Origin: Fodinisporobacter ferrooxydans
GTDB taxonomy: Bacteria; Bacillota; Bacilli; Tumebacillales; MYW30-H2
Length of the DNA stretch: 64,000 nt
Assembly (NCBI RefSeq): GCF_022818495.1
Contig: NZ_CP089291.1
Location: 2,745,501-2,809,500 of the forward strand
Direction: 5' to 3'
Both the position numbers and the translations under genes were made by a program. The notes under the pieces were generated by a model. That model did no database searches, was not told the origin of the DNA, and saw only the letters and a list, made by a program, of their open reading frames with translations. Each line of letters opens with the position of its first letter. Position 1 is the first letter of the stretch. Below, piece by piece: positions 1-64,000 of this stretch.

Positions 1-1
1 C

Positions 2-40
2 GAACGGCTCCCGATGGCGCAGCGATATTTTTTGTTCTGA
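2..40 (+). CDS. 3' end of an upstream gene, probably urease accessory ureE
   Basis: An open frame enters from the left edge and ends in TGA at 38-40, just before ureF. Only about 12 residues (ending QRYFLF) are visible, too few to identify. Urease clusters usually run ureABC-ureE-ureF-ureG-ureD, so the position favours UreE. The identity rests on gene order alone. Confidence 0.35.
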   Translation, partial: ERLPMAQRYFLF

Positions 41-55
41 GTGGTGAGCAGGATG

Positions 56-754
56 ATGTCATTACCGTTGTTGCAATTGTTGGACTCTGCTTGTCCAACA
101 GGCGCTTTTTCACACTCATTTGGCATGGAAACGGCGATTCAGGAAGGATCGATTGTCAATTCGGATGGGTTGCTCGAATGGTTGACCGTATATTTGCAGC
201 AAGGCCTTGCAATGACTGACGGTATCGCTCTGTCCCTGGCATATTCGTATGCAGATGCAATCCTGGAGAATACAACGATTTGGCAAAACATAGCTGCACT
301 CGATCGTCGCCTCTATATCTCCAAGTTGGCAAGAGAATCACGGGACGGCAGTGTCAAAATCGGGAAACGCTATTTGGATTTGGTTTTGCAGTTGTATCCG
401 GAAATCCCGTTGCAACACTATCGAGAGCAGATTCGCCAACACATTTGTACAGGTAATTCTTGCATTGTGCATGCATTTGTCTGTGTATTTTTAAAGGAGA
501 CATTGGAAAGTACGATTTCCAGCTATTTTTATACAAGCGTCAACAGTCTTGTACAAAACGCGATCCGCTCCATGAGTCTCGGACAAACGGAAGGGCAAAA
601 AGTGCTGCGGCGAATGCTGCCTGTCATTGCGGATACGGCAAATGGAATCGCATGGAAAAAGCCCTCCATCGATGGATGGCACAGCAATCATATCTTTCAG
701 GAAATTGCCTCCATGCGCCATGAACATCTGTATTCCCGATTGTTTATGTCATAA
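56..754 (+). CDS. ureF: urease accessory protein UreF
   Basis: UreF joins UreG and UreD in the complex that delivers nickel to apo-urease and acts as the checkpoint for UreG's GTPase. The N-terminus MSLPLLQLLDSACPTGAFSH carries the family signature (LLQLxDSAxPTGAFSHSxGxE), and the length of about 232 residues is normal. Several starts are in frame (GTG 41 and 44, ATG 53 and 56). ATG 56 fits best: a GGTGAG lies 7 nt upstream and the protein then begins like typical UreF. The gene follows the preceding stop almost directly, so it is probably translationally coupled to the upstream urease gene. About 106 nt separate it from ureG. Confidence 0.93.
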   Translation: MSLPLLQLLDSACPTGAFSHSFGMETAIQEGSIVNSDGLLEWLTVYLQQGLAMTDGIALSLAYSYADAILENTTIWQNIAALDRRLYISKLARESRDGSVKIGKRYLDLVLQLYPEIPLQHYREQIRQHICTGNSCIVHAFVCVFLKETLESTISSYFYTSVNSLVQNAIRSMSLGQTEGQKVLRRMLPVIADTANGIAWKKPSIDGWHSNHIFQEIASMRHEHLYSRLFMS

Positions 755-860
755 GTCTGTAAAGTCTGTAAGTTCAGGAAAGTTGGTACCCGATCTTTGA
801 TTCAGAAAATCGGCAGGCGTATCGCCGCAATCTATTTCGAACATTGAAGGAGGCATCTGT

Positions 861-1547
861 ATGTGTCAAGGACAAGGACATTCCCATCATCATGCGGAAT
901 GGAATGCACGAGGGTTTCAAGGCGGCAGGCCTTTGCGCGTGGGCATCGGCGGCCCTGTAGGGTCGGGAAAAACGGCACTTGTGGAAAAATTGTCGGAACA
1001 TTTGAAACAATCCTTTAGCATCGGTGTCATTACGAATGATATCTATACAAAAGAAGATGCGGAAATTTTAGTTCGTACTGGCGTCTTGCCGACGGAACGG
1101 ATCATCGGTGTGGAGACGGGGGGCTGCCCTCATACGGCGATTCGGGAAGATGCTTCGATGAATTTTGATGCGATTGAAGAACTGGAACGTCGCTTCCCGG
1201 ATCTCGATCTGATATTTATTGAAAGCGGCGGAGATAATCTGGCGGCAGCTTTCAGCCCGGAATTGGTAGATGTATTTATTTACATTATCGATGTGGCGCA
1301 AGGGGAGAAAATTCCCAGAAAAGGCGGCCCTGGCATTATGCGATCCGATTTGTTGGTGATCAATAAAATTGATCTGGCAACATATGTCCGCGCAAGTCTG
1401 GAAGTGATGGAGCGGGATGCAAGACAGATGCGCGGCGACAAGCCTTTTGTGTTTACCAATTTGCATGATTTGATCGGCGTTCCCGAGATTGCTCATTGGT
1501 TGTCACATCAATATCAAGACAATCATCCAATCGAAATTTCCCGATGA
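861..1547 (+). CDS. ureG: urease accessory GTPase UreG
   Basis: UreG is a SIMIBI-class GTPase that binds nickel and, with UreF and UreD, loads the urease active site. Visible motifs are the P-loop GPVGSGKT (residues 31-38), the metal-binding Cys-Pro-His in [11 protein letters not shown], the ESGGDNLAA switch region and NKID for guanine recognition. A short histidine-rich stretch (HSHHH) at the N-terminus could bind metal, as in several UreG proteins. A strong AAGGAGG precedes ATG 861. The stop overlaps the ureD start in an ATGA, so the two are translationally coupled. Confidence 0.97.
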
Positions 1548-2365
1548 TGAACCATGGGGTATGGCGGGGACGGTTTCAAGCAGTCGTTGGCGGCAAAAGT
1601 CGTCTTGTCGATTCCTATCACCGGGCACCGCTCAAAATAGCCAAGCCGTTTTATGGAGACAGTGGAGAAATCATCTTGTATATGATGGATACATCTCCCG
1701 GAATATTTAACGGCGACACGCAAGAAATCGATTGTACGCTGGAGCAGGGAGTCCATTTGTTGTTGACAAACCAATCTTCCTGCAAATTGCAGCCTTCTGT
1801 AAAACAAGCGGAAAGTCGGCAAACGGTACGGTTTCGCATAGGAGCCAATGCTGTGTTGGAATATTTTCCGGAACCGGTCGTGCCGTTTTGTGGTTCTGAT
1901 TTCCAATCCAGAACGCAAATCGAAATGGAACAAGGCGGCCAGCTGTTTTTCTCCGAAATTCTTACGCCAGGCCGGGCAGGGAAAGGGGAAGTGTTTGAAT
2001 ACAAGTCATATCGTTCGGAAACGTCGATTTATTACAACCAACAGCCGATTGTATTCGATTGTATTCATTTTCAGCCCAAATTGGATCCTGCCTGTACCAA
2101 AGGTTTGCATGGGTATACACATATGGGAACGTTATATGCAGTTTCCCCCAAGATTGCAGATCTTGACATACAACGTGTGAGGGACTTGCTAGCAAGCGGC
2201 AACGATCTTTCCCTTTATGCCGGCGTCAGCGCATTGCCTGTCGGTGGTCTTACTATCCGCGTCTTGGGCTATACGGCATGCACCGTACAGCAGCTTTTGA
2301 CGGAATGTTGGGGGATGCTGCGGGAGCAAGCGGCAGGACTCGGCAAATTTCGATTTCGCAAATAG
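1544..2365 (+). CDS. ureD: urease accessory protein UreD (UreH)
   Basis: UreD is the scaffold that binds apo-urease and recruits the UreF-UreG nickel-delivery complex. Family features include the early VWRGRFQ segment, the [14 protein letters not shown] strand (UreD typically has LTTQSxTK here), [12 protein letters not shown] and the [12 protein letters not shown] motif (UreD: LTxGRxAxGE). ATG 1544 overlaps the ureG stop as ATGA and gives 273 residues, the usual size. A frame extension to 1496 exists but lies inside ureG and has no ribosome-binding site. A terminator follows at 2431. Confidence 0.93.
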
Positions 2366-2430
2366 CGTATATCTGTATATCCGTATATCCGAAGCAAAAG
2401 ATTCAGGAAAAACCAGCGCAGCAGAGCAAA

Positions 2431-2457
2431 AAGCAGGGAGCAGATCCCTGCTTTTTT
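2431..2457 (+). terminator. intrinsic terminator after the urease operon
   Basis: A perfect 9-bp stem (AAGCAGGGA / TCCCTGCTT) with a 5-nt loop runs into a T-tract about 70 nt after ureD. It closes the ureF-ureG-ureD transcript. Confidence 0.85.
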
Positions 2458-2569
2458 GTACATGAGCATATTTTAAAAGAATTCCATAGATGCACAAACC
2501 TCCTTTCGAGTAGCTGCATTTATTAATGCAGAGCCATTGATTTGGTTCAAATGAAAAGGAGGTTTTAAA

Positions 2570-2740
2570 ATGTCCCACGATCATATTCTTCATAACATTG
2601 AAAAAGCAAAGGAAGAACTGCGTGAAGCTGAACATTTTGTAAAAAACAATAACTTGGAACATGCAGAAAAAGAATTAATTGATGCGATCAAATATGCAAC
2701 GAAAGCGTTAGAAAAAGTCCAACATAAAGAAACGGAATGA
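2570..2740 (+). CDS. small helical hypothetical protein (56 aa)
   Basis: This is a 56-residue ORF with an excellent ribosome-binding site (AAAGGAGG, 7 nt before ATG 2570). The product is highly charged and almost certainly all-helical: MSHDHILHNIEKAKEELREA, then more Glu/Lys/Ala heptad-like sequence with no Pro or Gly. His residues cluster at the N-terminus (H3, H5, H9). I do not recognise the family. It lies downstream of the ureD terminator and so probably has its own promoter. The strong RBS and biased composition make it a credible real gene. Confidence 0.65.
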   Translation: MSHDHILHNIEKAKEELREAEHFVKNNNLEHAEKELIDAIKYATKALEKVQHKETE

Positions 2741-2809
2741 TAATGCAAGTGTAATTCCTTTATAGGCCACCGCTTGTAGCGTTGTGGCGAGAGAAACGGG
2801 GGACTTTCC

Positions 2810-3016
2810 ATGACCATTCGTCAAAAGGCGTTGCGTTTGATCGGCAAACCTGTGGGTATTACGTTCAAAAATGGAACCGGCACATCCGGTGTATTGTGCA
2901 GAGTCGGCACACAGCGGATTTTCGTGATTGTATTTCAAATCGGGAACTTCTTTCCGTTAAAACATTTTCGAATCAATCGGATTCACGAAATTCGGAAATT
3001 TCCTAATTGTCCGTAA
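2810..3016 (+). CDS. small beta-rich hypothetical protein (68 aa)
   Basis: This 68-residue protein starts MTIRQKALRLIGKPVGITFK and continues as alternating beta-strand-like segments with a short NGTGTSGVL turn, ending in a basic tail. The pattern 'GKPVGITFKNGxxxSGVLCxV' resembles small Sm-like or spore-associated proteins of Bacillales in which a 'PVxxxLxNGxxxxGxL' unit recurs. The protein at 33720 in this window has a related opening (NQPVTIHLLNGKSHYGLLSQV). GGGGGA stands 6 nt before ATG 2810. Function is unknown. Confidence 0.6.
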   Translation: MTIRQKALRLIGKPVGITFKNGTGTSGVLCRVGTQRIFVIVFQIGNFFPLKHFRINRIHEIRKFPNCP

Positions 3017-3045
3017 AGTGTTGCAAAAAATATATAACAAGTAAA

Positions 3046-3079
3046 ATGGCCCCCACTTTCATCGATCAGTGGGGGTCAT
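3046..3079 (-). terminator. probable bidirectional terminator between convergent small genes
   Basis: A 12-bp stem (ATGGCCCCCACT / AGTGGGGGTCAT, one G-T pair) has a 10-nt loop. Read on the minus strand it ends in TTTTAC, which suits the transcript of the ger operon and the small minus-strand ORF. Read on plus it follows the gene ending at 3016, but the T-tract is poor. Confidence 0.65.
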
Positions 3080-3113
3080 TCGTTGGAAGAGCCAGGATGG
3101 ATTCCTATACATT

Positions 3114-3281
3114 TCATATCGGGTTTTGCCACGCCCAGGCTTCCGTACATTGTTCAGATGATAAATGAGTTGTATCCACCCACATTTTGCGATTTGCCGG
3201 TGCTGGCACCTCGCCGATAAAACATCTGCGGTTTTCATCGAAGTGTGTGCATTCGGCGTGTTGACATTTTTTGCACCTCAA
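3114..3281 (-). CDS. cysteine-rich small protein (55 aa), TTG start
   Basis: A 55-codon minus-strand frame begins 17 nt after the distal gerC stop and ends 35 nt before the terminator, so it fits as the last cistron of the ger transcript. It opens LRCKKCQHAECTHFDENRRC, giving Cys-X2-Cys-X4-Cys-X8-Cys, followed by a hydrophilic, Trp-containing tail with one more Cys. This is a plausible zinc-binding or disulphide-rich peptide. The start is weak: TTG with only a GGG upstream. A GAGGTG just inside the frame would instead serve an out-of-frame 10-codon ORF. I do not recognise the family. Cys spacing and position support coding; the missing ATG counts against it. Confidence 0.4.
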   Translation of the reverse strand: MRCKKCQHAECTHFDENRRCFIGEVPAPANRKMWVDTTHLSSEQCTEAWAWQNPI

Positions 3282-3298
3282 AAGTAAACCCGTTACTA

Positions 3299-4480
3299 CT
3301 AATTTGGGGGATTTTTTTTGATTTTTTTCTCCGGTATATTTAATGATTGACCAGACATCCCGATCCTACGAATGGTCACATTTGTCTGTACCACGACTTT
3401 CATTTTAGAAAAATCCTGATTCCAGTTATTTTTTATTTTTTTCCAGTCCTGTGGATAGGTCCGATGAACGATCGGGCCAAACTCTGCAACGTCCGATTTA
3501 TAGCGATGTTGAATGTCATCAAGAGTGGTTCGGATTCGTTCCTCAAGATCCTTCGAAAGAAATTGTTCCAGATATTTGATATTTTTCGGTTTGGTTAAAT
3601 CCAGCGGTGTGTCATTCTCGGAAATATCATCTTCCGCATTGGCTCGATAATACATGACGATTTGTCCATGCTCTTTTTTGGCTTTTATCTTTGTCGAGGC
3701 ATGTATCACATCTGCGCTGATCGTACCGTGCAGTTTTGGGATTTGGACCGTGATCACTGCTCGTTGAGCCTTTTGGCGTAACCAGATCAAACCGCGTGTT
3801 TTCCGGTCATCCAGGTAGCCCACTAGTTTATCATGATGAAAGATAGCCGTTCCACTAAGCCGGAATGTCTGCTTATTGCTGCCAGCCCGCTGCACCTTTT
3901 CAATCGCCGGCATAACGAGCGATTGTTCAGACAAAACATCCCCCAGAACATCTTTTATATCCATGACTAATCCGACTTTTGACCGAAGGATTTCACGCAT
4001 TGCCTCCATCGGTACTGTTTCGAACGGATAGGATGTTTGCAACAAGTCTTCGGCCGTAGTACCTTTTGCGACGAGTATATAGGTACTCATTCGAGATTGC
4101 GGATGACGAATGAATTCATCCAAAAACGGTCGTATGCCCCGTTTTGCAAATGTTTCACCGATCACAATAATGCGCCGGTGTGCCGTAAAAATCTTCCTCG
4201 ATAATTTTTCTTGTAAAAAACCGGCAGAATCCCATACATCAACACCTTTGCTATCCTCAATAAAATAAGCTTTGCCACCTTTGCCGCCATTTCCATTCTG
4301 CGACTGTCCGGCACCTGTTGGCAAGGCAAATTGATTGCACAATTTGATCTTGTTGTTTGGCAATGCATCGATTCCCGTCGCCATGACAAAAGCCAAATCA
4401 TTGATTTCCGTTCGATCCCAACATCCGGCAACGAGAAAGGAAAGTACACCTGCGAGTAAATATGAGACACAACGTTTCAT
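3299..4480 (-). CDS. germinant receptor lipoprotein subunit, GerAC/GerKC type (second copy)
   Basis: This is the C subunit of a spore germinant receptor, lipid-anchored on the outer face of the inner spore membrane and needed for receptor function. The first 20 residues form a signal peptide with lipobox LVAGC (Cys20), followed by WDRTEINDLAFV, the classic GerAC start (CWDxxEIxDLAxV). The 393-residue length is normal. It is the last of six ger genes and the second C subunit in the operon, clearly homologous to the one at 7115-8266 (both have KSxVxxFGxxxHRTYPxDW near the C-terminus). AAAGGCGG lies upstream of ATG 4480. Confidence 0.93.
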   Translation of the reverse strand: MKRCVSYLLAGVLSFLVAGCWDRTEINDLAFVMATGIDALPNNKIKLCNQFALPTGAGQSQNGNGGKGGKAYFIEDSKGVDVWDSAGFLQEKLSRKIFTAHRRIIVIGETFAKRGIRPFLDEFIRHPQSRMSTYILVAKGTTAEDLLQTSYPFETVPMEAMREILRSKVGLVMDIKDVLGDVLSEQSLVMPAIEKVQRAGSNKQTFRLSGTAIFHHDKLVGYLDDRKTRGLIWLRQKAQRAVITVQIPKLHGTISADVIHASTKIKAKKEHGQIVMYYRANAEDDISENDTPLDLTKPKNIKYLEQFLSKDLEERIRTTLDDIQHRYKSDVAEFGPIVHRTYPQDWKKIKNNWNQDFSKMKVVVQTNVTIRRIGMSGQSLNIPEKKIKKNPPN

Positions 4481-4542
4481 CGTATATTTCCGCCTTTAAC
4501 AACTAAACTCATGTTTACTATTCCAAGTTTTCCAGATTGTAT

Positions 4543-5655
4543 TTAATTCGATCTGACTTTTCGAAACAATCGTTTTAATACGGATCCTTTTTTTACGACC
4601 ATGACAAAGAACAAACCGATCGGAATGACAAGCTGGAAGAACGGAAAGATATATTTCACGCTAATTTCAATCCCAAGCCAAACATGATATGCCCAGTTTG
4701 GTTCAAGGAAGGATGCGGCATAGATGGCTGCCCCAATGGGCAGTATCACTTTCGTATGACGCATGTGGAACAATTGGGAAGATCCGAGAACAGCTCCAAA
4801 ATAAAACGTTGTCATCTTGATAAACACTCCGTAAAAAAGCAGAAACGTGACAAAAGGATCGAACCGTTCCAGAAAATCTGCAACGGAGATCAGTTGGACG
4901 GCATTCAGCAATGGAAGTGTGTCTCGATCCGCAATATTTGTTCCCAGAACCGCAATATTCATGATATTCATAAAAACAAGGAGTACCCCTACAAAGAGGT
5001 ACGACCAAAATGAAAGTTTCACCATCACTTGTTTGTCAGAAAGATAATTCCAAAACATCAGGAATACGACCATTTGCCCAAAAGGAAAGGAAAGAATAGC
5101 AGGAAAAGCCGCCTCAAGCACCGGAATCCAACCATTTTCCAACATAGGCTGAAGACGCTCAAAATGTACGTCACCGGAGCTGAAAAACATAAGAATGAGC
5201 AAAATGTAACTGAATATAACAAATATTATGATGATTATAGTAGTACGAGAGAACACTTCAATCCCTTGAAAGACCGCATAGGTTGATGCAAACATCATCG
5301 CAAACATGATAACGGAAATGGGTGTATTGGGAAGGATCGTAATATTTATGATGTCACCGATATCCCGTACATTTCGCATTGATTCATAAGCAAAATACAG
5401 GATATACAAAACAGCAAATGATCTTCCCAGCCACTTGCCAAAATAATGGATCAAGATCTGTACCAGATTTTTATCAGGCTCCTGAGATTGAATATATAAA
5501 AACATGCTCAATACCAGAATTCCGGCAACCATGGCGACTAGGATTGCCAGCCAAGAATCTTGTTTGGCTTTGCTTCCCAACTCAAACAGGGGTGTACTTC
5601 CTATTTCAAACATTATGATCATCGTACATAATCCTGGCTTGCCTAACCGTTCCAT
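4543..5655 (-). CDS. germinant receptor membrane subunit, GerAB type (second copy)
   Basis: GerAB proteins are APC-superfamily-fold membrane proteins that form the germinant-binding subunit. This one has about ten hydrophobic segments and opens MERLGKPGLCTMIIMFEIGS, matching the family 'LFxLGSxxL' start. The frame stays open to an ATG at 5727, only 16 nt after the preceding stop, but that start and the one at 5700 have no ribosome-binding site. GAAGGA 9 nt before ATG 5655 and the family N-terminus favour 5655 (370 aa). It is the second B subunit in this operon. Two B subunits could widen germinant specificity. Confidence 0.88.
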   Translation of the reverse strand: MERLGKPGLCTMIIMFEIGSTPLFELGSKAKQDSWLAILVAMVAGILVLSMFLYIQSQEPDKNLVQILIHYFGKWLGRSFAVLYILYFAYESMRNVRDIGDIINITILPNTPISVIMFAMMFASTYAVFQGIEVFSRTTIIIIIFVIFSYILLILMFFSSGDVHFERLQPMLENGWIPVLEAAFPAILSFPFGQMVVFLMFWNYLSDKQVMVKLSFWSYLFVGVLLVFMNIMNIAVLGTNIADRDTLPLLNAVQLISVADFLERFDPFVTFLLFYGVFIKMTTFYFGAVLGSSQLFHMRHTKVILPIGAAIYAASFLEPNWAYHVWLGIEISVKYIFPFFQLVIPIGLFFVMVVKKGSVLKRLFRKVRSN

Positions 5656-5743
5656 GCCATACATTCCTTCAAACCGTTTTCTGTAAACCGAAATCCTCAT
5701 AGATTCAGGATCAAGTGATACTTGCATCAGGTGGATTTTTTAC

Positions 5744-6859
5744 TTATCGTTTTGCAATATTCCATTTCGGCTTCCAACTGCTTCTGATCAGACTCACGAT
5801 ATCTGTAAAGAAAGGAAGAGCTATTCCGACAAATAGACTGATGGGTACATAGCCCATGATCAAAAATTTGTACATTTCGCCCGGTGTGTAGGATTTTAAA
5901 CTTTGCTCCATGGCAAAAGTACAAAGAATGACCGGCAGCACATACGTAATGTCCTTGTTTGCTTTCATCAGATCTGCCAACCCTTTGGCTGCACCAAACA
6001 GGAAAATGGACACACGATAGTACGTCCCGATAATCCAGAGAAAAAGGCCAAAAATATCGATTCGCTGAATAAAATCTGCAACATCTATATAGCGGATTTC
6101 CTCAAAAGTCGGATAGAGCAAACTTTTTGCCAAATCCTCTCCGAATAACGTGATGGGGCCTGTGGTAGGCCCCATAAACATCAATAGAAGTATGCCCATG
6201 ACAAGGAGTCCTTGTTTCGGCAGTTTTTGTGGTTCGTTTGTATGCGGGATCAGCATGCGAAACACGACAAGTTCCGCAAACATGGCAACAAAAATCAAGC
6301 ATCCTTGCCATGCAGGGAAAACACCATTCTCCAGAATCGGCAAGATTTGAGAGAAATCGCGGTCCTTTGCCACAAGTAGACTGGCGACCAAACCCAAGAT
6401 CATCAGGAATGGCAAACTCAGTTGGATCGAGCGTGCCAATACTTCCACTCCGGAATAAAGCACATATGCGATAACAAAGATAAAAATAAACGTAAACACG
6501 GCATGTGGTGTCAGTGGAAACAAAAGACTGACAAACTGTACAAATATGTGAATGGTGATAGAAGTTGAGAGCAGAAAAAACACAATATAAATACTTCCGA
6601 TCATACCTCCTACCCAATTTCCGAAAACTTTCACTGAATATGTGATAAGAGAGAGATCGGGCTGGCGGGCGGCCGACTTGAAGTGCAAATAAACGATTCC
6701 AGCACCCAAAAGCGCACTGCATACGAGTGATAGCCAAGCATCCTTGCCCGCATCATGAAAGACCAAAGCAATATAGACAAAATGGCCAAATGGTGTAACA
6801 AAGCCGATCATCATCATAAGGAATTGCAGGTTGGAAACGATTTTTGAACCATTTACCAT
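5744..6859 (-). CDS. germinant receptor membrane subunit, GerAB type (first copy)
   Basis: This B subunit of a spore germinant receptor has ten predicted membrane segments and a GNWVGGMIGSIYIVFFL segment typical of the family (GxxxGxxxxxxYxxxF). The frame is open to 6997, but the likely start is ATG 6859 (MVNGSKIVSNLQFLMMMIGF, 371 aa). That ATG overlaps the stop of the small upstream gene in ACATGGTAA, so translation is coupled, and GGGGGC stands ahead of it. The extra 46 residues of the longer frame are not family-like and lie over the preceding gene. Confidence 0.92.
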   Translation of the reverse strand: MVNGSKIVSNLQFLMMMIGFVTPFGHFVYIALVFHDAGKDAWLSLVCSALLGAGIVYLHFKSAARQPDLSLITYSVKVFGNWVGGMIGSIYIVFFLLSTSITIHIFVQFVSLLFPLTPHAVFTFIFIFVIAYVLYSGVEVLARSIQLSLPFLMILGLVASLLVAKDRDFSQILPILENGVFPAWQGCLIFVAMFAELVVFRMLIPHTNEPQKLPKQGLLVMGILLLMFMGPTTGPITLFGEDLAKSLLYPTFEEIRYIDVADFIQRIDIFGLFLWIIGTYYRVSIFLFGAAKGLADLMKANKDITYVLPVILCTFAMEQSLKSYTPGEMYKFLIMGYVPISLFVGIALPFFTDIVSLIRSSWKPKWNIAKR

Positions 6860-7086
6860 GTTTGCCCCCACAGCAGGGTACTTACAGGATTCACAAATAT
6901 TTCGAGTGATCGTACGGGACTCGGTAAATCTGACCCTACCATATAAATGGCTGCAAAGATCTCTCCGATCCCAAGCAGTGTAACGTATACCAGCCACTGT
7001 TTTTTGTTGCTATTCTGCTTGAGTGCCGGAAAATCAACCAGCAAAGCAATGACGAATGAAAAAACAAAGAAAGGTATGACAGCCAT
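6853..7086 (-). CDS. small two-helix membrane protein of a germinant-receptor operon (D-type)
   Basis: The product has 77 residues with two hydrophobic segments (about residues 2-18 and 30-50). It lies between a C and a B subunit gene, with a strong GGGAGGAG ahead of ATG 7086. Small two-span 'D' proteins encoded in or near ger operons are known to modulate receptor activity in Bacillus species. Size, topology and position match, though I have no sequence comparison. Its stop overlaps the next gene's start, so stoichiometric synthesis with the B subunit is likely. Confidence 0.75.
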   Translation of the reverse strand: MAVIPFFVFSFVIALLVDFPALKQNSNKKQWLVYVTLLGIGEIFAAIYMVGSDLPSPVRSLEIFVNPVSTLLWGQTW

Positions 7087-7114
7087 TTGAAAAACTCCTC
7101 CCGATCCGTAAACA

Positions 7115-8266
7115 TCACTTTATATGCCCGACCAGCCCGATACGATGAACTTTGACTTTTGTTTGAATCACCACTTTCAGGTTGGGAAACTCTTGATCCC
7201 AATTTTTAGAGAGTGCTTGCCAATCCTTTGGATAGGTTCGATGGATCACTTCGCCGAAGTCAACCACATCCGATTTGTAACGATGCTGAATTTCATCAAG
7301 AGCGATTCGGATCCGGTCGCGCAGATCTTTTGATAACATCTGCTCAATAAATGAAACGTTTTGCGGCTTGGTAAGATCCAATCCCGCTGTGTTTTCAATG
7401 ATGTCATCATCCGCATCCGCTTTTACATATAGAACGATCTTATCATTTTCTTTTTTTGCCAGTACGTTTGTCGTGCCTTGTATGACATTTGAGCTTATAT
7501 AACCATTTCCATTTCTGGTTTTTACGTGTACTGTAATGATCGCTTGTTGTGTTTGCTTGCGTAACCATAGGAGCCCTCGGGTTGTTCCATCATTCAGCCA
7601 CCCGACCAACCTGTCATGATGAAACACGGCAGCACCGTTCAGACGGAATGTTGATGTTCCATTGTTCCCACTTTGCGCAACTTTTTCAATCGCGGGCAAT
7701 ACGGGTGACATCGTATCAGACGCAACCGTTTCGATCAAATCTCTTAGAGAAATTTCCAGTCCTACTTTTGAGTGCTCAATTTCTCGCAATGCCTCAGCAG
7801 GTACTTGTTCATAAGGATAGGGAATTTGCAACATCTCAGCGGCCGTACTTCCTCGTGCCACAAGCACATATGTATTCAAACGAGAGTTTCGATCGCGGCT
7901 TAATTTGTCAAGATATGGTTGAATTCCTTGGCGTGCAAGTTGTTCTCCGATAATAAGGATTCGTCGATGTGAGAGAAAAATTTTCCTCGATAATTTTTCT
8001 TGTATGGTCTGGGTGGCATCACGATCGTCAAATCCAACGCCAGAGTCCGCGAAAAAAGTCTCTTTGCCAGGGGATTGCTGTGTAGCCTGCCCGCCGCCTT
8101 TCGGGATGGCAATCTGATAGGTGAACCGTATTTTTCCTTCAGGCGCCGTATCCATTCCGGCAGCCATGACAAGTGCCAGATCATTGACTTCGACCTGGTC
8201 CCAACATCCGGTAAGAAATAGGGATAGGACACTCACAATCCAACATGTATGAATCGTTTTTATCAT
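7115..8266 (-). CDS. germinant receptor lipoprotein subunit, GerAC type (first copy)
   Basis: This C subunit has signal peptide and lipobox SLFLTGC, then WDQVEVNDLALV, the GerAC signature. It has about 383 residues, near normal length. The frame extends to an ATG at 8281, but GGAGAGG 6 nt before ATG 8266 fixes the start. The C-terminal third (HRYKSDVVDFGEVIHRTYPK) is nearly the same as in the second copy at 3299-4480, so the two C genes are paralogues, probably from an in-operon duplication. It lies 38 nt downstream of gerA. Confidence 0.93.
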   Translation of the reverse strand: MIKTIHTCWIVSVLSLFLTGCWDQVEVNDLALVMAAGMDTAPEGKIRFTYQIAIPKGGGQATQQSPGKETFFADSGVGFDDRDATQTIQEKLSRKIFLSHRRILIIGEQLARQGIQPYLDKLSRDRNSRLNTYVLVARGSTAAEMLQIPYPYEQVPAEALREIEHSKVGLEISLRDLIETVASDTMSPVLPAIEKVAQSGNNGTSTFRLNGAAVFHHDRLVGWLNDGTTRGLLWLRKQTQQAIITVHVKTRNGNGYISSNVIQGTTNVLAKKENDKIVLYVKADADDDIIENTAGLDLTKPQNVSFIEQMLSKDLRDRIRIALDEIQHRYKSDVVDFGEVIHRTYPKDWQALSKNWDQEFPNLKVVIQTKVKVHRIGLVGHIK

Positions 8267-8304
8267 GAGCAACCTCTCCATTTGTATGACATATGGTTCC
8301 CATA

Positions 8305-9903
8305 TTATTCCCTTTTATCAGGTTGCGGCATTAAATCAGGTTTTTGACGTTGCGGATTTTGATACCCAAAAAGTCTTGGGCGTAATCCCATCGCCCAATG
8401 TGGTGCTCGGATGAACGTATCTTTCAAGTTATTTAGTGTAAGTGGTGCAACCGGCGTCAAATACGGAACACCAAGTGATCGCAATCCGCACAAATGGATA
8501 AGAATAAGCAGCAATCCGATCACGATGCCGAATAGGCCAAGTGTCGCGGCAAGTATCATGATTGGAAAACGCAACATCCGAATGCTGATTCCAAGATTAA
8601 AGCGTGGAACGATAAACGAAGCGATACCGGTGATCGACACTACGATAACCATTGGAGCAGAAACAATACCTGCCTGTACAGCCGCTTGACCGATAACAAG
8701 TGCTCCTACAATGCTGACAGCTGACCCGACAGGTCTTGGCAAGCGTACGCCGGCTTCTCGCAATGCTTCAAATGTAATTTCCATCATCAATGCCTCGACA
8801 AATGCCGGGAAAGGGCTGCTCTCACGGGATGAGGCAACAGATAACAGCAGATTTGTCGGCAGCATTTCCTGATGATATGTGGTAATGGCAATATATAACG
8901 AAGGCAACAGAAGTGCAATGAACAGAAAGATAAACCGCACCCAGCGGATAAATATGGATACCATGGAGCGTTCGTAATAATCCTCACTCGCCTGTAAAAA
9001 ACCGAAAAAACTGACGGGTGTCATGATTACAAAAGGTGTGCCGTCGATAAAGATTGCAACCCTTCCCTCCATTAAATTGGCGGCTACGGCATCCGGACGT
9101 TCCGTATTTTGAAATTGCGGAAATGGCGAAAACGGATTGTCTTCCAGCAATTCTTCAATATACCCGCTTTCCAATACCCCATCTATATCAATTCTTCCAA
9201 GCCGATTTTTGACCTCAGTGACAACGGAGTCTGTAACAATTCCATCAATGTAAGCAATCACAAGATCTGTTTTTGTGACTCTTCCTATTTTCATGGATTC
9301 CATTTTTAAATTCTCTGTCCGAATTCGCCTGCGCAAAAGGGCAGTATTTGTCCGAATGTTTTCCGTAAATCCTTCTCTTGGCCCGCGAATCACAGCTTCC
9401 GTCAGAGGTTCTTCAACAGAACGTTGACTCCATTTTTTTGTGCTCAATACGATCGCAGATGTTTCACCATCAACGAGTAATACCGCATTGGCTGCCAGTA
9501 CATCATCTATGACTTCAGTGAATGCGCCAACTTCCGAAGTTTGTGCGACGGATAAGTTTTGTTCAAGAAATTGTTTGAAATCGAATGCTGATTCGTCTCC
9601 CGACGCTTCGACCGTCATGAGCGGTTTTAATACACTTAACTCCAGTTGATTTGTATCGATTAACCCATCGATATAAAGTAAGAGTGCTTTCTTTTTTTTT
9701 AGAATTACAAATTCGCGATACACTATATCAGAACATTTGGCAAAATGCTGTTTAAGCAGGGATAGATTCATATTTAGATCGTACGAAATAAGATTCTGTT
9801 TGTCTTCATGATTTATGCGTTGAAATGTAATTCCCGTATTTGTGGAATCACTGCTTGTTTTATAACGGTTTTTCTTGAAAAAACGATTGTCACGTTGTTG
9901 CAT
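8305..9903 (-). CDS. germinant receptor subunit GerAA type
   Basis: The A subunit of a spore germinant receptor has a soluble N-terminal half (about residues 1-310) and a C-terminal membrane half with several helices. Family motifs include AYIDGIV, REGFTENIRTNTALLRRRI, FIDGTPFVIMTPVSFF, FPAFVEALMMEITFEALREA, GVRLPRPVGSAVSIVGALVI and FNLGISIRMLRFP. The frame stays open to 10107, but GGAGGTGATTGG before ATG 9903 sets the start (532 aa, normal). It is the first gene of a six-gene operon. Ger operons are transcribed by sigma-G; a CATAATA at 9991-9997 (minus) could be a -10, but no well-spaced -35 is visible. Confidence 0.95.
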   Translation of the reverse strand: MQQRDNRFFKKNRYKTSSDSTNTGITFQRINHEDKQNLISYDLNMNLSLLKQHFAKCSDIVYREFVILKKKKALLLYIDGLIDTNQLELSVLKPLMTVEASGDESAFDFKQFLEQNLSVAQTSEVGAFTEVIDDVLAANAVLLVDGETSAIVLSTKKWSQRSVEEPLTEAVIRGPREGFTENIRTNTALLRRRIRTENLKMESMKIGRVTKTDLVIAYIDGIVTDSVVTEVKNRLGRIDIDGVLESGYIEELLEDNPFSPFPQFQNTERPDAVAANLMEGRVAIFIDGTPFVIMTPVSFFGFLQASEDYYERSMVSIFIRWVRFIFLFIALLLPSLYIAITTYHQEMLPTNLLLSVASSRESSPFPAFVEALMMEITFEALREAGVRLPRPVGSAVSIVGALVIGQAAVQAGIVSAPMVIVVSITGIASFIVPRFNLGISIRMLRFPIMILAATLGLFGIVIGLLLILIHLCGLRSLGVPYLTPVAPLTLNNLKDTFIRAPHWAMGLRPRLFGYQNPQRQKPDLMPQPDKRE

Positions 9904-10177
9904 CCAATCACCTCCTCGTATGGTTATCATTTCAAATTTCTTTGGATTTATTCCATGGGATATGCAGTTGATTTGTAGATAATAGGAATTTATTATGTCC
10001 GAAGAACAGAACCACCCCAATTCAAGTGTTCCGTACTTCAAACCATTCCAAAATTGAACAGAAAAATACGGTTGTAGCCAGTGTTTCAAACGAAATTTCC
10101 TTGCCAAGTATCCGCCAAGGGATCTCCTGGTTTATAATAAAGGTTAACAATTCGTCTAAGGTGGATTGCTTTACGAG

Positions 10178-10585
10178 ATGAAAGAACAACATGCGATTAT
10201 CTTATTTGATGGCATGTGCAACTTTTGCAATCATTCCGTCAGTTTTATTATTCGGCATGACTCGCACGACCGATATCGGTTTGCGCCATTGCAATCAAAC
10301 ACAGGCCAGGACTACTTGGAGAAATTCGCTATTCAAAAGGATGTAAATTCCATTGTATTGATTGAGGGAGAACGGTGGTATGTGGAATCCACCGCAGCTT
10401 TACGAATTTGCCGAGATTTGGATGGGCTGTGGAAAGCATTTTATCCACTGCTCTTCATTCCTAAAGCAATTCGAGATTTTTGCTATCGTTGGTTTGCCAA
10501 TAAGCGCTATATTCTTTTTGGAAAAAGAGATTCTTGTATGGTACCGACAAAAAAAATCAAAGAAAAATTTCTGTTGGACGAGTAA
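10178..10585 (+). CDS. DCC-family thiol-disulfide oxidoreductase-like protein (DUF393)
   Basis: The N-terminus AIILFDGMCNFCNHSVSFII carries the Asp-x-x-Cys-x-x-Cys motif that names the DCC (DUF393) family, a thioredoxin-like fold of uncertain substrate. At 135 residues it matches the family's single-domain form. YxxFxKRxxCM near the C-terminus is also typical. ATG 10178 lies 13 nt after AAGGTGG; a TTG at 10166 directly follows that sequence and is less likely. It is monocistronic, divergent from the ger operon, and has its own terminator. Confidence 0.88.
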   Translation: MKEQHAIILFDGMCNFCNHSVSFIIRHDSHDRYRFAPLQSNTGQDYLEKFAIQKDVNSIVLIEGERWYVESTAALRICRDLDGLWKAFYPLLFIPKAIRDFCYRWFANKRYILFGKRDSCMVPTKKIKEKFLLDE

Positions 10586-10586
10586 T

Positions 10587-10620
10587 AAAGCTTCCGTATG
10601 AGATGGAAGCTTTTTCTTTT
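10587..10620 (+). terminator. intrinsic terminator of the DCC gene
   Basis: A perfect 9-bp stem AAAGCTTCC / GGAAGCTTT has a 9-nt loop and is followed by TTCTTTT. It begins 2 nt after the stop codon. Confidence 0.88.
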
Positions 10621-10741
10621 TGCCTGCCTGGCCAATGTAGACACAACGCATCAGAGAAAGTCCGGTCGAGGCAAGCGGCAAGCCGACTTGCATGTCCGGA
10701 GCCACGCAGCCTGGCTGCAGACACTTGCAGATGACAGGCAA
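10620..10741 (+). other. GC-rich segment with nested inverted repeats (possible structured RNA)
   Basis: The segment is closed by TTGCCTG (10620-10626) and CAGGCAA (10735-10741). Inside is a stepped hairpin: TCCGG (10661-10665) with CCGGA (10696-10700), GCAAG (10671-10675) with CTTGC (10687-10691) and a tip CGGC/GCCG around AA. A second hairpin is GCAGC (10706-10710) with GCTGC (10714-10718). The region is visibly richer in GC than its surroundings and has no credible ORF. It matches no riboswitch class I know. It could be a small RNA, a 5' leader of the gene at 10852, or a decayed mobile-element end. Confidence 0.4.
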
Positions 10742-10851
10742 CTGGTGAAGGAATCTTGCGATTCAATGGTAGATTTGATTCAATGGCCTGTTTCGATTTG
10801 ATAACATATGTTTCCGGACATGCATAGTATAAAGAAAGGCAGGTGATTTCT

Positions 10852-11325
10852 ATGAATTTACGTCCTGGCGACCTTGTATTTGTCCGTGGAACCACATGGT
10901 TCGAAAAAGCGATCGAAGACATTACAAGCAGTCAATATTCACACGTTGCCGGAATTGTAAAAGAAAACGAACTGATCGAAGCGCAAGGATTTCGAAAAAC
11001 AGGCTACCAAGGGTTGGACTGCTACTATGGCCAAAGTGATATTTTTACTTGTGCAGGTTTAAGCGATGAGCAGAGACAAGCAATCATCGAATGCGTTCTA
11101 TCCGAAGTTGGTACAAGATATGATTATATTTTAATCCTCTGGGAAGCCGTACGATATCTCTTGCATAAAGTTTTCCCATACAAAGAAACGAAACGGCGAA
11201 TCTGCTCCACGCTTTGGGCTGATGCATACAAGGCAGCGGGAATTGATTTGTGTCCTGGCATTCGATATCCATCGCCGGAGGATCTGGCGCAATCCAAGCT
11301 GCTCAAGAAAATAGGAAGTTATTAA
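10852..11325 (+). CDS. permuted NlpC/P60-like (YiiX/LRAT-type) hydrolase
   Basis: This 157-residue protein opens MNLRPGDLVFVRG and has YSHVAGIV (catalytic His), IEAQG and, near the C-terminus, RRICSTLWADAYKAAG with the likely nucleophile Cys. His before Cys is the circularly permuted papain-like arrangement of the YiiX/YebB branch of NlpC/P60 proteins, which act on peptide, amide or lipid ester bonds. No signal peptide is present. AGGTGA precedes ATG 10852. It starts a cluster with an HNH protein and a glucosaminidase, which looks like a phage lysis or tail module, but its substrate cannot be read from sequence. Confidence 0.8.
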   Translation: MNLRPGDLVFVRGTTWFEKAIEDITSSQYSHVAGIVKENELIEAQGFRKTGYQGLDCYYGQSDIFTCAGLSDEQRQAIIECVLSEVGTRYDYILILWEAVRYLLHKVFPYKETKRRICSTLWADAYKAAGIDLCPGIRYPSPEDLAQSKLLKKIGSY

Positions 11326-11434
11326 CGGTCGAAAACGCCAGATACATCCACGTATGTAGTAAACAAGGTGTCCACAGCAAAATAAAGTCAAGCATCATAT
11401 GATATACGAGGTTGATAGATTTGAGGTGATAGGA

Positions 11435-11938
11435 ATGTCTGATGTGCAAGAACATGTAATGACACGAACGTTAAAAGAAATCGTGATCGTTCCGGATCAT
11501 GTGAATCGGACGGAATCTGCCGAATTTCGAAAATCAAAAGAACGATTGAAAGCAGACGGACATTATCGGTGTTGGGTATGCGGATCCACGGAAAACCTGC
11601 AAGTACACCATGTCGGACTGGAGTGGAGTCTGGCAAATGTCGGCGACTTTGACAAATTGAAAGAGTTTGTGGAAACGTTTGATGTTTACGGATATGGACG
11701 ATTGTTGAAGAATCAACCGATCACGTCGGTCGATGATGTGCGAAACTGCATGACGCTTTGTCAGGAGCATCACACCGGCGTCGATCACGAAAGCGGCGGC
11801 AGCGGAACGGGCATTCATGAAATTACGTTTCCAGTATGGCTCATACAGAAGCTTGCAAAACAAGGCGTTCATGCTGTTCCGCAGGCGGGTGAAACACTTC
11901 GGCAAGCAGAAGCAACTGTCAAGAATGAAGGTGATTAA
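11435..11938 (+). CDS. HNH-like zinc-binding protein
   Basis: The 167-residue protein has a CWVCGSTENLQVHHVGLEW block followed about 50 residues later by CMTLCQEHHTGVDH. Together they give the CxxC...HH...CxxHH layout of HNH/McrA-type nuclease folds, with zinc on the four cysteines. The C-terminal region (FPVWLIQKLAKQGVH) is not recognised. GAGGTGATAGGA stands before ATG 11435, which is preferred over the upstream frame opening at 11399. Its stop is 2 nt before the glucosaminidase start, so the two are co-translated. Whether it cuts DNA is inference; the phage-like neighbourhood is consistent with it. Confidence 0.65.
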   Translation: MSDVQEHVMTRTLKEIVIVPDHVNRTESAEFRKSKERLKADGHYRCWVCGSTENLQVHHVGLEWSLANVGDFDKLKEFVETFDVYGYGRLLKNQPITSVDDVRNCMTLCQEHHTGVDHESGGSGTGIHEITFPVWLIQKLAKQGVHAVPQAGETLRQAEATVKNEGD

Positions 11939-11940
11939 TC

Positions 11941-12657
11941 ATGCAGCCACAAGATTTTATCAGCACAATCGCCCAAGCTGCGCAAGAATTTCAGATTCAA
12001 TCGAATGTATTTGCATCTGTTACGATTGCGCAAGCGGCGCTGGAAACCGGTTGGTGCAACTTTCTTCCGGTCGATAAGTACACAGGCAAACAATCGTATA
12101 ACCTCTTCGGCGTACAAGGCAATGGTCCAAACGGTCACGTTCTATGCGATACACAAGAATACTATAACGATCGATTGGCAACGGTCGAAGTGCAGTTTGC
12201 AGCATACGATAATTTTTTCGAGTCAATTGCCGGACATGCACAAGTGCTTTTGCGGGACAATTTCGCACCTGTACGAGAAGCAGCAACACCAGAGGAAGCC
12301 TGTCGTCAATTGTATCGATGTCATTATGCAACGGACCCGGGTTATGCTGATAAGCTCATTGCGATTATTGACGAGTTTGGGTTAAAACAATACGATTTTT
12401 CAAGAGGTGACTTGCAAATGATTGCAGAAATGCAACAACAGATGATCACGCTGCAAAATCAAGTACGTGCTTTACAGGAGCAGCTTAATGCTTATAACGA
12501 TCCAACCGTTTCCGTTTGGGCGGCAGCGGCGATCAAAAAAGCTGAAGCGAAAAAGACGATCGTAGGAGATACAGCGGGGCACATCAATCCGAAAGCACCG
12601 GTGACACGGGAACAATTGGCAGTGATTTTAGATCGACTCGGATTGCTCGGCAAGTAA
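11941..12657 (+). CDS. glucosaminidase-family wall hydrolase with SLH-like C-terminus
   Basis: The 238-residue protein has a FlgJ/LytG-type glucosaminidase domain (about residues 5-155) with SVTIAQAALETGW (catalytic Glu), YNLFGVQGNGPNG and YATDPGYADKLIAIIDEFGL. A coiled-coil linker rich in Gln/Glu (about 160-190) follows, then a truncated S-layer-homology-like unit (VSVWAAAAIKKAEAKKTIVG...PVTREQLAVILDRLGLL). There is no signal peptide, as expected for a phage-type endolysin that relies on a holin. The same linker plus SLH-like unit occurs alone in the protein at 33341-33556. It probably cleaves glycan strands between GlcNAc and MurNAc. Confidence 0.85.
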   Translation: MQPQDFISTIAQAAQEFQIQSNVFASVTIAQAALETGWCNFLPVDKYTGKQSYNLFGVQGNGPNGHVLCDTQEYYNDRLATVEVQFAAYDNFFESIAGHAQVLLRDNFAPVREAATPEEACRQLYRCHYATDPGYADKLIAIIDEFGLKQYDFSRGDLQMIAEMQQQMITLQNQVRALQEQLNAYNDPTVSVWAAAAIKKAEAKKTIVGDTAGHINPKAPVTREQLAVILDRLGLLGK

Positions 12658-12660
12658 GCA

Positions 12661-12685
12661 GGCTCCTCAGCCCAGGAGGGGCTTT
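12661..12685 (+). terminator. weak hairpin after the glucosaminidase gene
   Basis: AGCCC (12669-12673) pairs with GGGCT (12679-12683) and is followed by TTAT. The stem is short, so attenuation rather than full termination is likely. Confidence 0.4.
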
Positions 12686-12710
12686 ATCAATTACAAAGGA
12701 GGTGCGCCAT

Positions 12711-12791
12711 ATGCTCACTATATTCTTAAAACCAGAAACCTCCGGATATCAGCAGGATGTCAATCCGGAGGTTTCTCTCTATCATTTATAA
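12711..12791 (+). pseudogene. truncated gene start fused to the sigK repeat (26 codons)
   Basis: An AAAGGAGGTGCGCCAT ribosome-binding site, among the best in the window, leads into ATG 12711. After only seven codons the frame enters the duplicated sigK terminator (from 12733) and stops at 12789. The sequence up to the junction reads MLTIFLK, followed by residues encoded by the terminator hairpin. The simplest reading is that a gene following the glucosaminidase, for example a holin, was cut off when the sigK fragment arrived. The product itself is unlikely to be functional. Confidence 0.5.
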
Positions 12792-13017
12792 GCAATTATA
12801 ATCACTTATAGCTTCGTTCCGTTTTGCGGTCTTGCTTAGGGCGCAATTCATGCAACAGTTTCGTCAGCGCGCGTTTTTCGATTTTATCGGAGTCTGAGCC
12901 GAGAACGTCGATCAATGTGATTTCATTGCCTTCTTTATCTGTGCCAATCGGGTCATGCAGGGATACGTCTTTGCGGGTTTTTTTCAATGAACGCAAATGC
13001 ACGAGAATCTCATTTTC
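12733..13017 (+). repeat. left direct repeat: partial copy of the sigK 3' end and terminator
   Basis: This segment is nearly identical to 20043-20505, including the long terminator hairpin (12734-12776) and the sigK coding end, but lacks 177 bp that correspond to about 20194-20373 in the intact gene. Both copies have the same orientation and bracket about 7 kb of AT-rich cargo. Homology ends at CATTTTC on the right side. Confidence 0.9.
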
Positions 13018-13038
13018 CATGTCAAAAGATAGTCGCAA
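12802..13038 (-). pseudogene. sigK fragment with in-frame deletion
   Basis: The 78-codon minus frame matches intact SigK from ENEIL(V/M)[12 protein letters not shown] through [10 protein letters not shown], then jumps by one Lys codon to [20 protein letters not shown]. Missing are the N-terminal half (pro-sequence, most of region 2) and 60 residues covering region 3 and most of the region 4 helix-turn-helix; only region 2.4-3 and the extreme C-terminus remain. It cannot act as a sigma factor. The near-identity to 20113-20835 means that the duplication is recent or that gene conversion keeps the copies alike. The first six residues come from unrelated flanking DNA. Confidence 0.9.
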
Positions 13039-13086
13039 AATATTGCATTTTGCCTGTACGGCTCCAAAAATATAAAAAATCGGGCA

Positions 13087-13317
13087 TTATACCCGTCTTG
13101 TTTCCTTCAAGAAGCGTATTTCGTTTTCAACATCATGCAATCTTATTTTAGTATATTTGTTGTCATGTTCCAAACGGTCTAGCCCCTCTTCAATACGGTC
13201 TAATCGGGAATTTACTTCTTTAAAACGGTTGTTCATTTCTTCTCTTAGACCATTTACGGCTTTAGTCAAGTCTATAACGGCCGAATAAATTAAGTCCCAA
13301 GAGCGTTCATCTGCCAT
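13087..13317 (-). CDS. small coiled-coil protein (76 aa)
   Basis: The product MADERSWDLIYSAVIDLTKA... is followed by a heptad-rich coiled coil (LREEMNNRFKEVNSRLDRIE and onward) to the end. Such short coiled-coil proteins are common in prophages and mobile regions of Bacillales, often beside holin or XhlA-type genes, but no transmembrane segment is present here. GGGAGAG stands 7 nt before ATG 13317. It lies just inside the sigK-flanked cargo on the opposite strand to the liv genes. Function is unknown. Confidence 0.65.
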   Translation of the reverse strand: MADERSWDLIYSAVIDLTKAVNGLREEMNNRFKEVNSRLDRIEEGLDRLEHDNKYTKIRLHDVENEIRFLKETRRV

Positions 13318-13468
13318 CGTTTTTCTCTCCCGTCATGAACTCGTGATCATAGTATAACACGTTTTCGCCGTGTTGCGTCCAATTGAATCTTGTTGCTAAC
13401 AAGTTTTAATTGATTTAAAAATTTTATCCATATATTCTGAATTGTCGAAATATGTAGAAAATTATTCA

Positions 13469-13496
13469 TTGAATAATTTTGAATATTTTATATAAT
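13469..13496 (+). promoter_or_regulatory. sigma-A-like promoter for the liv operon
   Basis: TTGAAT (13469-13474), 16 bp, TATAAT (13491-13496), in very AT-rich DNA about 120 bp before livH. The long leader leaves room for the IclR-type regulator encoded at the end of the cargo to bind. Confidence 0.55.
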
Positions 13497-13616
13497 ATAC
13501 ATATAAAGAACTAATTCACTATATAGAGAATAAAAAAGGGTGTGAAATAGAAAATAGATTCGAATAATTTTGATAGAAACTATTAACGAAACTTTGTCCG
13601 CTAAGGGAGGATTGCC

Positions 13617-14456
13617 ATGTTGTTGGAACAACTTCTCAACGGACTTAACATGGGCTCCGTTTATGCATTAGTAGGATTAGGATTCTCGCTTATTTACGGG
13701 GTGTTAGGTCTGATTAATTTTGCACACGGTGAAGTTTGTATGATAGGAGCTTTTTTGGCATTTTCCGCAATGTCATTTTTGGGGATTAGCTTCTATCCTG
13801 CTCTCCTTTTATCAGTAATAGCAACAGGAATCCTGGGAATCGTTATTGATCGAATAGGGTTTCGGCCGATCCGAAAAGCATCTCATATTGCCCAGTTAAT
13901 CAGCACACTCGCATTATCGATTGTTTTGCGTAATCTCGCCATGCTGGTTTGGGGGAGTAAAACATTCCCGTTTCCTAATATCCTTGGTAACCATTTGCGA
14001 CTAGTGATCCCGATTACCCTCTTTCTATTAATGGTAGTTTTACATTTGATCATCACACGAACGAAGATTGGTATTGCCGTTCGAGCCATCAGCATGAATC
14101 AGGAGGTTGCATCAACCTTAGGCGTAAACACAAATCGCACAATAACATGGGTTGTCTCAATCGGTTCAGCTCTTGGAGGCTTGGCAGGCATATTAATTGC
14201 TATGTATTATTCGGCTATAACCTTTGATATGGGATATAATCTTGCTCTTAAAGCATTTGTTGCTTCCATAATTGGCGGTTTAGGCAACATTTACGGGACT
14301 ATTTTTGGAGGACTAATATTGGGGATTTTTGAAGGGTTGCTTCAAGCATATGTATCAACATCTTATACGGATGTCTTTTCCTTCACGCTGCTCATTTTAG
14401 TACTCTTGTTTAAACCCTTCGGTATTTTTGGCAAGTCAGTCGAGAAGGGAGGTTGA
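13617..14456 (+). CDS. livH: branched-chain amino acid-type ABC permease LivH
   Basis: This is one of the two membrane subunits of a HAAT-family importer. Its 279 residues form about eight membrane segments, with the LivH signature LINFAHGEVCMIGAF, GIAVRAISMNQEVASTLGVN in the cytoplasmic coupling loop and KAFVASIIGGLGNIYGTIFGG near the end. AAGGGAGG lies 6 nt before ATG 13617. Its stop overlaps the region used by livM for initiation. HAAT importers carry branched-chain amino acids but also amides, urea and aromatic acids, so the substrate is open. Confidence 0.93.
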   Translation: MLLEQLLNGLNMGSVYALVGLGFSLIYGVLGLINFAHGEVCMIGAFLAFSAMSFLGISFYPALLLSVIATGILGIVIDRIGFRPIRKASHIAQLISTLALSIVLRNLAMLVWGSKTFPFPNILGNHLRLVIPITLFLLMVVLHLIITRTKIGIAVRAISMNQEVASTLGVNTNRTITWVVSIGSALGGLAGILIAMYYSAITFDMGYNLALKAFVASIIGGLGNIYGTIFGGLILGIFEGLLQAYVSTSYTDVFSFTLLILVLLFKPFGIFGKSVEKGG

Positions 14457-14461
14457 TAGAT

Positions 14462-15415
14462 TTGAGACTCTCAACACAAGTTCGGTTCCTTCAGACATCT
14501 AGGCTAACTTGGGGAGTGTACGCCTTACTGTTTATATGTTTCCTGTTTCTGCCTTGGATCATCGATGGATATTACATACACATACTAATTTTAATCGGCG
14601 TCTATGTTCTGCTTTCTTCCAGTTTAGACTTGGCACTAGGTACAACTGGTTTACTGCAACTTGGTCATGCAGGTTTTTATGGCATAGGAGCATACGTTGG
14701 CGCCATTGTTTCTACCCGCATTTTCCCCAATACTTGGTTAGGTTTTTGGATCGGATTGCCGATTGTAGTGGTTGTTTGCATGATTGCCGGGTTAGTAATA
14801 GGCGTTCCTACCCTTCGCCTAAAAGGGCACTATTTTGGTCTGGCAACGCTAGGATTTGGAGAGATCGTTTACGGTATTTTATTGAACTGGCAATCTGTAA
14901 CTAACGGATCATTTGGGATTAAAAGTATTCCTTCTCCTCACATTGGTTCTATTGATCTAGGACAAAGGGAATATTTCTATTACCTAATCTGGATAGTTGT
15001 GGCTTTGATTTTGTGGATATTATACGCTCTTCGTAAAAGTCGATTTGGTTATATGTGGCGAGCTGTAAGAGAAGATGAGGTCGCAGCCGGAACCATGGGG
15101 ATTCATGTGTTTAAACAGAAGGTTATCGTCTTAATGATTAGCGCGGGAATTGCAGGAATTGCAGGATCCTTTTTTGCTCATTACATTTCTTATATCAGTC
15201 CAGACAATTTTACATTAGATGAATCCATTTTGGTGCTCTCCATGGTCATCATTGGTGGAAAAGACAGTTTGCGTGGAGTGCTGTTAGGATCATTTTTACT
15301 CGTCGTATTGCCAGAGATTCTCCGGCCTGTTGCCCAATATCGTATGTTAATTTACGGATTCATTCTAGCGGTTATGATTTTATATCGTCCGGAAGGGATT
15401 GTAGGGAAAAAATGA
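14462..15415 (+). CDS. livM: branched-chain amino acid-type ABC permease LivM
   Basis: This is the second membrane subunit of the importer. Motifs include LQLGHAGFYGIGAYVGA, LRLKGHYFGLATLGFGEIV, GYMWRAVREDEVAAGTMGIH and the C-terminal GGKDSLRGVLLGSFLLVVLPEIL, all typical of LivM. The start is a TTG: the one at 14462 sits 9 nt after AAGGGAGG, whereas TTG 14453, overlapping the livH stop, abuts it directly. The 3' end overlaps livG by ATGA at 15412-15415. Length is 317 residues. Confidence 0.92.
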   Translation: MRLSTQVRFLQTSRLTWGVYALLFICFLFLPWIIDGYYIHILILIGVYVLLSSSLDLALGTTGLLQLGHAGFYGIGAYVGAIVSTRIFPNTWLGFWIGLPIVVVVCMIAGLVIGVPTLRLKGHYFGLATLGFGEIVYGILLNWQSVTNGSFGIKSIPSPHIGSIDLGQREYFYYLIWIVVALILWILYALRKSRFGYMWRAVREDEVAAGTMGIHVFKQKVIVLMISAGIAGIAGSFFAHYISYISPDNFTLDESILVLSMVIIGGKDSLRGVLLGSFLLVVLPEILRPVAQYRMLIYGFILAVMILYRPEGIVGKK

Positions 15416-16200
15416 GTACAGTCAATCCTTTGTTACAGGTAAATGAGCTAAGTAAGGGATTTATGGGCATAAGAGCAGTCGATAATTTTTCGTTTGCCGT
15501 ACCACATGGCACTGTTGTCGGAATTATTGGACCAAACGGAGCGGGGAAAACGACAGTATTCAATTTAATTTCAAAACTGTATAAACCCGATAATGGGCGA
15601 ATTTATTTAGGGGGGCAGGACATTACAGATTTTAAGCCATATCAGGCAAACCAAATAGGTATAGCAAGAACATTCCAAAACATACGGTTATTAGGCAATC
15701 TGACAGTTCTTGAAAACGTAATGGTCACATTAGGGACACGTGCAACCTACACAATGGTTGATGTTATATTACATCGGCGATCGTTTCAAAAAATCGAAGC
15801 GGAGCGTTTGCAACTAGCAAATGAATTGTTAAAAAGGGTTGGATTGCTACATCGCTGCAACCATAAAGCATCCGCGCTTTCTTATGGTGAACAACGCCGT
15901 TTAGAGATTGTCCGCGCTCTAGCAACCAATCCTAAAATACTTCTCATGGATGAGCCGGTCGCAGGTATGAACCGATCTGAAAAAGATGATTTAGCCGAGT
16001 TTATCAAATCAATTGTTTCTGAGGGGGTATCAGTGTTGCTGATTGAGCATGATATGGGTTTCGTAATGTCTATTTGCGATACGATCATTGTCTTAAATTA
16101 TGGAAAGAAGATTGCTGAAGGATCTCCTGCACTAGTAAGACAAAACGAAGAAGTAATTGAAGCGTATTTGGGGAAGAATGCACATGTTAAGCATTCATAA
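15412..16200 (+). CDS. livG: branched-chain amino acid-type ABC ATPase LivG
   Basis: This is an ATP-binding subunit with Walker A GPNGAGKTT, Q-loop region ARTFQNIRLLGNLTVLENVM (a LivG hallmark), signature LSYGEQRRLEIVRAL and Walker B ILLMDEPVAGM. The 262-residue length and C-terminal EVIEAYLGK are normal. It overlaps livM by four bases and livF by 17 bases, so the operon is tightly translationally coupled. Confidence 0.95.
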   Translation: MSTVNPLLQVNELSKGFMGIRAVDNFSFAVPHGTVVGIIGPNGAGKTTVFNLISKLYKPDNGRIYLGGQDITDFKPYQANQIGIARTFQNIRLLGNLTVLENVMVTLGTRATYTMVDVILHRRSFQKIEAERLQLANELLKRVGLLHRCNHKASALSYGEQRRLEIVRALATNPKILLMDEPVAGMNRSEKDDLAEFIKSIVSEGVSVLLIEHDMGFVMSICDTIIVLNYGKKIAEGSPALVRQNEEVIEAYLGKNAHVKHS

Positions 16201-16894
16201 TCTTAAAGTGAGTTATGGAAATATTGTCGCCGTCCATAATATATCTCTTCAGGTTAGAAATGGTCAGATCGTGTGCTTGATCGGGCCGAACGGAGCTGGC
16301 AAAACCACAACTCTGCGTGCGATATCGGGCCTACTTCCTATATCGGGAGGTTCTATAACATTAAATGAAATCGATTTATTAAAAAAGCAACCCCATCAGA
16401 TTGCAAAAGCCGGCATTATTCCCGTACCGGAAGGGAGGGGAATTTTTCCTCAACTAACCGTGAAAGAAAACTTGGAAATGGGAGCATATCTTGAGGATAG
16501 TCCTAAAAGAAAGCGTAATAATCTTGAACGGGTATTCACTTTATTTCCTGAACTGGTCGAGCGTCTCAACCACTGGGGTGGAAATTTAAGTGGTGGACAG
16601 CAACAGATGCTTGCAATTGGGCGTGCATTAATGGCTAACCCGAAGATTTTATTAATGGATGAACCATCGATGGGTTTGGCGCCAATTGTCGTTGAACGTA
16701 TTTTTCAAGCAATTTCCAAGATTAGAGATGGCACAACGATTCTCTTGGTGGAACAAAATGCAAATTTAGCGCTTCAATATGCAGATTATGCATATGTGCT
16801 CGAACACGGGGAGGTGGTGCTTCAAGGATCTGCTCAGTCTTTGCTAGACACGGAGGATCTTGTCTCTGCGTATTTTGGAGGAATTGCCACTTAA
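16184..16894 (+). CDS. livF: branched-chain amino acid-type ABC ATPase LivF
   Basis: This is the second ATPase of the importer. Walker A GPNGAGKTT, PEGRGIFPQLTVKENLEMGA (LivF hallmark), signature LSGGQQQMLAIGRAL and Walker B ILLMDEPSMGLAP are all intact. The frame opens at 16157, but GGGGAAG 8 nt before ATG 16184 and the family-like start MLSIHNLKVSYGN fix the start inside the livG end. Length is 236 residues. It is followed after 17 nt by the binding-protein gene. Confidence 0.95.
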   Translation: MLSIHNLKVSYGNIVAVHNISLQVRNGQIVCLIGPNGAGKTTTLRAISGLLPISGGSITLNEIDLLKKQPHQIAKAGIIPVPEGRGIFPQLTVKENLEMGAYLEDSPKRKRNNLERVFTLFPELVERLNHWGGNLSGGQQQMLAIGRALMANPKILLMDEPSMGLAPIVVERIFQAISKIRDGTTILLVEQNANLALQYADYAYVLEHGEVVLQGSAQSLLDTEDLVSAYFGGIAT

Positions 16895-16911
16895 GCGGGG
16901 GGAGAATGGAA

Positions 16912-18045
16912 ATGAAAAAAATAATTGGGCATATGTTTTTAGCTCTTGCACTAAGTACTTCTTTGATACTGTCAGCCTGCGGGAAATCCAACGACACGAT
17001 AAAGGTTGTTGTAGCAGGTCCTATGACGGGAAGTTCGGCACAATTCGGTGAAAGTATGAAAGAGGGCACGCAAATGGCTGCAAATGAAATCAACAAAAAA
17101 GGAGGCCTGTTAGGGAAAAAAATTGAACTGGATTTTGAAGATGATAAGGGAGACCCAAAAGAAGCCGTCAATATCGCACAACGAATTTCAACTGACAGCA
17201 ATGTAGTGGGAATCATTGGACATTTTACATCTAGTGCCACGATGGCTGCATCCCCGATTTATCAAAAAGCAGGTATACCAGAAATTGCAGTTGCTTCAAC
17301 GACCCCTAAAGCAACAAGTGCCGGAAATTATATATTCCGGGTGAACGTTACAAATACAGCTCAAGGAGCAGGCATCATTAAATGGCTTGTTCAAGAAAAA
17401 CACAAAAAACGTTTGGCTATTTTCTACGATAACGATGATTATGGCAACGGAATAACAAATGACGCTATAAAGACTGCAGATAGAATAGGCGCTCAAATCG
17501 TCTATAAGGGAAGTATAACACCTGGTGTCCAACAGGATTTCCATGTCATGTTGGATGCTGCTAAACAAGCAAAACCGGATGCACTGGTACTATTTACCTT
17601 ATATTCCACGGGCGCTCAAATTGTCTCGGAAGCGGATAAAATGGGTCTACATCTTTTGACAGTAGGTTCTGATGCAATATACGCTCCTGATTTTATTAGA
17701 TTGGCGGGTAAAAGTGCAGAAGGTGTTTATGTCGCGACTTGGTTCCACCCGGACAGCAATTACAGTGGAACTCGCAAATTTGTAACAGATTTCAAAAAAA
17801 CATATAACAAAGATACGGATAGTTGGGCTCCCTATTCGTATGACGCATTAATGATTTTTGCTGATGCTGTCAAGAAAGCAGGTAAAATCGACCGTTCCGC
17901 CATTCGTGATACATTGGCGAAAACCAAAAATTTCAAAGGGGCTACCGGTGTTATCACGTTTAATAAGCAACGTGTTCCTGATCCTTCATCTATGAAACTC
18001 TTATTTACTGTTGTCAAGAACGGAAAATTTCAACTTGTAAAATAA
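16912..18045 (+). CDS. livK: ABC transporter substrate-binding lipoprotein LivK-type
   Basis: This is the extracellular binding protein of the importer, a Peripla_BP_6 (type I) protein of 377 residues. A signal peptide ends in lipobox LILSAC, followed by the family core VVVAGPMTGSSAQFGESMKE, KIELDFEDDKGDPKEAVNIA and RVNVTNTAQGAGI. GGGGGGAG with ATG 16912 (8 nt) beats ATG 16906, which is too close. It lies last in the transporter operon, unlike many liv operons where it comes first. Ligand specificity cannot be read from sequence. The neighbouring metalloprotein suggests an aromatic, heteroaromatic or peptide-derived substrate (inference). Confidence 0.93.
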   Translation: MKKIIGHMFLALALSTSLILSACGKSNDTIKVVVAGPMTGSSAQFGESMKEGTQMAANEINKKGGLLGKKIELDFEDDKGDPKEAVNIAQRISTDSNVVGIIGHFTSSATMAASPIYQKAGIPEIAVASTTPKATSAGNYIFRVNVTNTAQGAGIIKWLVQEKHKKRLAIFYDNDDYGNGITNDAIKTADRIGAQIVYKGSITPGVQQDFHVMLDAAKQAKPDALVLFTLYSTGAQIVSEADKMGLHLLTVGSDAIYAPDFIRLAGKSAEGVYVATWFHPDSNYSGTRKFVTDFKKTYNKDTDSWAPYSYDALMIFADAVKKAGKIDRSAIRDTLAKTKNFKGATGVITFNKQRVPDPSSMKLLFTVVKNGKFQLVK

Positions 18046-18098
18046 TTTACGAGATATAATTTTCCGAAAGTTATATTCAAATGAAAGGATTGGTATTC

Positions 18099-19127
18099 AT
18101 GGAAATACGTCCAGATATTTTTCGCGGGGCATATCGTCTTGTAACAGAGTGTGCTAAAGTAGAACCAGGTGAAGATGTACTTATTATTACGGATACAGCT
18201 TGTGTAAAATATGCAGAAGCAATTATGGCGGCATCTCTTACCATCACGAAACATGTGAATACAATTGTTATGCCATTATATGGGCGATTACATGGACAAA
18301 ATCCATCGAAAGCAGTGGCTGAAGCAATGAAATCCGTAGATGTGGTTTTCATGCCGACAGTTTGGTCGATGAGTCATACGCAGGCTCGTCGTGATGCCAG
18401 CCGATTAGGTGTAAGATGTTTGACCATTCCTTCTGCCGATGATGAAGTATTCGCACGTACAATGGTCGAAACACCTTTTGCGGAAGTTAAAGAAACTGTA
18501 ATGACTGTGAACCAAATGCTAACAGAGGCGAATGAAGCTGAAGTAACCACACCAGCTGGCACAAACCTCTGGTTTAATTTAAAAGGGCGGTTCAATATAG
18601 ATCTTGAACATGGTTGGTTGCATAAGGGATTCAAAGAATATGGCGATAACTTTGCTGCTCCACCTTGTGTAGAAGCAAATATTGCCCCATTGGAAGGTAC
18701 TACTCAGGGAGTCATTGTGGTGGATGCTGCCCAGTCTGCTGTTGGTGTGTTAAATGATCCTATTATTCTTACAGTAGAAAACGGGAAAATTGTAAAAATT
18801 GATGGAAAAAGGGATGCAGTAGCATTACAAATGCGTATTGACGAAGTAGGTGATCCCGATATTTGTCAAGTAGCGGAATTAGGGATCGGGCTTAATCCAA
18901 AAGCAAAGCTGCGTGGGCAATTTATTGAAGATGAATCTATATATGGAACTGGTCACGTTGGTATGGGAAATAATGAGTCGACTATGGGGGGGACATTAAA
19001 AGTAAACGGGCATTTTGATAATATATTCTGGTATCCAACAATCAAGCTGGATGGCAAAGAAATTATAAAAGACGGAAAAATAGTTTCCAAGCAGATCCCT
19101 CCGCTTACTGGTTATTATGTAAAATAG
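18099..19127 (+). CDS. M29 aminopeptidase / NicX-like metalloprotein
   Basis: The 342-residue protein belongs to the superfamily shared by M29 metallo-aminopeptidases and 2,5-dihydroxypyridine 5,6-dioxygenase (NicX). It opens DIFRGAYRLVTECAKVEPGE and ends with the metal-ligand region VAELGIGLNPKAK, YGTGHVGMGNNE and NGHFDNIFWYPTIKLDG, so a Glu, a His and a His-x-Asp pair are present. Length is nearer NicX (about 350) than M29 peptidases (about 370-410). AAAGGA lies 9 nt before ATG 18099. Position after livK and before an IclR gene suggests that it acts on the imported compound. Peptidase and dioxygenase remain alternatives. Confidence 0.78.
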   Translation: MEIRPDIFRGAYRLVTECAKVEPGEDVLIITDTACVKYAEAIMAASLTITKHVNTIVMPLYGRLHGQNPSKAVAEAMKSVDVVFMPTVWSMSHTQARRDASRLGVRCLTIPSADDEVFARTMVETPFAEVKETVMTVNQMLTEANEAEVTTPAGTNLWFNLKGRFNIDLEHGWLHKGFKEYGDNFAAPPCVEANIAPLEGTTQGVIVVDAAQSAVGVLNDPIILTVENGKIVKIDGKRDAVALQMRIDEVGDPDICQVAELGIGLNPKAKLRGQFIEDESIYGTGHVGMGNNESTMGGTLKVNGHFDNIFWYPTIKLDGKEIIKDGKIVSKQIPPLTGYYVK

Positions 19128-19277
19128 TATAGAGGCTTAACGATAGTAATTTAGATTACAGTGAATATATCCTGGTTCAATGCCGGCACTTCATCATATG
19201 GATTGTCGGCTTCGTTTTTCATTTATGCTTTACGAACAACGTATTGAAATATATGTATGTATTCAGGAGATATAAAT

Positions 19278-20036
19278 ATGGAAATTATTAAAGATGGATC
19301 AATGATACAGTCTTTGCAAGTAGGAATGAATATTGTGGATATTGTTGCAAAACAAGGAAAACCAGTAAAATTTACGGATATTTACGAAATTTCAAAAATA
19401 ACAAAAAGTAATTTGTATAAATATCTGAACACATTGACGCAACTGGGCATTTTGTACAAAGAACGGGATGGGTCTTATACTTTGGGAAGCAAGTTGATCG
19501 AATATGGAATGACTGCTGCAAGTCAGGAGAATGTGGTGGAACGGATTACACCATTTTTACAGGAATTAAGTCGAAGAACACAGAACACGATTCTTTTCTC
19601 GACTTGGACTCCTAATGGCCCTATGGTAGTCAAAATGTTAAATAATAACCAAGGATTAAATATTGGAGCCCAAGTAGGAACCATGTTGACCATCCTGTCT
19701 GCAACGGGTAAAATTTTTTTTGCGTTTAAAGATGAAGCGGAAACGAATATATGGGCAACTGCAGAATTAGAAACTCTTTCCGATCAAACGAAAAAACAAC
19801 TATTTGGTGAATTAAAAGATGTCAGAAATAGTGGCTTAGCGTTTGCTCGGGAACTAGTTGTTGAATCGGTTTCATCCGTTTCATTCCCTATTTTTAACTA
19901 CAGAAAACAATTGCTAGGTGTTGTAACAGTGGTTGGCTTTTCAAATTCAATACCTGCGAGCGAAAACGATGAAAGAAGTCAATATTTAATAGATTTTTAT
20001 AAGGAACTGTCAAAAAACTTTGGATATCAAACATAG
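19278..20036 (+). CDS. IclR-family transcriptional regulator (liv cargo)
   Basis: This 252-residue regulator has an N-terminal winged helix-turn-helix (about 10-75; FTDIYEISKITKSNLYKYLN, TLTQLGILYKERDGSYTLGS) and a C-terminal IclR effector domain (LSATGKIFFAF; NSGLAFARELVVESVSSVSF; PIFNY). AGGAGA is spaced 7 nt from ATG 19278; an upstream ATG at 19257 has no such site. IclR proteins typically control adjacent catabolic or transport genes in response to an aromatic or small organic acid. Here the obvious target is the liv operon. Its end meets the sigK repeat 6 nt after the stop. Confidence 0.88.
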   Translation: MEIIKDGSMIQSLQVGMNIVDIVAKQGKPVKFTDIYEISKITKSNLYKYLNTLTQLGILYKERDGSYTLGSKLIEYGMTAASQENVVERITPFLQELSRRTQNTILFSTWTPNGPMVVKMLNNNQGLNIGAQVGTMLTILSATGKIFFAFKDEAETNIWATAELETLSDQTKKQLFGELKDVRNSGLAFARELVVESVSSVSFPIFNYRKQLLGVVTVVGFSNSIPASENDERSQYLIDFYKELSKNFGYQT

Positions 20037-20042
20037 AACTAT

Positions 20043-20505
20043 CAGAAACCTCCGGATATCAGCAGGATGTCAATCCGGAGGTTTCTCCCTATCATTATAT
20101 AAGCAATTATAATCACTTATAGCTTCGTTCCGTTTTGCGGTCTTGCTTTGGGCGCAATTCATGCAACAGTTTCGTCAGCGCGCGTTTTTCGATCCGCGAC
20201 ACATAGGATCGCGATATGCCTAACTCCTCCGCAATCTCTCGTTGTGTCTTTTCATCGCCATCCGGCAGTCCGAAGCGTCCACGAATCACTTCCTGTTCCC
20301 GCTCATCCAAAAGGGAGAGGTGATTGTATATTTTTACCTTTTCCAATTTTAATTGGACTTCATCTACAACTTCATCGGAGTCTGAGCCGAGAACGTCGAT
20401 CAATGTGATTTCATTGCCTTCTTTATCCGTGCCAATCGGGTCATGCAGGGATACGTCTTTGCGGGTTTTTTTCAATGAACGCAAATGCATGAGAATCTCA
20501 TTTTC
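20043..20505 (+). repeat. right direct repeat: sigK 3' end and terminator
   Basis: This is the intact counterpart of 12733-13017: same terminator hairpin, same downstream AAGCAATTATAATCACTTATAG tract-like spacer and the same sigK C-terminal codons, with the extra 177 bp present. The outer end of homology coincides with the hairpin base (CAGAAACC). Confidence 0.9.
20044..20086 (-). terminator. terminator shared by sigK and the iclR gene
   Basis: A perfect 14-bp stem (AGAAACCTCCGGAT at 20044-20057, ATCCGGAGGTTTCT at 20073-20086) lies between the convergent iclR and sigK stops. The duplicate lies at 12734-12776. The T-tracts are short in both directions; stem strength makes up for it. Confidence 0.75.
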
Positions 20506-20835
20506 GATACATCTTGCTGCATATGTTGCCAATTTTGTCCCTTTATTGGATTGAAAACTTTCAATGGCCTTGATTAAACCAATCGTACCGATCGAAATTA
20601 AATCTTCACTGTCTTCGCCTGTATTTTCAAATTTTTTGACAATATGTGCGACTAGCCGAAGGTTATGTTCGACGAGTAAGTTTCGGGCGTTTTCATCACC
20701 TTGTTCCATTCGTTTCAGACATTCTGCTTCTTCCTGCTCGGATAATGGCTGTGGGAATGCGTTATTTTTTATATACGACACAAAAACAGTAAGCTCTCTC
20801 AGCAATAACGCCAACGCCGTTATAATTCCGGGCAT
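20113..20835 (-). CDS. sigK: RNA polymerase sporulation sigma factor SigK (intact)
   Basis: This is the late mother-cell sigma factor, 240 residues. The start [20 protein letters not shown] is a hydrophobic pro-sequence of the kind removed by SpoIVFB, followed by mature [16 protein letters not shown], as in B. subtilis SigK. Region 2 ([32 protein letters not shown]), [20 protein letters not shown] and region 4 ([20 protein letters not shown]) are complete. GGAGGTGA lies 7 nt before ATG 20835, so the longer frame to 20925 is not used. The gene is uninterrupted here, unlike B. subtilis sigK split by the skin element, but a damaged copy of its 3' part lies at 12802-13017. Confidence 0.97.
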
Positions 20836-21072
20836 GCTGCTGTCACCTCCAAGTTGTGAATCACACCCAACCGCGTGTGTTTCAGTATATGATGCTTGCT
20901 GGGCATCTGTGCATGTCTCAAACAATTTGATGCTCGTCCAGTTTTTCTTTTTCCTTTTTTCTTCGATGATATGAATGGAAACAGGTGAAACAGCTTCTAC
21001 ACCAGAAATTCATATTTCCTTCATAACTTCCGTTTACGATAAATACATAACAAACCTATGGGGGTATAAAAG

Positions 21073-21870
21073 ATGAAGAAGCTTCTGATTGCAATACCGG
21101 CGTTAGTTGCAGGTGTGGTCATTGGCCAATTTGCAGTTTCTCAAGCATTCACACCGAGCAATACACAAATGTCGAGCGTGCAAAACTCTACAATTTCCAA
21201 TCAAAACGGATTCGGCATGATGGGAAGCGGCGCATCAGGTGCAGGAAGCGGCTATTCCGGCATGATGGGAAGCGGCGTGTCAGGTACAGGAAGCGGCTAT
21301 TCCGGCATGATGGGGAGTGGCGTGTCAGGTGCTGGAAACGGCTATTCCGGCGGTATGGGAGGAATGATGGGGGGATGGAATACTCAGGTATCCCAAATTC
21401 CATCAACAGATGTGGACAAAGAAGTATATGCTTCGTTGCAGAACGCGGTAATTGATAAAAAAGCAAATACGATCACTTATAAAGGAAATGATGTGAAAAT
21501 CGTACTGCTGGCAAAGATGAATGACGCATCCAATCGGAAAGATGACACTTTTGTCGTGGGAGGATTGATCAATCCTGCCATCCATGTTCAAAAAGGCGCA
21601 AAAGTTTCTTTGGAGCTCATCAACGAGGATAACGATATGCCGCATGGGCTCGAGATCACGCCGGCTTCTCCTCCATATCCGTACATGTCCATGATGGCGG
21701 GAGGAATTTACCCTGGTTCGTTTATTCATCCCATCCCGGAATCGACCAATACGCAATTTGCGACAGCATCCACAACATTCACAGCCGATCAGAGCGGTGA
21801 GTTTCACTACTTGTGTGAATACCCCGGTCATGCACAAAAAGGAATGTATGGAACTTTTGTGATTGGCTAG
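21073..21870 (+). CDS. secreted blue-copper protein, rusticyanin/sulfocyanin-like
   Basis: This 265-residue exported protein has a signal or anchor helix (about 4-25), a flexible Met/Gly/Ser/Tyr repeat region (49-100) and a cupredoxin domain (about 115-265). The type-1 copper ligands are visible as His191 (NDMPHGLEIT), Cys248, His253 and Met258 (LCEYPGHAQKGM). The Cys-x4-His-x4-Met spacing is the one in rusticyanin, and the His-to-Cys gap (57) is close to rusticyanin's 53. Such proteins carry electrons outside the membrane, for example in iron oxidation. No oxidase or cytochrome gene is adjacent, so its partner is unknown. The gene stands alone with its own terminator. Confidence 0.88.
   Translation: MKKLLIAIPALVAGVVIGQFAVSQAFTPSNTQMSSVQNSTISNQNGFGMMGSGASGAGSGYSGMMGSGVSGTGSGYSGMMGSGVSGAGNGYSGGMGGMMGGWNTQVSQIPSTDVDKEVYASLQNAVIDKKANTITYKGNDVKIVLLAKMNDASNRKDDTFVVGGLINPAIHVQKGAKVSLELINEDNDMPHGLEITPASPPYPYMSMMAGGIYPGSFIHPIPESTNTQFATASTTFTADQSGEFHYLCEYPGHAQKGMYGTFVIG
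21217..21351 (+). repeat. 45-bp tandem repeats encoding a Met/Gly/Ser linker
   Basis: Three in-frame copies of 45 bp encode MMGSG(A/V)SG(A/T)G(S/N)GYSG at residues 49-93 of the blue-copper protein. The Met content could allow extra copper binding; length variation between strains is expected. Confidence 0.9.
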
Positions 21871-21926
21871 CATGTTTGGATGTAAATACTTTTCTGGGCA
21901 AGTAAATCGAAAATCGAATCCTGGAA

Positions 21927-21964
21927 AATTAACCCCCTTCCAAGCGTTTTGGAAAGGGGTTAAT
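21927..21964 (+). terminator. bidirectional terminator
   Basis: A long stem TTAACCCCCTTCCAA / TTGGAAAGGGGTTAA lies between convergent genes (blue-copper on plus, betaine-binding on minus), with A/T-rich flanks on both sides. Confidence 0.85.
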
Positions 21965-22046
21965 TTATTGCTTTGGAGGGAGATTCTTTATTATTGAAGC
22001 AAGTAGAGATTCGCCTGTTGATTCGGTCTCTTGCCAGGACTGTTGA

Positions 22047-22928
22047 TTAGGAATGGAACCACGTGTTGATTACGCTTTGATTGTCGTGAATCCATTTTTT
22101 TACTCCCCGTTCGGTTGAGTTTGTTTGATTGATGTCCTCTTCAAGTGTACCTAATTGGCCGGGTGTCAATTTGAAGGTTTTGAGCCATTTGGCAGCTTCC
22201 GGATGACTTGTCACCCAAGTCTTGTTTGCTTCTGTCTGAATTCGGCCTGCTTTTCCAAATACTTCTTTTGGATCTGACAAGTATTTGAGATGGTATTTGG
22301 TGAACGCCCAGTGCGGGCTCCAGAGTGTGACAACGATTGGCTTTTGCTCTTTGTAAGCCCTTTCCAGTGAGCTTAACATGGCCGGTGCCGAACTCTCTAC
22401 AAGTTTAAGCGGCAATCCGTAATCGCTGATTGCTTTTTGTGAAAGCTGCATTTCCACAGCGCCAGGGTCGATGCCGACAATTTGATTGTTAAAGTTTGCG
22501 GCGTATTGTTTCAAATCCGCAATGGAATTTACATTCTTCATATAGCTGGGGACAACAAACCCTTCTTTCGTATCCCCCGTGTACCATTGCCCCAGATTTT
22601 CAATGTTTTCTGAATATTTTCCAATATATTGGTTTTGTTCTGGCAACCAAGAGTCAAAAAAGACGTTCACTCCATTTTCCGAGAGACCGGAGAACAGGGG
22701 ACCTAATGATAAATTTTTGAGTGTTACATGGTACCCTTTTTCCGTTAACAGGTCTTTCCATAAATACGTAGTTGCTACATCTTCTGTCCAATTCACGTAG
22801 CCGATCGTTATGTTTTTGTCTCCGGAATCCTGAGCCGGGTTGGATGCATTTGCTCCACAACCGGCCAATACTGCTGCTGCCAGGAAAGCGCCTGTAAATC
22901 CGGTTATGATTTGTTTTTTTGTATTCAT
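22047..22928 (-). CDS. glycine betaine/proline-type ABC substrate-binding lipoprotein (OpuAC family)
   Basis: This osmolyte-binding protein has 293 residues with lipobox VLAGCG and an OpuAC-type domain: ITIGYVNWTEDVATTYLWKD, DSWLPEQNQYIGKY, VSNIADLKQY-like segment NSIADLKQYAANFNNQIVGI, and VVTLWSPHWAFTKY with the Trp/His/Trp residues used to cage quaternary amines. AAAGGAGG is 7 nt before ATG 22928. It is an orphan: no permease or ATPase is adjacent. A c-di-AMP riboswitch in the same orientation lies 560 bp upstream, beyond a MITE; such riboswitches often control osmolyte uptake, so the original unit may have been riboswitch plus this gene. Confidence 0.9.
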   Translation of the reverse strand: MNTKKQIITGFTGAFLAAAVLAGCGANASNPAQDSGDKNITIGYVNWTEDVATTYLWKDLLTEKGYHVTLKNLSLGPLFSGLSENGVNVFFDSWLPEQNQYIGKYSENIENLGQWYTGDTKEGFVVPSYMKNVNSIADLKQYAANFNNQIVGIDPGAVEMQLSQKAISDYGLPLKLVESSAPAMLSSLERAYKEQKPIVVTLWSPHWAFTKYHLKYLSDPKEVFGKAGRIQTEANKTWVTSHPEAAKWLKTFKLTPGQLGTLEEDINQTNSTERGVKKWIHDNQSVINTWFHS

Positions 22929-22986
22929 GTATTTCCTCCTTTTGATATACATTTCATATCTTTTAAAAGTATTCGATACTAGAGGA

Positions 22987-23130
22987 TGTTCAAAACCAAC
23001 ATGGCCTTATGGTCACCACATGATATGAAAATGTTATTTTCGTATAAAAAGTAGTCAAAATTTCACGGCGGATTGCTTTGCCGAATCCCCAAACGTCTGA
23101 CTCATGGACCAAACACGTACACTCCGTTAC
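22987..23130 (+). mobile_element. MITE-like element, interrupted copy
   Basis: It begins with the terminal TGTTCAAAA, is then broken by about 45 bp of unrelated sequence, and resumes with AAAAAGTAGTCAAAA and the element core (CGGCGGATTGCTTTGCCGAA, ACACGTACACTCCGT). The right terminal repeat is missing. It lies between the c-di-AMP riboswitch and the betaine-binding gene. Confidence 0.8.
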
Positions 23131-23491
23131 ATATCGCTGAAGAACTATTCTTGACATCAAATCCTGGAAAGCAAACAGATCAAAAATGAAATGCAATTAG
23201 GGACAGCAAAATAACGGAAATCTTGAAAAAGGATCGTCAAATCGTATCAGAAATGAAATTTACGCGGAAAAATAAAACATGAAGCGTAAAGGGGGATACT
23301 ACTAAAGAGCAAACAAAAAATTCTAAGAGTAAAAACAAATCCTTGCAGGCAGTAACGAAGAGCAGTAACGAAGAAAGGTATTGGACAGAAATAAAAAATG
23401 AAAATCAATTCGAATAACCGATTCAAAAGAATCGATAACCCCAATGTGTTTGAATGTGTCTGTTTTGCATCAATAGCTGCTGTTACCTTCT

Positions 23492-23625
23492 ACGCTTGCG
23501 AAGTTAGCTGCCGGATTCGGACGGAACGTTCGCCCTACTGATTCAATTTGTCACAGAATTGCGACAGAATCAGATTCACCCCAAAAGTTGGATCCCCCGC
23601 TTCTTTTCTTCAAAGAATTCAGCGT
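23492..23625 (-). promoter_or_regulatory. c-di-AMP (ydaO/yuaA-type) riboswitch
   Basis: Read on the minus strand, closing stem ACGCT/AGCGT encloses GGGGGATCC, the hallmark GGGGTGAATC, a variable hairpin arm, then CCGAATCCGGCAGCTAACTT and CGCAAGC. These match the conserved blocks of ydaO-type c-di-AMP riboswitches (GGGGUGAAUC; CGAACCCGUCAGCUAACCUCGUAGGC). Ligand binding normally terminates transcription of K+ or osmolyte transporters and wall hydrolases. No credible ORF follows within 500 bp; the next minus-strand gene is the betaine-binding protein, past a MITE. Confidence 0.82.
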
Positions 23626-23783
23626 TACAAAACAATCAATTGATATGTAATTTTTACTAGTACTTACGACTTGATCTAAATTGTATCATACCTCAAGGAA
23701 TTGTCAAATTTTTAAATATTCAAATACAAACAGCATATTTGGTTTGGTGAAGTATTCCATTCAACATAAACGTATATACAAAA

Positions 23784-23819
23784 GTATGCTGAGAGATATT
23801 GGTATGCTGAGAGCTATTG
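23784..23819 (+). repeat. 18-bp tandem duplication
   Basis: Two adjacent copies of GTATGCTGAGAG(A/C)TATTG, with one mismatch, lie about 75 bp before the membrane-protein gene at 23894. They could be operator half-sites or simple slippage. The rest of 23626-23893 is AT-rich with nothing recognisable. Confidence 0.7.
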
Positions 23820-23893
23820 GAATATTAGGATAAATTTTTCGCAAACAGGAATAATAAATAAAAGAAGTAGGACCAAAGGGGTCTAAACTTATC

Positions 23894-24448
23894 ATGTTTG
23901 ACGTTAATTCTGTACATAAAGCCAGAAAACAATTATCGGAAACTGAATACTTGTATTGGATTCGTCATGATCTCTTCAGCTTTAATTGGTGGTTTATGCT
24001 GATTTTGACTGTACTATTGTGGGGAGTATGGTGCAAGTTAGTTGACAAAAAGCGGATTGTGCATATTTTTCTGTATGGCCTCTTTACCGCCCTTTTTTCA
24101 AATTTACTTGATACATTTGGATCAAATTTATTGCTTTGGGAATATACGTCACGTTTGCTGTATTTTTCTTTTCCTGATTTGATTGCTGTTGATATCGCAG
24201 TCATTCCTGTCATTTTTATGCTGATCTATCAATATTTCCCGAACTGGAAATCGTTCGTAGTCATTCAAATCATCGGAGGGTGTTTGTTTGCTTTCGTTGC
24301 CGAACCCTTTTTTTCCTGGCTGGGAATTTATAAATTATATGCTTGGAAATATTGGTATTCAGCAATTCTCTATCCTCTGTTTGGGATATCTTCTAGATTA
24401 TTTGTTGAATTTATCATACACAAACAAACAAAAGAAGCGGATTCATAA
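23894..24448 (+). CDS. CBO0543-family integral membrane protein
   Basis: The 184-residue protein has five hydrophobic segments and an N-terminal hydrophilic cap. The segment SFNWWFMLILTVLLWGVW and ending PLFGISSRLFVEFIIHKQ resemble the CBO0543 family, common in sporulating Firmicutes and of unknown function. The RBS is weak (AAAGGGG 13 nt before ATG 23894). It stands alone, followed by a strong terminator. Confidence 0.72.
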   Translation: MFDVNSVHKARKQLSETEYLYWIRHDLFSFNWWFMLILTVLLWGVWCKLVDKKRIVHIFLYGLFTALFSNLLDTFGSNLLLWEYTSRLLYFSFPDLIAVDIAVIPVIFMLIYQYFPNWKSFVVIQIIGGCLFAFVAEPFFSWLGIYKLYAWKYWYSAILYPLFGISSRLFVEFIIHKQTKEADS

Positions 24449-24485
24449 TCATTTTTGTGATAAAGTTTCATTTTCCAAATCAAAT

Positions 24486-24558
24486 AATAATCCGATCGAA
24501 AACCATTTTTAACTAAACCTCCTTAAAACCGAGGGAGGAATCGATCGGATTATTTTTA
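24486..24558 (+). terminator. long hairpin terminator with nested stem
   Basis: A 14-bp outer stem AATAATCCGATCGA / TCGATCGGATTATT encloses an inner CTCC/GGAG hairpin and is followed by TTTATC. It is unusually extended (over 65 nt) for an intrinsic terminator, but its position fits. Confidence 0.75.
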
Positions 24559-24715
24559 TCAAAAAGATGTCATTCCTTGTTTCGAATGATTGATTGAAAT
24601 GAACGGTATACTTTTCTTTTCCACTTGCACAAAATGGGCTCTTGACGCAGGAGCAATCGTCAACATTGGAACGTATGATTACATAGGCGATTGTTCAGGA
24701 AAGGAGGAGTGTGTG

Positions 24716-25027
24716 TTGCTTTACGACTATGAAAGCCAATGGGACGCTTTTTTTGGCAGAAATACGGATATACAACAGTCGCAGCCAAAATTGGAATATG
24801 TACCGGGCAAACCGCAGCACATGGTTTTGTCACAGCAGGATGAATCCGGAATTCCATTCATGCATGGAACGGGATTTGCGCCCACCGGTTATCCGGTGTA
24901 TCATCCTGCCTATTATCCATATGGAGTGCCTGTTTTACCGGTGTATCCATATTTGATGAACCCACCTGGCTCTACGGAGCCATCGGGGTATGTACGATTT
25001 CCCTCGTATATGTTTTTGATTCCTTAA
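24716..25027 (+). CDS. Tyr/Pro-rich small protein, probably spore-associated
   Basis: An AAAGGAGG at 24700-24707 points to TTG 24716 (8 nt) or GTG 24713 (5 nt) rather than the upstream ATG 24590, which has no such site. The product (about 103 aa) is hydrophilic at first (LLYDYESQWDAFFGRN), then rich in Tyr and Pro (YPVYHPAYYPYGVPVLPVYP), a composition seen in spore coat and outer-layer proteins. It ends 14 nt before a GH18 hydrolase of the spore-cortex-lytic type, and the two are probably one operon. The family is not recognised. Confidence 0.6.
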   Translation: MLYDYESQWDAFFGRNTDIQQSQPKLEYVPGKPQHMVLSQQDESGIPFMHGTGFAPTGYPVYHPAYYPYGVPVLPVYPYLMNPPGSTEPSGYVRFPSYMFLIP

Positions 25028-25041
25028 AGAAAGGAGGTACC

Positions 25042-26292
25042 ATGATGCCGGATGGAGCAAATGTGTATACGGAAGCCGTTGTAAATGTCAATGTGGCGAA
25101 TATTCGGCTGGAACCTTCCATACACTCTCCTGTCATTACACAAATGGAACGCGGGGCAAGGCTGCCGGTCACAGGCAGTTCCGGTCAGTGGATTCGTGTT
25201 CTCTTATACAATAGTCGATTGGGATGGATTTCGAGAGACATCGTGAGTGTGGTTCCCAATGCAAGAAATCGTCCTGTTCAGGAAATTTTGGTGTATTATA
25301 CGGAACAAGAAGGACCCGAGCTTCCGAGTTCCTATCAATCCTTTGTGGCCAACGTTGCGGAGATTTCCGACGTTGGGCTGTTTCATTTTCGAATTGACCG
25401 CCAAAATCCAACCCAAGTTGCAAAATTGTATGAATTCGATTCGTCATATATGAGACGATTGGTGGAATTTGGGCATCGCCACAATGTAAAAATGCTTCCC
25501 GTCGTTAGCAACCTGCTTTATGAAAGAGGGAAACAAGGTGTCAATAAAGATGTGATTCGCGGCATGCTCAGTACGTCAGATAATCGCAGCACATTCATCG
25601 CCAATCTTTTAATGCTTATACAAGAGTACGGATTTGATGGCATCCACATCGATTTTGAAGATGTTTACTTTGAGGATCGGTTTCTGCTTGCAACGTTTTA
25701 TCAGGAGTTGGGGGACGCGTTAAGAAAAAGGGGATACCATTATGTTGTCAGCACACCCGCCCGAACTTCCGACCATCCGACAAATCCTTTTTCTGCTTCC
25801 TTTGATTATGGTTTGATTGGCAGTGCTGTCAATGAGTTTGTAGCCATGTTGTATAATGAGCACGGATGGCCTGGAAGTGGTCCGGGTCCGGTAGTATCGA
25901 TCGGATGGATGGAAAAGGTGATCCGATATGCAATGACGAAGATGCCGGCCGGTAAAATTACGGCTGCAGTATCGGTATTCGGGTTTGACTTTAATTTGAC
26001 TACCGGTAAAATTCAATATGCCACATACGCAATGGCAATGAGCCTTGCGTCCAGATATGGACAATCGATCATTTTTGATCAAAAAAGCCAGACTCCGATG
26101 TTTCGGTACACAGATCAAGCGGGCAATCGACATGAAGTGTGGTTTGAGAACGCAGAGAGCATTCGTGCAAAATTAAACTTGGCACATCGATTGGGAATTC
26201 GAGGCTTGGCATTGTGGCGTTTGGGAATGGAAGATCCTAATCTTTGGAATATGCTGAAAAAGGAGTTTGTCATTAAAAAAGGGGAACTGTAG
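25042..26292 (+). CDS. GH18 glycoside hydrolase with SH3b domain (spore peptidoglycan hydrolase type)
   Basis: The 416-residue protein has an N-terminal bacterial SH3 domain (about 15-72; NVANIRLEPSIHSPVITQME) and a glycosyl hydrolase 18 barrel (about 82-400). The catalytic DxxDxDxE is at residues 199-206 (DGIHIDFE), with YNEHGWPGSGPGPV and GIRGLALWRLGMEDP completing the site. It resembles YaaH/SleL/YvbX enzymes that cleave spore cortex glycan during germination, although those carry LysM rather than SH3 modules. No signal peptide is present, as is usual for mother-cell-made spore enzymes. AAAGGAGG precedes; ATG 25042 or 25045 may be used. Confidence 0.88.
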   Translation: MMPDGANVYTEAVVNVNVANIRLEPSIHSPVITQMERGARLPVTGSSGQWIRVLLYNSRLGWISRDIVSVVPNARNRPVQEILVYYTEQEGPELPSSYQSFVANVAEISDVGLFHFRIDRQNPTQVAKLYEFDSSYMRRLVEFGHRHNVKMLPVVSNLLYERGKQGVNKDVIRGMLSTSDNRSTFIANLLMLIQEYGFDGIHIDFEDVYFEDRFLLATFYQELGDALRKRGYHYVVSTPARTSDHPTNPFSASFDYGLIGSAVNEFVAMLYNEHGWPGSGPGPVVSIGWMEKVIRYAMTKMPAGKITAAVSVFGFDFNLTTGKIQYATYAMAMSLASRYGQSIIFDQKSQTPMFRYTDQAGNRHEVWFENAESIRAKLNLAHRLGIRGLALWRLGMEDPNLWNMLKKEFVIKKGEL

Positions 26293-26303
26293 TGAGTATA
26301 AAT

Positions 26304-26343
26304 AAGTACTGCTGCTCAAAAAATGACAGCAGTACTTTTATTA
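26304..26343 (+). terminator. intrinsic terminator after the GH18 gene
   Basis: An 11-bp perfect stem AAGTACTGCTG / CAGCAGTACTT is followed by TTATTACT. Confidence 0.9.
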
Positions 26344-26494
26344 CTGTAAACGTTCACTCATATGACACATCGCTTACGTTTTTTTATGTTATGTCCTTTT
26401 TTCATGAAACTTCCATAGTTTTTCTAAAGTTTTGGAATATGATAAATCATGTTGCAGCAAGAGTTGAGATTGAAGAAGAAAGGTTGAGCAAAAA

Positions 26495-26998
26495 ATGAAG
26501 CAAACAATAAAAAAAACATTGACTGTATGCATAGCAGGTATTGCAGTGACAGGTATACTTGCAGGGTGTGGCACACAAAGCGCCTCTTCAACGACCCAAG
26601 CGTCCACTGCGGCGTCACAAAGCAAACCCGCGCAGGCACAAACACATCAAAGACAAAATCTTGTACAAAGATTTCAGGATGCAGGTCTAACACAGACAGA
26701 TGCAAAGGATTTGGCAAAGTTGGTGCGTGAAAATCACATTCAAATCAAATGGGTCATGGAACAATTGAAAAACAAGCAATCTGCCAGCACCATTGAAGAT
26801 GCAATTAAAAATGGAACAGCGCCAAAAATAAAACCGAAACAACAAGGCAACAATTCTGCTATTTCCAACTCCGGCGCGAATACAAACAATAGCAGTTCGA
26901 ATCAGACAAATTCTACTTCCGGCAGCTCTGGCAATGGAACTTCTGCGAATGGGACTTCTGCAAACGGAACATCTGCAGGCAATGGTTCGAGCAACTAG
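26495..26998 (+). CDS. low-complexity lipoprotein
   Basis: The 167-residue protein has signal peptide and lipobox GILAGCG (Cys25). A Ser/Ala/Gln linker follows, then a short helical domain (about 55-105; RFQDAGLTQTDAKDLAKLVR) and a C-terminal Asn/Ser/Gly/Thr tail with NGTSA repeats. The central helices suggest a small folded unit, while the ends are disordered. The RBS is an unremarkable GGTTGAG. Function is unknown; surface location is predicted from the lipobox. Confidence 0.75.
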   Translation: MKQTIKKTLTVCIAGIAVTGILAGCGTQSASSTTQASTAASQSKPAQAQTHQRQNLVQRFQDAGLTQTDAKDLAKLVRENHIQIKWVMEQLKNKQSASTIEDAIKNGTAPKIKPKQQGNNSAISNSGANTNNSSSNQTNSTSGSSGNGTSANGTSANGTSAGNGSSN

Positions 26999-27031
26999 AA
27001 TTCAGCAATCGTACATACAAAACGTACGCTA

Positions 27032-27059
27032 GACCAACTTGGCGCAAAAGGAGTTGGTC
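27032..27059 (+). terminator. hairpin between convergent genes
   Basis: An 8-bp stem GACCAACT / AGTTGGTC has a 12-nt loop between the lipoprotein and amidohydrolase genes. No T-tract follows, so termination strength is uncertain. Confidence 0.4.
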
Positions 27060-27070
27060 GCAAACTTGCA

Positions 27071-28009
27071 TTACTTGAATAAAAGCGATTGAACTCCTTT
27101 CTCGCTGGTTGCAACGGGCGGCCAGGAACAAAGGTCAAAAGGAAAATCAGAGCCGGGGACAACCCGGTCTGCACCGACGGTTTCGATCAAATAGTTTAAA
27201 CTATCGGTATTCCAGAGAACGGAATCGTACCAGAAACGCTTCAAATATTCGGCAGGGGGGGCTTCCAAAGAAGCGGCGATCATTTTCCAGCAATCATATC
27301 CTTTATCGAGTCGTCCGATTTGATAGGGAAGAAATCCTCCGCCGTGAGCCAATACTATTTTGACATTCGGATACCGGTCGAGAAACCCGCTCAATAACAA
27401 ATCGGTTGCACAGACTGTTGTTTCCCATGGGACACCGATCAAGTTGGGCATCATTTGCTTCTTCAGCCTTGGATCATCACACAATAACGGGTGGATAAAA
27501 ATGATGGCGTTTTGCTTGTCGGCTTCTTCCCAAAAAGGTGTAAAGTACTCATCTGTCAGCATATTTTCGGACAATCCGGGGCCAATAATGGCTCCTTTAA
27601 GACCAAGATCCATTGCATGCTGCAATTCCATCGCTGCTTGTACGGGATGATTCAGAGGAACTGTTCCTAATGCGGAAATTTGCCGACGATGGGAATTGAC
27701 CCATTTTGCCAGAGATTCGTTGTAAACCGTGGAAATTTCCTGGGTAATACTTGCTTCAAAATCATAACCAAACAGTTGCGGAATGGGCGAGATGAGAGAA
27801 TGGGCAATGCCTGCTTTTGCCTGTTCATCTAAATAGAGCACAGAATCGACGAACGTTTGTTTTAATTCAAAGGCCCATTTGCCATTTACGACTAGAAATT
27901 CATCCTTATCAGGGTCTCGTTTTTCCCATTTTGCATTTACAATTGTTTTGTTTTCTTTTAACCAGTCCAACACGTCTGCAGGAATAAAGTGAGTATGTAC
28001 GTCGTACAT
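27071..28009 (-). CDS. amidohydrolase-2 family (ACMSD-like) metal-dependent hydrolase
   Basis: The 312-residue TIM-barrel enzyme has the family metal ligands: His-x-His at the N-terminus (YDVHTHFIP), IIFIHP, LAHGGGFLPYQIGRLDKGYD and the late Asp in VPGSDFPFD. These are characteristic of the amidohydrolase-2 group that contains ACMS decarboxylase, gamma-resorcylate decarboxylase and isoorotate decarboxylase, so decarboxylation or hydrolysis of an aromatic-derived acid is likely. It follows an IclR regulator gene with an 83-nt gap, suggesting an aromatic-acid response unit. The exact substrate is not readable. Confidence 0.85.
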   Translation of the reverse strand: MYDVHTHFIPADVLDWLKENKTIVNAKWEKRDPDKDEFLVVNGKWAFELKQTFVDSVLYLDEQAKAGIAHSLISPIPQLFGYDFEASITQEISTVYNESLAKWVNSHRRQISALGTVPLNHPVQAAMELQHAMDLGLKGAIIGPGLSENMLTDEYFTPFWEEADKQNAIIFIHPLLCDDPRLKKQMMPNLIGVPWETTVCATDLLLSGFLDRYPNVKIVLAHGGGFLPYQIGRLDKGYDCWKMIAASLEAPPAEYLKRFWYDSVLWNTDSLNYLIETVGADRVVPGSDFPFDLCSWPPVATSEKGVQSLLFK

Positions 28010-28092
28010 GGAAACAGCCCTCCTCGATAATCAAATACCGGAATCCGTGACGATAGCTATCAGTGCCGTGGGTTGCCGTTCGCTTCGATTTT

Positions 28093-28872
28093 TTATTTCC
28101 AGTAGCCAAGTCTTTCAGAAATTTCTTTGGCAGCTTTGATGATCTTGCCTCGATATACCGAAATGTTATGTGAACGAATCCGTTGGATCGGTCCCGTCAT
28201 TGTGATTGCATAATTGACCTTGCCGGTATGATCGCGAATGGGTGCAGCAATCGTTACAACACCTTCCAGCAACTCTTCAACACTTACGGCATATCCCTGC
28301 TCCCGTATTGTTTTTAAAGCGGTCCGTAACGTATCGGGATCCGTAATTGTATTTTTGGTATATTGGATGAGACCGTTTTCAATGACCTGTTCGACAACTT
28401 CGTCCGGCTGATATGCAAGCATTACTTTGCCGGAGCTTGTGCAGTAGGCCGGATTTCTTCTTCCGACATGAGATAAAATCCGTACGGGATGGTTGCATTC
28501 TACTTTGTTTAAATACACCGTTTCCAACCCGACTAATGTAGCAATATGTGCAGTTTCGCCTATATCTTCCACCAATTTTTGCAGGATTGGCATGGATTCC
28601 TGATTAATCTCAAGGTTCGACGTCAGAATGCTATATAAACCTAAAATCGACACTCCCAAACGGTATTTTTGAGTCTCGGGATCTTTCGTAACAAATCCTT
28701 CACTCGCAAGCGTGCCTACCAGACGGCTGACCGTACTTTTCCCCAATCCCAAAGAAGCTGCGAGATCACTTACTTTCAGTTCCGGTTTATCCATCGAAAA
28801 ACTGCGTAAAATGCGTAGGGCGTTTTTTACTGAAGAGAGCAGATACTCTGGATTGCCCGATTGAGAATCCAC
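28093..28872 (-). CDS. IclR-family transcriptional regulator
   Basis: The 259-residue regulator has an N-terminal winged HTH (about 10-75; LKVSDLAASLGLGKSTVSRL) and an IclR effector domain (about 85-255; RNPAYCTSSGKVMLAYQPDE, GYAVSVEELLEGVVTIAAPI). AAGGAGG stands 11 nt before ATG 28872. It precedes the amidohydrolase gene in the same direction and probably controls it. It is only distantly similar to the IclR protein in the liv cargo (19278-20036), so it is not a duplicate. Confidence 0.92.
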   Translation of the reverse strand: MDSQSGNPEYLLSSVKNALRILRSFSMDKPELKVSDLAASLGLGKSTVSRLVGTLASEGFVTKDPETQKYRLGVSILGLYSILTSNLEINQESMPILQKLVEDIGETAHIATLVGLETVYLNKVECNHPVRILSHVGRRNPAYCTSSGKVMLAYQPDEVVEQVIENGLIQYTKNTITDPDTLRTALKTIREQGYAVSVEELLEGVVTIAAPIRDHTGKVNYAITMTGPIQRIRSHNISVYRGKIIKAAKEISERLGYWK

Positions 28873-28997
28873 GTTGCATAACCTCCTTCCGCTTTTTTAT
28901 TGCATATATAAGAACGATGATCTCTTATAGTGTACAAAAATATTGTAGCATGGATATGCAATAAAGGAAACTTCCTTGGATAATCCTAATAAGAGGA

Positions 28998-29142
28998 TGT
29001 TCAAAAAGTAGTCAAAACTCCACGGCGGATTGCTTTGCCGAATCCCAAAAAGGCTTACTCATGTACCAGACACGTACACTCCGTCGCCTTTTCGTGCTTC
29101 GGCTTCGCACTCCTTGTGTCTTACTTAACCACTTTTTGAACA
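28998..29142 (+). mobile_element. MITE-like element, full copy
   Basis: 145 bp bounded by 12-bp terminal inverted repeats TGTTCAAAAAGT / ACTTTTTGAACA, extended imperfectly by (A/G)GT. The core contains CGGCGGATTGCTTTGCCGAA and ACACGTACACTCCGTCGCC. No ORF. A second full copy lies at 46535-46678 in the opposite orientation with few differences. Confidence 0.88.
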
Positions 29143-29216
29143 CGCACTATAAAAAATATTGTTTGTAACACAAAATGACCATCTTCATGTGGAAGATGGT
29201 CATAATCGTGTCTATA

Positions 29217-29762
29217 TCAAGCGATCGATTTTCTTCTTGCGAATCTGCGTTGTCGATTGCGTTCATACAGGAAGTAAACAATCGGATAGCACATCAAGCC
29301 TAATAAAACTCCACAAAAAGAAAGCCCGATGATCGTAGCAAAGTAGCTTACGATTTTGTGCCAAATGGTATGATGTGCCAAATGTTTCAGAAATGGGAAA
29401 ATCAGAAATTTTCCGAGCGAATGTCCAAATGGAATGAACAAGATCGGGAAAAAAGTAATTTTCGCAAAAATATTACCGATAATCGATGCAGATAATAGAT
29501 TTCTATTTCGGATGAGCGGAATCATCAAGATATAGGCTGTATACAGCGTAATGGGTAAAATCATTTCCAGTCCAAAGCCGATGGAAAAACCTGATGCGAC
29601 AATTTTCCCGCCACCAGGGGAGCGCATCAATTTCCAATATTGAAGTTTTGCATTTCGTCTTATACGTTTCAACCATGTTTTACGGTTTTGCGGTTGAAAT
29701 TCTGACAAAAAACGATTCCCCATAGACAAAAGCCGAGATAGTGAAAAATTCGGTTTAGACAA
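29217..29762 (-). CDS. DUF2062 membrane protein
   Basis: The 181-residue protein has a basic N-terminal region (KTWLKRIRRNAKLQYWKLMR) followed by SPGGGKIVASGFSIGFGLEM and three or four membrane spans, the layout of DUF2062 proteins. TTG 29762 is favoured because AAAGGTGA is 9 nt away; the TTG at 29771 touches that site. It lies 58 nt downstream of the glycosyltransferase gene on the minus strand and may form an envelope operon with it. The molecular role of DUF2062 is unknown. Confidence 0.8.
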   Translation of the reverse strand: MSKPNFSLSRLLSMGNRFLSEFQPQNRKTWLKRIRRNAKLQYWKLMRSPGGGKIVASGFSIGFGLEMILPITLYTAYILMIPLIRNRNLLSASIIGNIFAKITFFPILFIPFGHSLGKFLIFPFLKHLAHHTIWHKIVSYFATIIGLSFCGVLLGLMCYPIVYFLYERNRQRRFARRKSIA

Positions 29763-29820
29763 GTTGGTCAATCACCTTTCTATCAGTTCTTTCAAGCTTT
29801 ATACCGTTTTGAAAATTAGG

Positions 29821-31002
29821 TTACATATTCTTGTATAACTTAAGATTCAGCGCCGGCTCTTTTGACATTGCTTGGATAGATTTTTGCAAAATTTTATAGA
29901 TTTGATCAGCCGCATCTGTCTTTTTTATCCGTTTCGCATTTTCACGCATGTCTTGCAACATATGATCCGTATTCGTAGATAAAAGTATTTGCATATATTC
30001 GGAAACAAGATGTCGTGTTTTTGCCAAAACAGCGACATTTGAATCAACCAAAAATGATGCGTTTTGTTGTTCCTGTCCCGGAATCGGGCGATATAGCAGC
30101 ATCGGAAGCTCCATTGCCAAAGACTCTGAGATGGTTAATCCACCGGCTTTCGTAATCATCACATCGGAAATCGCCATTAATTCATTGATTTCTTGAACAA
30201 ATCCAAACACTTGAACAAAATTGGATGAATGTTTTGCCAATTCATTGATCTTGTGGTAAAGCTTTTCGTTTCGGCCGCACACGACGAGTACTTGAATCGG
30301 CGTCGCATACGTAAATAATTCTTCACAAATATTTGCAATGTCTTTTAAAACGCCAAAAGAACCGCCCATTACCAATACCGTCGGCAATTCGGGATTGACG
30401 CGGTATTTTTGGAGCAAACGGATTTGATCGACAGGCTCTTGGAATAAAGAGCGAATGGGAATGCCGGTAACATGAATTTTATTTTCCGATACACCGCGAT
30501 GGATCAATCCTTGCTTTACATAATGTGAACCGACAAAATACATATCAGTATACGGGTGTATCCATTGATTATGAATGGCATGGTCCGTAATCACTGTAGC
30601 AGACGGAACTTGGATGGTTCCACTTTCTTTCAGCACAGACATAACCCCTGCCGGTGTTGGAAATGTTGAAATCACAATATCCGGTTTGAATTCCTGTATA
30701 TAGTTCTTAAGTTCATTCATTCCCAATTGGTTCAAATACTTTTGAATACGGGAAGATGATTTAAGATTTTTTGTTCTATGGTAGAACAGCGAATATAAAG
30801 GAGGAGCATAGCGAACACTTTGAATGTAACAGTAACGGGCAACTGCATCTACAATCGGGTGAACCATTTTTAAATAGTCTTCGATTCTCACTTCGATTGC
30901 AGGATCGATACGTTTCATTGCTTCTTGAATCGCTAACGATGCTTGCTGATGTCCTTCACCACAGCTTGCAGACAAAATTAATGCTTTTCGTAGTTTCTGC
31001 AT
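29821..31002 (-). CDS. MGDG-synthase-like glycosyltransferase (UgtP type)
   Basis: The 393-residue GT28-fold enzyme opens KALILSASCGEGHQQASLAI, the MGDG synthase N-terminal motif (GxGHxxAAxAI), and has VLVMGGSFGVLKDIANICEE and the donor-site loop VMITKAGGLTISESLAMELP. Relatives transfer glucose or galactose to diacylglycerol, making glycolipids and lipoteichoic acid anchors at the cytoplasmic membrane face. GAGGTGA lies before ATG 31002. It is about the size of B. subtilis UgtP (382 aa). Donor and acceptor are inferred from family only. Confidence 0.9.
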   Translation of the reverse strand: MQKLRKALILSASCGEGHQQASLAIQEAMKRIDPAIEVRIEDYLKMVHPIVDAVARYCYIQSVRYAPPLYSLFYHRTKNLKSSSRIQKYLNQLGMNELKNYIQEFKPDIVISTFPTPAGVMSVLKESGTIQVPSATVITDHAIHNQWIHPYTDMYFVGSHYVKQGLIHRGVSENKIHVTGIPIRSLFQEPVDQIRLLQKYRVNPELPTVLVMGGSFGVLKDIANICEELFTYATPIQVLVVCGRNEKLYHKINELAKHSSNFVQVFGFVQEINELMAISDVMITKAGGLTISESLAMELPMLLYRPIPGQEQQNASFLVDSNVAVLAKTRHLVSEYMQILLSTNTDHMLQDMRENAKRIKKTDAADQIYKILQKSIQAMSKEPALNLKLYKNM

Positions 31003-31242
31003 CGAATACCAGTCACCTCATATGAATACAGATCATATTTTAAAATGTATCCAATTTTTCATGTTGTATTTTTAAAGTTACATAATTATCGACTTGAAAA
31101 TATGTGAATGCGTTCGAATTTTTCATCAGGAAATTATTTCTGTAATTTACCAATCAAACCCGACAGCAGTGAACAAGAACGTTGCTTTGCCAATCGCAAG
31201 TTGCAGCTAGGCATTAAAGCAACCTGTCAAGGTTTAAAATCC

Positions 31243-31572
31243 TTACGTTTCAAAATACAGATGATAATGATTTTGACAACCGGGATTAAAGCCGGATTGG
31301 CATTTCGGACATTTTGAATCACAGTCGAAATATTGCCGGATGGTTAATTCAAAACCGCATACGCCGCACAAAATGGCTTTTGTATGGAACTGTTCGCGTT
31401 TCCATACTGTCGGTGCATGATCCGCATAGGAATGATGGCACATAAAACAAGGAAAATATGTGTCACAACATGGGAATTTTATGGCGATAACGTCTTTGTC
31501 GGAAGAATAATGGCGGCATCTTGTTTGTGCATCGACAAGCAATCCTTCGACTTTTTGGCTGTGAATATACAT
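31243..31572 (-). CDS. CHY zinc-finger protein
   Basis: The 109-residue protein is rich in paired Cys/His: TRCRHYSSDKDVIAIKFPCC (the C-x-H-Y that names the CHY zinc finger), FPCFMCHHSYADH, CGVCGFELT, CPKCQSGFNPGCQNH. The layout fits a CHY zinc-finger domain binding about three zinc ions. AAGGTGA 8 nt before ATG 31572 sets the start; longer frames to 31629 run into the neighbouring kinase end. Bacterial stand-alone CHY proteins have no established function. Confidence 0.88.
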   Translation of the reverse strand: MYIHSQKVEGLLVDAQTRCRHYSSDKDVIAIKFPCCDTYFPCFMCHHSYADHAPTVWKREQFHTKAILCGVCGFELTIRQYFDCDSKCPKCQSGFNPGCQNHYHLYFET

Positions 31573-31585
31573 AGAAAGAATCACC

Positions 31586-33013
31586 TTATTCATGCAATGG
31601 GAGTTCAATTTGAAACGTTGTTCCTTCATTTATTTTACTTGATACAAAGATGCGGCCTTTTAGCTCTTCGATGATTTTATAGCTAACCATCAGCCCTAAT
31701 CCCGTTCCATTTTCTTTTGTTGAATAAAAGGGCTGACCCAGAAACGGGATCTTTTCTTCTGGAATTCCCGTTCCCTGATCTGTAATTCGAACCGTAATTT
31801 TCTCTGCCGACTGTTCGACTTCAATAAAAAGTTCACCGCCGGCGGGCATTGATTCAATGGCATTTTTTATAAAGTTGATAAAGGCTTGTTTCATTTTGTT
31901 TTCATCGCATTGAATATAGAGAGAATGCGAGGGGAATACGGTTGCAATCTGGACATTTTTCATAATTGCCTGCGTTTCCAAAAGCGTACATACATCGACA
32001 AGGAGTTTTATTAAATCTTTTGTCTGGCTTGTTTGTACTTGTGGTTTCGACAACACGAGCAATTCGCTAAGAATTAATTCAATCCGATTCAGCTCAGAAT
32101 TCATAATGTCAAAGTAATATTGCTTATGATCCCCTTTTCCGATTAATTGCAGGAAGCCTTTTAATGAGGTGAGGGGATTCCGGATTTCATGCGCAATGCC
32201 TGCCGCAAGTTGACCGGCAATGGATAGCTTTTCCGATTGAATCAGCAATTTTTCCGATTCTTTCCGGAAGGATATATCCCGTGAAAAGCTGAGAATTCCT
32301 TTGACATGTCCTACCTTATCACATAGAGCTTTGCATGCCGTTTCAAACCATATATAGGAACCGTCTTTTTTTCGAAACCGATATGCGATCGTTTTTGCAT
32401 TATTAAACGTTAAGGCTGTTTTATGATTTTGCTCAATTAATTCCATATCGTCGCGGTGGAAAAAATCATACGAATTTCGCCCGATTAATTCATAGGGTTC
32501 ATAACCAAGCAAGCTGCGGCATGATTCGGAAACATACACATATGTACCATCGATGTCTTGTTCGGAAATCATGTCCAGAGTATTTTCCGTGATGATACGG
32601 TAGCGTTGTTTATCTTCGGAAAGAATATCGAGAAGACACTTTTTTTCCGTCAAGTCTTGAACCTGTGCAATAAAATAGGAAGGATTGCCACGTTCATCTG
32701 TTATCAAACTGAGATTTAATAAAATCCAAACAATATGTCCTTCTTTATGAATATACCGCTTTTCTGATTGAATATTAACAATTTCCCCGGAAAAAACGCG
32801 ATCTAAATATTCCTGATCGTACTTTACATCATCAGGGTGGGTAAAATCTTGAAATCGCAGATGTTGAAGCTCTTCTTCGGAATATCCCATGATTCTGCAG
32901 AGGGCAGGATTCGCTTTTATACAATAGCCATCCAAGCTTACAAGGGCCATGCCAATCGGTGCATGAAAAAAGGCATGCTCAAACAATCGTTCTTTGTTAA
33001 CTTTCATATGCAT
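31586..33013 (-). CDS. PAS-domain sensor histidine kinase (sporulation-kinase type)
   Basis: The 475-residue soluble kinase has two PAS domains (about 8-120 and 135-255), HisKA with H-box AAGIAHEIRNPLTSLKGFLQ, and an ATPase domain with DQGTGIPEEKIPFLGQPFYS and NGTGLGL. There are no membrane segments and no response-regulator gene nearby. This is the architecture of KinA/KinE-like orphan kinases that feed the Spo0F/Spo0A phosphorelay, so a role in sporulation initiation is plausible but inferred. GAGGT precedes ATG 33013; ATG 33007 is an alternative. A possible promoter lies at 33062-33091. Confidence 0.92.
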   Translation of the reverse strand: MHMKVNKERLFEHAFFHAPIGMALVSLDGYCIKANPALCRIMGYSEEELQHLRFQDFTHPDDVKYDQEYLDRVFSGEIVNIQSEKRYIHKEGHIVWILLNLSLITDERGNPSYFIAQVQDLTEKKCLLDILSEDKQRYRIITENTLDMISEQDIDGTYVYVSESCRSLLGYEPYELIGRNSYDFFHRDDMELIEQNHKTALTFNNAKTIAYRFRKKDGSYIWFETACKALCDKVGHVKGILSFSRDISFRKESEKLLIQSEKLSIAGQLAAGIAHEIRNPLTSLKGFLQLIGKGDHKQYYFDIMNSELNRIELILSELLVLSKPQVQTSQTKDLIKLLVDVCTLLETQAIMKNVQIATVFPSHSLYIQCDENKMKQAFINFIKNAIESMPAGGELFIEVEQSAEKITVRITDQGTGIPEEKIPFLGQPFYSTKENGTGLGLMVSYKIIEELKGRIFVSSKINEGTTFQIELPLHE

Positions 33014-33061
33014 ATGTACCTCGGATCATTGATTCACAGGATAATTAGTAGAATTATTTAT

Positions 33062-33091
33062 AGTATAATGCGAATTTTGTAAGATTTACAA
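33062..33091 (-). promoter_or_regulatory. possible promoter of the histidine kinase gene
   Basis: On the minus strand TTGTAA (33086-33091) is separated by 18 bp from TATACT (33062-33067), about 50 bp before the start codon. The remainder of 33092-33340 shows no gene or structure that I can support. Confidence 0.4.
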
Positions 33092-33340
33092 GTACAACAA
33101 TCAACCCGGACTTTGTTTCAAGCGGAAGCACGACTTTCAAATACTTGTGATGGAATGAAAAACAGCCAAAGGAGATTGCAGGATGTGATCGAAATAAAAG
33201 AGGATAGATCGGGAATAACGATAAACAATGGTAGCGATGTTGAACTTGATCATACACAAGCCCATTAGACTAGCCGTGAAAAGACAGGAATGGCTGAATG
33301 GGATGAATTTGTGATTGTATGAGATGGAGGAGGAAAAATA

Positions 33341-33556
33341 ATGTTGGAAGAACTGCAAAAGCGAATTCAGGCATTGGAAGCACAATTAGCGAGCTATCAT
33401 GATCAGAATGTCTCTGTTTGGGCTCATGCGTCCGTTTTGAGAGGAATTGCCAAAGGTGTGATGCATGGAGATGAGCATGGCAATATGAACCCAAAAGAAC
33501 CAGTGACTCGAGAGCAGCTTATGGTCATTCTGGATCGACTGGGGTTGCTTGGATAG
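33341..33556 (+). CDS. small SLH-like unit protein (71 aa)
   Basis: GGAGGAGG precedes ATG 33341. The product is a short coiled coil (LEELQKRIQALEAQLASYHD) plus a single SLH-like unit (VSVWAHASVLRGIAKGVMHG...PVTREQLMVILDRLGLLG). It closely resembles the last 80 residues of the glucosaminidase at 11941-12657, as if that anchor module were encoded alone. One SLH unit is normally too little to bind the wall, so oligomerisation through the coiled coil is a reasonable guess. No signal peptide is present. Confidence 0.75.
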   Translation: MLEELQKRIQALEAQLASYHDQNVSVWAHASVLRGIAKGVMHGDEHGNMNPKEPVTREQLMVILDRLGLLG

Positions 33557-33719
33557 CATCCATCCTATTCTCTCTGCCGGAAAGCGTTCACTTTTGACAA
33601 GTGGATGCTTTTTTGTTTCCTGTTTTCTATGAATTTTGTCTGTATTTACATGAATGCCCGTGTCCAACCAGTGCAGCGATACATAAGGTATATTACAAAA
33701 TAGGAAGGGGGTTCACCGT

Positions 33720-34040
33720 TTGGTTCATCCTTTATATCACCAATGCCGTCAGTGTATCAATCAGCCAGTCACGATTCATTTGCTTAACGGCAAAAGCCAT
33801 TATGGCTTACTCAGTCAGGTCACGTATAATGGACTGTATTTGACCCCTGTCAATAATTACGCAAGTGTTCCAAAATCCGATAGTATGTTGCCGATTGAAA
33901 CAGCCGATCAGGGAAAAGAACGGAATGCTCCTAAAGCAGAAAAAGCCTTTTGGCCATTTTTCTTTCCATTTGCTGCATTAGCCGGATTTACGTTAGGATT
34001 TGCTGCCGGAGCTATTGCTACTAGACCATTCTATTGGTAA
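33720..34040 (+). CDS. small protein with Sm-like N-terminus and C-terminal membrane helix
   Basis: TTG 33720 follows GGAAGGGGG by 8 nt. The 106-residue product starts LVHPLYHQCRQCINQPVTIH and has a strand-turn-strand unit (LLNGKSHYGLLSQVTYNGLY) like that of the protein at 2810-3016. A charged linker (KERNAPKAEK) and a Gly/Ala-rich hydrophobic segment (FPFAALAGFTLGFAAGAIA) ending RPFYW follow. This composition is seen in spore-associated proteins of Bacillales, but I do not recognise the family. Confidence 0.65.
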   Translation: MVHPLYHQCRQCINQPVTIHLLNGKSHYGLLSQVTYNGLYLTPVNNYASVPKSDSMLPIETADQGKERNAPKAEKAFWPFFFPFAALAGFTLGFAAGAIATRPFYW

Positions 34041-34155
34041 ATATGTAAAATAAAAGAGTACCAAAACCAACCTATTTATTACAAGGTTGGCTTTCTTTTT
34101 CGTCGGTTTGCTATTGTTGCATCGATTATAAAATAAGGGACATCCCATGCATCCT

Positions 34156-35214
34156 TTAGGCAGCAACGGATACGCGTTGATGGTAGGATTTCCACCGAGT
34201 GACGATGTGTGTGGCGAAAATGAATGTCTCGATTACAAACAAAAGCAGTACAAGGTATGACGCTGCATGCAAGATGTTCATTCGAACGATGGCAAAGACT
34301 GGGTTCTGTAAAAAGCTTTCTTTCAAAGAAAGATGAATCGTAAAGGCCAAAAACATGCCGAATGTAAAATTTCGTGACCATTGGCTGACTGAATAGACAA
34401 GAATCCCTTGTTTGACTCCATAACGCTTGATGCGAACAATCGCTCGAATGATCTCAAAGGATTCGACGATCAAGAAGCAAAACAAAACCCATAACCAAAT
34501 GCCGGCGGCCACATCCTGGCTGAATGCCTTGCTGGTCACGCATGCCAAACCTGTGATCGACATGGCGCCATGTATGATGCAATTGGTGTTATCCCAATGC
34601 AGAAACACTTCTTTCTTATGGTACATAACATAGCGACTGATAATGAAAAGAAATCCTACCGCATAAAAACATATGCCGAGTAAAATGAGCAGCTTGGCGA
34701 TCCAAAGCGGCAGAGAGTTTTGGAATAAATTTTCTCCTGCTATTACAATCGATTGTACAGCTACACATGCTAATAGAATGATGCCGTTTATGCGTTCAAG
34801 TCTTGTGCGCAATGATTCCCGCCAAAACAAGTGAATATAGTTGCGGATGATTTGCACCAAATAAATCGTGATCAAACCGATATTCAGTCCAAATAAGAGC
34901 AAGGAAATTGCTTTCAACATCGGCAATTCCTTCAAGATTGCCAAAATGGTGACAGATGTTGCCGCGATCCATGTGCCGATCGCAAAGCTTTGAATCGGAT
35001 GTTCAAAATGTTTTGTCCGCATGACGCCGCGTATCGCGTCCCGAGTATAGCATGCAAACAACCCTAGCAAAAAGAAAAGCAGGACAAGTGTTGCAATGTG
35101 TCCAACTGCAAACTTAAGAAATGAAATTTGTTGAAATGCTCCGACGATTAAAATGCCTAAAGCCATCACAAACGATGCGGATGCGGTAGCTGCTTGAATT
35201 TTTATTTGTTTCAT
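34156..35214 (-). CDS. polytopic membrane protein (about 10 spans)
   Basis: The 352-residue protein has about ten hydrophobic segments with short loops, e.g. QISFLKFAVGHIATLVLLFF and HWDNTNCIIHGAMSITGLAC. ATG 35214 has GGGGGAAG 5 nt upstream; the longer frame to 35301 adds a Lys-rich, non-family-like extension. Size and topology recall TDT (TehA/dicarboxylate) channels, but no diagnostic motif is clear. I therefore leave the function open. It is monocistronic, convergent with the gene ending at 34040. Confidence 0.7.
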   Translation of the reverse strand: MKQIKIQAATASASFVMALGILIVGAFQQISFLKFAVGHIATLVLLFFLLGLFACYTRDAIRGVMRTKHFEHPIQSFAIGTWIAATSVTILAILKELPMLKAISLLLFGLNIGLITIYLVQIIRNYIHLFWRESLRTRLERINGIILLACVAVQSIVIAGENLFQNSLPLWIAKLLILLGICFYAVGFLFIISRYVMYHKKEVFLHWDNTNCIIHGAMSITGLACVTSKAFSQDVAAGIWLWVLFCFLIVESFEIIRAIVRIKRYGVKQGILVYSVSQWSRNFTFGMFLAFTIHLSLKESFLQNPVFAIVRMNILHAASYLVLLLFVIETFIFATHIVTRWKSYHQRVSVAA

Positions 35215-35565
35215 GGTCTTCCCCCAAAGCCCTGATAATTGTATCAATTTATTGTATAGCTTATTTTCTAGTAATTTTTTTGAGATAATAAATTTTCTCA
35301 AATATTTGCGGCAATTTCAATCATGAAAAAATGTGGAAACCAACATCCAAAAAATGTGCGCAAGCCAATCATTTTGTCGAATATTCCTTAGAAATCCCAC
35401 AAATGTTCTATGATTTTTCTAAAAATGAAAGATAGAATACCAGTATAGAGTTTTCAATCGATGGATTGAAAAGTTCGAAAAGTGATTCTGTTTCTCGCAT
35501 CAAAACATTTTACGGACGACAATGTATCAACAGGTGCCGTGAAATCAATGAGGAGGATATGAAAT
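35215..35565 (+). other. AT-rich intergenic region before htrA
   Basis: Divergent control region of about 350 bp between the minus-strand membrane gene and the plus-strand protease. A short inverted pair (TTTTCAATC / GATTGAAAA, 35452-35472) lies about 100 bp before the protease start and could be an operator. No convincing promoter pair or ORF is seen. Confidence 0.4.
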
Positions 35566-36777
35566 ATGGGTTTCTATAATGAGGATGCCAGCAAGGAATC
35601 TCGCCGTTCCGGTCGTGGCAAATGGATTGCTGCAGTGGTATTATCCGCATTGGTCGGTTCTGCTTCTACGGTTGCAGCAGTGCCAATTATGATAAAGTCC
35701 AACTTCATAAACCTTTCACAATCTTCTGCGGCCGGAGCCGGTTCTCTTACGAACCCTTCCGTTCCAGTGAGCAATGTTTCCGTGAAAGTCAATGACGGAG
35801 TTGTACAAGCTGTAAACAAGGTGAAATCAGCCATTGTCGGTGTTGCAAACTATGGAGCGTCTGCGAATCCGTATAGCCAAAATTCAAACATTCAAATGCA
35901 AGGCGAAGGCTCTGGCATTATTTTTGATAAACAAGGATATATCGTAACAAATAACCATGTGGTGCAAGGTGCTGCCAAGGTCGAGGTTTTGCTGCCAAAC
36001 GGCAAGAAAACGCAGGCAAAAGTCATCGGTACGGATAAATATAGCGACCTGGCCGTTTTGCAAATTCCTTCATCGTACGTCACAGGCGTAGCCACCTTCG
36101 GGAACTCGGATACGCTTCAGGTAGGGGAGCCGGCCATTGCCATCGGCAACCCGCTCGGGGAGGAATTTAATCAAACGGTCACAGAGGGTGTCATCAGTGC
36201 AACAAAACGCATGATGCCCGTGATGGATGAAGCGACAGGCCAGACTTTGAATCAACAGGCGGTGCTGCAGACAGACGCCGCGATTAATCCTGGCAACAGC
36301 GGCGGTGCCTTGGTTAATATTGAAGGGCAAGTGATTGGAATCAATAGTTCCAAAATCGCGAGCACAGGCGTCGAAGGAATGGGATTTGCCATTCCGATCA
36401 ATGAAGCGCGGCCGATCATTCAAGAAATATTAAAGACGGGACATGTAAGCTATCCTGCATTAGGCATCGGCGCAGTCGATTTGGCGCAAGTACCGAATGA
36501 ATATTTGCCGAATTTGCCTGTGAATTATGGTGTTTTTGTGATCAGCGTTCAATCGGCGCAAGCCAAGCAAAGCGGATTGCAGAAAGGCGATGTGATTGTT
36601 GCGGTGAACGGGGACAAAATTACCGATGCTGTTTCATTACATGCTGCGCTTTTCAAGTACAAAATTGGGGATACAGTGAACGTAACGGTATATCGGGGCG
36701 GGAACAAGCAAACCATGTCAGTGAAGCTTTCTGCGCTTCCTGGCCAGAGTTCAACTCCAAAGAATGCCACTCCATAA
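35566..36777 (+). CDS. HtrA-like membrane-anchored serine protease with PDZ domain
   Basis: The 403-residue protein has a short cytoplasmic tail, one membrane helix (about 20-42), a trypsin-like domain (about 80-290) with the triad His131 (TNNHVVQGA), Asp161 (KYSDLAVL) and Ser245 (NPGNSGGALVN), and one PDZ domain (about 300-390). This is the Bacillus HtrA/HtrB layout: an extracytoplasmic quality-control protease. GGAGG precedes ATG 35566 and a terminator follows. No CssRS-like two-component pair is adjacent in this window. Confidence 0.95.
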   Translation: MGFYNEDASKESRRSGRGKWIAAVVLSALVGSASTVAAVPIMIKSNFINLSQSSAAGAGSLTNPSVPVSNVSVKVNDGVVQAVNKVKSAIVGVANYGASANPYSQNSNIQMQGEGSGIIFDKQGYIVTNNHVVQGAAKVEVLLPNGKKTQAKVIGTDKYSDLAVLQIPSSYVTGVATFGNSDTLQVGEPAIAIGNPLGEEFNQTVTEGVISATKRMMPVMDEATGQTLNQQAVLQTDAAINPGNSGGALVNIEGQVIGINSSKIASTGVEGMGFAIPINEARPIIQEILKTGHVSYPALGIGAVDLAQVPNEYLPNLPVNYGVFVISVQSAQAKQSGLQKGDVIVAVNGDKITDAVSLHAALFKYKIGDTVNVTVYRGGNKQTMSVKLSALPGQSSTPKNATP

Positions 36778-36800
36778 AGGGATGCGGAAAACATGCAAAA

Positions 36801-36845
36801 AACATGGAAAAGGCCCATTTGCATCAGGTCTTTTCCATGTTTTCC
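36801..36845 (+). terminator. intrinsic terminator after htrA
   Basis: A 12-bp stem AACATGGAAAAG / CTTTTCCATGTT is followed by TTCC. The long loop can pair further (GGCC/GGT). Confidence 0.8.
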
Positions 36846-36871
36846 AGATATGGTTGTTTTACGATTGAATG

Positions 36872-37600
36872 CTAGATCTCCGGATTTTTGGGTACATGGC
36901 GGCGATGGAAATCGACGATAATTTCCCCTTGCTTATTGACAGCCAAATAAAAAACGTCAGCTAACGTTTTCCCGCCCAGCTTTTTGATTTGTTCATCCAA
37001 CCATGCTTTATCATGGCCGGTACTTATTAATTTATCATTGTCGATTTCTCCATCGATGACGATTTCAACATAAGGACCTTGACCTTTTTCGGAAAGCTTC
37101 ACACCTTGTACGAGGTCGATTTTTGACACGGATTGGGATTCTTCCTTCGGTAAAATACTCAAATTACCGGTAGGTTCCAGGATGGCAAATTCAATATCGG
37201 AATAGGAAAAATATCCTTTCTCACGCAAGAGCATCATCAATACATCCAGATTGACTTTCGTTTTTCGGAGATTTTCACGAAACATGATGCCTTTATGGAT
37301 TAAAACAACCGGTTCACCGTTGGCGATTCGACGAAATGGCCGAAATCTGAGAGCAAGTAAAGTAGCCAGAATCGATACGATGGAAAACAGGATGAGTGTA
37401 TAACACGACTGTGCCCAGTCTGACGCCGATTTGGATGCGATCATGTTGGCGGCCAGATTTCCCATTGCCGCACCGGCCACCCAATTAAAAAATGTCAGTT
37501 GTGTCAATTGCGTACTTCCGATCAAGCGAACCATGGTTAGCAAAATAGCGAAAGTCAGTATCGTACTTAACGTATAAAATATCCAGACTTGCACAAACAA
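36872..37600 (-). CDS. DUF421 (YetF/YrbG-family) membrane protein
   Basis: The 242-residue protein has three N-terminal membrane helices (about 5-85) and a cytoplasmic region with the DUF421 signature (ANGEPVVLIHKGIMFRENLR, DVLMMLLREKGYFSYSDIEF, ILEPTGNLSI), then a YetF-like domain. In spore formers, related proteins (YetF/YkjA/SpoVA-linked) are membrane proteins of uncertain role; some are spore-specific. It stands alone. Confidence 0.88.
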   Translation of the reverse strand: MFVQVWIFYTLSTILTFAILLTMVRLIGSTQLTQLTFFNWVAGAAMGNLAANMIASKSASDWAQSCYTLILFSIVSILATLLALRFRPFRRIANGEPVVLIHKGIMFRENLRKTKVNLDVLMMLLREKGYFSYSDIEFAILEPTGNLSILPKEESQSVSKIDLVQGVKLSEKGQGPYVEIVIDGEIDNDKLISTGHDKAWLDEQIKKLGGKTLADVFYLAVNKQGEIIVDFHRRHVPKNPEI

Positions 37601-37760
37601 TCACACTTTCTGAAGAATATATATACGATCCGAGAGAATATATACACGATGATTTCAACTCATGGATTTGGTTCGAATCATGCCCGTTGTTTCCAAAAGT
37701 CGGTACTGCCAGTTATGTAGGTAGTTTAACGTATGCAAACGTTTTTATTCGCAAAAAGAC

Positions 37761-37797
37761 AAAATGAGCGGTGACCGTTATGATCACGATCACCGCT
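37761..37797 (-). terminator. terminator of the YjcZ-type gene
   Basis: On the minus strand AGCGGTGA / TCACCGCT with a 15-nt inner region is followed by CATTTTGTC, 8 nt after the stop at 37806. Confidence 0.8.
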
Positions 37798-37805
37798 TTG
37801 TCCTG

Positions 37806-37925
37806 TTAAGCGACAGGCACTGTATTGCAAACAGTTGTATAGCCAGGGATGAGCAAGAAGAACAATACGAAGATGATCAAGAATACAACTGCCCAGCGAG
37901 TATATCCTCCAAATGTTCCGTACAT
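37806..37925 (-). CDS. YjcZ-family sporulation peptide (39 aa)
   Basis: A 39-residue peptide starts MYGTFGGYTRWAVVFLIIFV and continues with FFLLIPGYTT: a Gly/Tyr-rich head followed by one hydrophobic helix. This is the form of the YjcZ/YdgA-type sporulation peptides of Bacillales, including the characteristic VVFLIIFVLFFLL run. AAAAGGAG is spaced 8 nt from ATG 37925. Such peptides are made in the mother cell or forespore and lie in spore membranes or coat; their molecular role is not established. Confidence 0.85.
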   Translation of the reverse strand: MYGTFGGYTRWAVVFLIIFVLFFLLIPGYTTVCNTVPVA

Positions 37926-38179
37926 AGTTACACACTCCTTTTCAACTTTTATGATGCATCTTATACAATCGGCAACCTTCTTGAAACGGCATTTACCTAA
38001 GTTTCGCTTAAAAAGACACGGTGAGACGTCTGCGTGCTTGATTGCAACTGTTCATCGCGACGGTTCATTCGCTTGTGAAACCGATCAAATCTATGAATAT
38101 GCAGCAACTGATGATTTGCTTAAGTATCTTGTTGACGAAGATGAGAAGATGTCGGATAATACGGTTAGAATATAATCGG

Positions 38180-38234
38180 ATAGGCGATGGAGTTCGCCAT
38201 AACCGCCAATTTTGGCTGATGACTCCTGCTGACT
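38180..38234 (+). promoter_or_regulatory. fluoride riboswitch (crcB motif)
   Basis: AGGCGATGGAGTTCGCC, ATAACCGCC, GGCTGATGACTCCTGC: the conserved blocks of the crcB/fluoride riboswitch (GGxGAUGG...CCGCC...GCUGAUGACUCCUAC) are all present in order, about 100 nt before the first fluC gene. Fluoride binding stabilises the pseudoknot and permits transcription. Confidence 0.93.
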
Positions 38235-38276
38235 TGTGATTGGATGATCGCGAGTTGGTAGGGGTTTTATTTTTGG
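38219..38276 (+). terminator. fluoride-riboswitch expression platform (terminator)
   Basis: The 3' aptamer strand ACTCCTGCTGACTT can pair instead with GAGTTGGTAGGGGT, followed by TTTATTTTT. This terminator excludes the folded aptamer, so the gene is expected to be ON with fluoride. Confidence 0.75.
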
Positions 38277-38338
38277 TAAAATTTGCTTTTGATTGTTCAG
38301 ATGCTTTTGATTTTTCTGATGTTGGAGGGGAAGGAATC

Positions 38339-38707
38339 ATGAAGGATGTATTGGCAATTGCCATTGGCGGATTTGTAGGAGCGATTTTGCGTTATGTTGT
38401 CGGCTTGTGGGTTCCTCCCGTACAGTTGTTTCCATTGGGAACGTTGCTGATCAACTGGATTGGGTGTCTTTTTTTGGGGTGGTTTCTTACCATGACATTA
38501 AACAAGTGGAAAGTTCCGCCACATCTGAGGCTTGCCATTGGCACTGGCGTAACCGGCGCTTTTACAACATTTTCAACATTTTCAGTAGAAACGCTGCTAT
38601 TGCTGAAAGCAAACCATGCGTTGCTGGCCTTGTCGTATGTGGCGGCAAGCGTGGCGGGAGGCGTATTGCTCGCTTGGATCGGATTTCGGCTGGCCAAGCT
38701 TGCGTAG
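38339..38707 (+). CDS. crcB: fluoride channel FluC (CrcB), first subunit
   Basis: The 122-residue, four-helix membrane protein has family motifs GGFVGAILRYVV, GTLLINWIGCLFLGW and GVTGAFTTFSTFSVE (the central Phe/Thr polytrack of the Fluc channel). GGAAGG precedes ATG 38339; the longer frame to 38240 overlaps the riboswitch platform and is not used. Fluc channels export fluoride as dual-topology dimers. With a second, different fluC 89 nt downstream, a heterodimer of fixed opposite topology is likely, as in B. subtilis. Confidence 0.95.
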   Translation: MKDVLAIAIGGFVGAILRYVVGLWVPPVQLFPLGTLLINWIGCLFLGWFLTMTLNKWKVPPHLRLAIGTGVTGAFTTFSTFSVETLLLLKANHALLALSYVAASVAGGVLLAWIGFRLAKLA

Positions 38708-38796
38708 TGCCGATTGTTCGTAATACACAGACTTCTGTTGCAGCAGCAATTCTGTAGATTTGCGAATAAAAAAAGACAGAAAGGAAGACATGAGAC

Positions 38797-39159
38797 GTGT
38801 GGAGTATTCTCATTGTTGGTTTTGGCGGCATGTTTGGTGCAAATGCCCGACATTATCTTGGACGATTTGTCAATCTGCGCACACAAAGCAGTTTTCCCTG
38901 GGGAACCTGGGTGATCAATTTGTCAGGATCTTTACTCCTTGGACTTCTTTCCGCTTTGTTTCATTCCGGGAGTTTGCAAACATGGGCGTGGAGGCTTTTG
39001 GGTATTGGATTTTGTGGTGCATATACGACATTTTCCACATTTGGTTATGAAACGATCCAACTGTTGGAAAAAGGAAAGATCCGCGAGGCATTTCTGTATA
39101 TCGTAAGCTCTGTCTGCCTCGCCGTCGGATGTGCATGGATTGGGTATCAGTTTGGTTAA
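38797..39159 (+). CDS. crcB: fluoride channel FluC (CrcB), second subunit
   Basis: The 120-residue Fluc subunit has GGMFGANARHYLGRFV, GTWVINLSGSLLLGLL and GFCGAYTTFSTFGYET. A GTG start at 38797 is set by AAGGAAG 8 nt upstream. It is paralogous to the gene at 38339 and in the same riboswitch-controlled transcript. Charge distribution in the loops differs between the two, consistent with antiparallel topologies (inference). The stop overlaps a bidirectional terminator. Confidence 0.94.
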   Translation: MWSILIVGFGGMFGANARHYLGRFVNLRTQSSFPWGTWVINLSGSLLLGLLSALFHSGSLQTWAWRLLGIGFCGAYTTFSTFGYETIQLLEKGKIREAFLYIVSSVCLAVGCAWIGYQFG

Positions 39160-39193
39160 ATGCCCTTTCTGCTGAGCAAAAAGGGCATTTACG
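39155..39193. terminator. bidirectional terminator overlapping two stop codons
   Basis: An 11-bp stem AAATGCCCTTT / AAAGGGCATTT lies between fluC (stop on its left arm) and the GDSL hydrolase gene (minus; stop on its right arm). Confidence 0.85.
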
Positions 39194-39998
39194 ACGGGAG
39201 CAGGGAAGATAAGTCTTGCAGCATCCGGGCTGCAATCGCCTGATAACCGGCAGCGTTCGGATGAAAGTGATCTGCATATAGGAACTTGTCGCCGTTCGCT
39301 GCAAAGATGTCCAGCGTCGGTACAAGATACGTATTCGTATAGGATCGCAACAAGGTGGAAGTGCGCCCGTTCCAATCTTCTACTACGGCAGTTCCGGCAG
39401 CCCCGCCTTGCAATTGTAAAAATGGGTTGTAAAGACCCACCATGAGAATCGGTGCTTGCGAATTGTTGGCGCGCACGGTTTGTAAAATCGTATTGAGATT
39501 TTTTAAATAATGTTCTTCAGAAGCTTTTGTTTGTTCGATTGTCGGAATGGTAAAGTTTGCTACATTTCGAACCAGATCGTTGCCGCCGATCGAGAAAGTT
39601 ATGATTTTGGCAGCAGCGACTTGTTTCTGAATGGCAGGATCTTTGATCTGGTGTACAAGCTGATCCGATACGAATCCATCCACGGCAATATTGTCGACAG
39701 TTGTCTGCAAGCCTTTTTTCTCCAGGGCTTGCTGCAAATCCCCGATATATCCAAGGCCCGTTTCATCGCCATAGCCTCTTGATAAGGAATCGCCCATCGC
39801 AAAAATCCGAATCGGCCCGTGCAGGATTGTACGGCTTGTTTGTACTTGTTTTTGCAGTTGCTTAGGCTGTGTTGTCAGCGCAGAGCGATGTGGCAGCGCG
39901 GAACGGCTCAGGGCAAGTCCTGTGCCTGCAGCCAACAGGACAGTGCAACAAACAGCCAAACAGCCGATTCCAAACCATTTTAAATCCCTTCCTTTCAT
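39189..39998 (-). CDS. secreted SGNH/GDSL-family esterase or lipase
   Basis: The 269-residue protein has an N-terminal signal or anchor helix (about 8-30) and an SGNH hydrolase domain: block I FAMGDSLSRGYG (catalytic Ser), block III FSIGGNDLV (Gly, Asn), and block V DHFHPNAAGYQAIA (Asp-x-x-His). It acts outside the membrane on an ester or acyl group, for example lipid or acetylated polysaccharide. GAGGAGGG stands before ATG 39998; the longer frame to 40139 is opposite the divergent ABC gene. It resembles YpmR-type proteins of Bacillus. Confidence 0.9.
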   Translation of the reverse strand: MKGRDLKWFGIGCLAVCCTVLLAAGTGLALSRSALPHRSALTTQPKQLQKQVQTSRTILHGPIRIFAMGDSLSRGYGDETGLGYIGDLQQALEKKGLQTTVDNIAVDGFVSDQLVHQIKDPAIQKQVAAAKIITFSIGGNDLVRNVANFTIPTIEQTKASEEHYLKNLNTILQTVRANNSQAPILMVGLYNPFLQLQGGAAGTAVVEDWNGRTSTLLRSYTNTYLVPTLDIFAANGDKFLYADHFHPNAAGYQAIAARMLQDLSSLLPS

Positions 39999-40051
39999 CT
40001 TGTTCCCTCCTCGGGTATGATTATAGCATAATGAAATGGAGGGATTGTCGT

Positions 40052-41104
40052 GTGACAAAATCAGGAAATCCACCTGTTTTACAAGTTCACAGGCTTGGCA
40101 AGCGGATTGGCCGCCGAATGATCGTTCAAGATTTGTCATTTGATGTTTTTGCGGGAGAGATTTTTGGATTTTTAGGCCCCAATGGGGCGGGCAAGACGAC
40201 TACCATTCGCATGCTTGTAGGTTTAATGAAACCATCCATTGGTTCGGTAACAATCGGCGGATTTGATCTGCAGAGAAATTATGTGCAGGCGATGGCGCAT
40301 GTCGGGTGTATCGTAGAAAATCCAGAGTTGTATAAATTTTTGACGGGAAGAGAAAATCTTGAGCAATTTGCGCGGATGTCCGGAAGTGTCGATGACAAGC
40401 GAATCCGTGAAGTTGCACAACTTGTGGGACTGGAACACAGATTGGATGAGAAAGTCCGGACATACTCCCTGGGAATGAAGCAGCGGTTGGGAATTGCCCA
40501 GGCATTGTTGACGCGTCCCCAGTTGCTGATCCTGGACGAGCCTACAAATGGCCTGGACCCAAGCGGAATTCGGGAACTGCGGGAGTTTATCAAATATTTG
40601 GCGAAAAAAGCAGGGATGGCTGTTTTTGTCTCCAGTCATATTTTGAGCGAGATCGAGATGTTGTGCGATCGTGTGGCGATCCTTCATCATGGCAAAATCA
40701 TTCGCGCCGGGACTGTACGGGAGCTTTTATATGGCTACGCACCACGGACGGAATGGGAAGTGTCAAATATCAAAACGGCTCAGTCTTTGCTGCAGCAATT
40801 CCTGATCGAGGAAGGGATTGCCGATTCCATGGAACGAATGATTTGCAATCCAAATGTTTTGATGGCTGATGCCGATCATCCACCCGCTGCGGAACGGCGA
40901 GATGGGAATGACATGGGAACCATTGTTTGTGCCATATCCGATGCATGGATCCCTCGTTTAAATGAATGGTTTGTAAGTCAAGGGATCGGAGTATACGCCA
41001 TCCGAAAACGATCCGCCACGTTGGAGGAGTTATTTTTGGAAGTCACAGAAGAAGCGAATGGAGGGGAAGCGATTGGTGCAATTTCTCTATCTGATCGAAA
41101 ATGA
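40052..41104 (+). CDS. ABC transporter ATP-binding protein (ABC-2 export type)
   Basis: The ATPase has Walker A GPNGAGKTT, signature YSLGMKQRLGIAQALL, Walker B LLILDEPTNGLDP and a C-terminal extension of about 110 residues typical of bacitracin/CcmA-type exporters. The start is a GTG at 40052, spaced 8 nt from GGAGGG; the open frame extends left to 39869 through sequence antisense to the GDSL gene. Length is 350 residues. It overlaps the permease gene, forming a two-gene export unit. Substrate is unknown; such pairs often confer peptide-antibiotic tolerance. Confidence 0.92.
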   Translation: MTKSGNPPVLQVHRLGKRIGRRMIVQDLSFDVFAGEIFGFLGPNGAGKTTTIRMLVGLMKPSIGSVTIGGFDLQRNYVQAMAHVGCIVENPELYKFLTGRENLEQFARMSGSVDDKRIREVAQLVGLEHRLDEKVRTYSLGMKQRLGIAQALLTRPQLLILDEPTNGLDPSGIRELREFIKYLAKKAGMAVFVSSHILSEIEMLCDRVAILHHGKIIRAGTVRELLYGYAPRTEWEVSNIKTAQSLLQQFLIEEGIADSMERMICNPNVLMADADHPPAAERRDGNDMGTIVCAISDAWIPRLNEWFVSQGIGVYAIRKRSATLEELFLEVTEEANGGEAIGAISLSDRK

Positions 41105-42065
41105 AGCGATTAAATTGAGTAAACGCAGACGCTTTCTCCTGGTCAATCTGATTGTGATTGTGTTAATTGCATTGTTTGCATATGGACAAAAACTTGCGGA
41201 TGAACAGTTGTTTGCGAGAGTCGGAACAACACAATGGAAACCTGTCATCCGACAACAAATCTATGATTTGCAAAACCGGCAAAAAAGCTTATACATACCG
41301 GAGGAACGGAAAAAAACATACCAGGTGCAGGTGCAACAACTGCAATACGAATTGGATCATGATATCAATCCGCTGGCACCCGGCTCAGCGGCGTTTGTAC
41401 GCATCTTCATGAATCTGAGCATTTCGCTGCTCTTGCCGTTGATCGTCGTCACGCTTGCAGCGGATTTGATTTCATCGGAGTGGGGAGAAGGAACGATCAA
41501 AGCACTTTTGACGCGGCCGATTGCCAGGTGGAAGATATTGCTGTCGAAGCTGCTTACGTTACTGTTGTATGTATCGTTATTGCTGATGACAATAGGCGTT
41601 TTGGCAACGGGGATCGGCAGTTTGTTTTTTGGCTGGGGCGGCTGGGACATGCCGGTGGCTACAGGGTTTCAAGTCATCAACGGCCAATTGGATACAAGTC
41701 AAGTCATGAATATCCCACAGTGGCAGTTTATAATGGAAAGCTATGGGCTTGGTTTTGTTGTGGCAATGTCCATTGGGCTTGTCACATGTGCCGTTTCGAT
41801 TATCGTCCGGAATACGGCTGCAACGATGGGGATCCTATTGGCAGCCGTGATTGCCGGCAATATTTTAAGCCGACTCGCTTCTTCATGGGTGGCGGTGAAA
41901 TATCTGTTTTCCGTCAATTTGGGTCTCACCGGGTATCTCTCCGGACAATTGCCGCCGATTGCAGGCATGTCCCTTCCTTTTTCCATTGGCGTTTTGGCTG
42001 TATGGTCGCTCCTTGCTCTGGTCGTCAGTTTTGTCGTGTTTATGCACAGGGACATCTTGGCATAA
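41073..42065 (+). CDS. ABC-2 type permease
   Basis: This is the membrane partner of the preceding ATPase: one helix near residue 25, a long extracytoplasmic loop (about 45-110, charged, coiled-coil-like) and five further helices. The motif LISSEWGEGTIKALLTRPIA is characteristic of ABC-2/ABC2_membrane_5 permeases. The start is probably TTG 41073 (GGAGGGG 6 nt upstream); ATG 41058 lies before that site. It overlaps the ATPase gene by 32 nt. Confidence 0.9.
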   Translation: MVQFLYLIENEAIKLSKRRRFLLVNLIVIVLIALFAYGQKLADEQLFARVGTTQWKPVIRQQIYDLQNRQKSLYIPEERKKTYQVQVQQLQYELDHDINPLAPGSAAFVRIFMNLSISLLLPLIVVTLAADLISSEWGEGTIKALLTRPIARWKILLSKLLTLLLYVSLLLMTIGVLATGIGSLFFGWGGWDMPVATGFQVINGQLDTSQVMNIPQWQFIMESYGLGFVVAMSIGLVTCAVSIIVRNTAATMGILLAAVIAGNILSRLASSWVAVKYLFSVNLGLTGYLSGQLPPIAGMSLPFSIGVLAVWSLLALVVSFVVFMHRDILA

Positions 42066-42091
42066 TCGTTTGCCGATACAACCGCATTCCG

Positions 42092-43012
42092 TCATGGCTG
42101 ATGGATTTGTTGTAAAATTGCTTTGGACAACTCCAGGCCGGCGTTGTATCCCATTCGCTTCAGCCGGTTGTTTTTGGCTGCCGACTCTACGATCATGGCG
42201 ATGTTGCGCCCGGGCGACACGGGAATGATGATCTGGGGAACTTGTACACCCAAGATATCTACCGTATGTTCATCGATTCCCAGGCGATCGTATGGTTTGT
42301 CAGGCGCATACGGATCAAGATGAACGATCAAGTTGATTTTTTCCCGGGCACGGACATTACCGGCGCCGAACATCGTCTGCATATTTAAAATCCCAAGGCC
42401 TCGTACCTCTAATAAATGTTCTGTCAATTTTGCACCTTCTGCGTGCAATTCATCACCAATGCGTTTGATATCTACGCGGTCGTCTGCCACCAGTCGATGG
42501 CCGCGGTGGACCAATTCCAACGCCGTTTCACTTTTTCCGACCCCCGATTCACCTGTGATGAGCACGCCTACACCGTAAATTTCTACAAGCACGCCATGTT
42601 TTGAAACTTCAGGCGCAAACACATGCTCCAGCGTATTCAAGATTTGTCCGACGAGCCGTACTGTGGGGGCGTTTGATGTAAGGATCGGCAGCTTGTATTC
42701 GTTCCCTAATTGGATCCACTCAGGATCAGGTACAACCCCATGGCAAAACACATAACAAGGGGTTTCCTTCCCATATGACAACATCCGTTCAATCCTTTGA
42801 TACCGTTCTATACTGGATAAATGCTGCAAATATAATGACTCTTGATTTCCAATCAACTGAATTCGCTCTGGACTAAACCCTTCAAAAAAACCGGTCAGTG
42901 TCAATCCGCAGCGGATGACATCAGCGCGATGAATCTTGCGTGTCAACCCATTTTCACCTGCAGCTACTTGAAACGAGAGATCTTTGACAAGATCGTGTAC
43001 GATATATGTCAT
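42092..43012 (-). CDS. hprK: HPr kinase/phosphorylase
   Basis: This bifunctional enzyme phosphorylates or dephosphorylates HPr at Ser46, governing CcpA-dependent carbon catabolite control. The 306-residue protein has the P-loop GESGVGKS (in LITGESGVGKSETALELVHR), the conserved His region CHGVVPDP, and the HprK signature VRGLGILNMQTMFGAGNVR. It is alone on the minus strand, whereas in many Bacillales hprK is followed by lgt. The 3' end lies 26 nt from the convergent ABC permease without a clear terminator. Confidence 0.97.
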   Translation of the reverse strand: MTYIVHDLVKDLSFQVAAGENGLTRKIHRADVIRCGLTLTGFFEGFSPERIQLIGNQESLYLQHLSSIERYQRIERMLSYGKETPCYVFCHGVVPDPEWIQLGNEYKLPILTSNAPTVRLVGQILNTLEHVFAPEVSKHGVLVEIYGVGVLITGESGVGKSETALELVHRGHRLVADDRVDIKRIGDELHAEGAKLTEHLLEVRGLGILNMQTMFGAGNVRAREKINLIVHLDPYAPDKPYDRLGIDEHTVDILGVQVPQIIIPVSPGRNIAMIVESAAKNNRLKRMGYNAGLELSKAILQQIHQP

Positions 43013-43223
43013 GGCAGAACGCCTACCTTTCTATACCCATTTTAATGAACTGATGCCAGAATGCAATACAATATGCAATACGAGCAATCGATTGGGAGCG
43101 GGATAATGAAAGTACGTTATGAACATGCTTTTCATAAACGAGCATGTGCAAAAGTTGTTGTACAATTCTCCACCATGTATGATACGATCCAAGTATTGTG
43201 AATGTTGGAATTCGAGGTGTGAT

Positions 43224-43739
43224 ATGTTAAGACAATTTGTCCCTGACTTGTTTGTAAAGTCGATCTTTGATATTGACTTGCAGGCTCTGCAGGCACGCGG
43301 CATAAAAGGCATTGTGACAGATTTGGACAATACATTGGTAGAATGGAATGCACCGGATGCCACGCCCAAACTGGTCCAATGGCTGGATCGGGTGAGAGAA
43401 CACGGCTTTCAGGTGTGCATTGTTTCCAATAATGATGCGACACGTGTGGAATCGTTTGCGAAACCGCTTGGACTTCCCTGCATCGCAGATGCGAAAAAGC
43501 CGCGGCGCGGCGCTTTTGAACAGGCCCTGGCGATGATTGGCGCCAATCAGCATGATACGGTCATGATCGGCGATCAAATCTTTACGGACATTGCCGGCGG
43601 CAATCGTATGGGGATGTTCACCATATTAGTGGCGCCGATTTCTCAAGAAGAATGGATCGGTACTCGCTTTACGAGGAAAGTTGAACATGTTGTGCTGAAT
43701 CTATTGCGCAAAAAGGGGTTGATTACGTGGCAGAGGTAA
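43224..43739 (+). CDS. yqeG: YqeG-family HAD phosphatase
   Basis: The 171-residue HAD IIIA-type phosphatase has motif I IKGIVTDLDNTLVEW (Asp-x-Asp), motif II VSNN, motif III Lys in DAKKPRRGAF and motif IV GDQIFTDIAGGNRMG. GAGGTG precedes ATG 43224; the frame extends left to 43119 without support. It begins the conserved yqeG-yqeH-aroE-yhbY-nadD block and overlaps yqeH by 13 nt. Relatives act as phosphatidylglycerophosphatases (Pgp1-like) in other organisms; the bacterial substrate is not settled. Confidence 0.93.
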   Translation: MLRQFVPDLFVKSIFDIDLQALQARGIKGIVTDLDNTLVEWNAPDATPKLVQWLDRVREHGFQVCIVSNNDATRVESFAKPLGLPCIADAKKPRRGAFEQALAMIGANQHDTVMIGDQIFTDIAGGNRMGMFTILVAPISQEEWIGTRFTRKVEHVVLNLLRKKGLITWQR

Positions 43740-44842
43740 CAAAGGAGGTGTGCATGGGGTGCGGGGCTGCTTTGCAGACGGAAGACACACACGCACCCGG
43801 CTATGTGCCAAGCCCTGTAATGGAACAAGAGGCGCCCATTTGCAGACGGTGTTTTCGCATTCAACATTATAATGAAATTTCGCCTGTTGCCATCGAAGAG
43901 CAGACCTTTCGGGACATTTTGAGCAGTATTGCGACAAAGCGCGCCGTTGTCGTACATGTCATCGACTTGTTTGATTTTCCAGGAAGCGTATTGCCTTCCT
44001 TGCATCGGTTTATTGGCAATCAGCCCTTGATTGTCGTAGCAAATAAAGTGGATATATTGCCAAAACAAACGTCTTTGGATCGGGTACGGGATTGGCTGCG
44101 GGATGAATTGCACCGTCTACATCTGGATCCGCAGGAGATTTGTCTGGTCAGCAGCAAAAAGCAAAAAGGAATCGGCGACATTCGGATTGCGTTGGAACGG
44201 TTGGCGAAACAAAGGGATGTCTACGTTGCAGGCGTATCGAATGTTGGCAAGTCCACATTGATCAATGCGTTGGTGTCATCGTTTGGCGAGCGGTCCTCCC
44301 TTTTGACAACTTCACGTTTTCCGGGCACAACACTGTCTGTTGTGGAAATTCCGATACCGGCTTTGAAAACAAAGCTTGTCGATACACCGGGGATCCTGAC
44401 AACACACCGGATTTCGGATGTGATTTGTCCGGCTTGTTTAAAAGATGTCACACCCAACTCGGAAATCCGTCCGAAAATTTACCAGCTGCGCAACCGCCAA
44501 ACGTTATTTCTCGGTGGACTTGCGCGCATTGATTTTGTAAGTGGCGCCGATCAATCCTTTGTTTGCTATGTTGCGAATTCCCTGCATGTGCATCGAACCA
44601 AATTGGAACAGGCAGATGACCTCTATGACCGCCATGTGGGTGAACTATTACGGCCGCCTTGCGGGAATTGCAGCGACTCGTTGCGTGATCTGGTGACACA
44701 TTCCTTCTCCATGCCCAAAGCGGGGACCAGGGATGTTGTCATTTCGGGCATCGGATGGGTGGCTGTGAAAGGTCAAGGCGCAGAAATAAAAGTACATGTA
44801 CCGAGAGGCATTGATGTGACGATTCGTAAAACATTGCTGTAA
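43727..44842 (+). CDS. yqeH: ribosome biogenesis GTPase YqeH
   Basis: This circularly permuted GTPase, required for 30S subunit assembly, has 371 residues. The N-terminal zinc finger (CMGCGAALQ ... ICRRCF) is followed by the permuted order: NKVD (G4), then SSKKQKG (G5), P-loop GVSNVGKST (G1) and VDTPGI (G3). A C-terminal domain with HVPRGIDV completes it. GTG 43727 is preceded by AAAGGGG and overlaps yqeG. Confidence 0.97.
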   Translation: MAEVTKEVCMGCGAALQTEDTHAPGYVPSPVMEQEAPICRRCFRIQHYNEISPVAIEEQTFRDILSSIATKRAVVVHVIDLFDFPGSVLPSLHRFIGNQPLIVVANKVDILPKQTSLDRVRDWLRDELHRLHLDPQEICLVSSKKQKGIGDIRIALERLAKQRDVYVAGVSNVGKSTLINALVSSFGERSSLLTTSRFPGTTLSVVEIPIPALKTKLVDTPGILTTHRISDVICPACLKDVTPNSEIRPKIYQLRNRQTLFLGGLARIDFVSGADQSFVCYVANSLHVHRTKLEQADDLYDRHVGELLRPPCGNCSDSLRDLVTHSFSMPKAGTRDVVISGIGWVAVKGQGAEIKVHVPRGIDVTIRKTLL

Positions 44843-44956
44843 TCCGATCGTTGCATGATCATGGCAGTGGAAAGACCCTCCTAAAACCTTGTCTGCGTTT
44901 AAGAATATATTTGAATTTGCCGCATATTCTGTAGTATCTAGGTGAGGAGGGATTCA

Positions 44957-45196
44957 ATGTACGGTCATGCAGTCAATCCGGTCAATGAATCGACAAACAA
45001 ACGAGTTATCGTACATACGATGAATCAAAACATGAAAGGCAAACAAATGACGGTCGAGGATTTTATTGAAAGAATCCGGAAAGAAGTAGCTGTGGTACGC
45101 AATCATTACCCTGAGCTTGAAGGATATACGCTATACGATTTGCGTTTGAAATTTCCCGAGGGACAGGTTGAATTGAATATGGAATTCAGGCGATAG
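44957..45196 (+). CDS. small conserved-looking hypothetical protein (79 aa)
   Basis: GAGGAGGG is spaced 6 nt from ATG 44957. The product has a polar N-terminus (MYGHAVNPVNESTNKRVIVH) and a helical-plus-strand C-terminal part (MTVEDFIERIRKEVAVVRNH ... LRLKFPEGQVELNMEFRR). It interrupts the usual yqeH-aroE adjacency. I do not recognise the family. A terminator overlaps its stop, so it is probably expressed as the end of the yqeG-yqeH transcript or on its own. Confidence 0.65.
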   Translation: MYGHAVNPVNESTNKRVIVHTMNQNMKGKQMTVEDFIERIRKEVAVVRNHYPELEGYTLYDLRLKFPEGQVELNMEFRR

Positions 45197-45224
45197 GCCC
45201 TTTCAGGACTTATCGCTTTTTTGT
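45188..45224 (+). terminator. terminator overlapping the stop of the 79-aa gene
   Basis: GCGATA (45190-45195) pairs with TATCGC (45211-45216), followed by TTTTTTG. Confidence 0.65.
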
Positions 45225-45295
45225 TGCATTTTTTTGAATTATCTAGTACTGTTCAAATAAAATCGTACGTTGTGAGAAATGGGAGAGAAATCGTA

Positions 45296-46159
45296 GTGGC
45301 AGGAATGGAGCAACAGCAAAAAGCAGAAGAATCAATTTTGGTTGGAGTGTTTGGCTATCCCGTGCATCATTCCAAATCGCCGGTGATGCATAATGCGGCA
45401 TTTCGTTCGTTAGGCATCGACGGATATTATCAGAGATTCAATATTTTGCCGGAAAAATTGGGAGACGCGGTCAAAGCGGTTCGCATGCTGCAATTTCGCG
45501 GTGTTAACGTCACAATTCCGCATAAAGTAGCGATTATAAAATATCTGGATGACATCACAAGAGAAGCTGAATTAATTGGCGCGGTCAATACAATTGTACA
45601 TGAGGACGGCCGCTTAATCGGGACAAATACGGATGGAATCGGGTATGTACAATCCTTGCGGGAAGAGATAGACATCGATCTCAATCGTGCACATGTCTTG
45701 GTGCTGGGTGCGGGCGGGGCCGCTCGCGCAATCGCTACGCAATTGGCGCTTTCCGGTGTACATGCAATCTGTATTACCAATCGAACATTTGAAAAAGCGG
45801 AAGAATTGGCTCGTGTGATTGGGAAGATTCAACCAAACACCTATGCTCTTCCCATGTCTGAGCTATTTGCGCGGATGAAAGATTTTACGATCGTAATCAA
45901 TACAACGTCTGTCGGCATGTCTCCGAATTCGGATGAATCGCCATTGCCTGCCGACTATTTGCCGGAACATCTGATTGTCAGTGATTTGGTCTATAATCCA
46001 CGGCAAACCCGCCTGCTGCAGTTGGCAGAAAAGCGAGGATGTCAGGTTCACGGGGGCATTGGAATGCTGGTATACCAAGGCGCGGAAGCATTTCGTCTAT
46101 GGACTGGCATGGAGCCGCCGATTGCGGTTATGTGGGATGCATTGCTGCAATCCCTCTGA
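45296..46159 (+). CDS. aroE: shikimate dehydrogenase AroE
   Basis: NADPH-dependent reduction of 3-dehydroshikimate to shikimate in the chorismate pathway. Substrate-binding residues are seen in YPVHHSKSPVMHNAAF and NVTIPHK (catalytic Lys), DGIGY, and the dinucleotide loop VLGAGGAARAI followed by NRTFEKA (NADP-type Asn-Arg-Thr). Length is 287 residues. GTG 45296 lies 8 nt after GGGAGAG; the preceding frame to 45221 has no RBS. Confidence 0.96.
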   Translation: MAGMEQQQKAEESILVGVFGYPVHHSKSPVMHNAAFRSLGIDGYYQRFNILPEKLGDAVKAVRMLQFRGVNVTIPHKVAIIKYLDDITREAELIGAVNTIVHEDGRLIGTNTDGIGYVQSLREEIDIDLNRAHVLVLGAGGAARAIATQLALSGVHAICITNRTFEKAEELARVIGKIQPNTYALPMSELFARMKDFTIVINTTSVGMSPNSDESPLPADYLPEHLIVSDLVYNPRQTRLLQLAEKRGCQVHGGIGMLVYQGAEAFRLWTGMEPPIAVMWDALLQSL

Positions 46160-46214
46160 TTTTTATTCTTTTTTTTCCGCATGTGCTATACTATAGCATG
46201 ACAAAGCAGGCAGA

Positions 46215-46529
46215 ATGAAAGGCGGAATGAATTCTTTGTTAACAGGCAAACAAAAACGATACTTGCGTTCGATGGCACACCATTTGACTCCTATTTTTCA
46301 GGTCGGGAAAGGTGGAGTCAGTGAAAACATGCTGGAACAGTTGGACGCTGCTTTAGAAGCGAATGAACTTATCAAAATTTCGATTTTGCAGAATTGCGAA
46401 GAAGACAAGGATACGGTTGCTGCCGAATTGGCGGAAGGAACGGAAGCGGAATTGGTTCAGCTAATCGGCAAGACAGTGGTTCTCTATAGGGAATCCGAGG
46501 AGCGGAAACAAATCGAACTGCCTCGATAA
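46215..46529 (+). CDS. yhbY: YhbY-family RNA-binding (CRM-domain) protein
   Basis: The 100-104-residue CRM-domain protein, associated with ribosome assembly, has LTGKQKRYLRSMAHHLTPIF, QVGKGGVSENML (GxxG-type loop) and the C-terminal GKTVVLYRES. The start could be ATG 46215 or ATG 46227; the family usually begins a few residues before LTGKQK, which favours 46227, but the RBS does not decide. It is followed at once by a MITE that separates it from nadD. Confidence 0.95.
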   Translation: MKGGMNSLLTGKQKRYLRSMAHHLTPIFQVGKGGVSENMLEQLDAALEANELIKISILQNCEEDKDTVAAELAEGTEAELVQLIGKTVVLYRESEERKQIELPR

Positions 46530-46534
46530 GTGCG

Positions 46535-46678
46535 TGTTCAAAAAGTGGTTAAGTAAGACACTAGGAGTGCGAAGCCGAAGCACGAAAAGGGACGGAGTGT
46601 ACGTGTTTGGTACATGAGTAAGCCTTTTGGGGATTCGGCAAAGCAATCCGCCGTGGAGTTTTGACTACTTTTTGAACA
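46535..46678 (-). mobile_element. MITE-like element, full copy (inverted)
   Basis: 144 bp bounded by TGTTCAAAAAGTGGTTAAGT and its inverted counterpart at the right end. The core is nearly identical to 28998-29142 read on the other strand. It starts 5 nt after the yhbY stop and ends about 40 nt before nadD, inside an otherwise conserved gene block, so it is a clear insertion. Confidence 0.88.
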
Positions 46679-46719
46679 TCCTTTATAAGTATTGACAGCA
46701 AAAGGAAAGTGTTTTGTAT

Positions 46720-47322
46720 ATGCGTACCGGAGTCTATGGAGGAACGTTTGACCCGATTCACATTGGGCATTTGATTATGGCCACACTGGCCAGGGAGGAA
46801 CTGGAACTCGATCAAGTCCTATGGATTCCGGCATACCGTCCTCCGCACAAAGATGAACAATCCAACCAACCTCTTTCCTCCTATGATCATCGGTTGCGGA
46901 TGGTTGAGCTGGCAATCGCGGATCGGCCGTATTTTTCTCTTTCAACAATCGAAGGTGAAAAGGACGGGCCGTCCTATACCTATGATACGTTAAAACAATT
47001 ACAAGCCCGTCGATCCGATACCTATTTGTTTTTATGCGGAGCTGATAGTCTTGCAACGATTGACACTTGGCATCGGGCTCGCGATTTGATGCAGGAGTTT
47101 ACTCTTGGTGTTTTTCAAAGGCAAGAGTACCAAGCGCAAGATGTGAAGAGGAAATTGGAAACGCTTGGATTTTATTTTGAAAATGTCAGATGGTTGGACA
47201 CTCCGGTGTTTGATGTATCTTCGACTTGGCTGCGTCAACGATTGCGAATGGGATTGGGGGTTGCAGACCTGATTCCCCATTCCGTTTATAATTATATAAA
47301 GGAGCATGGACTTTATGTCTGA
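46720..47322 (+). CDS. nadD: nicotinate-nucleotide adenylyltransferase NadD
   Basis: Transfers AMP from ATP to nicotinate mononucleotide in NAD biosynthesis. The N-terminus VYGGTFDPIHIGHLIMA contains the (H/T)xGH nucleotidyltransferase motif, and the C-terminal SSTWLRQRLRMG corresponds to ISSTxIR. The 200-residue length is typical. ATG 46720 is preceded by AAGGAAAG; TTG 46714 is an alternative. It overlaps yqeK by 8 nt. Confidence 0.96.
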   Translation: MRTGVYGGTFDPIHIGHLIMATLAREELELDQVLWIPAYRPPHKDEQSNQPLSSYDHRLRMVELAIADRPYFSLSTIEGEKDGPSYTYDTLKQLQARRSDTYLFLCGADSLATIDTWHRARDLMQEFTLGVFQRQEYQAQDVKRKLETLGFYFENVRWLDTPVFDVSSTWLRQRLRMGLGVADLIPHSVYNYIKEHGLYV

Positions 47323-47896
47323 AGCCGAGATTCGAGAGCGCATCCGAAATGCATTGAGTCCATATCGATTCCAGCACGTCGAGGGTGTTGTGCAAACAGC
47401 GGAACGATTGTCGATTCAGTATGGAGTAGATGCGAAACAGGCGAGACTGGCGGCGTGGCTGCACGATTTTGCACGGGAATGGCCGCCGGAGAAATTGCAA
47501 GCATATAGCAAACCGTTGCAGTTGCCGGAAGAATACCGAAGCATGCCGGAATTGCTGCATGGACCGATTGTCGCTCATTACCTGGAAGAATGGTTTCAAA
47601 TCCGGGACGAAGAGATTGCCAATGCCATCTATTATCACACGACTGGCCGCCCGCAAATGAGCATATTTGAAAAAGTGATTTGTCTGGCGGATGCGATTGA
47701 GCCAGGGCGTGTGTATCCCGGTGTTGAAGAATGCAGAATCCTGGCACAAGAAAGTCTGGAACATGCGTTAGCCGTTCAATTTGATGGAACGATTCGGTTT
47801 TTATTAGATCGCAAAAAGGAAATACTACCGTTGACGGTGGCAGCACGCAATGAGTTTTGGCGGCAAGTTGGGGTCATGCAGGAGAACCGGCGATAA
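47315..47896 (+). CDS. yqeK: YqeK HD-domain hydrolase (Ap4A hydrolase type)
   Basis: This HD-superfamily metal hydrolase has 193 residues: RFQHVEGVVQTAE (His), AAWLHDFAREWP (His-Asp), and YHTTGRPQMSIFEKVICLAD, the YqeK signature. YqeK proteins hydrolyse diadenosine tetraphosphate symmetrically to ADP. AAGGAG spaced 10 nt favours ATG 47315 over ATG 47306. It overlaps nadD and lies 64 nt before rsfS. Confidence 0.95.
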   Translation: MSEAEIRERIRNALSPYRFQHVEGVVQTAERLSIQYGVDAKQARLAAWLHDFAREWPPEKLQAYSKPLQLPEEYRSMPELLHGPIVAHYLEEWFQIRDEEIANAIYYHTTGRPQMSIFEKVICLADAIEPGRVYPGVEECRILAQESLEHALAVQFDGTIRFLLDRKKEILPLTVAARNEFWRQVGVMQENRR

Positions 47897-47960
47897 TTTT
47901 TTGAATATACTACAAGAAAGTGTACAAAATCCCTTTGTACACGATTTGGGAGGCGTGTGA

Positions 47961-48308
47961 ATGAGCACAAAGGTGATGGAAGTTGCAAAATTGGCAGCGG
48001 ATGCGGCTGCAGACAAAAAAGCACGAGACGTGGTAATTCTGGACATTCATGGATTGTCTGTCATTGCGGATTATTTTGTCATATGTAGCGGCAACTCCAA
48101 CACTCAAGTTCAAGCGATCGCCAAAGAGGTTCGCGAAAAATTAGGGAAACAAAATATACCATGTAAAGGCGCCGAAGGTTTGGATGAAGCAAAATGGGTC
48201 TTGCTCGATTTCGGTGATGTTGTCGTCCACGTTTTCCGCCAAGAGGAACGGGAATTCTATAATCTGGAACGGCTCTGGGCAGATGCCCAACTTGTCATGC
48301 AGGTATAA
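47961..48308 (+). CDS. rsfS: ribosomal silencing factor RsfS
   Basis: RsfS binds ribosomal protein L14 and blocks subunit joining under nutrient limitation. The 115-residue product has the family sequence VVILDIHGLSVIADYFVICS, GNSNTQVQAIAKEV, WVLLDFGDVVVHVFRQEERE and FYNLERLWADA. GGGAGG precedes ATG 47961. Confidence 0.97.
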   Translation: MSTKVMEVAKLAADAAADKKARDVVILDIHGLSVIADYFVICSGNSNTQVQAIAKEVREKLGKQNIPCKGAEGLDEAKWVLLDFGDVVVHVFRQEEREFYNLERLWADAQLVMQV

Positions 48309-48375
48309 AACAATCGCAACAGAATCAAATAACGAATCATAACCAAATAACGAATCGGATTGGGTTTGAACACAC

Positions 48376-49185
48376 ATGAATGCATATCATATATTTGCTC
48401 GTTTTTATGATGAAATGATGGCAGATGCACCGTATGAAAAATGGCAGACTTTCTTTATGGAAGCAATCCGCCGCTATTCGCTGCAAGCGCAGAAAATTGC
48501 CGACATCGGTTGTGGAACAGGGAAGCTCTCCCTGTTTTTTGCTGATCAGGGATATGAAGTGTATGCAATGGATCCGTCTCCCCTCATGTTGCTGCAACTG
48601 GATCAGAAACTCACGGGGAAGTTGCGCAATCAGATCCATTTGTGTGAAATGGGGGCGGCCGAACTCGAATTGCCGCAGACTGTCGACATGGCAGTGTCCT
48701 TTTGTGATTCTCTCAATTATATCGTAGACGAACGGGAATTAGCCCGTGCATTTCGCAAGATTCATTCAGCATTAACAGATGGCGGCATGGTTCTTTTTGA
48801 TCTTCATACACCGTACAAGATCGCGGAACTTTATGGCGACTCTCTGTATTTTGACGAATGTGAAGAATATACGTACATTTGGGAAACGCATAAGGATCCG
48901 GAACAGCAAGTCATTGAACATGATTTGGTGTTTTTCGTAAAGGAAGCAAACGGTCTTTATCAAAGGTTCGACGAGTCACATCGACAGCGGGCCTATGACC
49001 ACCTGTTCATCAAAACATTGCTTATACAAGCCGGGTTTAGTGAGATCGAATGTTTTGCCGATTTTACGTGGGAGCAGGTGTCGGAACAAACGGAACGCTA
49101 TTTTTTCATCGCGAGGAAGCGTTGGGAAGAAACGTCAGATAGAAGCTGCGACGGGCAGCAGCGGAAAACAATAGCAGAAAAATAA
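48376..49185 (+). CDS. class I SAM-dependent methyltransferase
   Basis: The 269-residue Rossmann methyltransferase has motif I IADIGCGTGKLSLFFADQGY, motif II acidic residue in VYAMDPSPLML and DMAVSFCDSLNYI. In Bacillales a methyltransferase of this kind (YqeM) follows rsfS and precedes comEA, which matches here. The acceptor is unknown. The C-terminus after about 245 is Arg/Lys/Gln-rich and probably unstructured. Confidence 0.9.
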   Translation: MNAYHIFARFYDEMMADAPYEKWQTFFMEAIRRYSLQAQKIADIGCGTGKLSLFFADQGYEVYAMDPSPLMLLQLDQKLTGKLRNQIHLCEMGAAELELPQTVDMAVSFCDSLNYIVDERELARAFRKIHSALTDGGMVLFDLHTPYKIAELYGDSLYFDECEEYTYIWETHKDPEQQVIEHDLVFFVKEANGLYQRFDESHRQRAYDHLFIKTLLIQAGFSEIECFADFTWEQVSEQTERYFFIARKRWEETSDRSCDGQQRKTIAEK

Positions 49186-49203
49186 ACAATGGCAGGAATA
49201 TGA

Positions 49204-49243
49204 AAAACCCTTGCACAGAATGGATTGTGCAAAGGGTTTTTAT
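49204..49243. terminator. bidirectional terminator between the methyltransferase gene and mntR
   Basis: A stem AAACCCTTGCACA / TGTGCAAAGGGTTT (one bulged A) is followed by TTATT on plus. It overlaps the mntR stop on minus. Confidence 0.88.
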
Positions 49244-49680
49244 TGATCCGATATTTGATTGATATCTGTAAGTTGAAGATGCAAATCACTAAATTCTTTC
49301 AGACAGTGCGGATGTTCTTCAAAAAACAAGACAAGACTTTTGAGGGCATTCATTGTACTTGGACTCACATGGTGTTCGATACCTTCCACGTCTTTTTGTA
49401 TGGCTTCCTCGCTAACACCAAGCATGCGCAAAAATTGCTCCAGCATTTTGTGCCGCTGCTTCATTGTCTTGCCCAACTGTTCTCCGCGTGGCGTCAACAC
49501 AATTCCCCGATATTTTTCATATGTAACAAAGTTTTTTTCGTCCAGTTTTTGAATCATTTTCGTAACGGAAGATGGTTGTACATCCAGCGATGAAGCGATA
49601 TCCGATACCCGCGCATAGCCTTTTTCCTTCATCAATTCATAAATCTTCTCAAGGTAATCCTCCATGCTCGGTGTAATCAT
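49240..49680 (-). CDS. mntR: manganese-responsive regulator MntR
   Basis: This DtxR-family repressor is activated by Mn(II). The 146-residue protein begins [20 protein letters not shown] and has the winged [23 protein letters not shown]; the metal ligands are visible as Asp8, Glu11 region, His-rich GIEHHVS and the [13 protein letters not shown] helix, as in B. subtilis MntR. GAGGAAG precedes ATG 49680. It sits on the opposite strand, between the methyltransferase gene and comEA. Confidence 0.95.
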
Positions 49681-49844
49681 GCAACTTCCTCGCTTTCTTC
49701 GCTCTTAGCTATTGTACTATGCTTCTGAAAAAGGAGCAAACCTATGTTATCATGTTATGCTACATCCGTCTATATACTTCTTCTCAATTGTAAAAAAGGA
49801 ACTTTCCGCCAAAAGTCGAAAGTGTTATAGAGGGGTGAGAGGAA

Positions 49845-50465
49845 ATGCAAACATTGACGCGGCGTGAACGATGGTTGATTAGTCTGGCGCTTTTCATCGT
49901 TTTTGGAATTGGGGTTATATATGCATACACCCATCGGCAGCAGGATCAAGGGAATTCGTCTTCGATTCCACAACAGTATGGAGCCAAAAAAACGAACAGC
50001 AAATATTCATATGACCAAAATGTCAATGGTTCAAGTACGGCATTCAAACAAGCAGCGATAAAAGTCGATGTCAAAGGTGCGGTAAACCAGCCGGGATTGT
50101 ATACATTGCCCACTGGCTCAAGGGTGGCGGATGCGATCCAGGCAGCCGGCGGATTAAACACACATGCAGATACAGAAACCGTCAATTTGGCAACCGCATT
50201 AGTGGACGGGGATGAAGTCAATGTTCCGGCGATTCCGGTACCTGCAAACAAATCGACAGCGGCTGGCACCAAGAAAATCAATATCAATACAGCCACTGCG
50301 GAAGAATTGGATACACTTTCCGGAATCGGGCCGACACGGGCAAAAGAAATTGTTCAATATAGATTGCAACATGGGCTTTTTTTAAAGGCCGAAGATCTGT
50401 TAAACATTGAAGGATTTGGCGTGAAATTGTTGGACAAGATCAAGGATCAAATCACGGTTCATTGA
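49845..50465 (+). CDS. comEA: competence DNA-binding protein ComEA
   Basis: ComEA is the membrane-anchored double-stranded-DNA receptor for transformation. The 206-residue protein has an N-terminal anchor (about 10-28), a SLBB domain (about 72-125; KVDVKGAVNQPGLYTLPTGS) and a C-terminal helix-hairpin-helix pair (about 143-205; NINTATAEELDTLSGIGPTR, LLNIEGFGVKLLDKIKDQI). GAGGGGTGAGAGG precedes ATG 49845. The expected comEB is absent from the locus; a DUF1657 gene follows instead. Confidence 0.96.
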   Translation: MQTLTRRERWLISLALFIVFGIGVIYAYTHRQQDQGNSSSIPQQYGAKKTNSKYSYDQNVNGSSTAFKQAAIKVDVKGAVNQPGLYTLPTGSRVADAIQAAGGLNTHADTETVNLATALVDGDEVNVPAIPVPANKSTAAGTKKININTATAEELDTLSGIGPTRAKEIVQYRLQHGLFLKAEDLLNIEGFGVKLLDKIKDQITVH

Positions 50466-50559
50466 TGAGTCATTGACTCTATTTCCCAGAATGGCTTCTT
50501 TCGAAATCGGACAATTTATTAGAGGGTTGACAAACCACATTCGAAAGGGGAAACGATCT

Positions 50560-50862
50560 ATGACAGTAGGTATCAAAATGCATCAAACGTTGGCGCAGTG
50601 TGAGTCGGTTGTCAGCAGCTTTAAAACATTTGCACTGGATACGGAGAATCAAAATGCGAAACAGATGTATTCCCAATTAGCACAGACCATGGAGCAACAA
50701 ATCGTGAACCCTTTGCGGAATCGTGTCAATCAACTCGAACAAGAAGAGCCCACATATAAAGTGTACCAGCAAAATATGCAACAAAGTCCTGGAACACAAG
50801 GTGCAGCCAATTCTATGATGGGCTCCCCTTCTTCCGCTCAACAAAAAGGGCAGAAGAAGTAA
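50560..50862 (+). CDS. DUF1657 domain protein
   Basis: The 100-residue protein begins MTVGIKMHQTLAQCESVVSS, the DUF1657 start, followed by FALDTENQNAKQMYSQLAQT and NQLEQEEPTYK, the full domain; the tail is Gln/Ser-rich. DUF1657 proteins in Bacillales are found with spoVA-2mob-type operons and in spores. Here it stands between comEA and an inverted hydrolase gene. AAAGGGG lies 8 nt before ATG 50560; the frame to 50473 has no site. Function is unknown. Confidence 0.85.
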   Translation: MTVGIKMHQTLAQCESVVSSFKTFALDTENQNAKQMYSQLAQTMEQQIVNPLRNRVNQLEQEEPTYKVYQQNMQQSPGTQGAANSMMGSPSSAQQKGQKK

Positions 50863-50869
50863 CGATGGC

Positions 50870-50904
50870 AAAAGGGCTGCTTGTCCCATTGGCAGCCCTT
50901 TTGC
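50870..50904 (+). terminator. intrinsic terminator after the DUF1657 gene
   Basis: An 11-bp stem AAAAGGGCTGC / GCAGCCCTTTT is followed by GCTCTT; it also faces the minus-strand hydrolase end. Confidence 0.88.
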
Positions 50905-50934
50905 TCTTCCTGTTATGTATGATTGTTCAGCTTG

Positions 50935-51645
50935 TCATTGATTGATGACAGATTTGGCTCCTACATAGCGGCTTTGCCAATAATACGGGTTGTCGATAGA
51001 ATCAATTTGGACTTTTTCACTTGCTGCATGGATAAAATTTCCACCCCCCAAATAAATGCCGACATGGGAAGCGCCGGATCCGTACGTGTTAAAAAATACG
51101 AGGTCGCCAGGTTTTAACGCAGATTTATCAATCGATGTTCCGTTGTTGTACTGGTCTTCTGACGTTCGAGGCAGATCAATTCCAATCTGTGAGAAAACGT
51201 ATTTTGTAAAACCGGAACAGTCAAACCCGCTTGGGGATGTTCCGCCCCACGCATAAGGTGTACCCTCAAGTCCTTTAGCGATTTGAATGATTTTTGTGCG
51301 TACATCTGATGTTCGCGTTTCTGAAATTCCAGCTTTCTTCAACGCTTTCAGTATTTCACCTTCCGTTGTCTTTCCTACTTTTTCGGCTTCATTTAAATCG
51401 TGATCTTTTTTAAAAGCCAATACTGCCTGTTTCGTAATATTTCCAAAGTATTCGGTGGTGTCTTCCGTACTCGGAAAATATCCCAGATCTTTTAACTGTT
51501 GCTGTAAAACAGTAACTTCAGGTCCTGTGGAACCATATTGCAATACAGTGTTACCGAGGGTGTCGGCAAATGCGGCAGAGGGCAAGATTGCTGCAGATGC
51601 AACAGTTCCTAGAAAAACACAAGATGCCAAAACTTTCCGTAACAA
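50935..51645 (-). CDS. secreted NlpC/P60 peptidoglycan hydrolase with PG-binding domain
   Basis: The 236-residue protein has a signal peptide (cleavage near ASAAILPSAAFA), a peptidoglycan-binding_1 domain (about 30-95; QYGSTGPEVTVLQQQLKDLG) and an NlpC/P60 domain (about 112-235) with catalytic Cys in PSGFDCSGFTKYV, His in ASHVGIYLGGG and His in NFIHAASE. It is a D,L-endopeptidase of wall stems. A c-di-AMP riboswitch is directly upstream in the 5' leader; c-di-AMP control of wall hydrolases is a known theme. AAAGGAG precedes the start. Confidence 0.93.
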   Translation of the reverse strand: MLRKVLASCVFLGTVASAAILPSAAFADTLGNTVLQYGSTGPEVTVLQQQLKDLGYFPSTEDTTEYFGNITKQAVLAFKKDHDLNEAEKVGKTTEGEILKALKKAGISETRTSDVRTKIIQIAKGLEGTPYAWGGTSPSGFDCSGFTKYVFSQIGIDLPRTSEDQYNNGTSIDKSALKPGDLVFFNTYGSGASHVGIYLGGGNFIHAASEKVQIDSIDNPYYWQSRYVGAKSVINQ

Positions 51646-51662
51646 AATAAAGCTCCTTTCAG

Positions 51663-51789
51663 TGCCTCCGAGGTTAGTTGACGGGTTTGGGAAGAAAGGT
51701 AGCCCATCACAACATGTGATTCACCCCAAAAAGAATCCCCCGTACTGCCAAATAAGTAAAACAATTACAAACTTTGTGCAGATTCGGCA
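51663..51789 (-). promoter_or_regulatory. c-di-AMP (ydaO/yuaA-type) riboswitch
   Basis: On the minus strand stem TGCC/GGCA encloses ACGGGGGATTC, the hallmark GGGGTGAATC, a CACATG/TGTG arm, GGGCTACCTTTCTTCCC, and AACCCGTCAACTAACCTCGG then AGGC: all conserved blocks of this class in order. It ends 18 nt before the NlpC/P60 start codon, so regulation could involve translation as well as termination. Confidence 0.88.
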
Positions 51790-51904
51790 AATTTTTAGTT
51801 TTTTTTTATATTCTATCAAACTACCAACAGTTTGAATAGCAACTTTTGCTAGATTTTTGTCTATTTTTCATTACAATTCTGTTACAAAAGAGGGGAAAAT
51901 CGCG

Positions 51905-53518
51905 ATGAATGCAAAAATTAGTCGCTCATTGTTGGTTATTGCCATTACAAGTCTGAGCGGGATGTCCTTAGGTTTGATTGCAGCGAGTACCCGTTTTTGG
52001 ATCATGAACGCTTGCTTGTGGGGAGTATCTGTATTATTTTCATTTGTTCAAACACGAATCAGGAGAAATCGATACAAACATTCGATACAACCACCCGACT
52101 ATTCACTGCACGTACTTCTTTTTTTGTTCGTTTTGTCCGGCTGGAAATCCTATCTTGCTTTATCCACAGAGGAGTCATTGATTCACACAGCACCAATTAA
52201 AAGTGGCAAAAGTGGACGTCAGGTAGAATGGATGAGCATCCAGGTGGATAGCCAGCCAATGTATACAAAGCGCCCGACTTGGCGGCAAGTTCCTGTGAAG
52301 ATTGTATCCAAGCATGGAGAACCTGCCATTTTCTTATTCCAGCCAGCGGAGATCCAACGACAGACGGAACGATCTTCCATGGCTCCGCTTCAGCGGGGAG
52401 ACGCCATTTCCGGATATTTTTTTGTAAAAAAGGCAACTCCTCAAGGGAAGTCATTGCAAATGCCAGATATATGGAGACGTGTACATGAGTTAACACGGCC
52501 TCAATATATTGTATCTGCACCGTCTCGGCCGATTTCTTCCAGAGAATTGCAATCATCCCCATGGCAAATCGCTTCAAAACGGCCCGCTGTCCGACAGAAA
52601 ATCCTGAACATTCTTTATGAAAAATTGCGAAACGTACTGCCGGAAGAAGATGTATCCTTTGTATTTGGATTGATGTTCGGAGATACCCATGGGATCCGTC
52701 CGGATGTAAAACAATCCTTTACAATTCTGGGTATTTCCCATATTTTAGCTGTCTCCGGAATGAATATCGAATTATTGATATGCCCGTTGCAATGGACATT
52801 CCGTTTTTTTCGCATACCGTTTCGCGCATCGAACGCATTGACCTGTGTTCTCATTACCTGTTTTGGCTGGTTGGCGGATGGGGGCGCTTCTGTCATGCGT
52901 GCAGTTTTGGCAGGAAATATAAAATTGATTGGGGATATTTGCAACAGAAAATCAGATCCTCTTACAGCACTTGCATGTTCAAGTCTTGTTTGTACATGGT
53001 TGAACCCTTTTTCCATTGCTGATCTAAGTTTTGAATTTTCCTTTATGGCTTCATTATTTTTAATTTTGTTTTCATCAAGCTTTCAAAAACGATTCATGAA
53101 CATACCACTGCTGCGGCACATGAATATGGAGATATACTGCGCCGCTACTGCTGCTACCATTCCGATCCAATTGTATGTATTTAAACAATGGTCACCCTAT
53201 TCGGTTCTTGCAAATCTTCTTTATGAGCCATTGATTCCCCTTGTCATGATAGCCATCTTGATTTTGCTTGCGACATCTCTTGTATTGCCGCCTATTGCCT
53301 ATGGAATGGGCTTTATCCTGCATCCGCTCTTGTGGATTCTCGATGTGCCGCCTGTATGGTTCATGAATCATGCAGGAATCTATATCGTTTCTTTCAATCA
53401 ACAGGAAGTAACCTGGTCTTTGGGGATTTATGCGCTTGCCGCTGCATGGCTCATTTATGAAGACAGGCCGTTTTTGTTTTTGTATAGAAAAAGAAAACAA
53501 GGACACGATACTAGATGA
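51905..53518 (+). CDS. comEC: ComEC/Rec2-type DNA uptake channel lacking the C-terminal metallo-beta-lactamase domain
   Basis: The 537-residue polytopic protein has two N-terminal helices, an extracytoplasmic OB-like region (about 85-215) and the competence domain (about 230-500) with FVFGLMFGDTHGIRPDVKQS and ILAVSGMNIELL, then DGGASVMRAVLAG and FSFMASLFLILFS. It stops after YEDRPFLFLYRKRKQ, where full-length ComEC (about 750-800 aa) continues into a metallo-beta-lactamase-like domain; no such sequence follows. Downstream DNA is degenerate. GAGGGG sets ATG 51905. The gene may be a shortened allele, or the organism may use a two-part version. Confidence 0.9.
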   Translation: MNAKISRSLLVIAITSLSGMSLGLIAASTRFWIMNACLWGVSVLFSFVQTRIRRNRYKHSIQPPDYSLHVLLFLFVLSGWKSYLALSTEESLIHTAPIKSGKSGRQVEWMSIQVDSQPMYTKRPTWRQVPVKIVSKHGEPAIFLFQPAEIQRQTERSSMAPLQRGDAISGYFFVKKATPQGKSLQMPDIWRRVHELTRPQYIVSAPSRPISSRELQSSPWQIASKRPAVRQKILNILYEKLRNVLPEEDVSFVFGLMFGDTHGIRPDVKQSFTILGISHILAVSGMNIELLICPLQWTFRFFRIPFRASNALTCVLITCFGWLADGGASVMRAVLAGNIKLIGDICNRKSDPLTALACSSLVCTWLNPFSIADLSFEFSFMASLFLILFSSSFQKRFMNIPLLRHMNMEIYCAATAATIPIQLYVFKQWSPYSVLANLLYEPLIPLVMIAILILLATSLVLPPIAYGMGFILHPLLWILDVPPVWFMNHAGIYIVSFNQQEVTWSLGIYALAAAWLIYEDRPFLFLYRKRKQGHDTR

Positions 53519-53974
53519 ACCTGACTCTATCTTGGTATTGGAGAATTTTGCATGCCGTCATTGTTGAGAAATTTGTTTCGATATACGCAAATTTCGTTAG
53601 TTATTTTACAAATTACTTTTGGCTGTGCTTGGAATTTGGAGCATGCCGGGAAGTTTCTTCTTTCATCGGAGACTGAAAATGAAAATGGGAATAAAAATGA
53701 AAATTTACCGAAAGTGGTTCCCAATACATCGAACCCCGTTCATAAATTATGAGCAAATCTTCAAAAGTGGAAAAACTTCGTCAACTCCGTCGCGGAATTG
53801 TTTAACCACTTTTGCACACACATTTTTCAATTAAACACACATCATGAAAGTATATTTTTGAAAAAAATGTGACAAAAGTTTGTGAAAAAAGGAACTTTTT
53901 AAGGTTTGTTTCTCTATACTATGAGTAAGAATTGCAAATCGTCAATGGTACCGCAAATCGACAAGGAAGGAAAA
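53519..53974 (+). other. degenerate intergenic region after comEC
   Basis: About 450 bp without a convincing gene. Short frames (e.g. 53552-53752) have Asn/Glu/Lys repeats (ENENGNKNEN) from an AAAATGAAAATGGG-type simple repeat and no RBS. A decayed MITE-like piece lies at 53759-53816. CTATACT at 53914-53920 could be a -10 for the ndh transcript. I see no metallo-beta-lactamase motif that would complete comEC. Confidence 0.5.
53759..53816 (+). repeat. decayed MITE-like remnant
   Basis: CAAAAGTGG and AACCACTTTTG form an inverted pair about 40 bp apart, resembling the element ends, with ACTCCGTCG in between as in the element core. It is too diverged for certainty. Confidence 0.4.
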
Positions 53975-54037
53975 ATGAAGACACTCGGAGTGTGCATGGC
54001 ATGCGCCATAGAGCAAACACTACAGATGGCAGGCTAG
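53975..54037 (+). CDS. possible 20-residue leader peptide upstream of ndh
   Basis: AAGGAAGG, 3-4 nt before ATG 53975, opens a frame MKTLGVCMACAIEQTLQMAG ending in TAG 54035, 62 nt before the ndh start. A CxxC pair lies in the middle. It could be a regulatory leader or a chance ORF; there is no further support. Confidence 0.3.
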   Translation: MKTLGVCMACAIEQTLQMAG

Positions 54038-54099
54038 GGAACTGACAACTGTACCTTTTTACCAGGTATCGACGATGCAGGGTGGGGGAGGAAACGCAA

Positions 54100-55281
54100 A
54101 TGGCGAAAATAGTAATTTTAGGCGCAGGGTATGGAGGGTTGCTTGCTGCTGTATATTTGCAAAAAGCGGGAGAACCCTTTGCGATTATTAATAAGCATAC
54201 CTACCATCACTTTACAACATTGCTCCATGAAGCGGCCGGCGGAAGAAATGATGTTGACGAATATGCGGTGCAACTGTCGGAGATTTTGCCTGCACCGACT
54301 TCCGAGGTGATTAAAGCGGAAGTTTCCGAGATCAGGCCGACTGAAAATCAAGTGCTCACAAACCAAGGAACGCATACGTATGATTACTTGATTTTTGCAC
54401 TGGGAAATGCGCCGGAATTCTTTGGCATACCAGGATTAGCCGAGCATAGCTTTCTGCTAAGAAGCTTGAATACGGCAAAAGAAATTCGACAACATATTGA
54501 ACAACAGTTTGCCAGTTATAAAGAAGATGAAGATCCGACAAAACTTCGAGTCATCGTCGGAGGTGCGGGCCTGACGGGAATCGAATTGGTCGGTGAGCTT
54601 GTCGACTGGATTCCCGAGTTGTGTTCCAAATATGCAGTGCCAAAAGATGAAGTGGAAATCATCAATTTGGAAGCGGCCCCGGTGATCCTGCCAATGTTAA
54701 ATGAAAAATTGCAGCATGTTGCGTATGATGTGCTGACCAAAAAAGGTGCCGATATTCGTACAAATACGAAAATTGTTCGCGTTGGAAAAGATGTGGTCGA
54801 ATTGGCATCTGGCGAATCCATTGAGGCAAAAACGATTATTTGGACAGGGGGTGTGCGAGCAAATCCCCTTGTTGCCCAAAGTGGTTTTCAGGCAGATAAT
54901 CGTGGACGGGCAAAAATTAATCAATTTCTGCAGTCAGTCGATTTTGAAAATGTATTTGTCATCGGCGACAGTGCGGTGTTTATCGGCGAGAATGGCAAGC
55001 CGTATCCGCCGACAGCGCAAATTGCAAGTCAGATGGGAGAAAAAGCGGCAGAAAATATTTGTAATCTTATCCAGGGAAAACCCCTTAGCCCATTCACTCC
55101 GAACCTGAAAGGCACGCTGGCTTCTCTTGGAAGAGATCTTGGAGTCGGGGATGTAGCAGGTATGAAAGCCTCGGGAATTCCTGCCGCTTTATTGAAGGAA
55201 TTTACCAAGGTGAAATATTTATACTCTCTTGGCGGCTTGAAAATGGTTTCGCAAAAACGCGGACAATGGTCAAGACATTAG
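54100..55281 (+). CDS. ndh: type II NADH dehydrogenase (NDH-2) / FAD-dependent pyridine nucleotide oxidoreductase
   Basis: This single-subunit, non-proton-pumping NADH:quinone oxidoreductase acts on the inner membrane face. The 393-residue protein has an FAD-binding ILGAGYGGLLAAVYL at the N-terminus, an NAD-binding VIVGGAGLTGIELVGEL in the middle, and the FAD motif VFVIGDSAVF followed by YPPTAQIASQMG, which is the NDH-2 quinone-site AQxAxQ region. GGGGGAGG precedes ATG 54100. It lies in the gap between comEC and holA, where Bacillus has no ndh, suggesting insertion or rearrangement. Confidence 0.92.
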   Translation: MAKIVILGAGYGGLLAAVYLQKAGEPFAIINKHTYHHFTTLLHEAAGGRNDVDEYAVQLSEILPAPTSEVIKAEVSEIRPTENQVLTNQGTHTYDYLIFALGNAPEFFGIPGLAEHSFLLRSLNTAKEIRQHIEQQFASYKEDEDPTKLRVIVGGAGLTGIELVGELVDWIPELCSKYAVPKDEVEIINLEAAPVILPMLNEKLQHVAYDVLTKKGADIRTNTKIVRVGKDVVELASGESIEAKTIIWTGGVRANPLVAQSGFQADNRGRAKINQFLQSVDFENVFVIGDSAVFIGENGKPYPPTAQIASQMGEKAAENICNLIQGKPLSPFTPNLKGTLASLGRDLGVGDVAGMKASGIPAALLKEFTKVKYLYSLGGLKMVSQKRGQWSRH

Positions 55282-55334
55282 GCCAACAGCAAACCGTTGA
55301 GAAACAAAAACGTCAAAAGCAAATTTCTCCAAGG

Positions 55335-55367
55335 ATCCGTTTGCCATGAAGGCAAGCGGATTTTTTT
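55335..55367 (+). terminator. intrinsic terminator after ndh
   Basis: An 11-bp stem ATCCGTTTGCC / GGCAAGCGGAT (one T-G pair) with a 5-nt loop is followed by seven T. Confidence 0.92.
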
Positions 55368-55443
55368 GCAACTCATTTTATTGGTCTTTTATTGTTCTGT
55401 ACATATACTGGCGATTTTAGTACCATTATTTCTAAGTATAGGA

Positions 55444-55496
55444 TGTTCAAAGAGCAGTCAAAACTCCACGTGTCTTGCTTAACCACTTTTTGAACA
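55444..55496 (+). mobile_element. MITE-like element, internally deleted copy (53 bp)
   Basis: Both ends are present (TGTTCAAAGAGCAGTCAAAA at left, CTTAACCACTTTTTGAACA at right), but the core between ACTCCACG and TGTCTTGC is missing, about 92 bp relative to the full copies. Confidence 0.85.
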
Positions 55497-55557
55497 CGCA
55501 CGAATAGGAAGCATCCGTATTTATGAATGGAATTTCGGTTGGAAGTAGGTATTTGTT

Positions 55558-56607
55558 TTGGCTATGCATTTTCATGATCTATGGAAAACGATTCAACAAA
55601 AGAATAAAGAAATTGCCCCTATCTATTTGCTGTACGGAACAGAGACCGGATTTATGCATAAAGTGATTTCTGCCATTCAAAAACGCTTATTTGGCGAAGA
55701 GACAACGGAACTGCTCGCAAGCAAATTTGATTATGAGGATACTGCCATTCAGTCGATTCTTTTGGAAGCGGAGACTCTTCCCTTTTTCGGGGAACGCCGG
55801 TTGATCGTTGTCGATCGGTTTTCTGCCGTTACTGCACAAAAACAGTCCACTCTCGATCATCACCTGGATGAATTGCTGCGTTATTTGGACAATCCTTCCC
55901 CTTATACGGTACTTGTGTTATTGGCGCATACGGAAAAGTTGGATGAACGGAAAAAAATCAGCAAAAAATTTCTCGCGAATGCAATCGTATGCTCGTGCCA
56001 ACCGATGAAGATGGACGAATGCAAAGAATGGGTGATGGAGTATTGTCGCCAAGAGCATGTGAATATTTCAAAGGAGACGACAGAAACCCTGGTGCAATAC
56101 GCCGGTACAGACATTACAGCACTCGAACATGAATTGGAAAAAATGATTTTGTACGCAGCGGATACCAAAACAATCGCAGAGAGTGACTTGTTGAATCTTG
56201 TTTCGAAGTCGGCAGAGCAAAACATCTTTACGTTTATCGATCATCTGGTTCGGCTGCGATTGGAAAAAGCCTGGGAAGCGCTGCATGATTTGCTGCTGCG
56301 AAAGGAAGCGCCGATCTACCTTTTATTTATGATCGCGAGACAGTATCGCCTGATATTGCAAACCATGCTGCAATCGGAACGGGGATATTCCCAGCAGCAG
56401 ATTGCGTCTCAATTGGGCGTCCATCCATATGGTGTGAAAATCGCCTATGAACAAGGCAAAACATACCGAAAAAAGCAGTTGGAGTGCGTTTTATCCCAGT
56501 TGGCGGAGATCGATTACCGGATCAAAACCGGCAAAGAACAAGATCGCATGGCATTGGAACGATTTATTTTACTTTTGCCTCAGCTTTTGCATCGCGATGC
56601 AAGATGA
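55558..56607 (+). CDS. holA: DNA polymerase III delta subunit HolA
   Basis: Clamp-loader wrench that opens the sliding clamp. The 349-residue protein follows the family from PIYLLYGTETGFMHKVISAI through ASKFDYEDT, ETLPFFGERRLIVVDRF and the C-terminal APIYLLFMIARQYRLILQ, GVHPYGVKIAYEQG and RIKTGKEQDRMALERFILLL. TTG 55558 has AGGT 8 nt upstream; ATG 55564 is the alternative. Position before rpsT and gpr is the conserved order. Confidence 0.95.
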   Translation: MAMHFHDLWKTIQQKNKEIAPIYLLYGTETGFMHKVISAIQKRLFGEETTELLASKFDYEDTAIQSILLEAETLPFFGERRLIVVDRFSAVTAQKQSTLDHHLDELLRYLDNPSPYTVLVLLAHTEKLDERKKISKKFLANAIVCSCQPMKMDECKEWVMEYCRQEHVNISKETTETLVQYAGTDITALEHELEKMILYAADTKTIAESDLLNLVSKSAEQNIFTFIDHLVRLRLEKAWEALHDLLLRKEAPIYLLFMIARQYRLILQTMLQSERGYSQQQIASQLGVHPYGVKIAYEQGKTYRKKQLECVLSQLAEIDYRIKTGKEQDRMALERFILLLPQLLHRDAR

Positions 56608-56624
56608 AAGAAAAAAGTCAGAAA

Positions 56625-56650
56625 AAAAGCGACCCGTAAAGGTCGCTTTT
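56625..56650. terminator. bidirectional terminator between holA and rpsT
   Basis: AAAAGCGACC / GGTCGCTTTT, loop 6 nt. T-tract better on the minus strand (eight T), where it overlaps the rpsT stop. Confidence 0.88.
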
Positions 56651-56924
56651 AAGCACTTACAACAGTCGCTTGATTGAATTTCTTTGTCATGCGGGATTTT
56701 TTGCGGGCAGCCGCATTGCGATGCAAAATTCCTTTTGATACTGCTTTATCAATGGTGCGGAGAGCACTCTTAAGTGTAGCCTGAGCCAACTCGACATCAT
56801 TTGCCGTAACAGCAGCTTCAAACTTCTTGATGGATGTACGAAGCGCTGATTTTGCAGAAGCATTGCGCAATCTGCGAGTTTCACTAATTCTCACACGTTT
56901 TTCTGCAGATTTGATATTTGGCAC
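56649..56924 (-). CDS. rpsT: 30S ribosomal protein S20
   Basis: The primary 16S rRNA-binding protein of the small subunit, 91 residues, basic and all-helical: MPNIKSAEKRVRISETRRLR and the family end KGILHRNAAARKKSRMTKKF. GTG start at 56924 after a near-perfect AAGGAGGTGA. It lies on the minus strand between holA and gpr, as in other Bacillales. Confidence 0.98.
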   Translation of the reverse strand: MPNIKSAEKRVRISETRRLRNASAKSALRTSIKKFEAAVTANDVELAQATLKSALRTIDKAVSKGILHRNAAARKKSRMTKKFNQATVVSA

Positions 56925-57120
56925 GGAACGTCACCTCCTTAAAAAACAGGTCATAGGAGTCCTGTTAATAACACAATGGGTATTTTATCATGTGGAACAA
57001 GCAAATGCAATGCCGATGTGTGCAAAGATTGCTAAAAAATACGAATCCAAGTATTTCATGCATAATTGTAGATACATCTGGCAGTCTAAAACTATTGACT
57101 AGACAAAGGAGGACCGGAAG

Positions 57121-58164
57121 ATGAGGTGGCAACATCAGCATTTACATAGGAATCGCTATCGAAAGGATCGCAATGATTCATCACCACCCCCTTCCAATAT
57201 GAGCGTTCGTACAGACTTGGCCCTTGAAGCGCATCAATTGGCAAAGGCAGTGACACCGGAATTTTCGGGAGTGGAGACGGAGGAAAAGGAAGACAATGGC
57301 ATTCGGATCACCCGCATGCATATCCGGAGTGCGCTCGCGGCAAAACAGATCGGAAAACAAAAAGGCCATTATTCCACGTTGGAAATCCCGGGACTGCGGC
57401 AAAAAGATCCGGAGTTGCAGCGCCGGGTTGCCGTTGCTTTTGCAGAAGAATTGTCCCGGTTTTTACATATTTCCAAAGACTCAACCGTCCTTGTTGCAGG
57501 CCTTGGAAATTGGAATGTGACACCAGATGCACTGGGACCCTTGGTAGTGGAAAATGTTTTTGTGACACGGCATTTGTTTCAACATATGCCGGAAGTTGTG
57601 GAAGAAGGATTTCAACCATTAGCTGCCATCTCACCTGGAGTATTAGGAATTACAGGGATTGAAACGAGCGAAATCATTCGCGGAATAGTTGAAAAGACAA
57701 AACCTGATCTTGTCATCGCGATCGATGCGCTTGCTTCCCGCTCTCTGGAACGGGTGAATACAACCATTCAAATTGCGGATACAGGCATTCACCCAGGTTC
57801 GGGTGTGGGGAACCGCAGACAAGCGTTAAACAAAGAAACATTGGGAATTCCGGTAATTGCCGTTGGCGTTCCAACTGTTGTAGATGCGGTAACAATTGTC
57901 CATGATACGATGAATTTGCTGATGGGTCGTTTGAATGCGGAAGTGCCAGGCAACGCAATGGGACAAATGTTAGGAAATTTTAATGAACATGAGAAACGGC
58001 AGTTGATTTTTGAACTTTTGCAGCCCATGGGCCAAAATCTCATCGTCACACCGAAAGAAGTGGATGAATTTGTGGAAGATGTGGCAAATATTTTGGCAAA
58101 CGGCGTCAATATTGCCATTCATCCTGCCATTACAAGCGAAAACGTTGAAATGTACACACATTAA
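57121..58164 (+). CDS. gpr: germination protease GPR
   Basis: This aspartate-type protease degrades DNA-protecting small acid-soluble proteins at germination. It is made as a zymogen: the first 20-30 residues ([20 protein letters not shown]) precede the conserved [11 protein letters not shown], near which self-cleavage occurs. Core motifs [20 protein letters not shown] and [20 protein letters not shown] (catalytic Asp) and [16 protein letters not shown] are present. 347 residues. AAAGGAGG precedes ATG 57121. Expressed in the forespore (sigma-G in relatives). Confidence 0.97.
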
Positions 58165-58183
58165 ATAAAAAAATGAAAAGGTC

Positions 58184-58219
58184 AAAAAAGGTCGCGAAAG
58201 CCAATCGTGACCTTTAAAT
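58184..58219 (+). terminator. terminator after gpr
   Basis: AAAGGTCGCG / CGTGACCTTT stem with a 9-nt loop and an A/T tail (AAATATG). Confidence 0.65.
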
Positions 58220-58463
58220 ATGTTTGCCGTCAGCAAAGCAATTGGGAGAATCTATTCCTTTTCCAAACAGAAATGCAAAGAATGATAGATTTTGATGTCA
58301 TACGTCCTTCAAAACTAGCATATCTATTACTAGTCATCAAATGTAACAGCAATCAGATACGATCGATCCGGAAACGCGAAGAATACTGGAATCATTACAC
58401 TGCTCTTTGACAGAATTTGCGGTCAATTCCCAAACGGTGAAAATCGGAAAAGGAGTGACAAAC

Positions 58464-59600
58464 ATGCATAAGCATGTGTTTCGTACGTATACGCTGCAAA
58501 TCAACAGCAAAAAATCCCGAAAAATCATTACAAGCCTCGCCTGGTTTGTCGCCATTGTTTTTGTCGTTACAGGCTTGCTCGTGAGCCGATCGACGCTTCT
58601 GGAGAAAACCCAAAGAGAAACATTGACTGCAAGTGCCGGAGCGGATGCAGGCTTGTCGTCACATCCGTCCGACAACGGAAATGGCCTGGCGACAGAATCT
58701 TTACGTCCAACATTTTTTTCCTATCTCATGTATCTTATGACAGATATCAATTTTCACGATGTAAGCAGTTTATTAAATTGGCAAATTCCCATGATGAACG
58801 TCAGTCAGGTACAGTTGATTTCCGGCGGCGCGGACAAACCAGGACAAGGATCATTCGTGCCGCCCAAAGAAACAGATCCAACCCAATCTGCTTCAATGAG
58901 TCGTACGATGCAAGAACATGCAGCAAACACCAAGCCTGCGGGTGGGACAAGCACTGCAAACACCGCCGCAACGACGGATCAAAATCCAGAGGTGTATATC
59001 TACCATACGCATAATCGGGAAGCCTATCTGCCGGAATTGCATGGAGTCACACAACCGGATGATGCTTACGATGCAAAAATCAATATTACCCGTTACGGAG
59101 ATACTCTTGTACAAGATCTGAAACAATTGGGCGTATCATCGATTCATACAACAAATGACTATTGGACGATGGGACCCTACTGGAATGCTTATAAATATTC
59201 GAGACAAACGGTTAAACAGGTATTAAAACAACACCCTGGGTTAAAAATGATATTAGATATTCATAGAGATTCGGAACCAAAATCGGTTACGACAACGATT
59301 GTCAAAGGTGCCCCAACGGCGGGAATCTATTTTATTATCGGCGGAATGAATCCGCATCATGATGAAAATGAGCGCTTGGCGAACGCATTGAAAAATCAAA
59401 TGGATCAGGAATATCCTGGTTTGTGCAGGGGTATATGGAGAAAGACTTCTACACAGTATGATACGATTTATAACCAGGATTTAAGTCCGAACAGCGTGTT
59501 GATTGAAATCGGCGGACCCTATAATACGCCGGATGAATTAAATCGGGCGGTTGATGATTTGTCGCACGTGATTGCAGACGTATTAAAAAAAGAGAAGTAG
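58464..59600 (+). CDS. spoIIP: stage II sporulation protein P
   Basis: SpoIIP is the amidase/endopeptidase of the SpoIIDMP engulfment machine. The 378-residue protein has one N-terminal membrane helix (about 20-45) with the rest outside, a Ser/Thr/Ala-rich linker (about 130-175) and the SpoIIP domain with VYIYHTHNREAYLPELHG, MILDIHRDS and SVLIEIGGPYNTPDE giving the zinc-binding His and Glu. AAAAGGAGTGA lies before ATG 58464; the extra frame to 58407 is not supported. Followed by yqxA after 24 nt. Confidence 0.96.
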   Translation: MHKHVFRTYTLQINSKKSRKIITSLAWFVAIVFVVTGLLVSRSTLLEKTQRETLTASAGADAGLSSHPSDNGNGLATESLRPTFFSYLMYLMTDINFHDVSSLLNWQIPMMNVSQVQLISGGADKPGQGSFVPPKETDPTQSASMSRTMQEHAANTKPAGGTSTANTAATTDQNPEVYIYHTHNREAYLPELHGVTQPDDAYDAKINITRYGDTLVQDLKQLGVSSIHTTNDYWTMGPYWNAYKYSRQTVKQVLKQHPGLKMILDIHRDSEPKSVTTTIVKGAPTAGIYFIIGGMNPHHDENERLANALKNQMDQEYPGLCRGIWRKTSTQYDTIYNQDLSPNSVLIEIGGPYNTPDELNRAVDDLSHVIADVLKKEK

Positions 59601-59624
59601 ATTGAGGAAAGGAGAAGCAGAGGG

Positions 59625-60161
59625 ATGCTGGTACGGGAACGCTGTCAAAATGCTCTCATGCTAGTCGGTTTAAGTATCTTGCTCGGATTTGTATGTGTGA
59701 TCGGATATCAAACCGTTATGAAAGGCATCCATCATGTGGTAGCTGTGCAGGCGGGTTTGACAGCGGCAGATGCCGGAGGGCCGAACAGAGCCTTGCAATC
59801 CAGCCGATCGGCAAGCCTGTCCCGCGGAACTTCGTCACAGAACATGCAAGCAGCCCAGGAAGCCGTTGTCGCGATGGCGCCTGTACGTGCTCAAGATATT
59901 ATTAAAGGAAAAACAAAAGAGAAACATACAAAAATAAATTCCCAAGAATATAATAATCAAACGAATCAGCAAACGAATCGGCGAATACAAAGTTCCGCTC
60001 CCAATTCTTCCAACCTGGCGAACGCCTCGCCGACATCCAAGATTACAACCGGAACATTTGTAGAGCGAACGGGAATCGGTGTTGGCATTCTGATCAAAAA
60101 AGGCGCCCGTTCGATGTTTGACAGTCTTACAAAAGTTTTGGAAACGACAAAAGTCAAATAA
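59625..60161 (+). CDS. YqxA-like (DUF3679-type) protein
   Basis: The 178-residue protein has one N-terminal helix (about 10-30), a low-complexity Gln/Asn/Ser middle (about 95-140) and a C-terminal amphipathic stretch. In Bacillus the gene between spoIIP and lepA is yqxA (DUF3679); the N-terminal portion (LVGLSILLGFVCVIGYQTVM) fits that family, although this protein is longer than the roughly 110-residue B. subtilis YqxA. GGAAAGGAG precedes ATG 59625. Probably co-transcribed with spoIIP. Confidence 0.7.
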   Translation: MLVRERCQNALMLVGLSILLGFVCVIGYQTVMKGIHHVVAVQAGLTAADAGGPNRALQSSRSASLSRGTSSQNMQAAQEAVVAMAPVRAQDIIKGKTKEKHTKINSQEYNNQTNQQTNRRIQSSAPNSSNLANASPTSKITTGTFVERTGIGVGILIKKGARSMFDSLTKVLETTKVK

Positions 60162-60223
60162 AAAACAAAAGGCATCTGCCTAAAGGAAATCTGTAGACAA
60201 AAGGAGTAAATACCCTCGCCTTA

Positions 60224-60252
60224 TTGCGGGGGTATATGTGCGATGCTATAAT
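60224..60252 (+). promoter_or_regulatory. sigma-A-like promoter for lepA, overlapped by a hairpin
   Basis: TTGCGG (60224-60229), 17 bp, TATAAT (60247-60252). A palindrome TACCCTCGC / GCGGGGGTA (60211-60234) covers the -35, so the same DNA may end the upstream transcript or be a regulator site. Confidence 0.65.
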
Positions 60253-60291
60253 AGTGGACAGCATTTGAACGGCTTTGAAAGGGGAAGTCGC

Positions 60292-62100
60292 ATGGACGCT
60301 AGAGAGCGGCAAAAACGTATTCGGAATTTTTGCATCATTGCACATATCGATCATGGGAAATCAACTCTGGCAGACAGGATCTTGGAATATACAGGTGCAA
60401 TCACGAGCAGGGAAATGCAAGAGCAAGTATTGGACCAAATGGATCTGGAACGGGAACGCGGCATTACGATCAAATTACAGGCGGTGCGGCTCAACTATCG
60501 GGCGAGAGACGGTCAAGATTATATCCTGAATCTGATTGATACACCGGGACATGTGGACTTTACCTATGAAGTATCCCGCAGCCTTGCGGCATGTGAAGGC
60601 GCTTTGCTAGTCGTGGACGCTGCACAGGGAATCGAGGCGCAAACACTGGCCAACGTGTATCTGGCATTGGAAAATGATCTGGAAATTTTGCCTGTCGTTA
60701 ACAAAATTGATCTGCCAAGTGCCGAGCCTGAGCGGGTAAAGCAAGAAATTGAAGATATTATTGGTTTGGATGCCAGCGATGCGGTACTTGCATCAGCGAA
60801 AGCAGGGATTGGGATTGAAGATATTTTAGAGCAAATCTGTGCAAAAGTGCCGGCGCCGACCGGTGATCCGGATGCACCATTGCAAGCTCTCATCTTTGAT
60901 TCCCACTATGATCCGTACAAAGGTGTAATCGTATATGTTCGTGTGCTGAATGGTTCCATACGTCCCGGGATGACGATCAAAATGATGGCGACACAGTCAT
61001 CCTTCGAGGTGATTGAAGTTGGCGCATTCCGTCCGAAGCCGACATCCATTGATCAATTGACGGTAGGCGATGTGGGGTTCATCGTTGCGGGAATCAAGAA
61101 TGTAAGAGATACGCGAGTGGGCGATACGGTGACGGATGCGGCTCGTCCTGCGGCAGAGCCGCTGCCTGGCTATCGGAAAATCAATCCGATGGTATTTTGC
61201 GGTTTATACCCGGTTGACACGAATGATTACAAGGATTTGCGGGAAGCACTGGAAAAACTCGAATTGAATGATGCAGCGCTCAAGTACGAACCGGAGACAA
61301 GTTCTGCGTTGGGCTTTGGTTTCCGCTGCGGCTTTTTGGGACTTTTGCATATGGAAATTATCCAGGAGCGACTGGAGCGGGAGTATGGATTGACGTTGAT
61401 TACAACGGCGCCGAGCGTCATTTACCATGTGCATACGACAAACGGAGAAATCGTGCAAATTGACAATCCCAGCTTGATGCCGCCGCAAGATCGAGTCGAT
61501 CATGTGGAAGAGCCATATGTCAAGGCGTCCGTGATCGTTCCTCGCGATTTTGTTGGCACTGTCATGGAGCTGTGTCAGGAAAAGCGCGGAACCTATGTGG
61601 ATATGAAATATCTCGACGAGACGCGTGTAACGTTAATTTATGAATTGCCTTTGACGGAGATCGTGTATGATTTCTTTGACCGTCTGAAGTCCAGTACAAA
61701 AGGATATGCCTCTTTTGACTATGAAATGATCGGTTACCGGGAATCCAAGCTGGTCAAGATGGATATTTTATTGAATGGTGAAATCGTCGATGCGCTGTCG
61801 TTTATTGTACATCGGGATAAAGCATACCAGCGTGGCCGTCAGCTTTGTGAAAAGCTCAAAGACTTGATCCCGCGACAAATGTTTGAAGTGCCTGTACAAG
61901 CAGCTATCGGCAATAAAGTTGTGGCGAGAGAATCGATTAAGGCGATTCGCAAAAACGTTTTGGCGAAATGTTATGGCGGTGACATTACCAGAAAACGAAA
62001 GTTGTTGGAAAAGCAAAAAGAAGGGAAAAAACGGATGAAGCAAGTAGGGAGTGTGGAAGTCCCGCAAGAAGCGTTCATGGCCGTTTTGAAGATGGATTAG
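60292..62100 (+). CDS. lepA: translation elongation factor 4 (LepA)
   Basis: Ribosome-dependent GTPase that back-translocates or assists initiation. The 602-residue protein has all G motifs ([36 protein letters not shown]), the EF-G-like domains and the LepA-specific C-terminus [28 protein letters not shown] precedes ATG 60292, which gives the standard [20 protein letters not shown] start; the frame from 60238 overlaps the promoter. Confidence 0.98.
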
Positions 62101-62122
62101 AAAGCAGATCATTGGGATTTTG

Positions 62123-62154
62123 AACCTCCGGGCTTGCGTGCCGGAGGTTTTTTT
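62123..62154 (+). terminator. intrinsic terminator after lepA
   Basis: A 9-bp stem AACCTCCGG / CCGGAGGTT with a 9-nt loop (GCTTGCGTG plus flank) and seven T. Confidence 0.92.
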
Positions 62155-62228
62155 ATGCAGAGATTTTACTTATGCAACGTTCCATGGTTTAATCATACAT
62201 AGATTTTGAACCAATTGGCGGTGAGTGA

Positions 62229-63374
62229 ATGAACGTACCTGTACGCTCTCTCTATATACACATTCCTTTTTGTGGAAGCAAATGTTTTTACTGTGATTTT
62301 AATTCCTATGTGAGCTCGGAAACTGTTATGGAGCGTTATACGGACGCATTGTGCAAAGAATTAACGATGATCGCACAAACCGATTCTGCCTTGCCTTTAC
62401 GCACCGTGTTTTTCGGCGGCGGGACACCGACGCTGTTGCCGCCGCGCTTGCTGGAAAAAATCTTGCAGACACTGCACCAATTCTATTCAATAGAAGCGGA
62501 TGCCGAGATTACGATGGAAGCAAATCCGGGTTCGGTGGATTCCGATACATTGCGAATCATAAAGGAGCATGGCGTGAATCGTTTGAGTTTCGGCGTGCAA
62601 AGTTTTGACGATACCATGCTGCATTCACTCGGACGATTGCATGATCGCAATACGGTGTATCGGAGCTTTGAAATGGCGCGGAAAGCAGGATTCTACTCGA
62701 TCAACCTCGATTTGATGTTCGGTTTGCCTGATCAAACATTGGAGTTGCTGGAAGATAGCGTATCACAATTGCTTATGCTTGCACCTGAGCATGTATCTGT
62801 GTATGGATTAAAAATAGAGGCGGGAACACCTTTTGCAAAATGGTATGATGCGGGGCATTTGCAACTGCCGCCGGAACATGCGGAAGTCGCCATGTACGAA
62901 TTCGTGCAGCAATCCCTGGCGGATCATGGCTATGAACAATATGAAATTTCCAATTTTGCAAAACATGGCCACAAGTCTCGCCACAACATTGTATATTGGC
63001 GGAATGAACCGTATCTCGCTGCAGGTGCCGGTGCTCACGGCTATGTCGGAGGCCGGCGATACGCCAATATCAAACGCTTGGATCCTTATATGGAAGAACT
63101 CGAAGCGGAAAAACGGCCGATTGAGTCAGTCGAGAGTATTTCCGTGGAAATGGAGCAAGAGGATACGATGATGCTTGGGTTGCGTTTGGCAGAAGGAGTA
63201 ACGTATGATCGCTTTTTCACACGTCACGGTGTAGCGATGCAAGAAGTGTTCGGTTCCGTCATTCAGGATTTTGCAGGAAAAGGACTATTGGAAGTCGATG
63301 AATCAGGCGTCCGCCTGAGGCGATCCGCTTACATTGTCGGCAATGAAGTGTTTGCCGGATTTATTGACATTTAG
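62229..63374 (+). CDS. hemW: heme chaperone HemW (radical SAM, HemN-like)
   Basis: The 381-residue radical-SAM protein has the cluster motif HIPFCGSKCFYCDFNS (Cys-x3-Cys-x2-Cys), GGGTPTLLP, EANPGS and NRLSFGVQSFDD. HemW lacks the N-terminal extension that true coproporphyrinogen dehydrogenase HemN needs, and this protein has none, so it is annotated as the heme chaperone. GGCGGTGAG precedes ATG 62229. Conserved order lepA-hemW-hrcA. Confidence 0.95.
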   Translation: MNVPVRSLYIHIPFCGSKCFYCDFNSYVSSETVMERYTDALCKELTMIAQTDSALPLRTVFFGGGTPTLLPPRLLEKILQTLHQFYSIEADAEITMEANPGSVDSDTLRIIKEHGVNRLSFGVQSFDDTMLHSLGRLHDRNTVYRSFEMARKAGFYSINLDLMFGLPDQTLELLEDSVSQLLMLAPEHVSVYGLKIEAGTPFAKWYDAGHLQLPPEHAEVAMYEFVQQSLADHGYEQYEISNFAKHGHKSRHNIVYWRNEPYLAAGAGAHGYVGGRRYANIKRLDPYMEELEAEKRPIESVESISVEMEQEDTMMLGLRLAEGVTYDRFFTRHGVAMQEVFGSVIQDFAGKGLLEVDESGVRLRRSAYIVGNEVFAGFIDI

Positions 63375-63465
63375 ATCGGTACATTGGTCACGCGGATGCC
63401 TGTAAAAAGCATTCACAAACCTTTCACAATTCATAAAAAACGGTCGCATTGTGATTGTCTTGATA

Positions 63466-63494
63466 TTGACAAAGGAATACAGCTTTGGTATGTT
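63466..63494 (+). promoter_or_regulatory. sigma-A promoter of the hrcA operon
   Basis: TTGACA (63466-63471), 17 bp, TATGTT (63489-63494), just upstream of CIRCE. A near-consensus vegetative promoter. Confidence 0.85.
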
Positions 63495-63507
63495 CGTTTT
63501 GAAGTAA

Positions 63508-63534
63508 TTAGCACTCGATGCATTAGAGTGCTAA
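63508..63534 (+). promoter_or_regulatory. CIRCE operator
   Basis: TTAGCACTC-N9-GAGTGCTAA, a perfect match to the CIRCE consensus bound by HrcA, lying between the promoter and the hrcA ribosome-binding site, so the operon is autoregulated and heat-inducible. Confidence 0.98.
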
Positions 63535-63549
63535 CAGGAGGTGGATGGT

Positions 63550-64000
63550 GTGTTAACGGAGCGGCAAAAGCTGATTTTGCGTGCCATTATTGAAGATTAC
63601 GTGCAATCGGCAGAACCTGTAGGCTCACGGACATTGTCCAAACATGAGGATATACAGTTCAGTGCTGCAACGATCCGGAATGAGATGTCCGATTTGGAAG
63701 AACTCGGATTTCTTGAACAACCGCACACATCAGCCGGACGCATTCCCTCCAAAAAAGGGTATCGGTTTTATGTCGACCATTTGCTGGATCCTTTTGAATT
63801 AAAATCGCACGATATCGTATCGATGCGCAGTCTTTTTGTGAAAAAAATGGATCAATTGGAACAAATTGTACAGCATACTGCGCATATTTTATCGAGTTTG
63901 ACGAATTATACGTCGATTGTTCTAGGTCCGCAAATTTATGAGCATAATGTACGAAGGATTGATTTGATTCCCCTTCGTGATCGGTCTGCCGTTGTCATCA
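63550..64000 (+). CDS. hrcA: heat-inducible repressor HrcA (3' end outside the window)
   Basis: The first 150 codons of HrcA are seen, in frame to the window edge. GTG 63550 follows AGGAGGTGG. The N-terminal winged HTH reads LTERQKLILRAIIEDYVQSA, EPVGSRTLSK and SAATIRNEMSDLEELGFLEQ, PHTSAGRIPSKKGYRFYVDH: the textbook HrcA start. It represses the class I heat-shock genes (hrcA-grpE-dnaK-dnaJ and groESL) through CIRCE. grpE-dnaK-dnaJ are expected to follow. Confidence 0.97.
   Translation, partial: MLTERQKLILRAIIEDYVQSAEPVGSRTLSKHEDIQFSAATIRNEMSDLEELGFLEQPHTSAGRIPSKKGYRFYVDHLLDPFELKSHDIVSMRSLFVKKMDQLEQIVQHTAHILSSLTNYTSIVLGPQIYEHNVRRIDLIPLRDRSAVVI

Follow-up and report, generated by a model that had tools for sequence, protein, structure and literature searches.

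The hallmarks of rusticyanin are a midpoint potential of about +680 mV and stability in acid. AcoP of A. ferrooxidans, whose copper ligands follow the pattern C-X6-H-X4-M, is a component of an iron-oxidising supercomplex that also contains rusticyanin and CoxB; in Sulfobacillus, homologues of AcoP encoded next to cox genes have been noted before (PMC4059628). Another blue-copper electron carrier of acidophiles is sulfocyanin (SoxE). Rusticyanins have been reported from Sulfobacillus and from members of the Bacillales, Alicyclobacillus among them (PMC6803676, PMC10654088). In view of these reports, the blue-copper protein with rusticyanin spacing that an earlier note on the DNA studied here pointed out in a Gram-positive spore former is no novelty. 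The protein described below is a further member of the known group of Gram-positive rusticyanins.

Its host, Fodinisporobacter ferrooxydans MYW30-H2, is a spore former isolated from a polymetallic mine heap with a pH optimum of 4.0 and weak Fe(II) oxidation of ~30 mg/L per day (PMC11123200). The published genome comprises 4.86 Mb in one contig with twelve 1544-bp 16S genes and 44.2% GC (PMC11123200). In the main text of that description neither rusticyanin nor any cytochrome is mentioned, and no mechanism for Fe(II) oxidation is offered (PMC11123200). The sequence that we searched, by protein family and in stretches, is 4,856,687 bp long in one contig and carries 11 complete 16S genes of 1544 bp plus one broken-up copy. 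The latter aligns in separate pieces only (G000:C1:2181171-2182500), possibly reflecting masked sequence or a broken gene.

The rusticyanin-like gene lies at positions 21073-21870 (plus strand) of the window, the whole stretch of 64,000 nucleotides that was analysed. It is a monocistronic ORF of 265 codons with an ATG start, assigned by the TIGR03095 profile and by rusticyanin chains in the PDB. A likely ribosome-binding site, GGGGG, can be read directly from the sequence at 21060-21064 (plus strand). The translation begins with two lysines and a hydrophobic stretch of ~20 residues (aa 1-25, 21073-21147), which may act as a signal peptide or a membrane anchor. Cleavage between SQA and the following F appears possible, and the translated N-terminus has no lipobox Cys. 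A Gly/Ser/Met-rich repeat linker with the unit GMMGSGVSGAGSGYS follows (aa 45-103, 21205-21381). The underlying DNA is a 45-bp tandem repeat at 21213-21351 (3.1 copies, 91% match, each unit encoding 15 residues), and residues 44-103 contain 25 Gly, 11 Ser and 9 Met, in agreement with the Met/Gly/Ser repeat linker of the earlier note. The C-terminal part, aa 112-265 (21406-21867), is a rusticyanin-type cupredoxin domain of ~155 residues including its N-terminal extension, as delimited by AlphaFold2 modelling, structure comparison and Foldseek.

A terminator-like hairpin 3′ of the gene (21926-21966, plus strand; 11+6 bp stem, −21.8 kcal/mol, followed by AUUUAUU) was missed on the plus strand by a terminator consensus scan, and a consensus scan of the flanks of the gene found no sigma-70-like promoter. 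The gene stands alone because its upstream neighbour, a sporulation-type sigma factor identified by reading only (20113-20925, minus strand), is divergent and its downstream neighbour, a substrate-binding lipoprotein of the ABC type (22047-22952, minus strand), is convergent. Further downstream, at 24590-26292, the window encodes a short Tyr/Pro-rich protein and then an SH3/glycosidase-like protein, both of which read as spore-cortex- or coat-like. The GC content of the cupredoxin domain (0.449) resembles that of the genes of the window (0.442) and gives no foreign signal.

Profile, fold and ligands give strong support to a rusticyanin-type identity of the protein. TIGR03095, the NCBIfam rusticyanin profile, matches residues 127-264 with an E-value of 8.3e-29, and a PDB sequence search returned nine rusticyanin chains as the nearest solved structures (E 5.8e-15 to 7e-13). 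For residues 99-265, AlphaFold2 modelling on the basis of 29 homologues reached a mean pLDDT of 89.7 and a pTM of 0.87. Compared by VIA-align 2, the model matched all nine listed rusticyanin entries with Z-scores of 21.1-23.5 and rmsd values of 1.8-2.0 over 150-155 residues, whereas the best match outside rusticyanin, the cupredoxin domain of a nitrite reductase, did not exceed a Z-score of 13.8. Foldseek agreed, with an E-value of 7e-15 for rusticyanin versus 1e-8 for the next family. The match spans the full length of the domain, N-terminal extension included, and with the A. ferrooxidans protein (PDB 1RCY, 2CAK) it covers 151 residues at a Z-score of 23.5.

Alignment to rusticyanin, numbered from the ATG, places the copper ligands at His191 (21643-21645), Cys248 (21814-21816), His253 (21829-21831) and the axial Met258 (21844-21846), equivalent to His85, Cys138, His143 and Met148 of rusticyanin and exactly as numbered in the earlier note. 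All four are conserved across the alignable homologues and invariant in a 30-row alignment; in the Vulcanisaeta copy the reading frame is disturbed after its Cys. The C-x4-H-x4-M spacing is not diagnostic on its own since auracyanins share it, and the family assignment rests on the whole domain. Searches for other cupredoxin types were negative. Sulfocyanin was rejected by a TIGR03094 score of 22.9 bits against a cut-off of 168.4 and by the lack of a PF06525 match, nitrosocyanin by the lack of a TIGR03096 match, and a CuA site by the lack of a COX2 match and by the single Cys in the whole protein, as CuA has two; the model likewise does not resemble nitrosocyanin or CuA, an outcome that the earlier note would have taken as a refutation. 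The copper-resistance cuproprotein CopI was rejected as well, as NF051440 scored 17.1 of 280 bits and over the last 35 residues only.

We nevertheless prefer the name rusticyanin-like for two reasons. The TIGR03095 score of 100.7 bits falls short of the curated equivalog cut-off of 146.7 bits, which none of the Bacillota homologues found passes, and Gly192 follows His191 where rusticyanin has Ser86, a residue that tunes redox potential and acid stability (PMC10654088). In other respects, too, the protein is unlike its A. ferrooxidans counterpart. Identity over the domain is about 30%, the long Gly/Met linker and the N-terminal anchor or signal are additional, and the gene lies outside any rus operon with cytochromes and cox genes. 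The architecture recurs in the rusticyanin-like proteins of Sulfobacillus, two of which occur in S. thermotolerans Kr1 (PMC6803676). They share the N-terminal hydrophobic segment, the MMG linker and the rusticyanin domain, although domain identity to proteins of the Sulfobacillia class is 28-43% and they fall into a separate clade.

The gene is present once in the host genome and absent from 13 other genomes of the host's order. At E ≤ 1e-10, matches were obtained in five of 398 sampled Bacillota genomes, six of 45 genomes of one family (f15) and 33 of 154 genomes of the Sulfobacillus-containing class. Family f15 very probably consists of Desulfosporosinus-type sulfate reducers; one of its genomes, G168, we take to be Desulfosporosinus acidiphilus. 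This genus is strictly anaerobic and has four acidophilic members (PMC11096178). The f15 proteins are the closest relatives found, with 55-58% domain identity, and all but one carry an MMG linker. In a maximum-likelihood tree they form one clade with the window protein (support 95/99), apart from the other homologues. A first tree had nested the window gene within f15 (93/83 and 97/92). With two long branches removed, however, a separate f15 clade was compatible with the AU test (p 0.28), and we therefore claim shared ancestry with f15 but no direction of transfer. Since one to eight MMG motifs precede the domain in nearly every homologue, the Met/Gly linker is a general trait of the clade.

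No homologue was detected in the plasmids or viral contigs searched. A contig pattern search, in which several patterns came from the N-terminus and linker, for that reason yielded two archaeal relatives only and was outperformed by the family searches; a literature search for rusticyanin in related genera found nothing. Two observations concern G168. Adjoining its rusticyanin-like gene is an ORF (L020:14241-14771, plus strand) whose product resembles the rusticyanin-like protein in its N-terminus and Met/Gly repeats; the part read shows no sign of a cupredoxin domain, and the ORF may therefore encode a linker-only paralogue. The neighbourhood of the rusticyanin-like gene also includes, at L020:2582-8738, a NapH-like polyferredoxin gene, ResB/ResC- and CcdA-like genes related to cytochrome-c biogenesis and a gene for a small triheme protein with three CxxCH motifs, a context hinting at an anaerobic electron-transfer role in this probable sulfate reducer.

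A candidate partner oxidase, for which a genome search had been proposed, was found approximately 1.1 Mb away; the earlier note would have counted the absence of any high-potential respiratory partner as a refutation. The host has five haem-copper oxidase genes, and one of them, at 3.863 Mb, belongs to a sulfocyanin-AcoP operon that is unmentioned in the species description (G000:C1 ~3860000-3867300, minus strand; L061:2982-10260). As established by profiles and reading, the operon encodes in order a 178-aa SoxE lipoprotein (PF06525, 41.8 bits, cut-off 21), a 226-aa protein, CoxB with the CuA motif CAEVCGAGH, CoxA, CoxC, an 81-aa CoxD-like protein, a 393-aa membrane protein and the haem O synthase CtaB. 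The 226-aa protein has a twin-arginine-like start and matches no Pfam or NCBIfam family. A profile of its family finds AcoP of A. ferrooxidans (7z3b) with an E-value of 8.7e-26. Its model, of modest confidence (mean pLDDT 67.6, pTM 0.59), is also closest to AcoP (Z 14.0, rmsd 2.3 Å, 120 residues; next family 9.2). In 14 homologues H110 and C205-x6-H212-x4-M217 are invariant, and the gene adjoins coxB. Profile, predicted fold and ligand pattern thus identify the 226-aa protein as an AcoP homologue. Compared with the rus operon of A. ferrooxidans, the host operon has an AcoP homologue and CuA-type CoxB, CoxA, CoxC, CoxD and CtaB in common but starts with sulfocyanin in place of Cyc1/Cyc2. Moreover, the rusticyanin-like gene of the host is located elsewhere in the genome, and the host has no outer membrane.

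The operon is syntenic with those of the Sulfobacillus type, with 58-65% identity in CoxA. Among 64 genomes tested, an AcoP homologue was found in 11, namely the host and ten Sulfobacillus-like genomes, and in none of 13 relatives from the host's order or 12 f15 genomes. In S. thermosulfidooxidans, Sulth_0449 (subunit 3), Sulth_0450 (subunit I), Sulth_0451 (subunit II) and Sulth_0453 (SoxE) belong to a cluster, Sulth_0449-0453, that was up by 1.7-3.6 log2 when the strong iron oxidiser Leptospirillum was absent (PMC6315122). From gene order, this cluster would correspond to the host operon. Homologues of the 393-aa membrane protein occur near rusticyanin-like genes in six of the 24 flanks examined. 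In one of these flanks, from G550, the homologue carries a fused sulfocyanin domain (L094:6005-7720, minus strand; PF06525, 41.6 bits), while its membrane part has no Pfam family; the fusion gene and the rusticyanin-like gene share a strand and lie a short distance apart. By association, these arrangements tie together the rusticyanin-like gene, the membrane protein, sulfocyanin and the oxidase.

The remaining haem-copper proteins of the host were rejected as partners. One of the quinol-oxidase type (2.316 Mb), one ba3-like (1.617 Mb) and two NO-reductase-like (4.849 and 1.580 Mb), they are accompanied by neither AcoP nor SoxE. One ORF (L060:2701-3564) in a nickel-insertion-like context, close to the genes of the quinol oxidase, encodes a long His-Asp repeat (HHHDHHHD...).

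We regard as most likely, though only tentatively, that the window protein is an exported type-1 copper protein acting as an electron carrier for Fe(II). The Gly/Met repeat linker would serve as a flexible tether that holds the cupredoxin domain at the cell surface or within the wall and could span part of the latter. At the outer face, the domain would be reduced by Fe(II), either directly or via another oxidant, and would pass the electrons to the membrane-bound SoxE sulfocyanin lipoprotein and the AcoP homologue with its TAT signal. From these, electrons would enter an aa3-type oxidase through its CuA centre for the reduction of O2. We infer the electron path and its direct partners, and likewise the high redox potential, export, the type-1 copper and the surface location.

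The proposal of the earlier note, extracellular electron transfer and perhaps iron oxidation, thus survives as a plausible role. It is favoured by the rusticyanin identity and by a host species that oxidises Fe(II), and it is strengthened by the operon, which among the genomes tested is otherwise restricted to Sulfobacillus-like ones. Several observations argue against it. The gene lies by itself, ~1.1 Mb away from the oxidase, Gly replaces Ser86, and nothing in the operon evidently corresponds to the c-type cytochromes of the A. ferrooxidans chain. In addition, several relatives of the gene lie near copper-handling or two-component genes, and the closest ones, in f15, are found in hosts without an AcoP oxidase, where matches to haem-copper oxidases are weak and alike in members with and without the rusticyanin-like gene.

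A bolder version, which we consider rather unlikely as a whole, is that this Gram-positive cell respires iron over an essentially all-copper wire. Electrons would run from Fe(II) to a wall-spanning rusticyanin-like protein and via sulfocyanin/AcoP, CuA and haem a3 to O2, through no dedicated c-type cytochrome, in a chain assembled horizontally from two acidophile sources, one Desulfosporosinus-like (rusticyanin-like protein) and one Sulfobacillus-like (oxidase). The absence of a dedicated cytochrome c is hypothetical. Two haem-c proteins were detected in the host genome, a cytochrome b-complex fusion and one beside nitrogen-oxide genes, with a family search that may miss unusual cytochromes.

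The main and serious rival to the Fe(II) role is copper buffering, or a double role. The protein could mainly serve as a surface copper buffer that captures Cu(I)/Cu(II) with its Met-rich linker and type-1 site and so shields a bacterium that comes from a mine, iron redox chemistry being incidental or secondary. We judge this less probable, yet a real possibility. The MMG-repeat linkers of nearly all homologues fit a buffer well, and the closest relatives, probably anaerobes, would be unable to use the protein for O2-linked iron oxidation. Gene neighbourhoods point in the same direction. In roughly half of the 24 flanks, those of f15 among others, genes for response regulators and histidine kinases lie no more than ~8 kb away; a Met-rich sensor domain accompanies them in G016 and G430, and genes for P-type ATPases with an HMA domain are near the rusticyanin-like gene in five of the 24. 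A rusticyanin of S. thermotolerans is encoded in a plasmid-like region with copA/copZ/csoR, and a role in copper resistance was raised by the authors (PMC6803676). E. coli becomes resistant to copper when it carries A. ferrooxidans Rus, and the levels of rus genes increase in response to copper (PMC7463520). On the other hand, no copper gene adjoins the rusticyanin-like gene in the window, and a full rusticyanin fold with a complete electron-transfer site exceeds what sequestration needs. Moreover, the host oxidises iron and owns an AcoP/SoxE oxidase that is missing from the tested relatives in its order.

Cupredoxins commonly serve nitrite and nitrous oxide reductases. The window protein might accordingly donate electrons to a copper nitrite reductase or a nitrous oxide reductase, like cupredoxins of the azurin type, but we consider such a function in denitrification improbable. 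The host does carry possible acceptors at ~1.577-1.587 Mb, where a NirK-like protein, a second haem-copper protein of the NO-reductase type and a nos-type cluster were named by reading. The rusticyanin-like gene is unlinked to them, however, a lipoprotein cytochrome c in the nos-type cluster is a more obvious donor, and nitrate reduction by the species is reported to stop at nitrite (PMC11123200). The presence of this region, with a NirK-like lipoprotein and a long NO-reductase-type protein (G000:C1 ~1576900-1584000; L064:3899-10784), despite that reported phenotype is an observation in its own right. Least probable of all is that the gene came in recently as a hitch-hiker and that its role has decayed in the host, as its absence from the rest of the order and its well-supported grouping with f15, a family of another class, are countered by an intact ORF with intact ligands, its own ribosome-binding site and terminator, and a GC content like that of the surrounding genes.

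The occurrence of a rusticyanin-like protein in apparent anaerobes raises the question of how safely iron oxidation can be deduced from 'rusticyanin' in metagenomes. For the host itself, the Fe(II) carrier reading provides a specific, testable chain in an iron oxidiser without a published mechanism. How electrons are taken up from Fe(II) by cells without an outer membrane has been described as unclear for Sulfobacillus (PMC6803676). As the F. ferrooxydans genome offers one named, single-copy rusticyanin-like gene and one named oxidase operon, this question becomes testable by expression and deletion.
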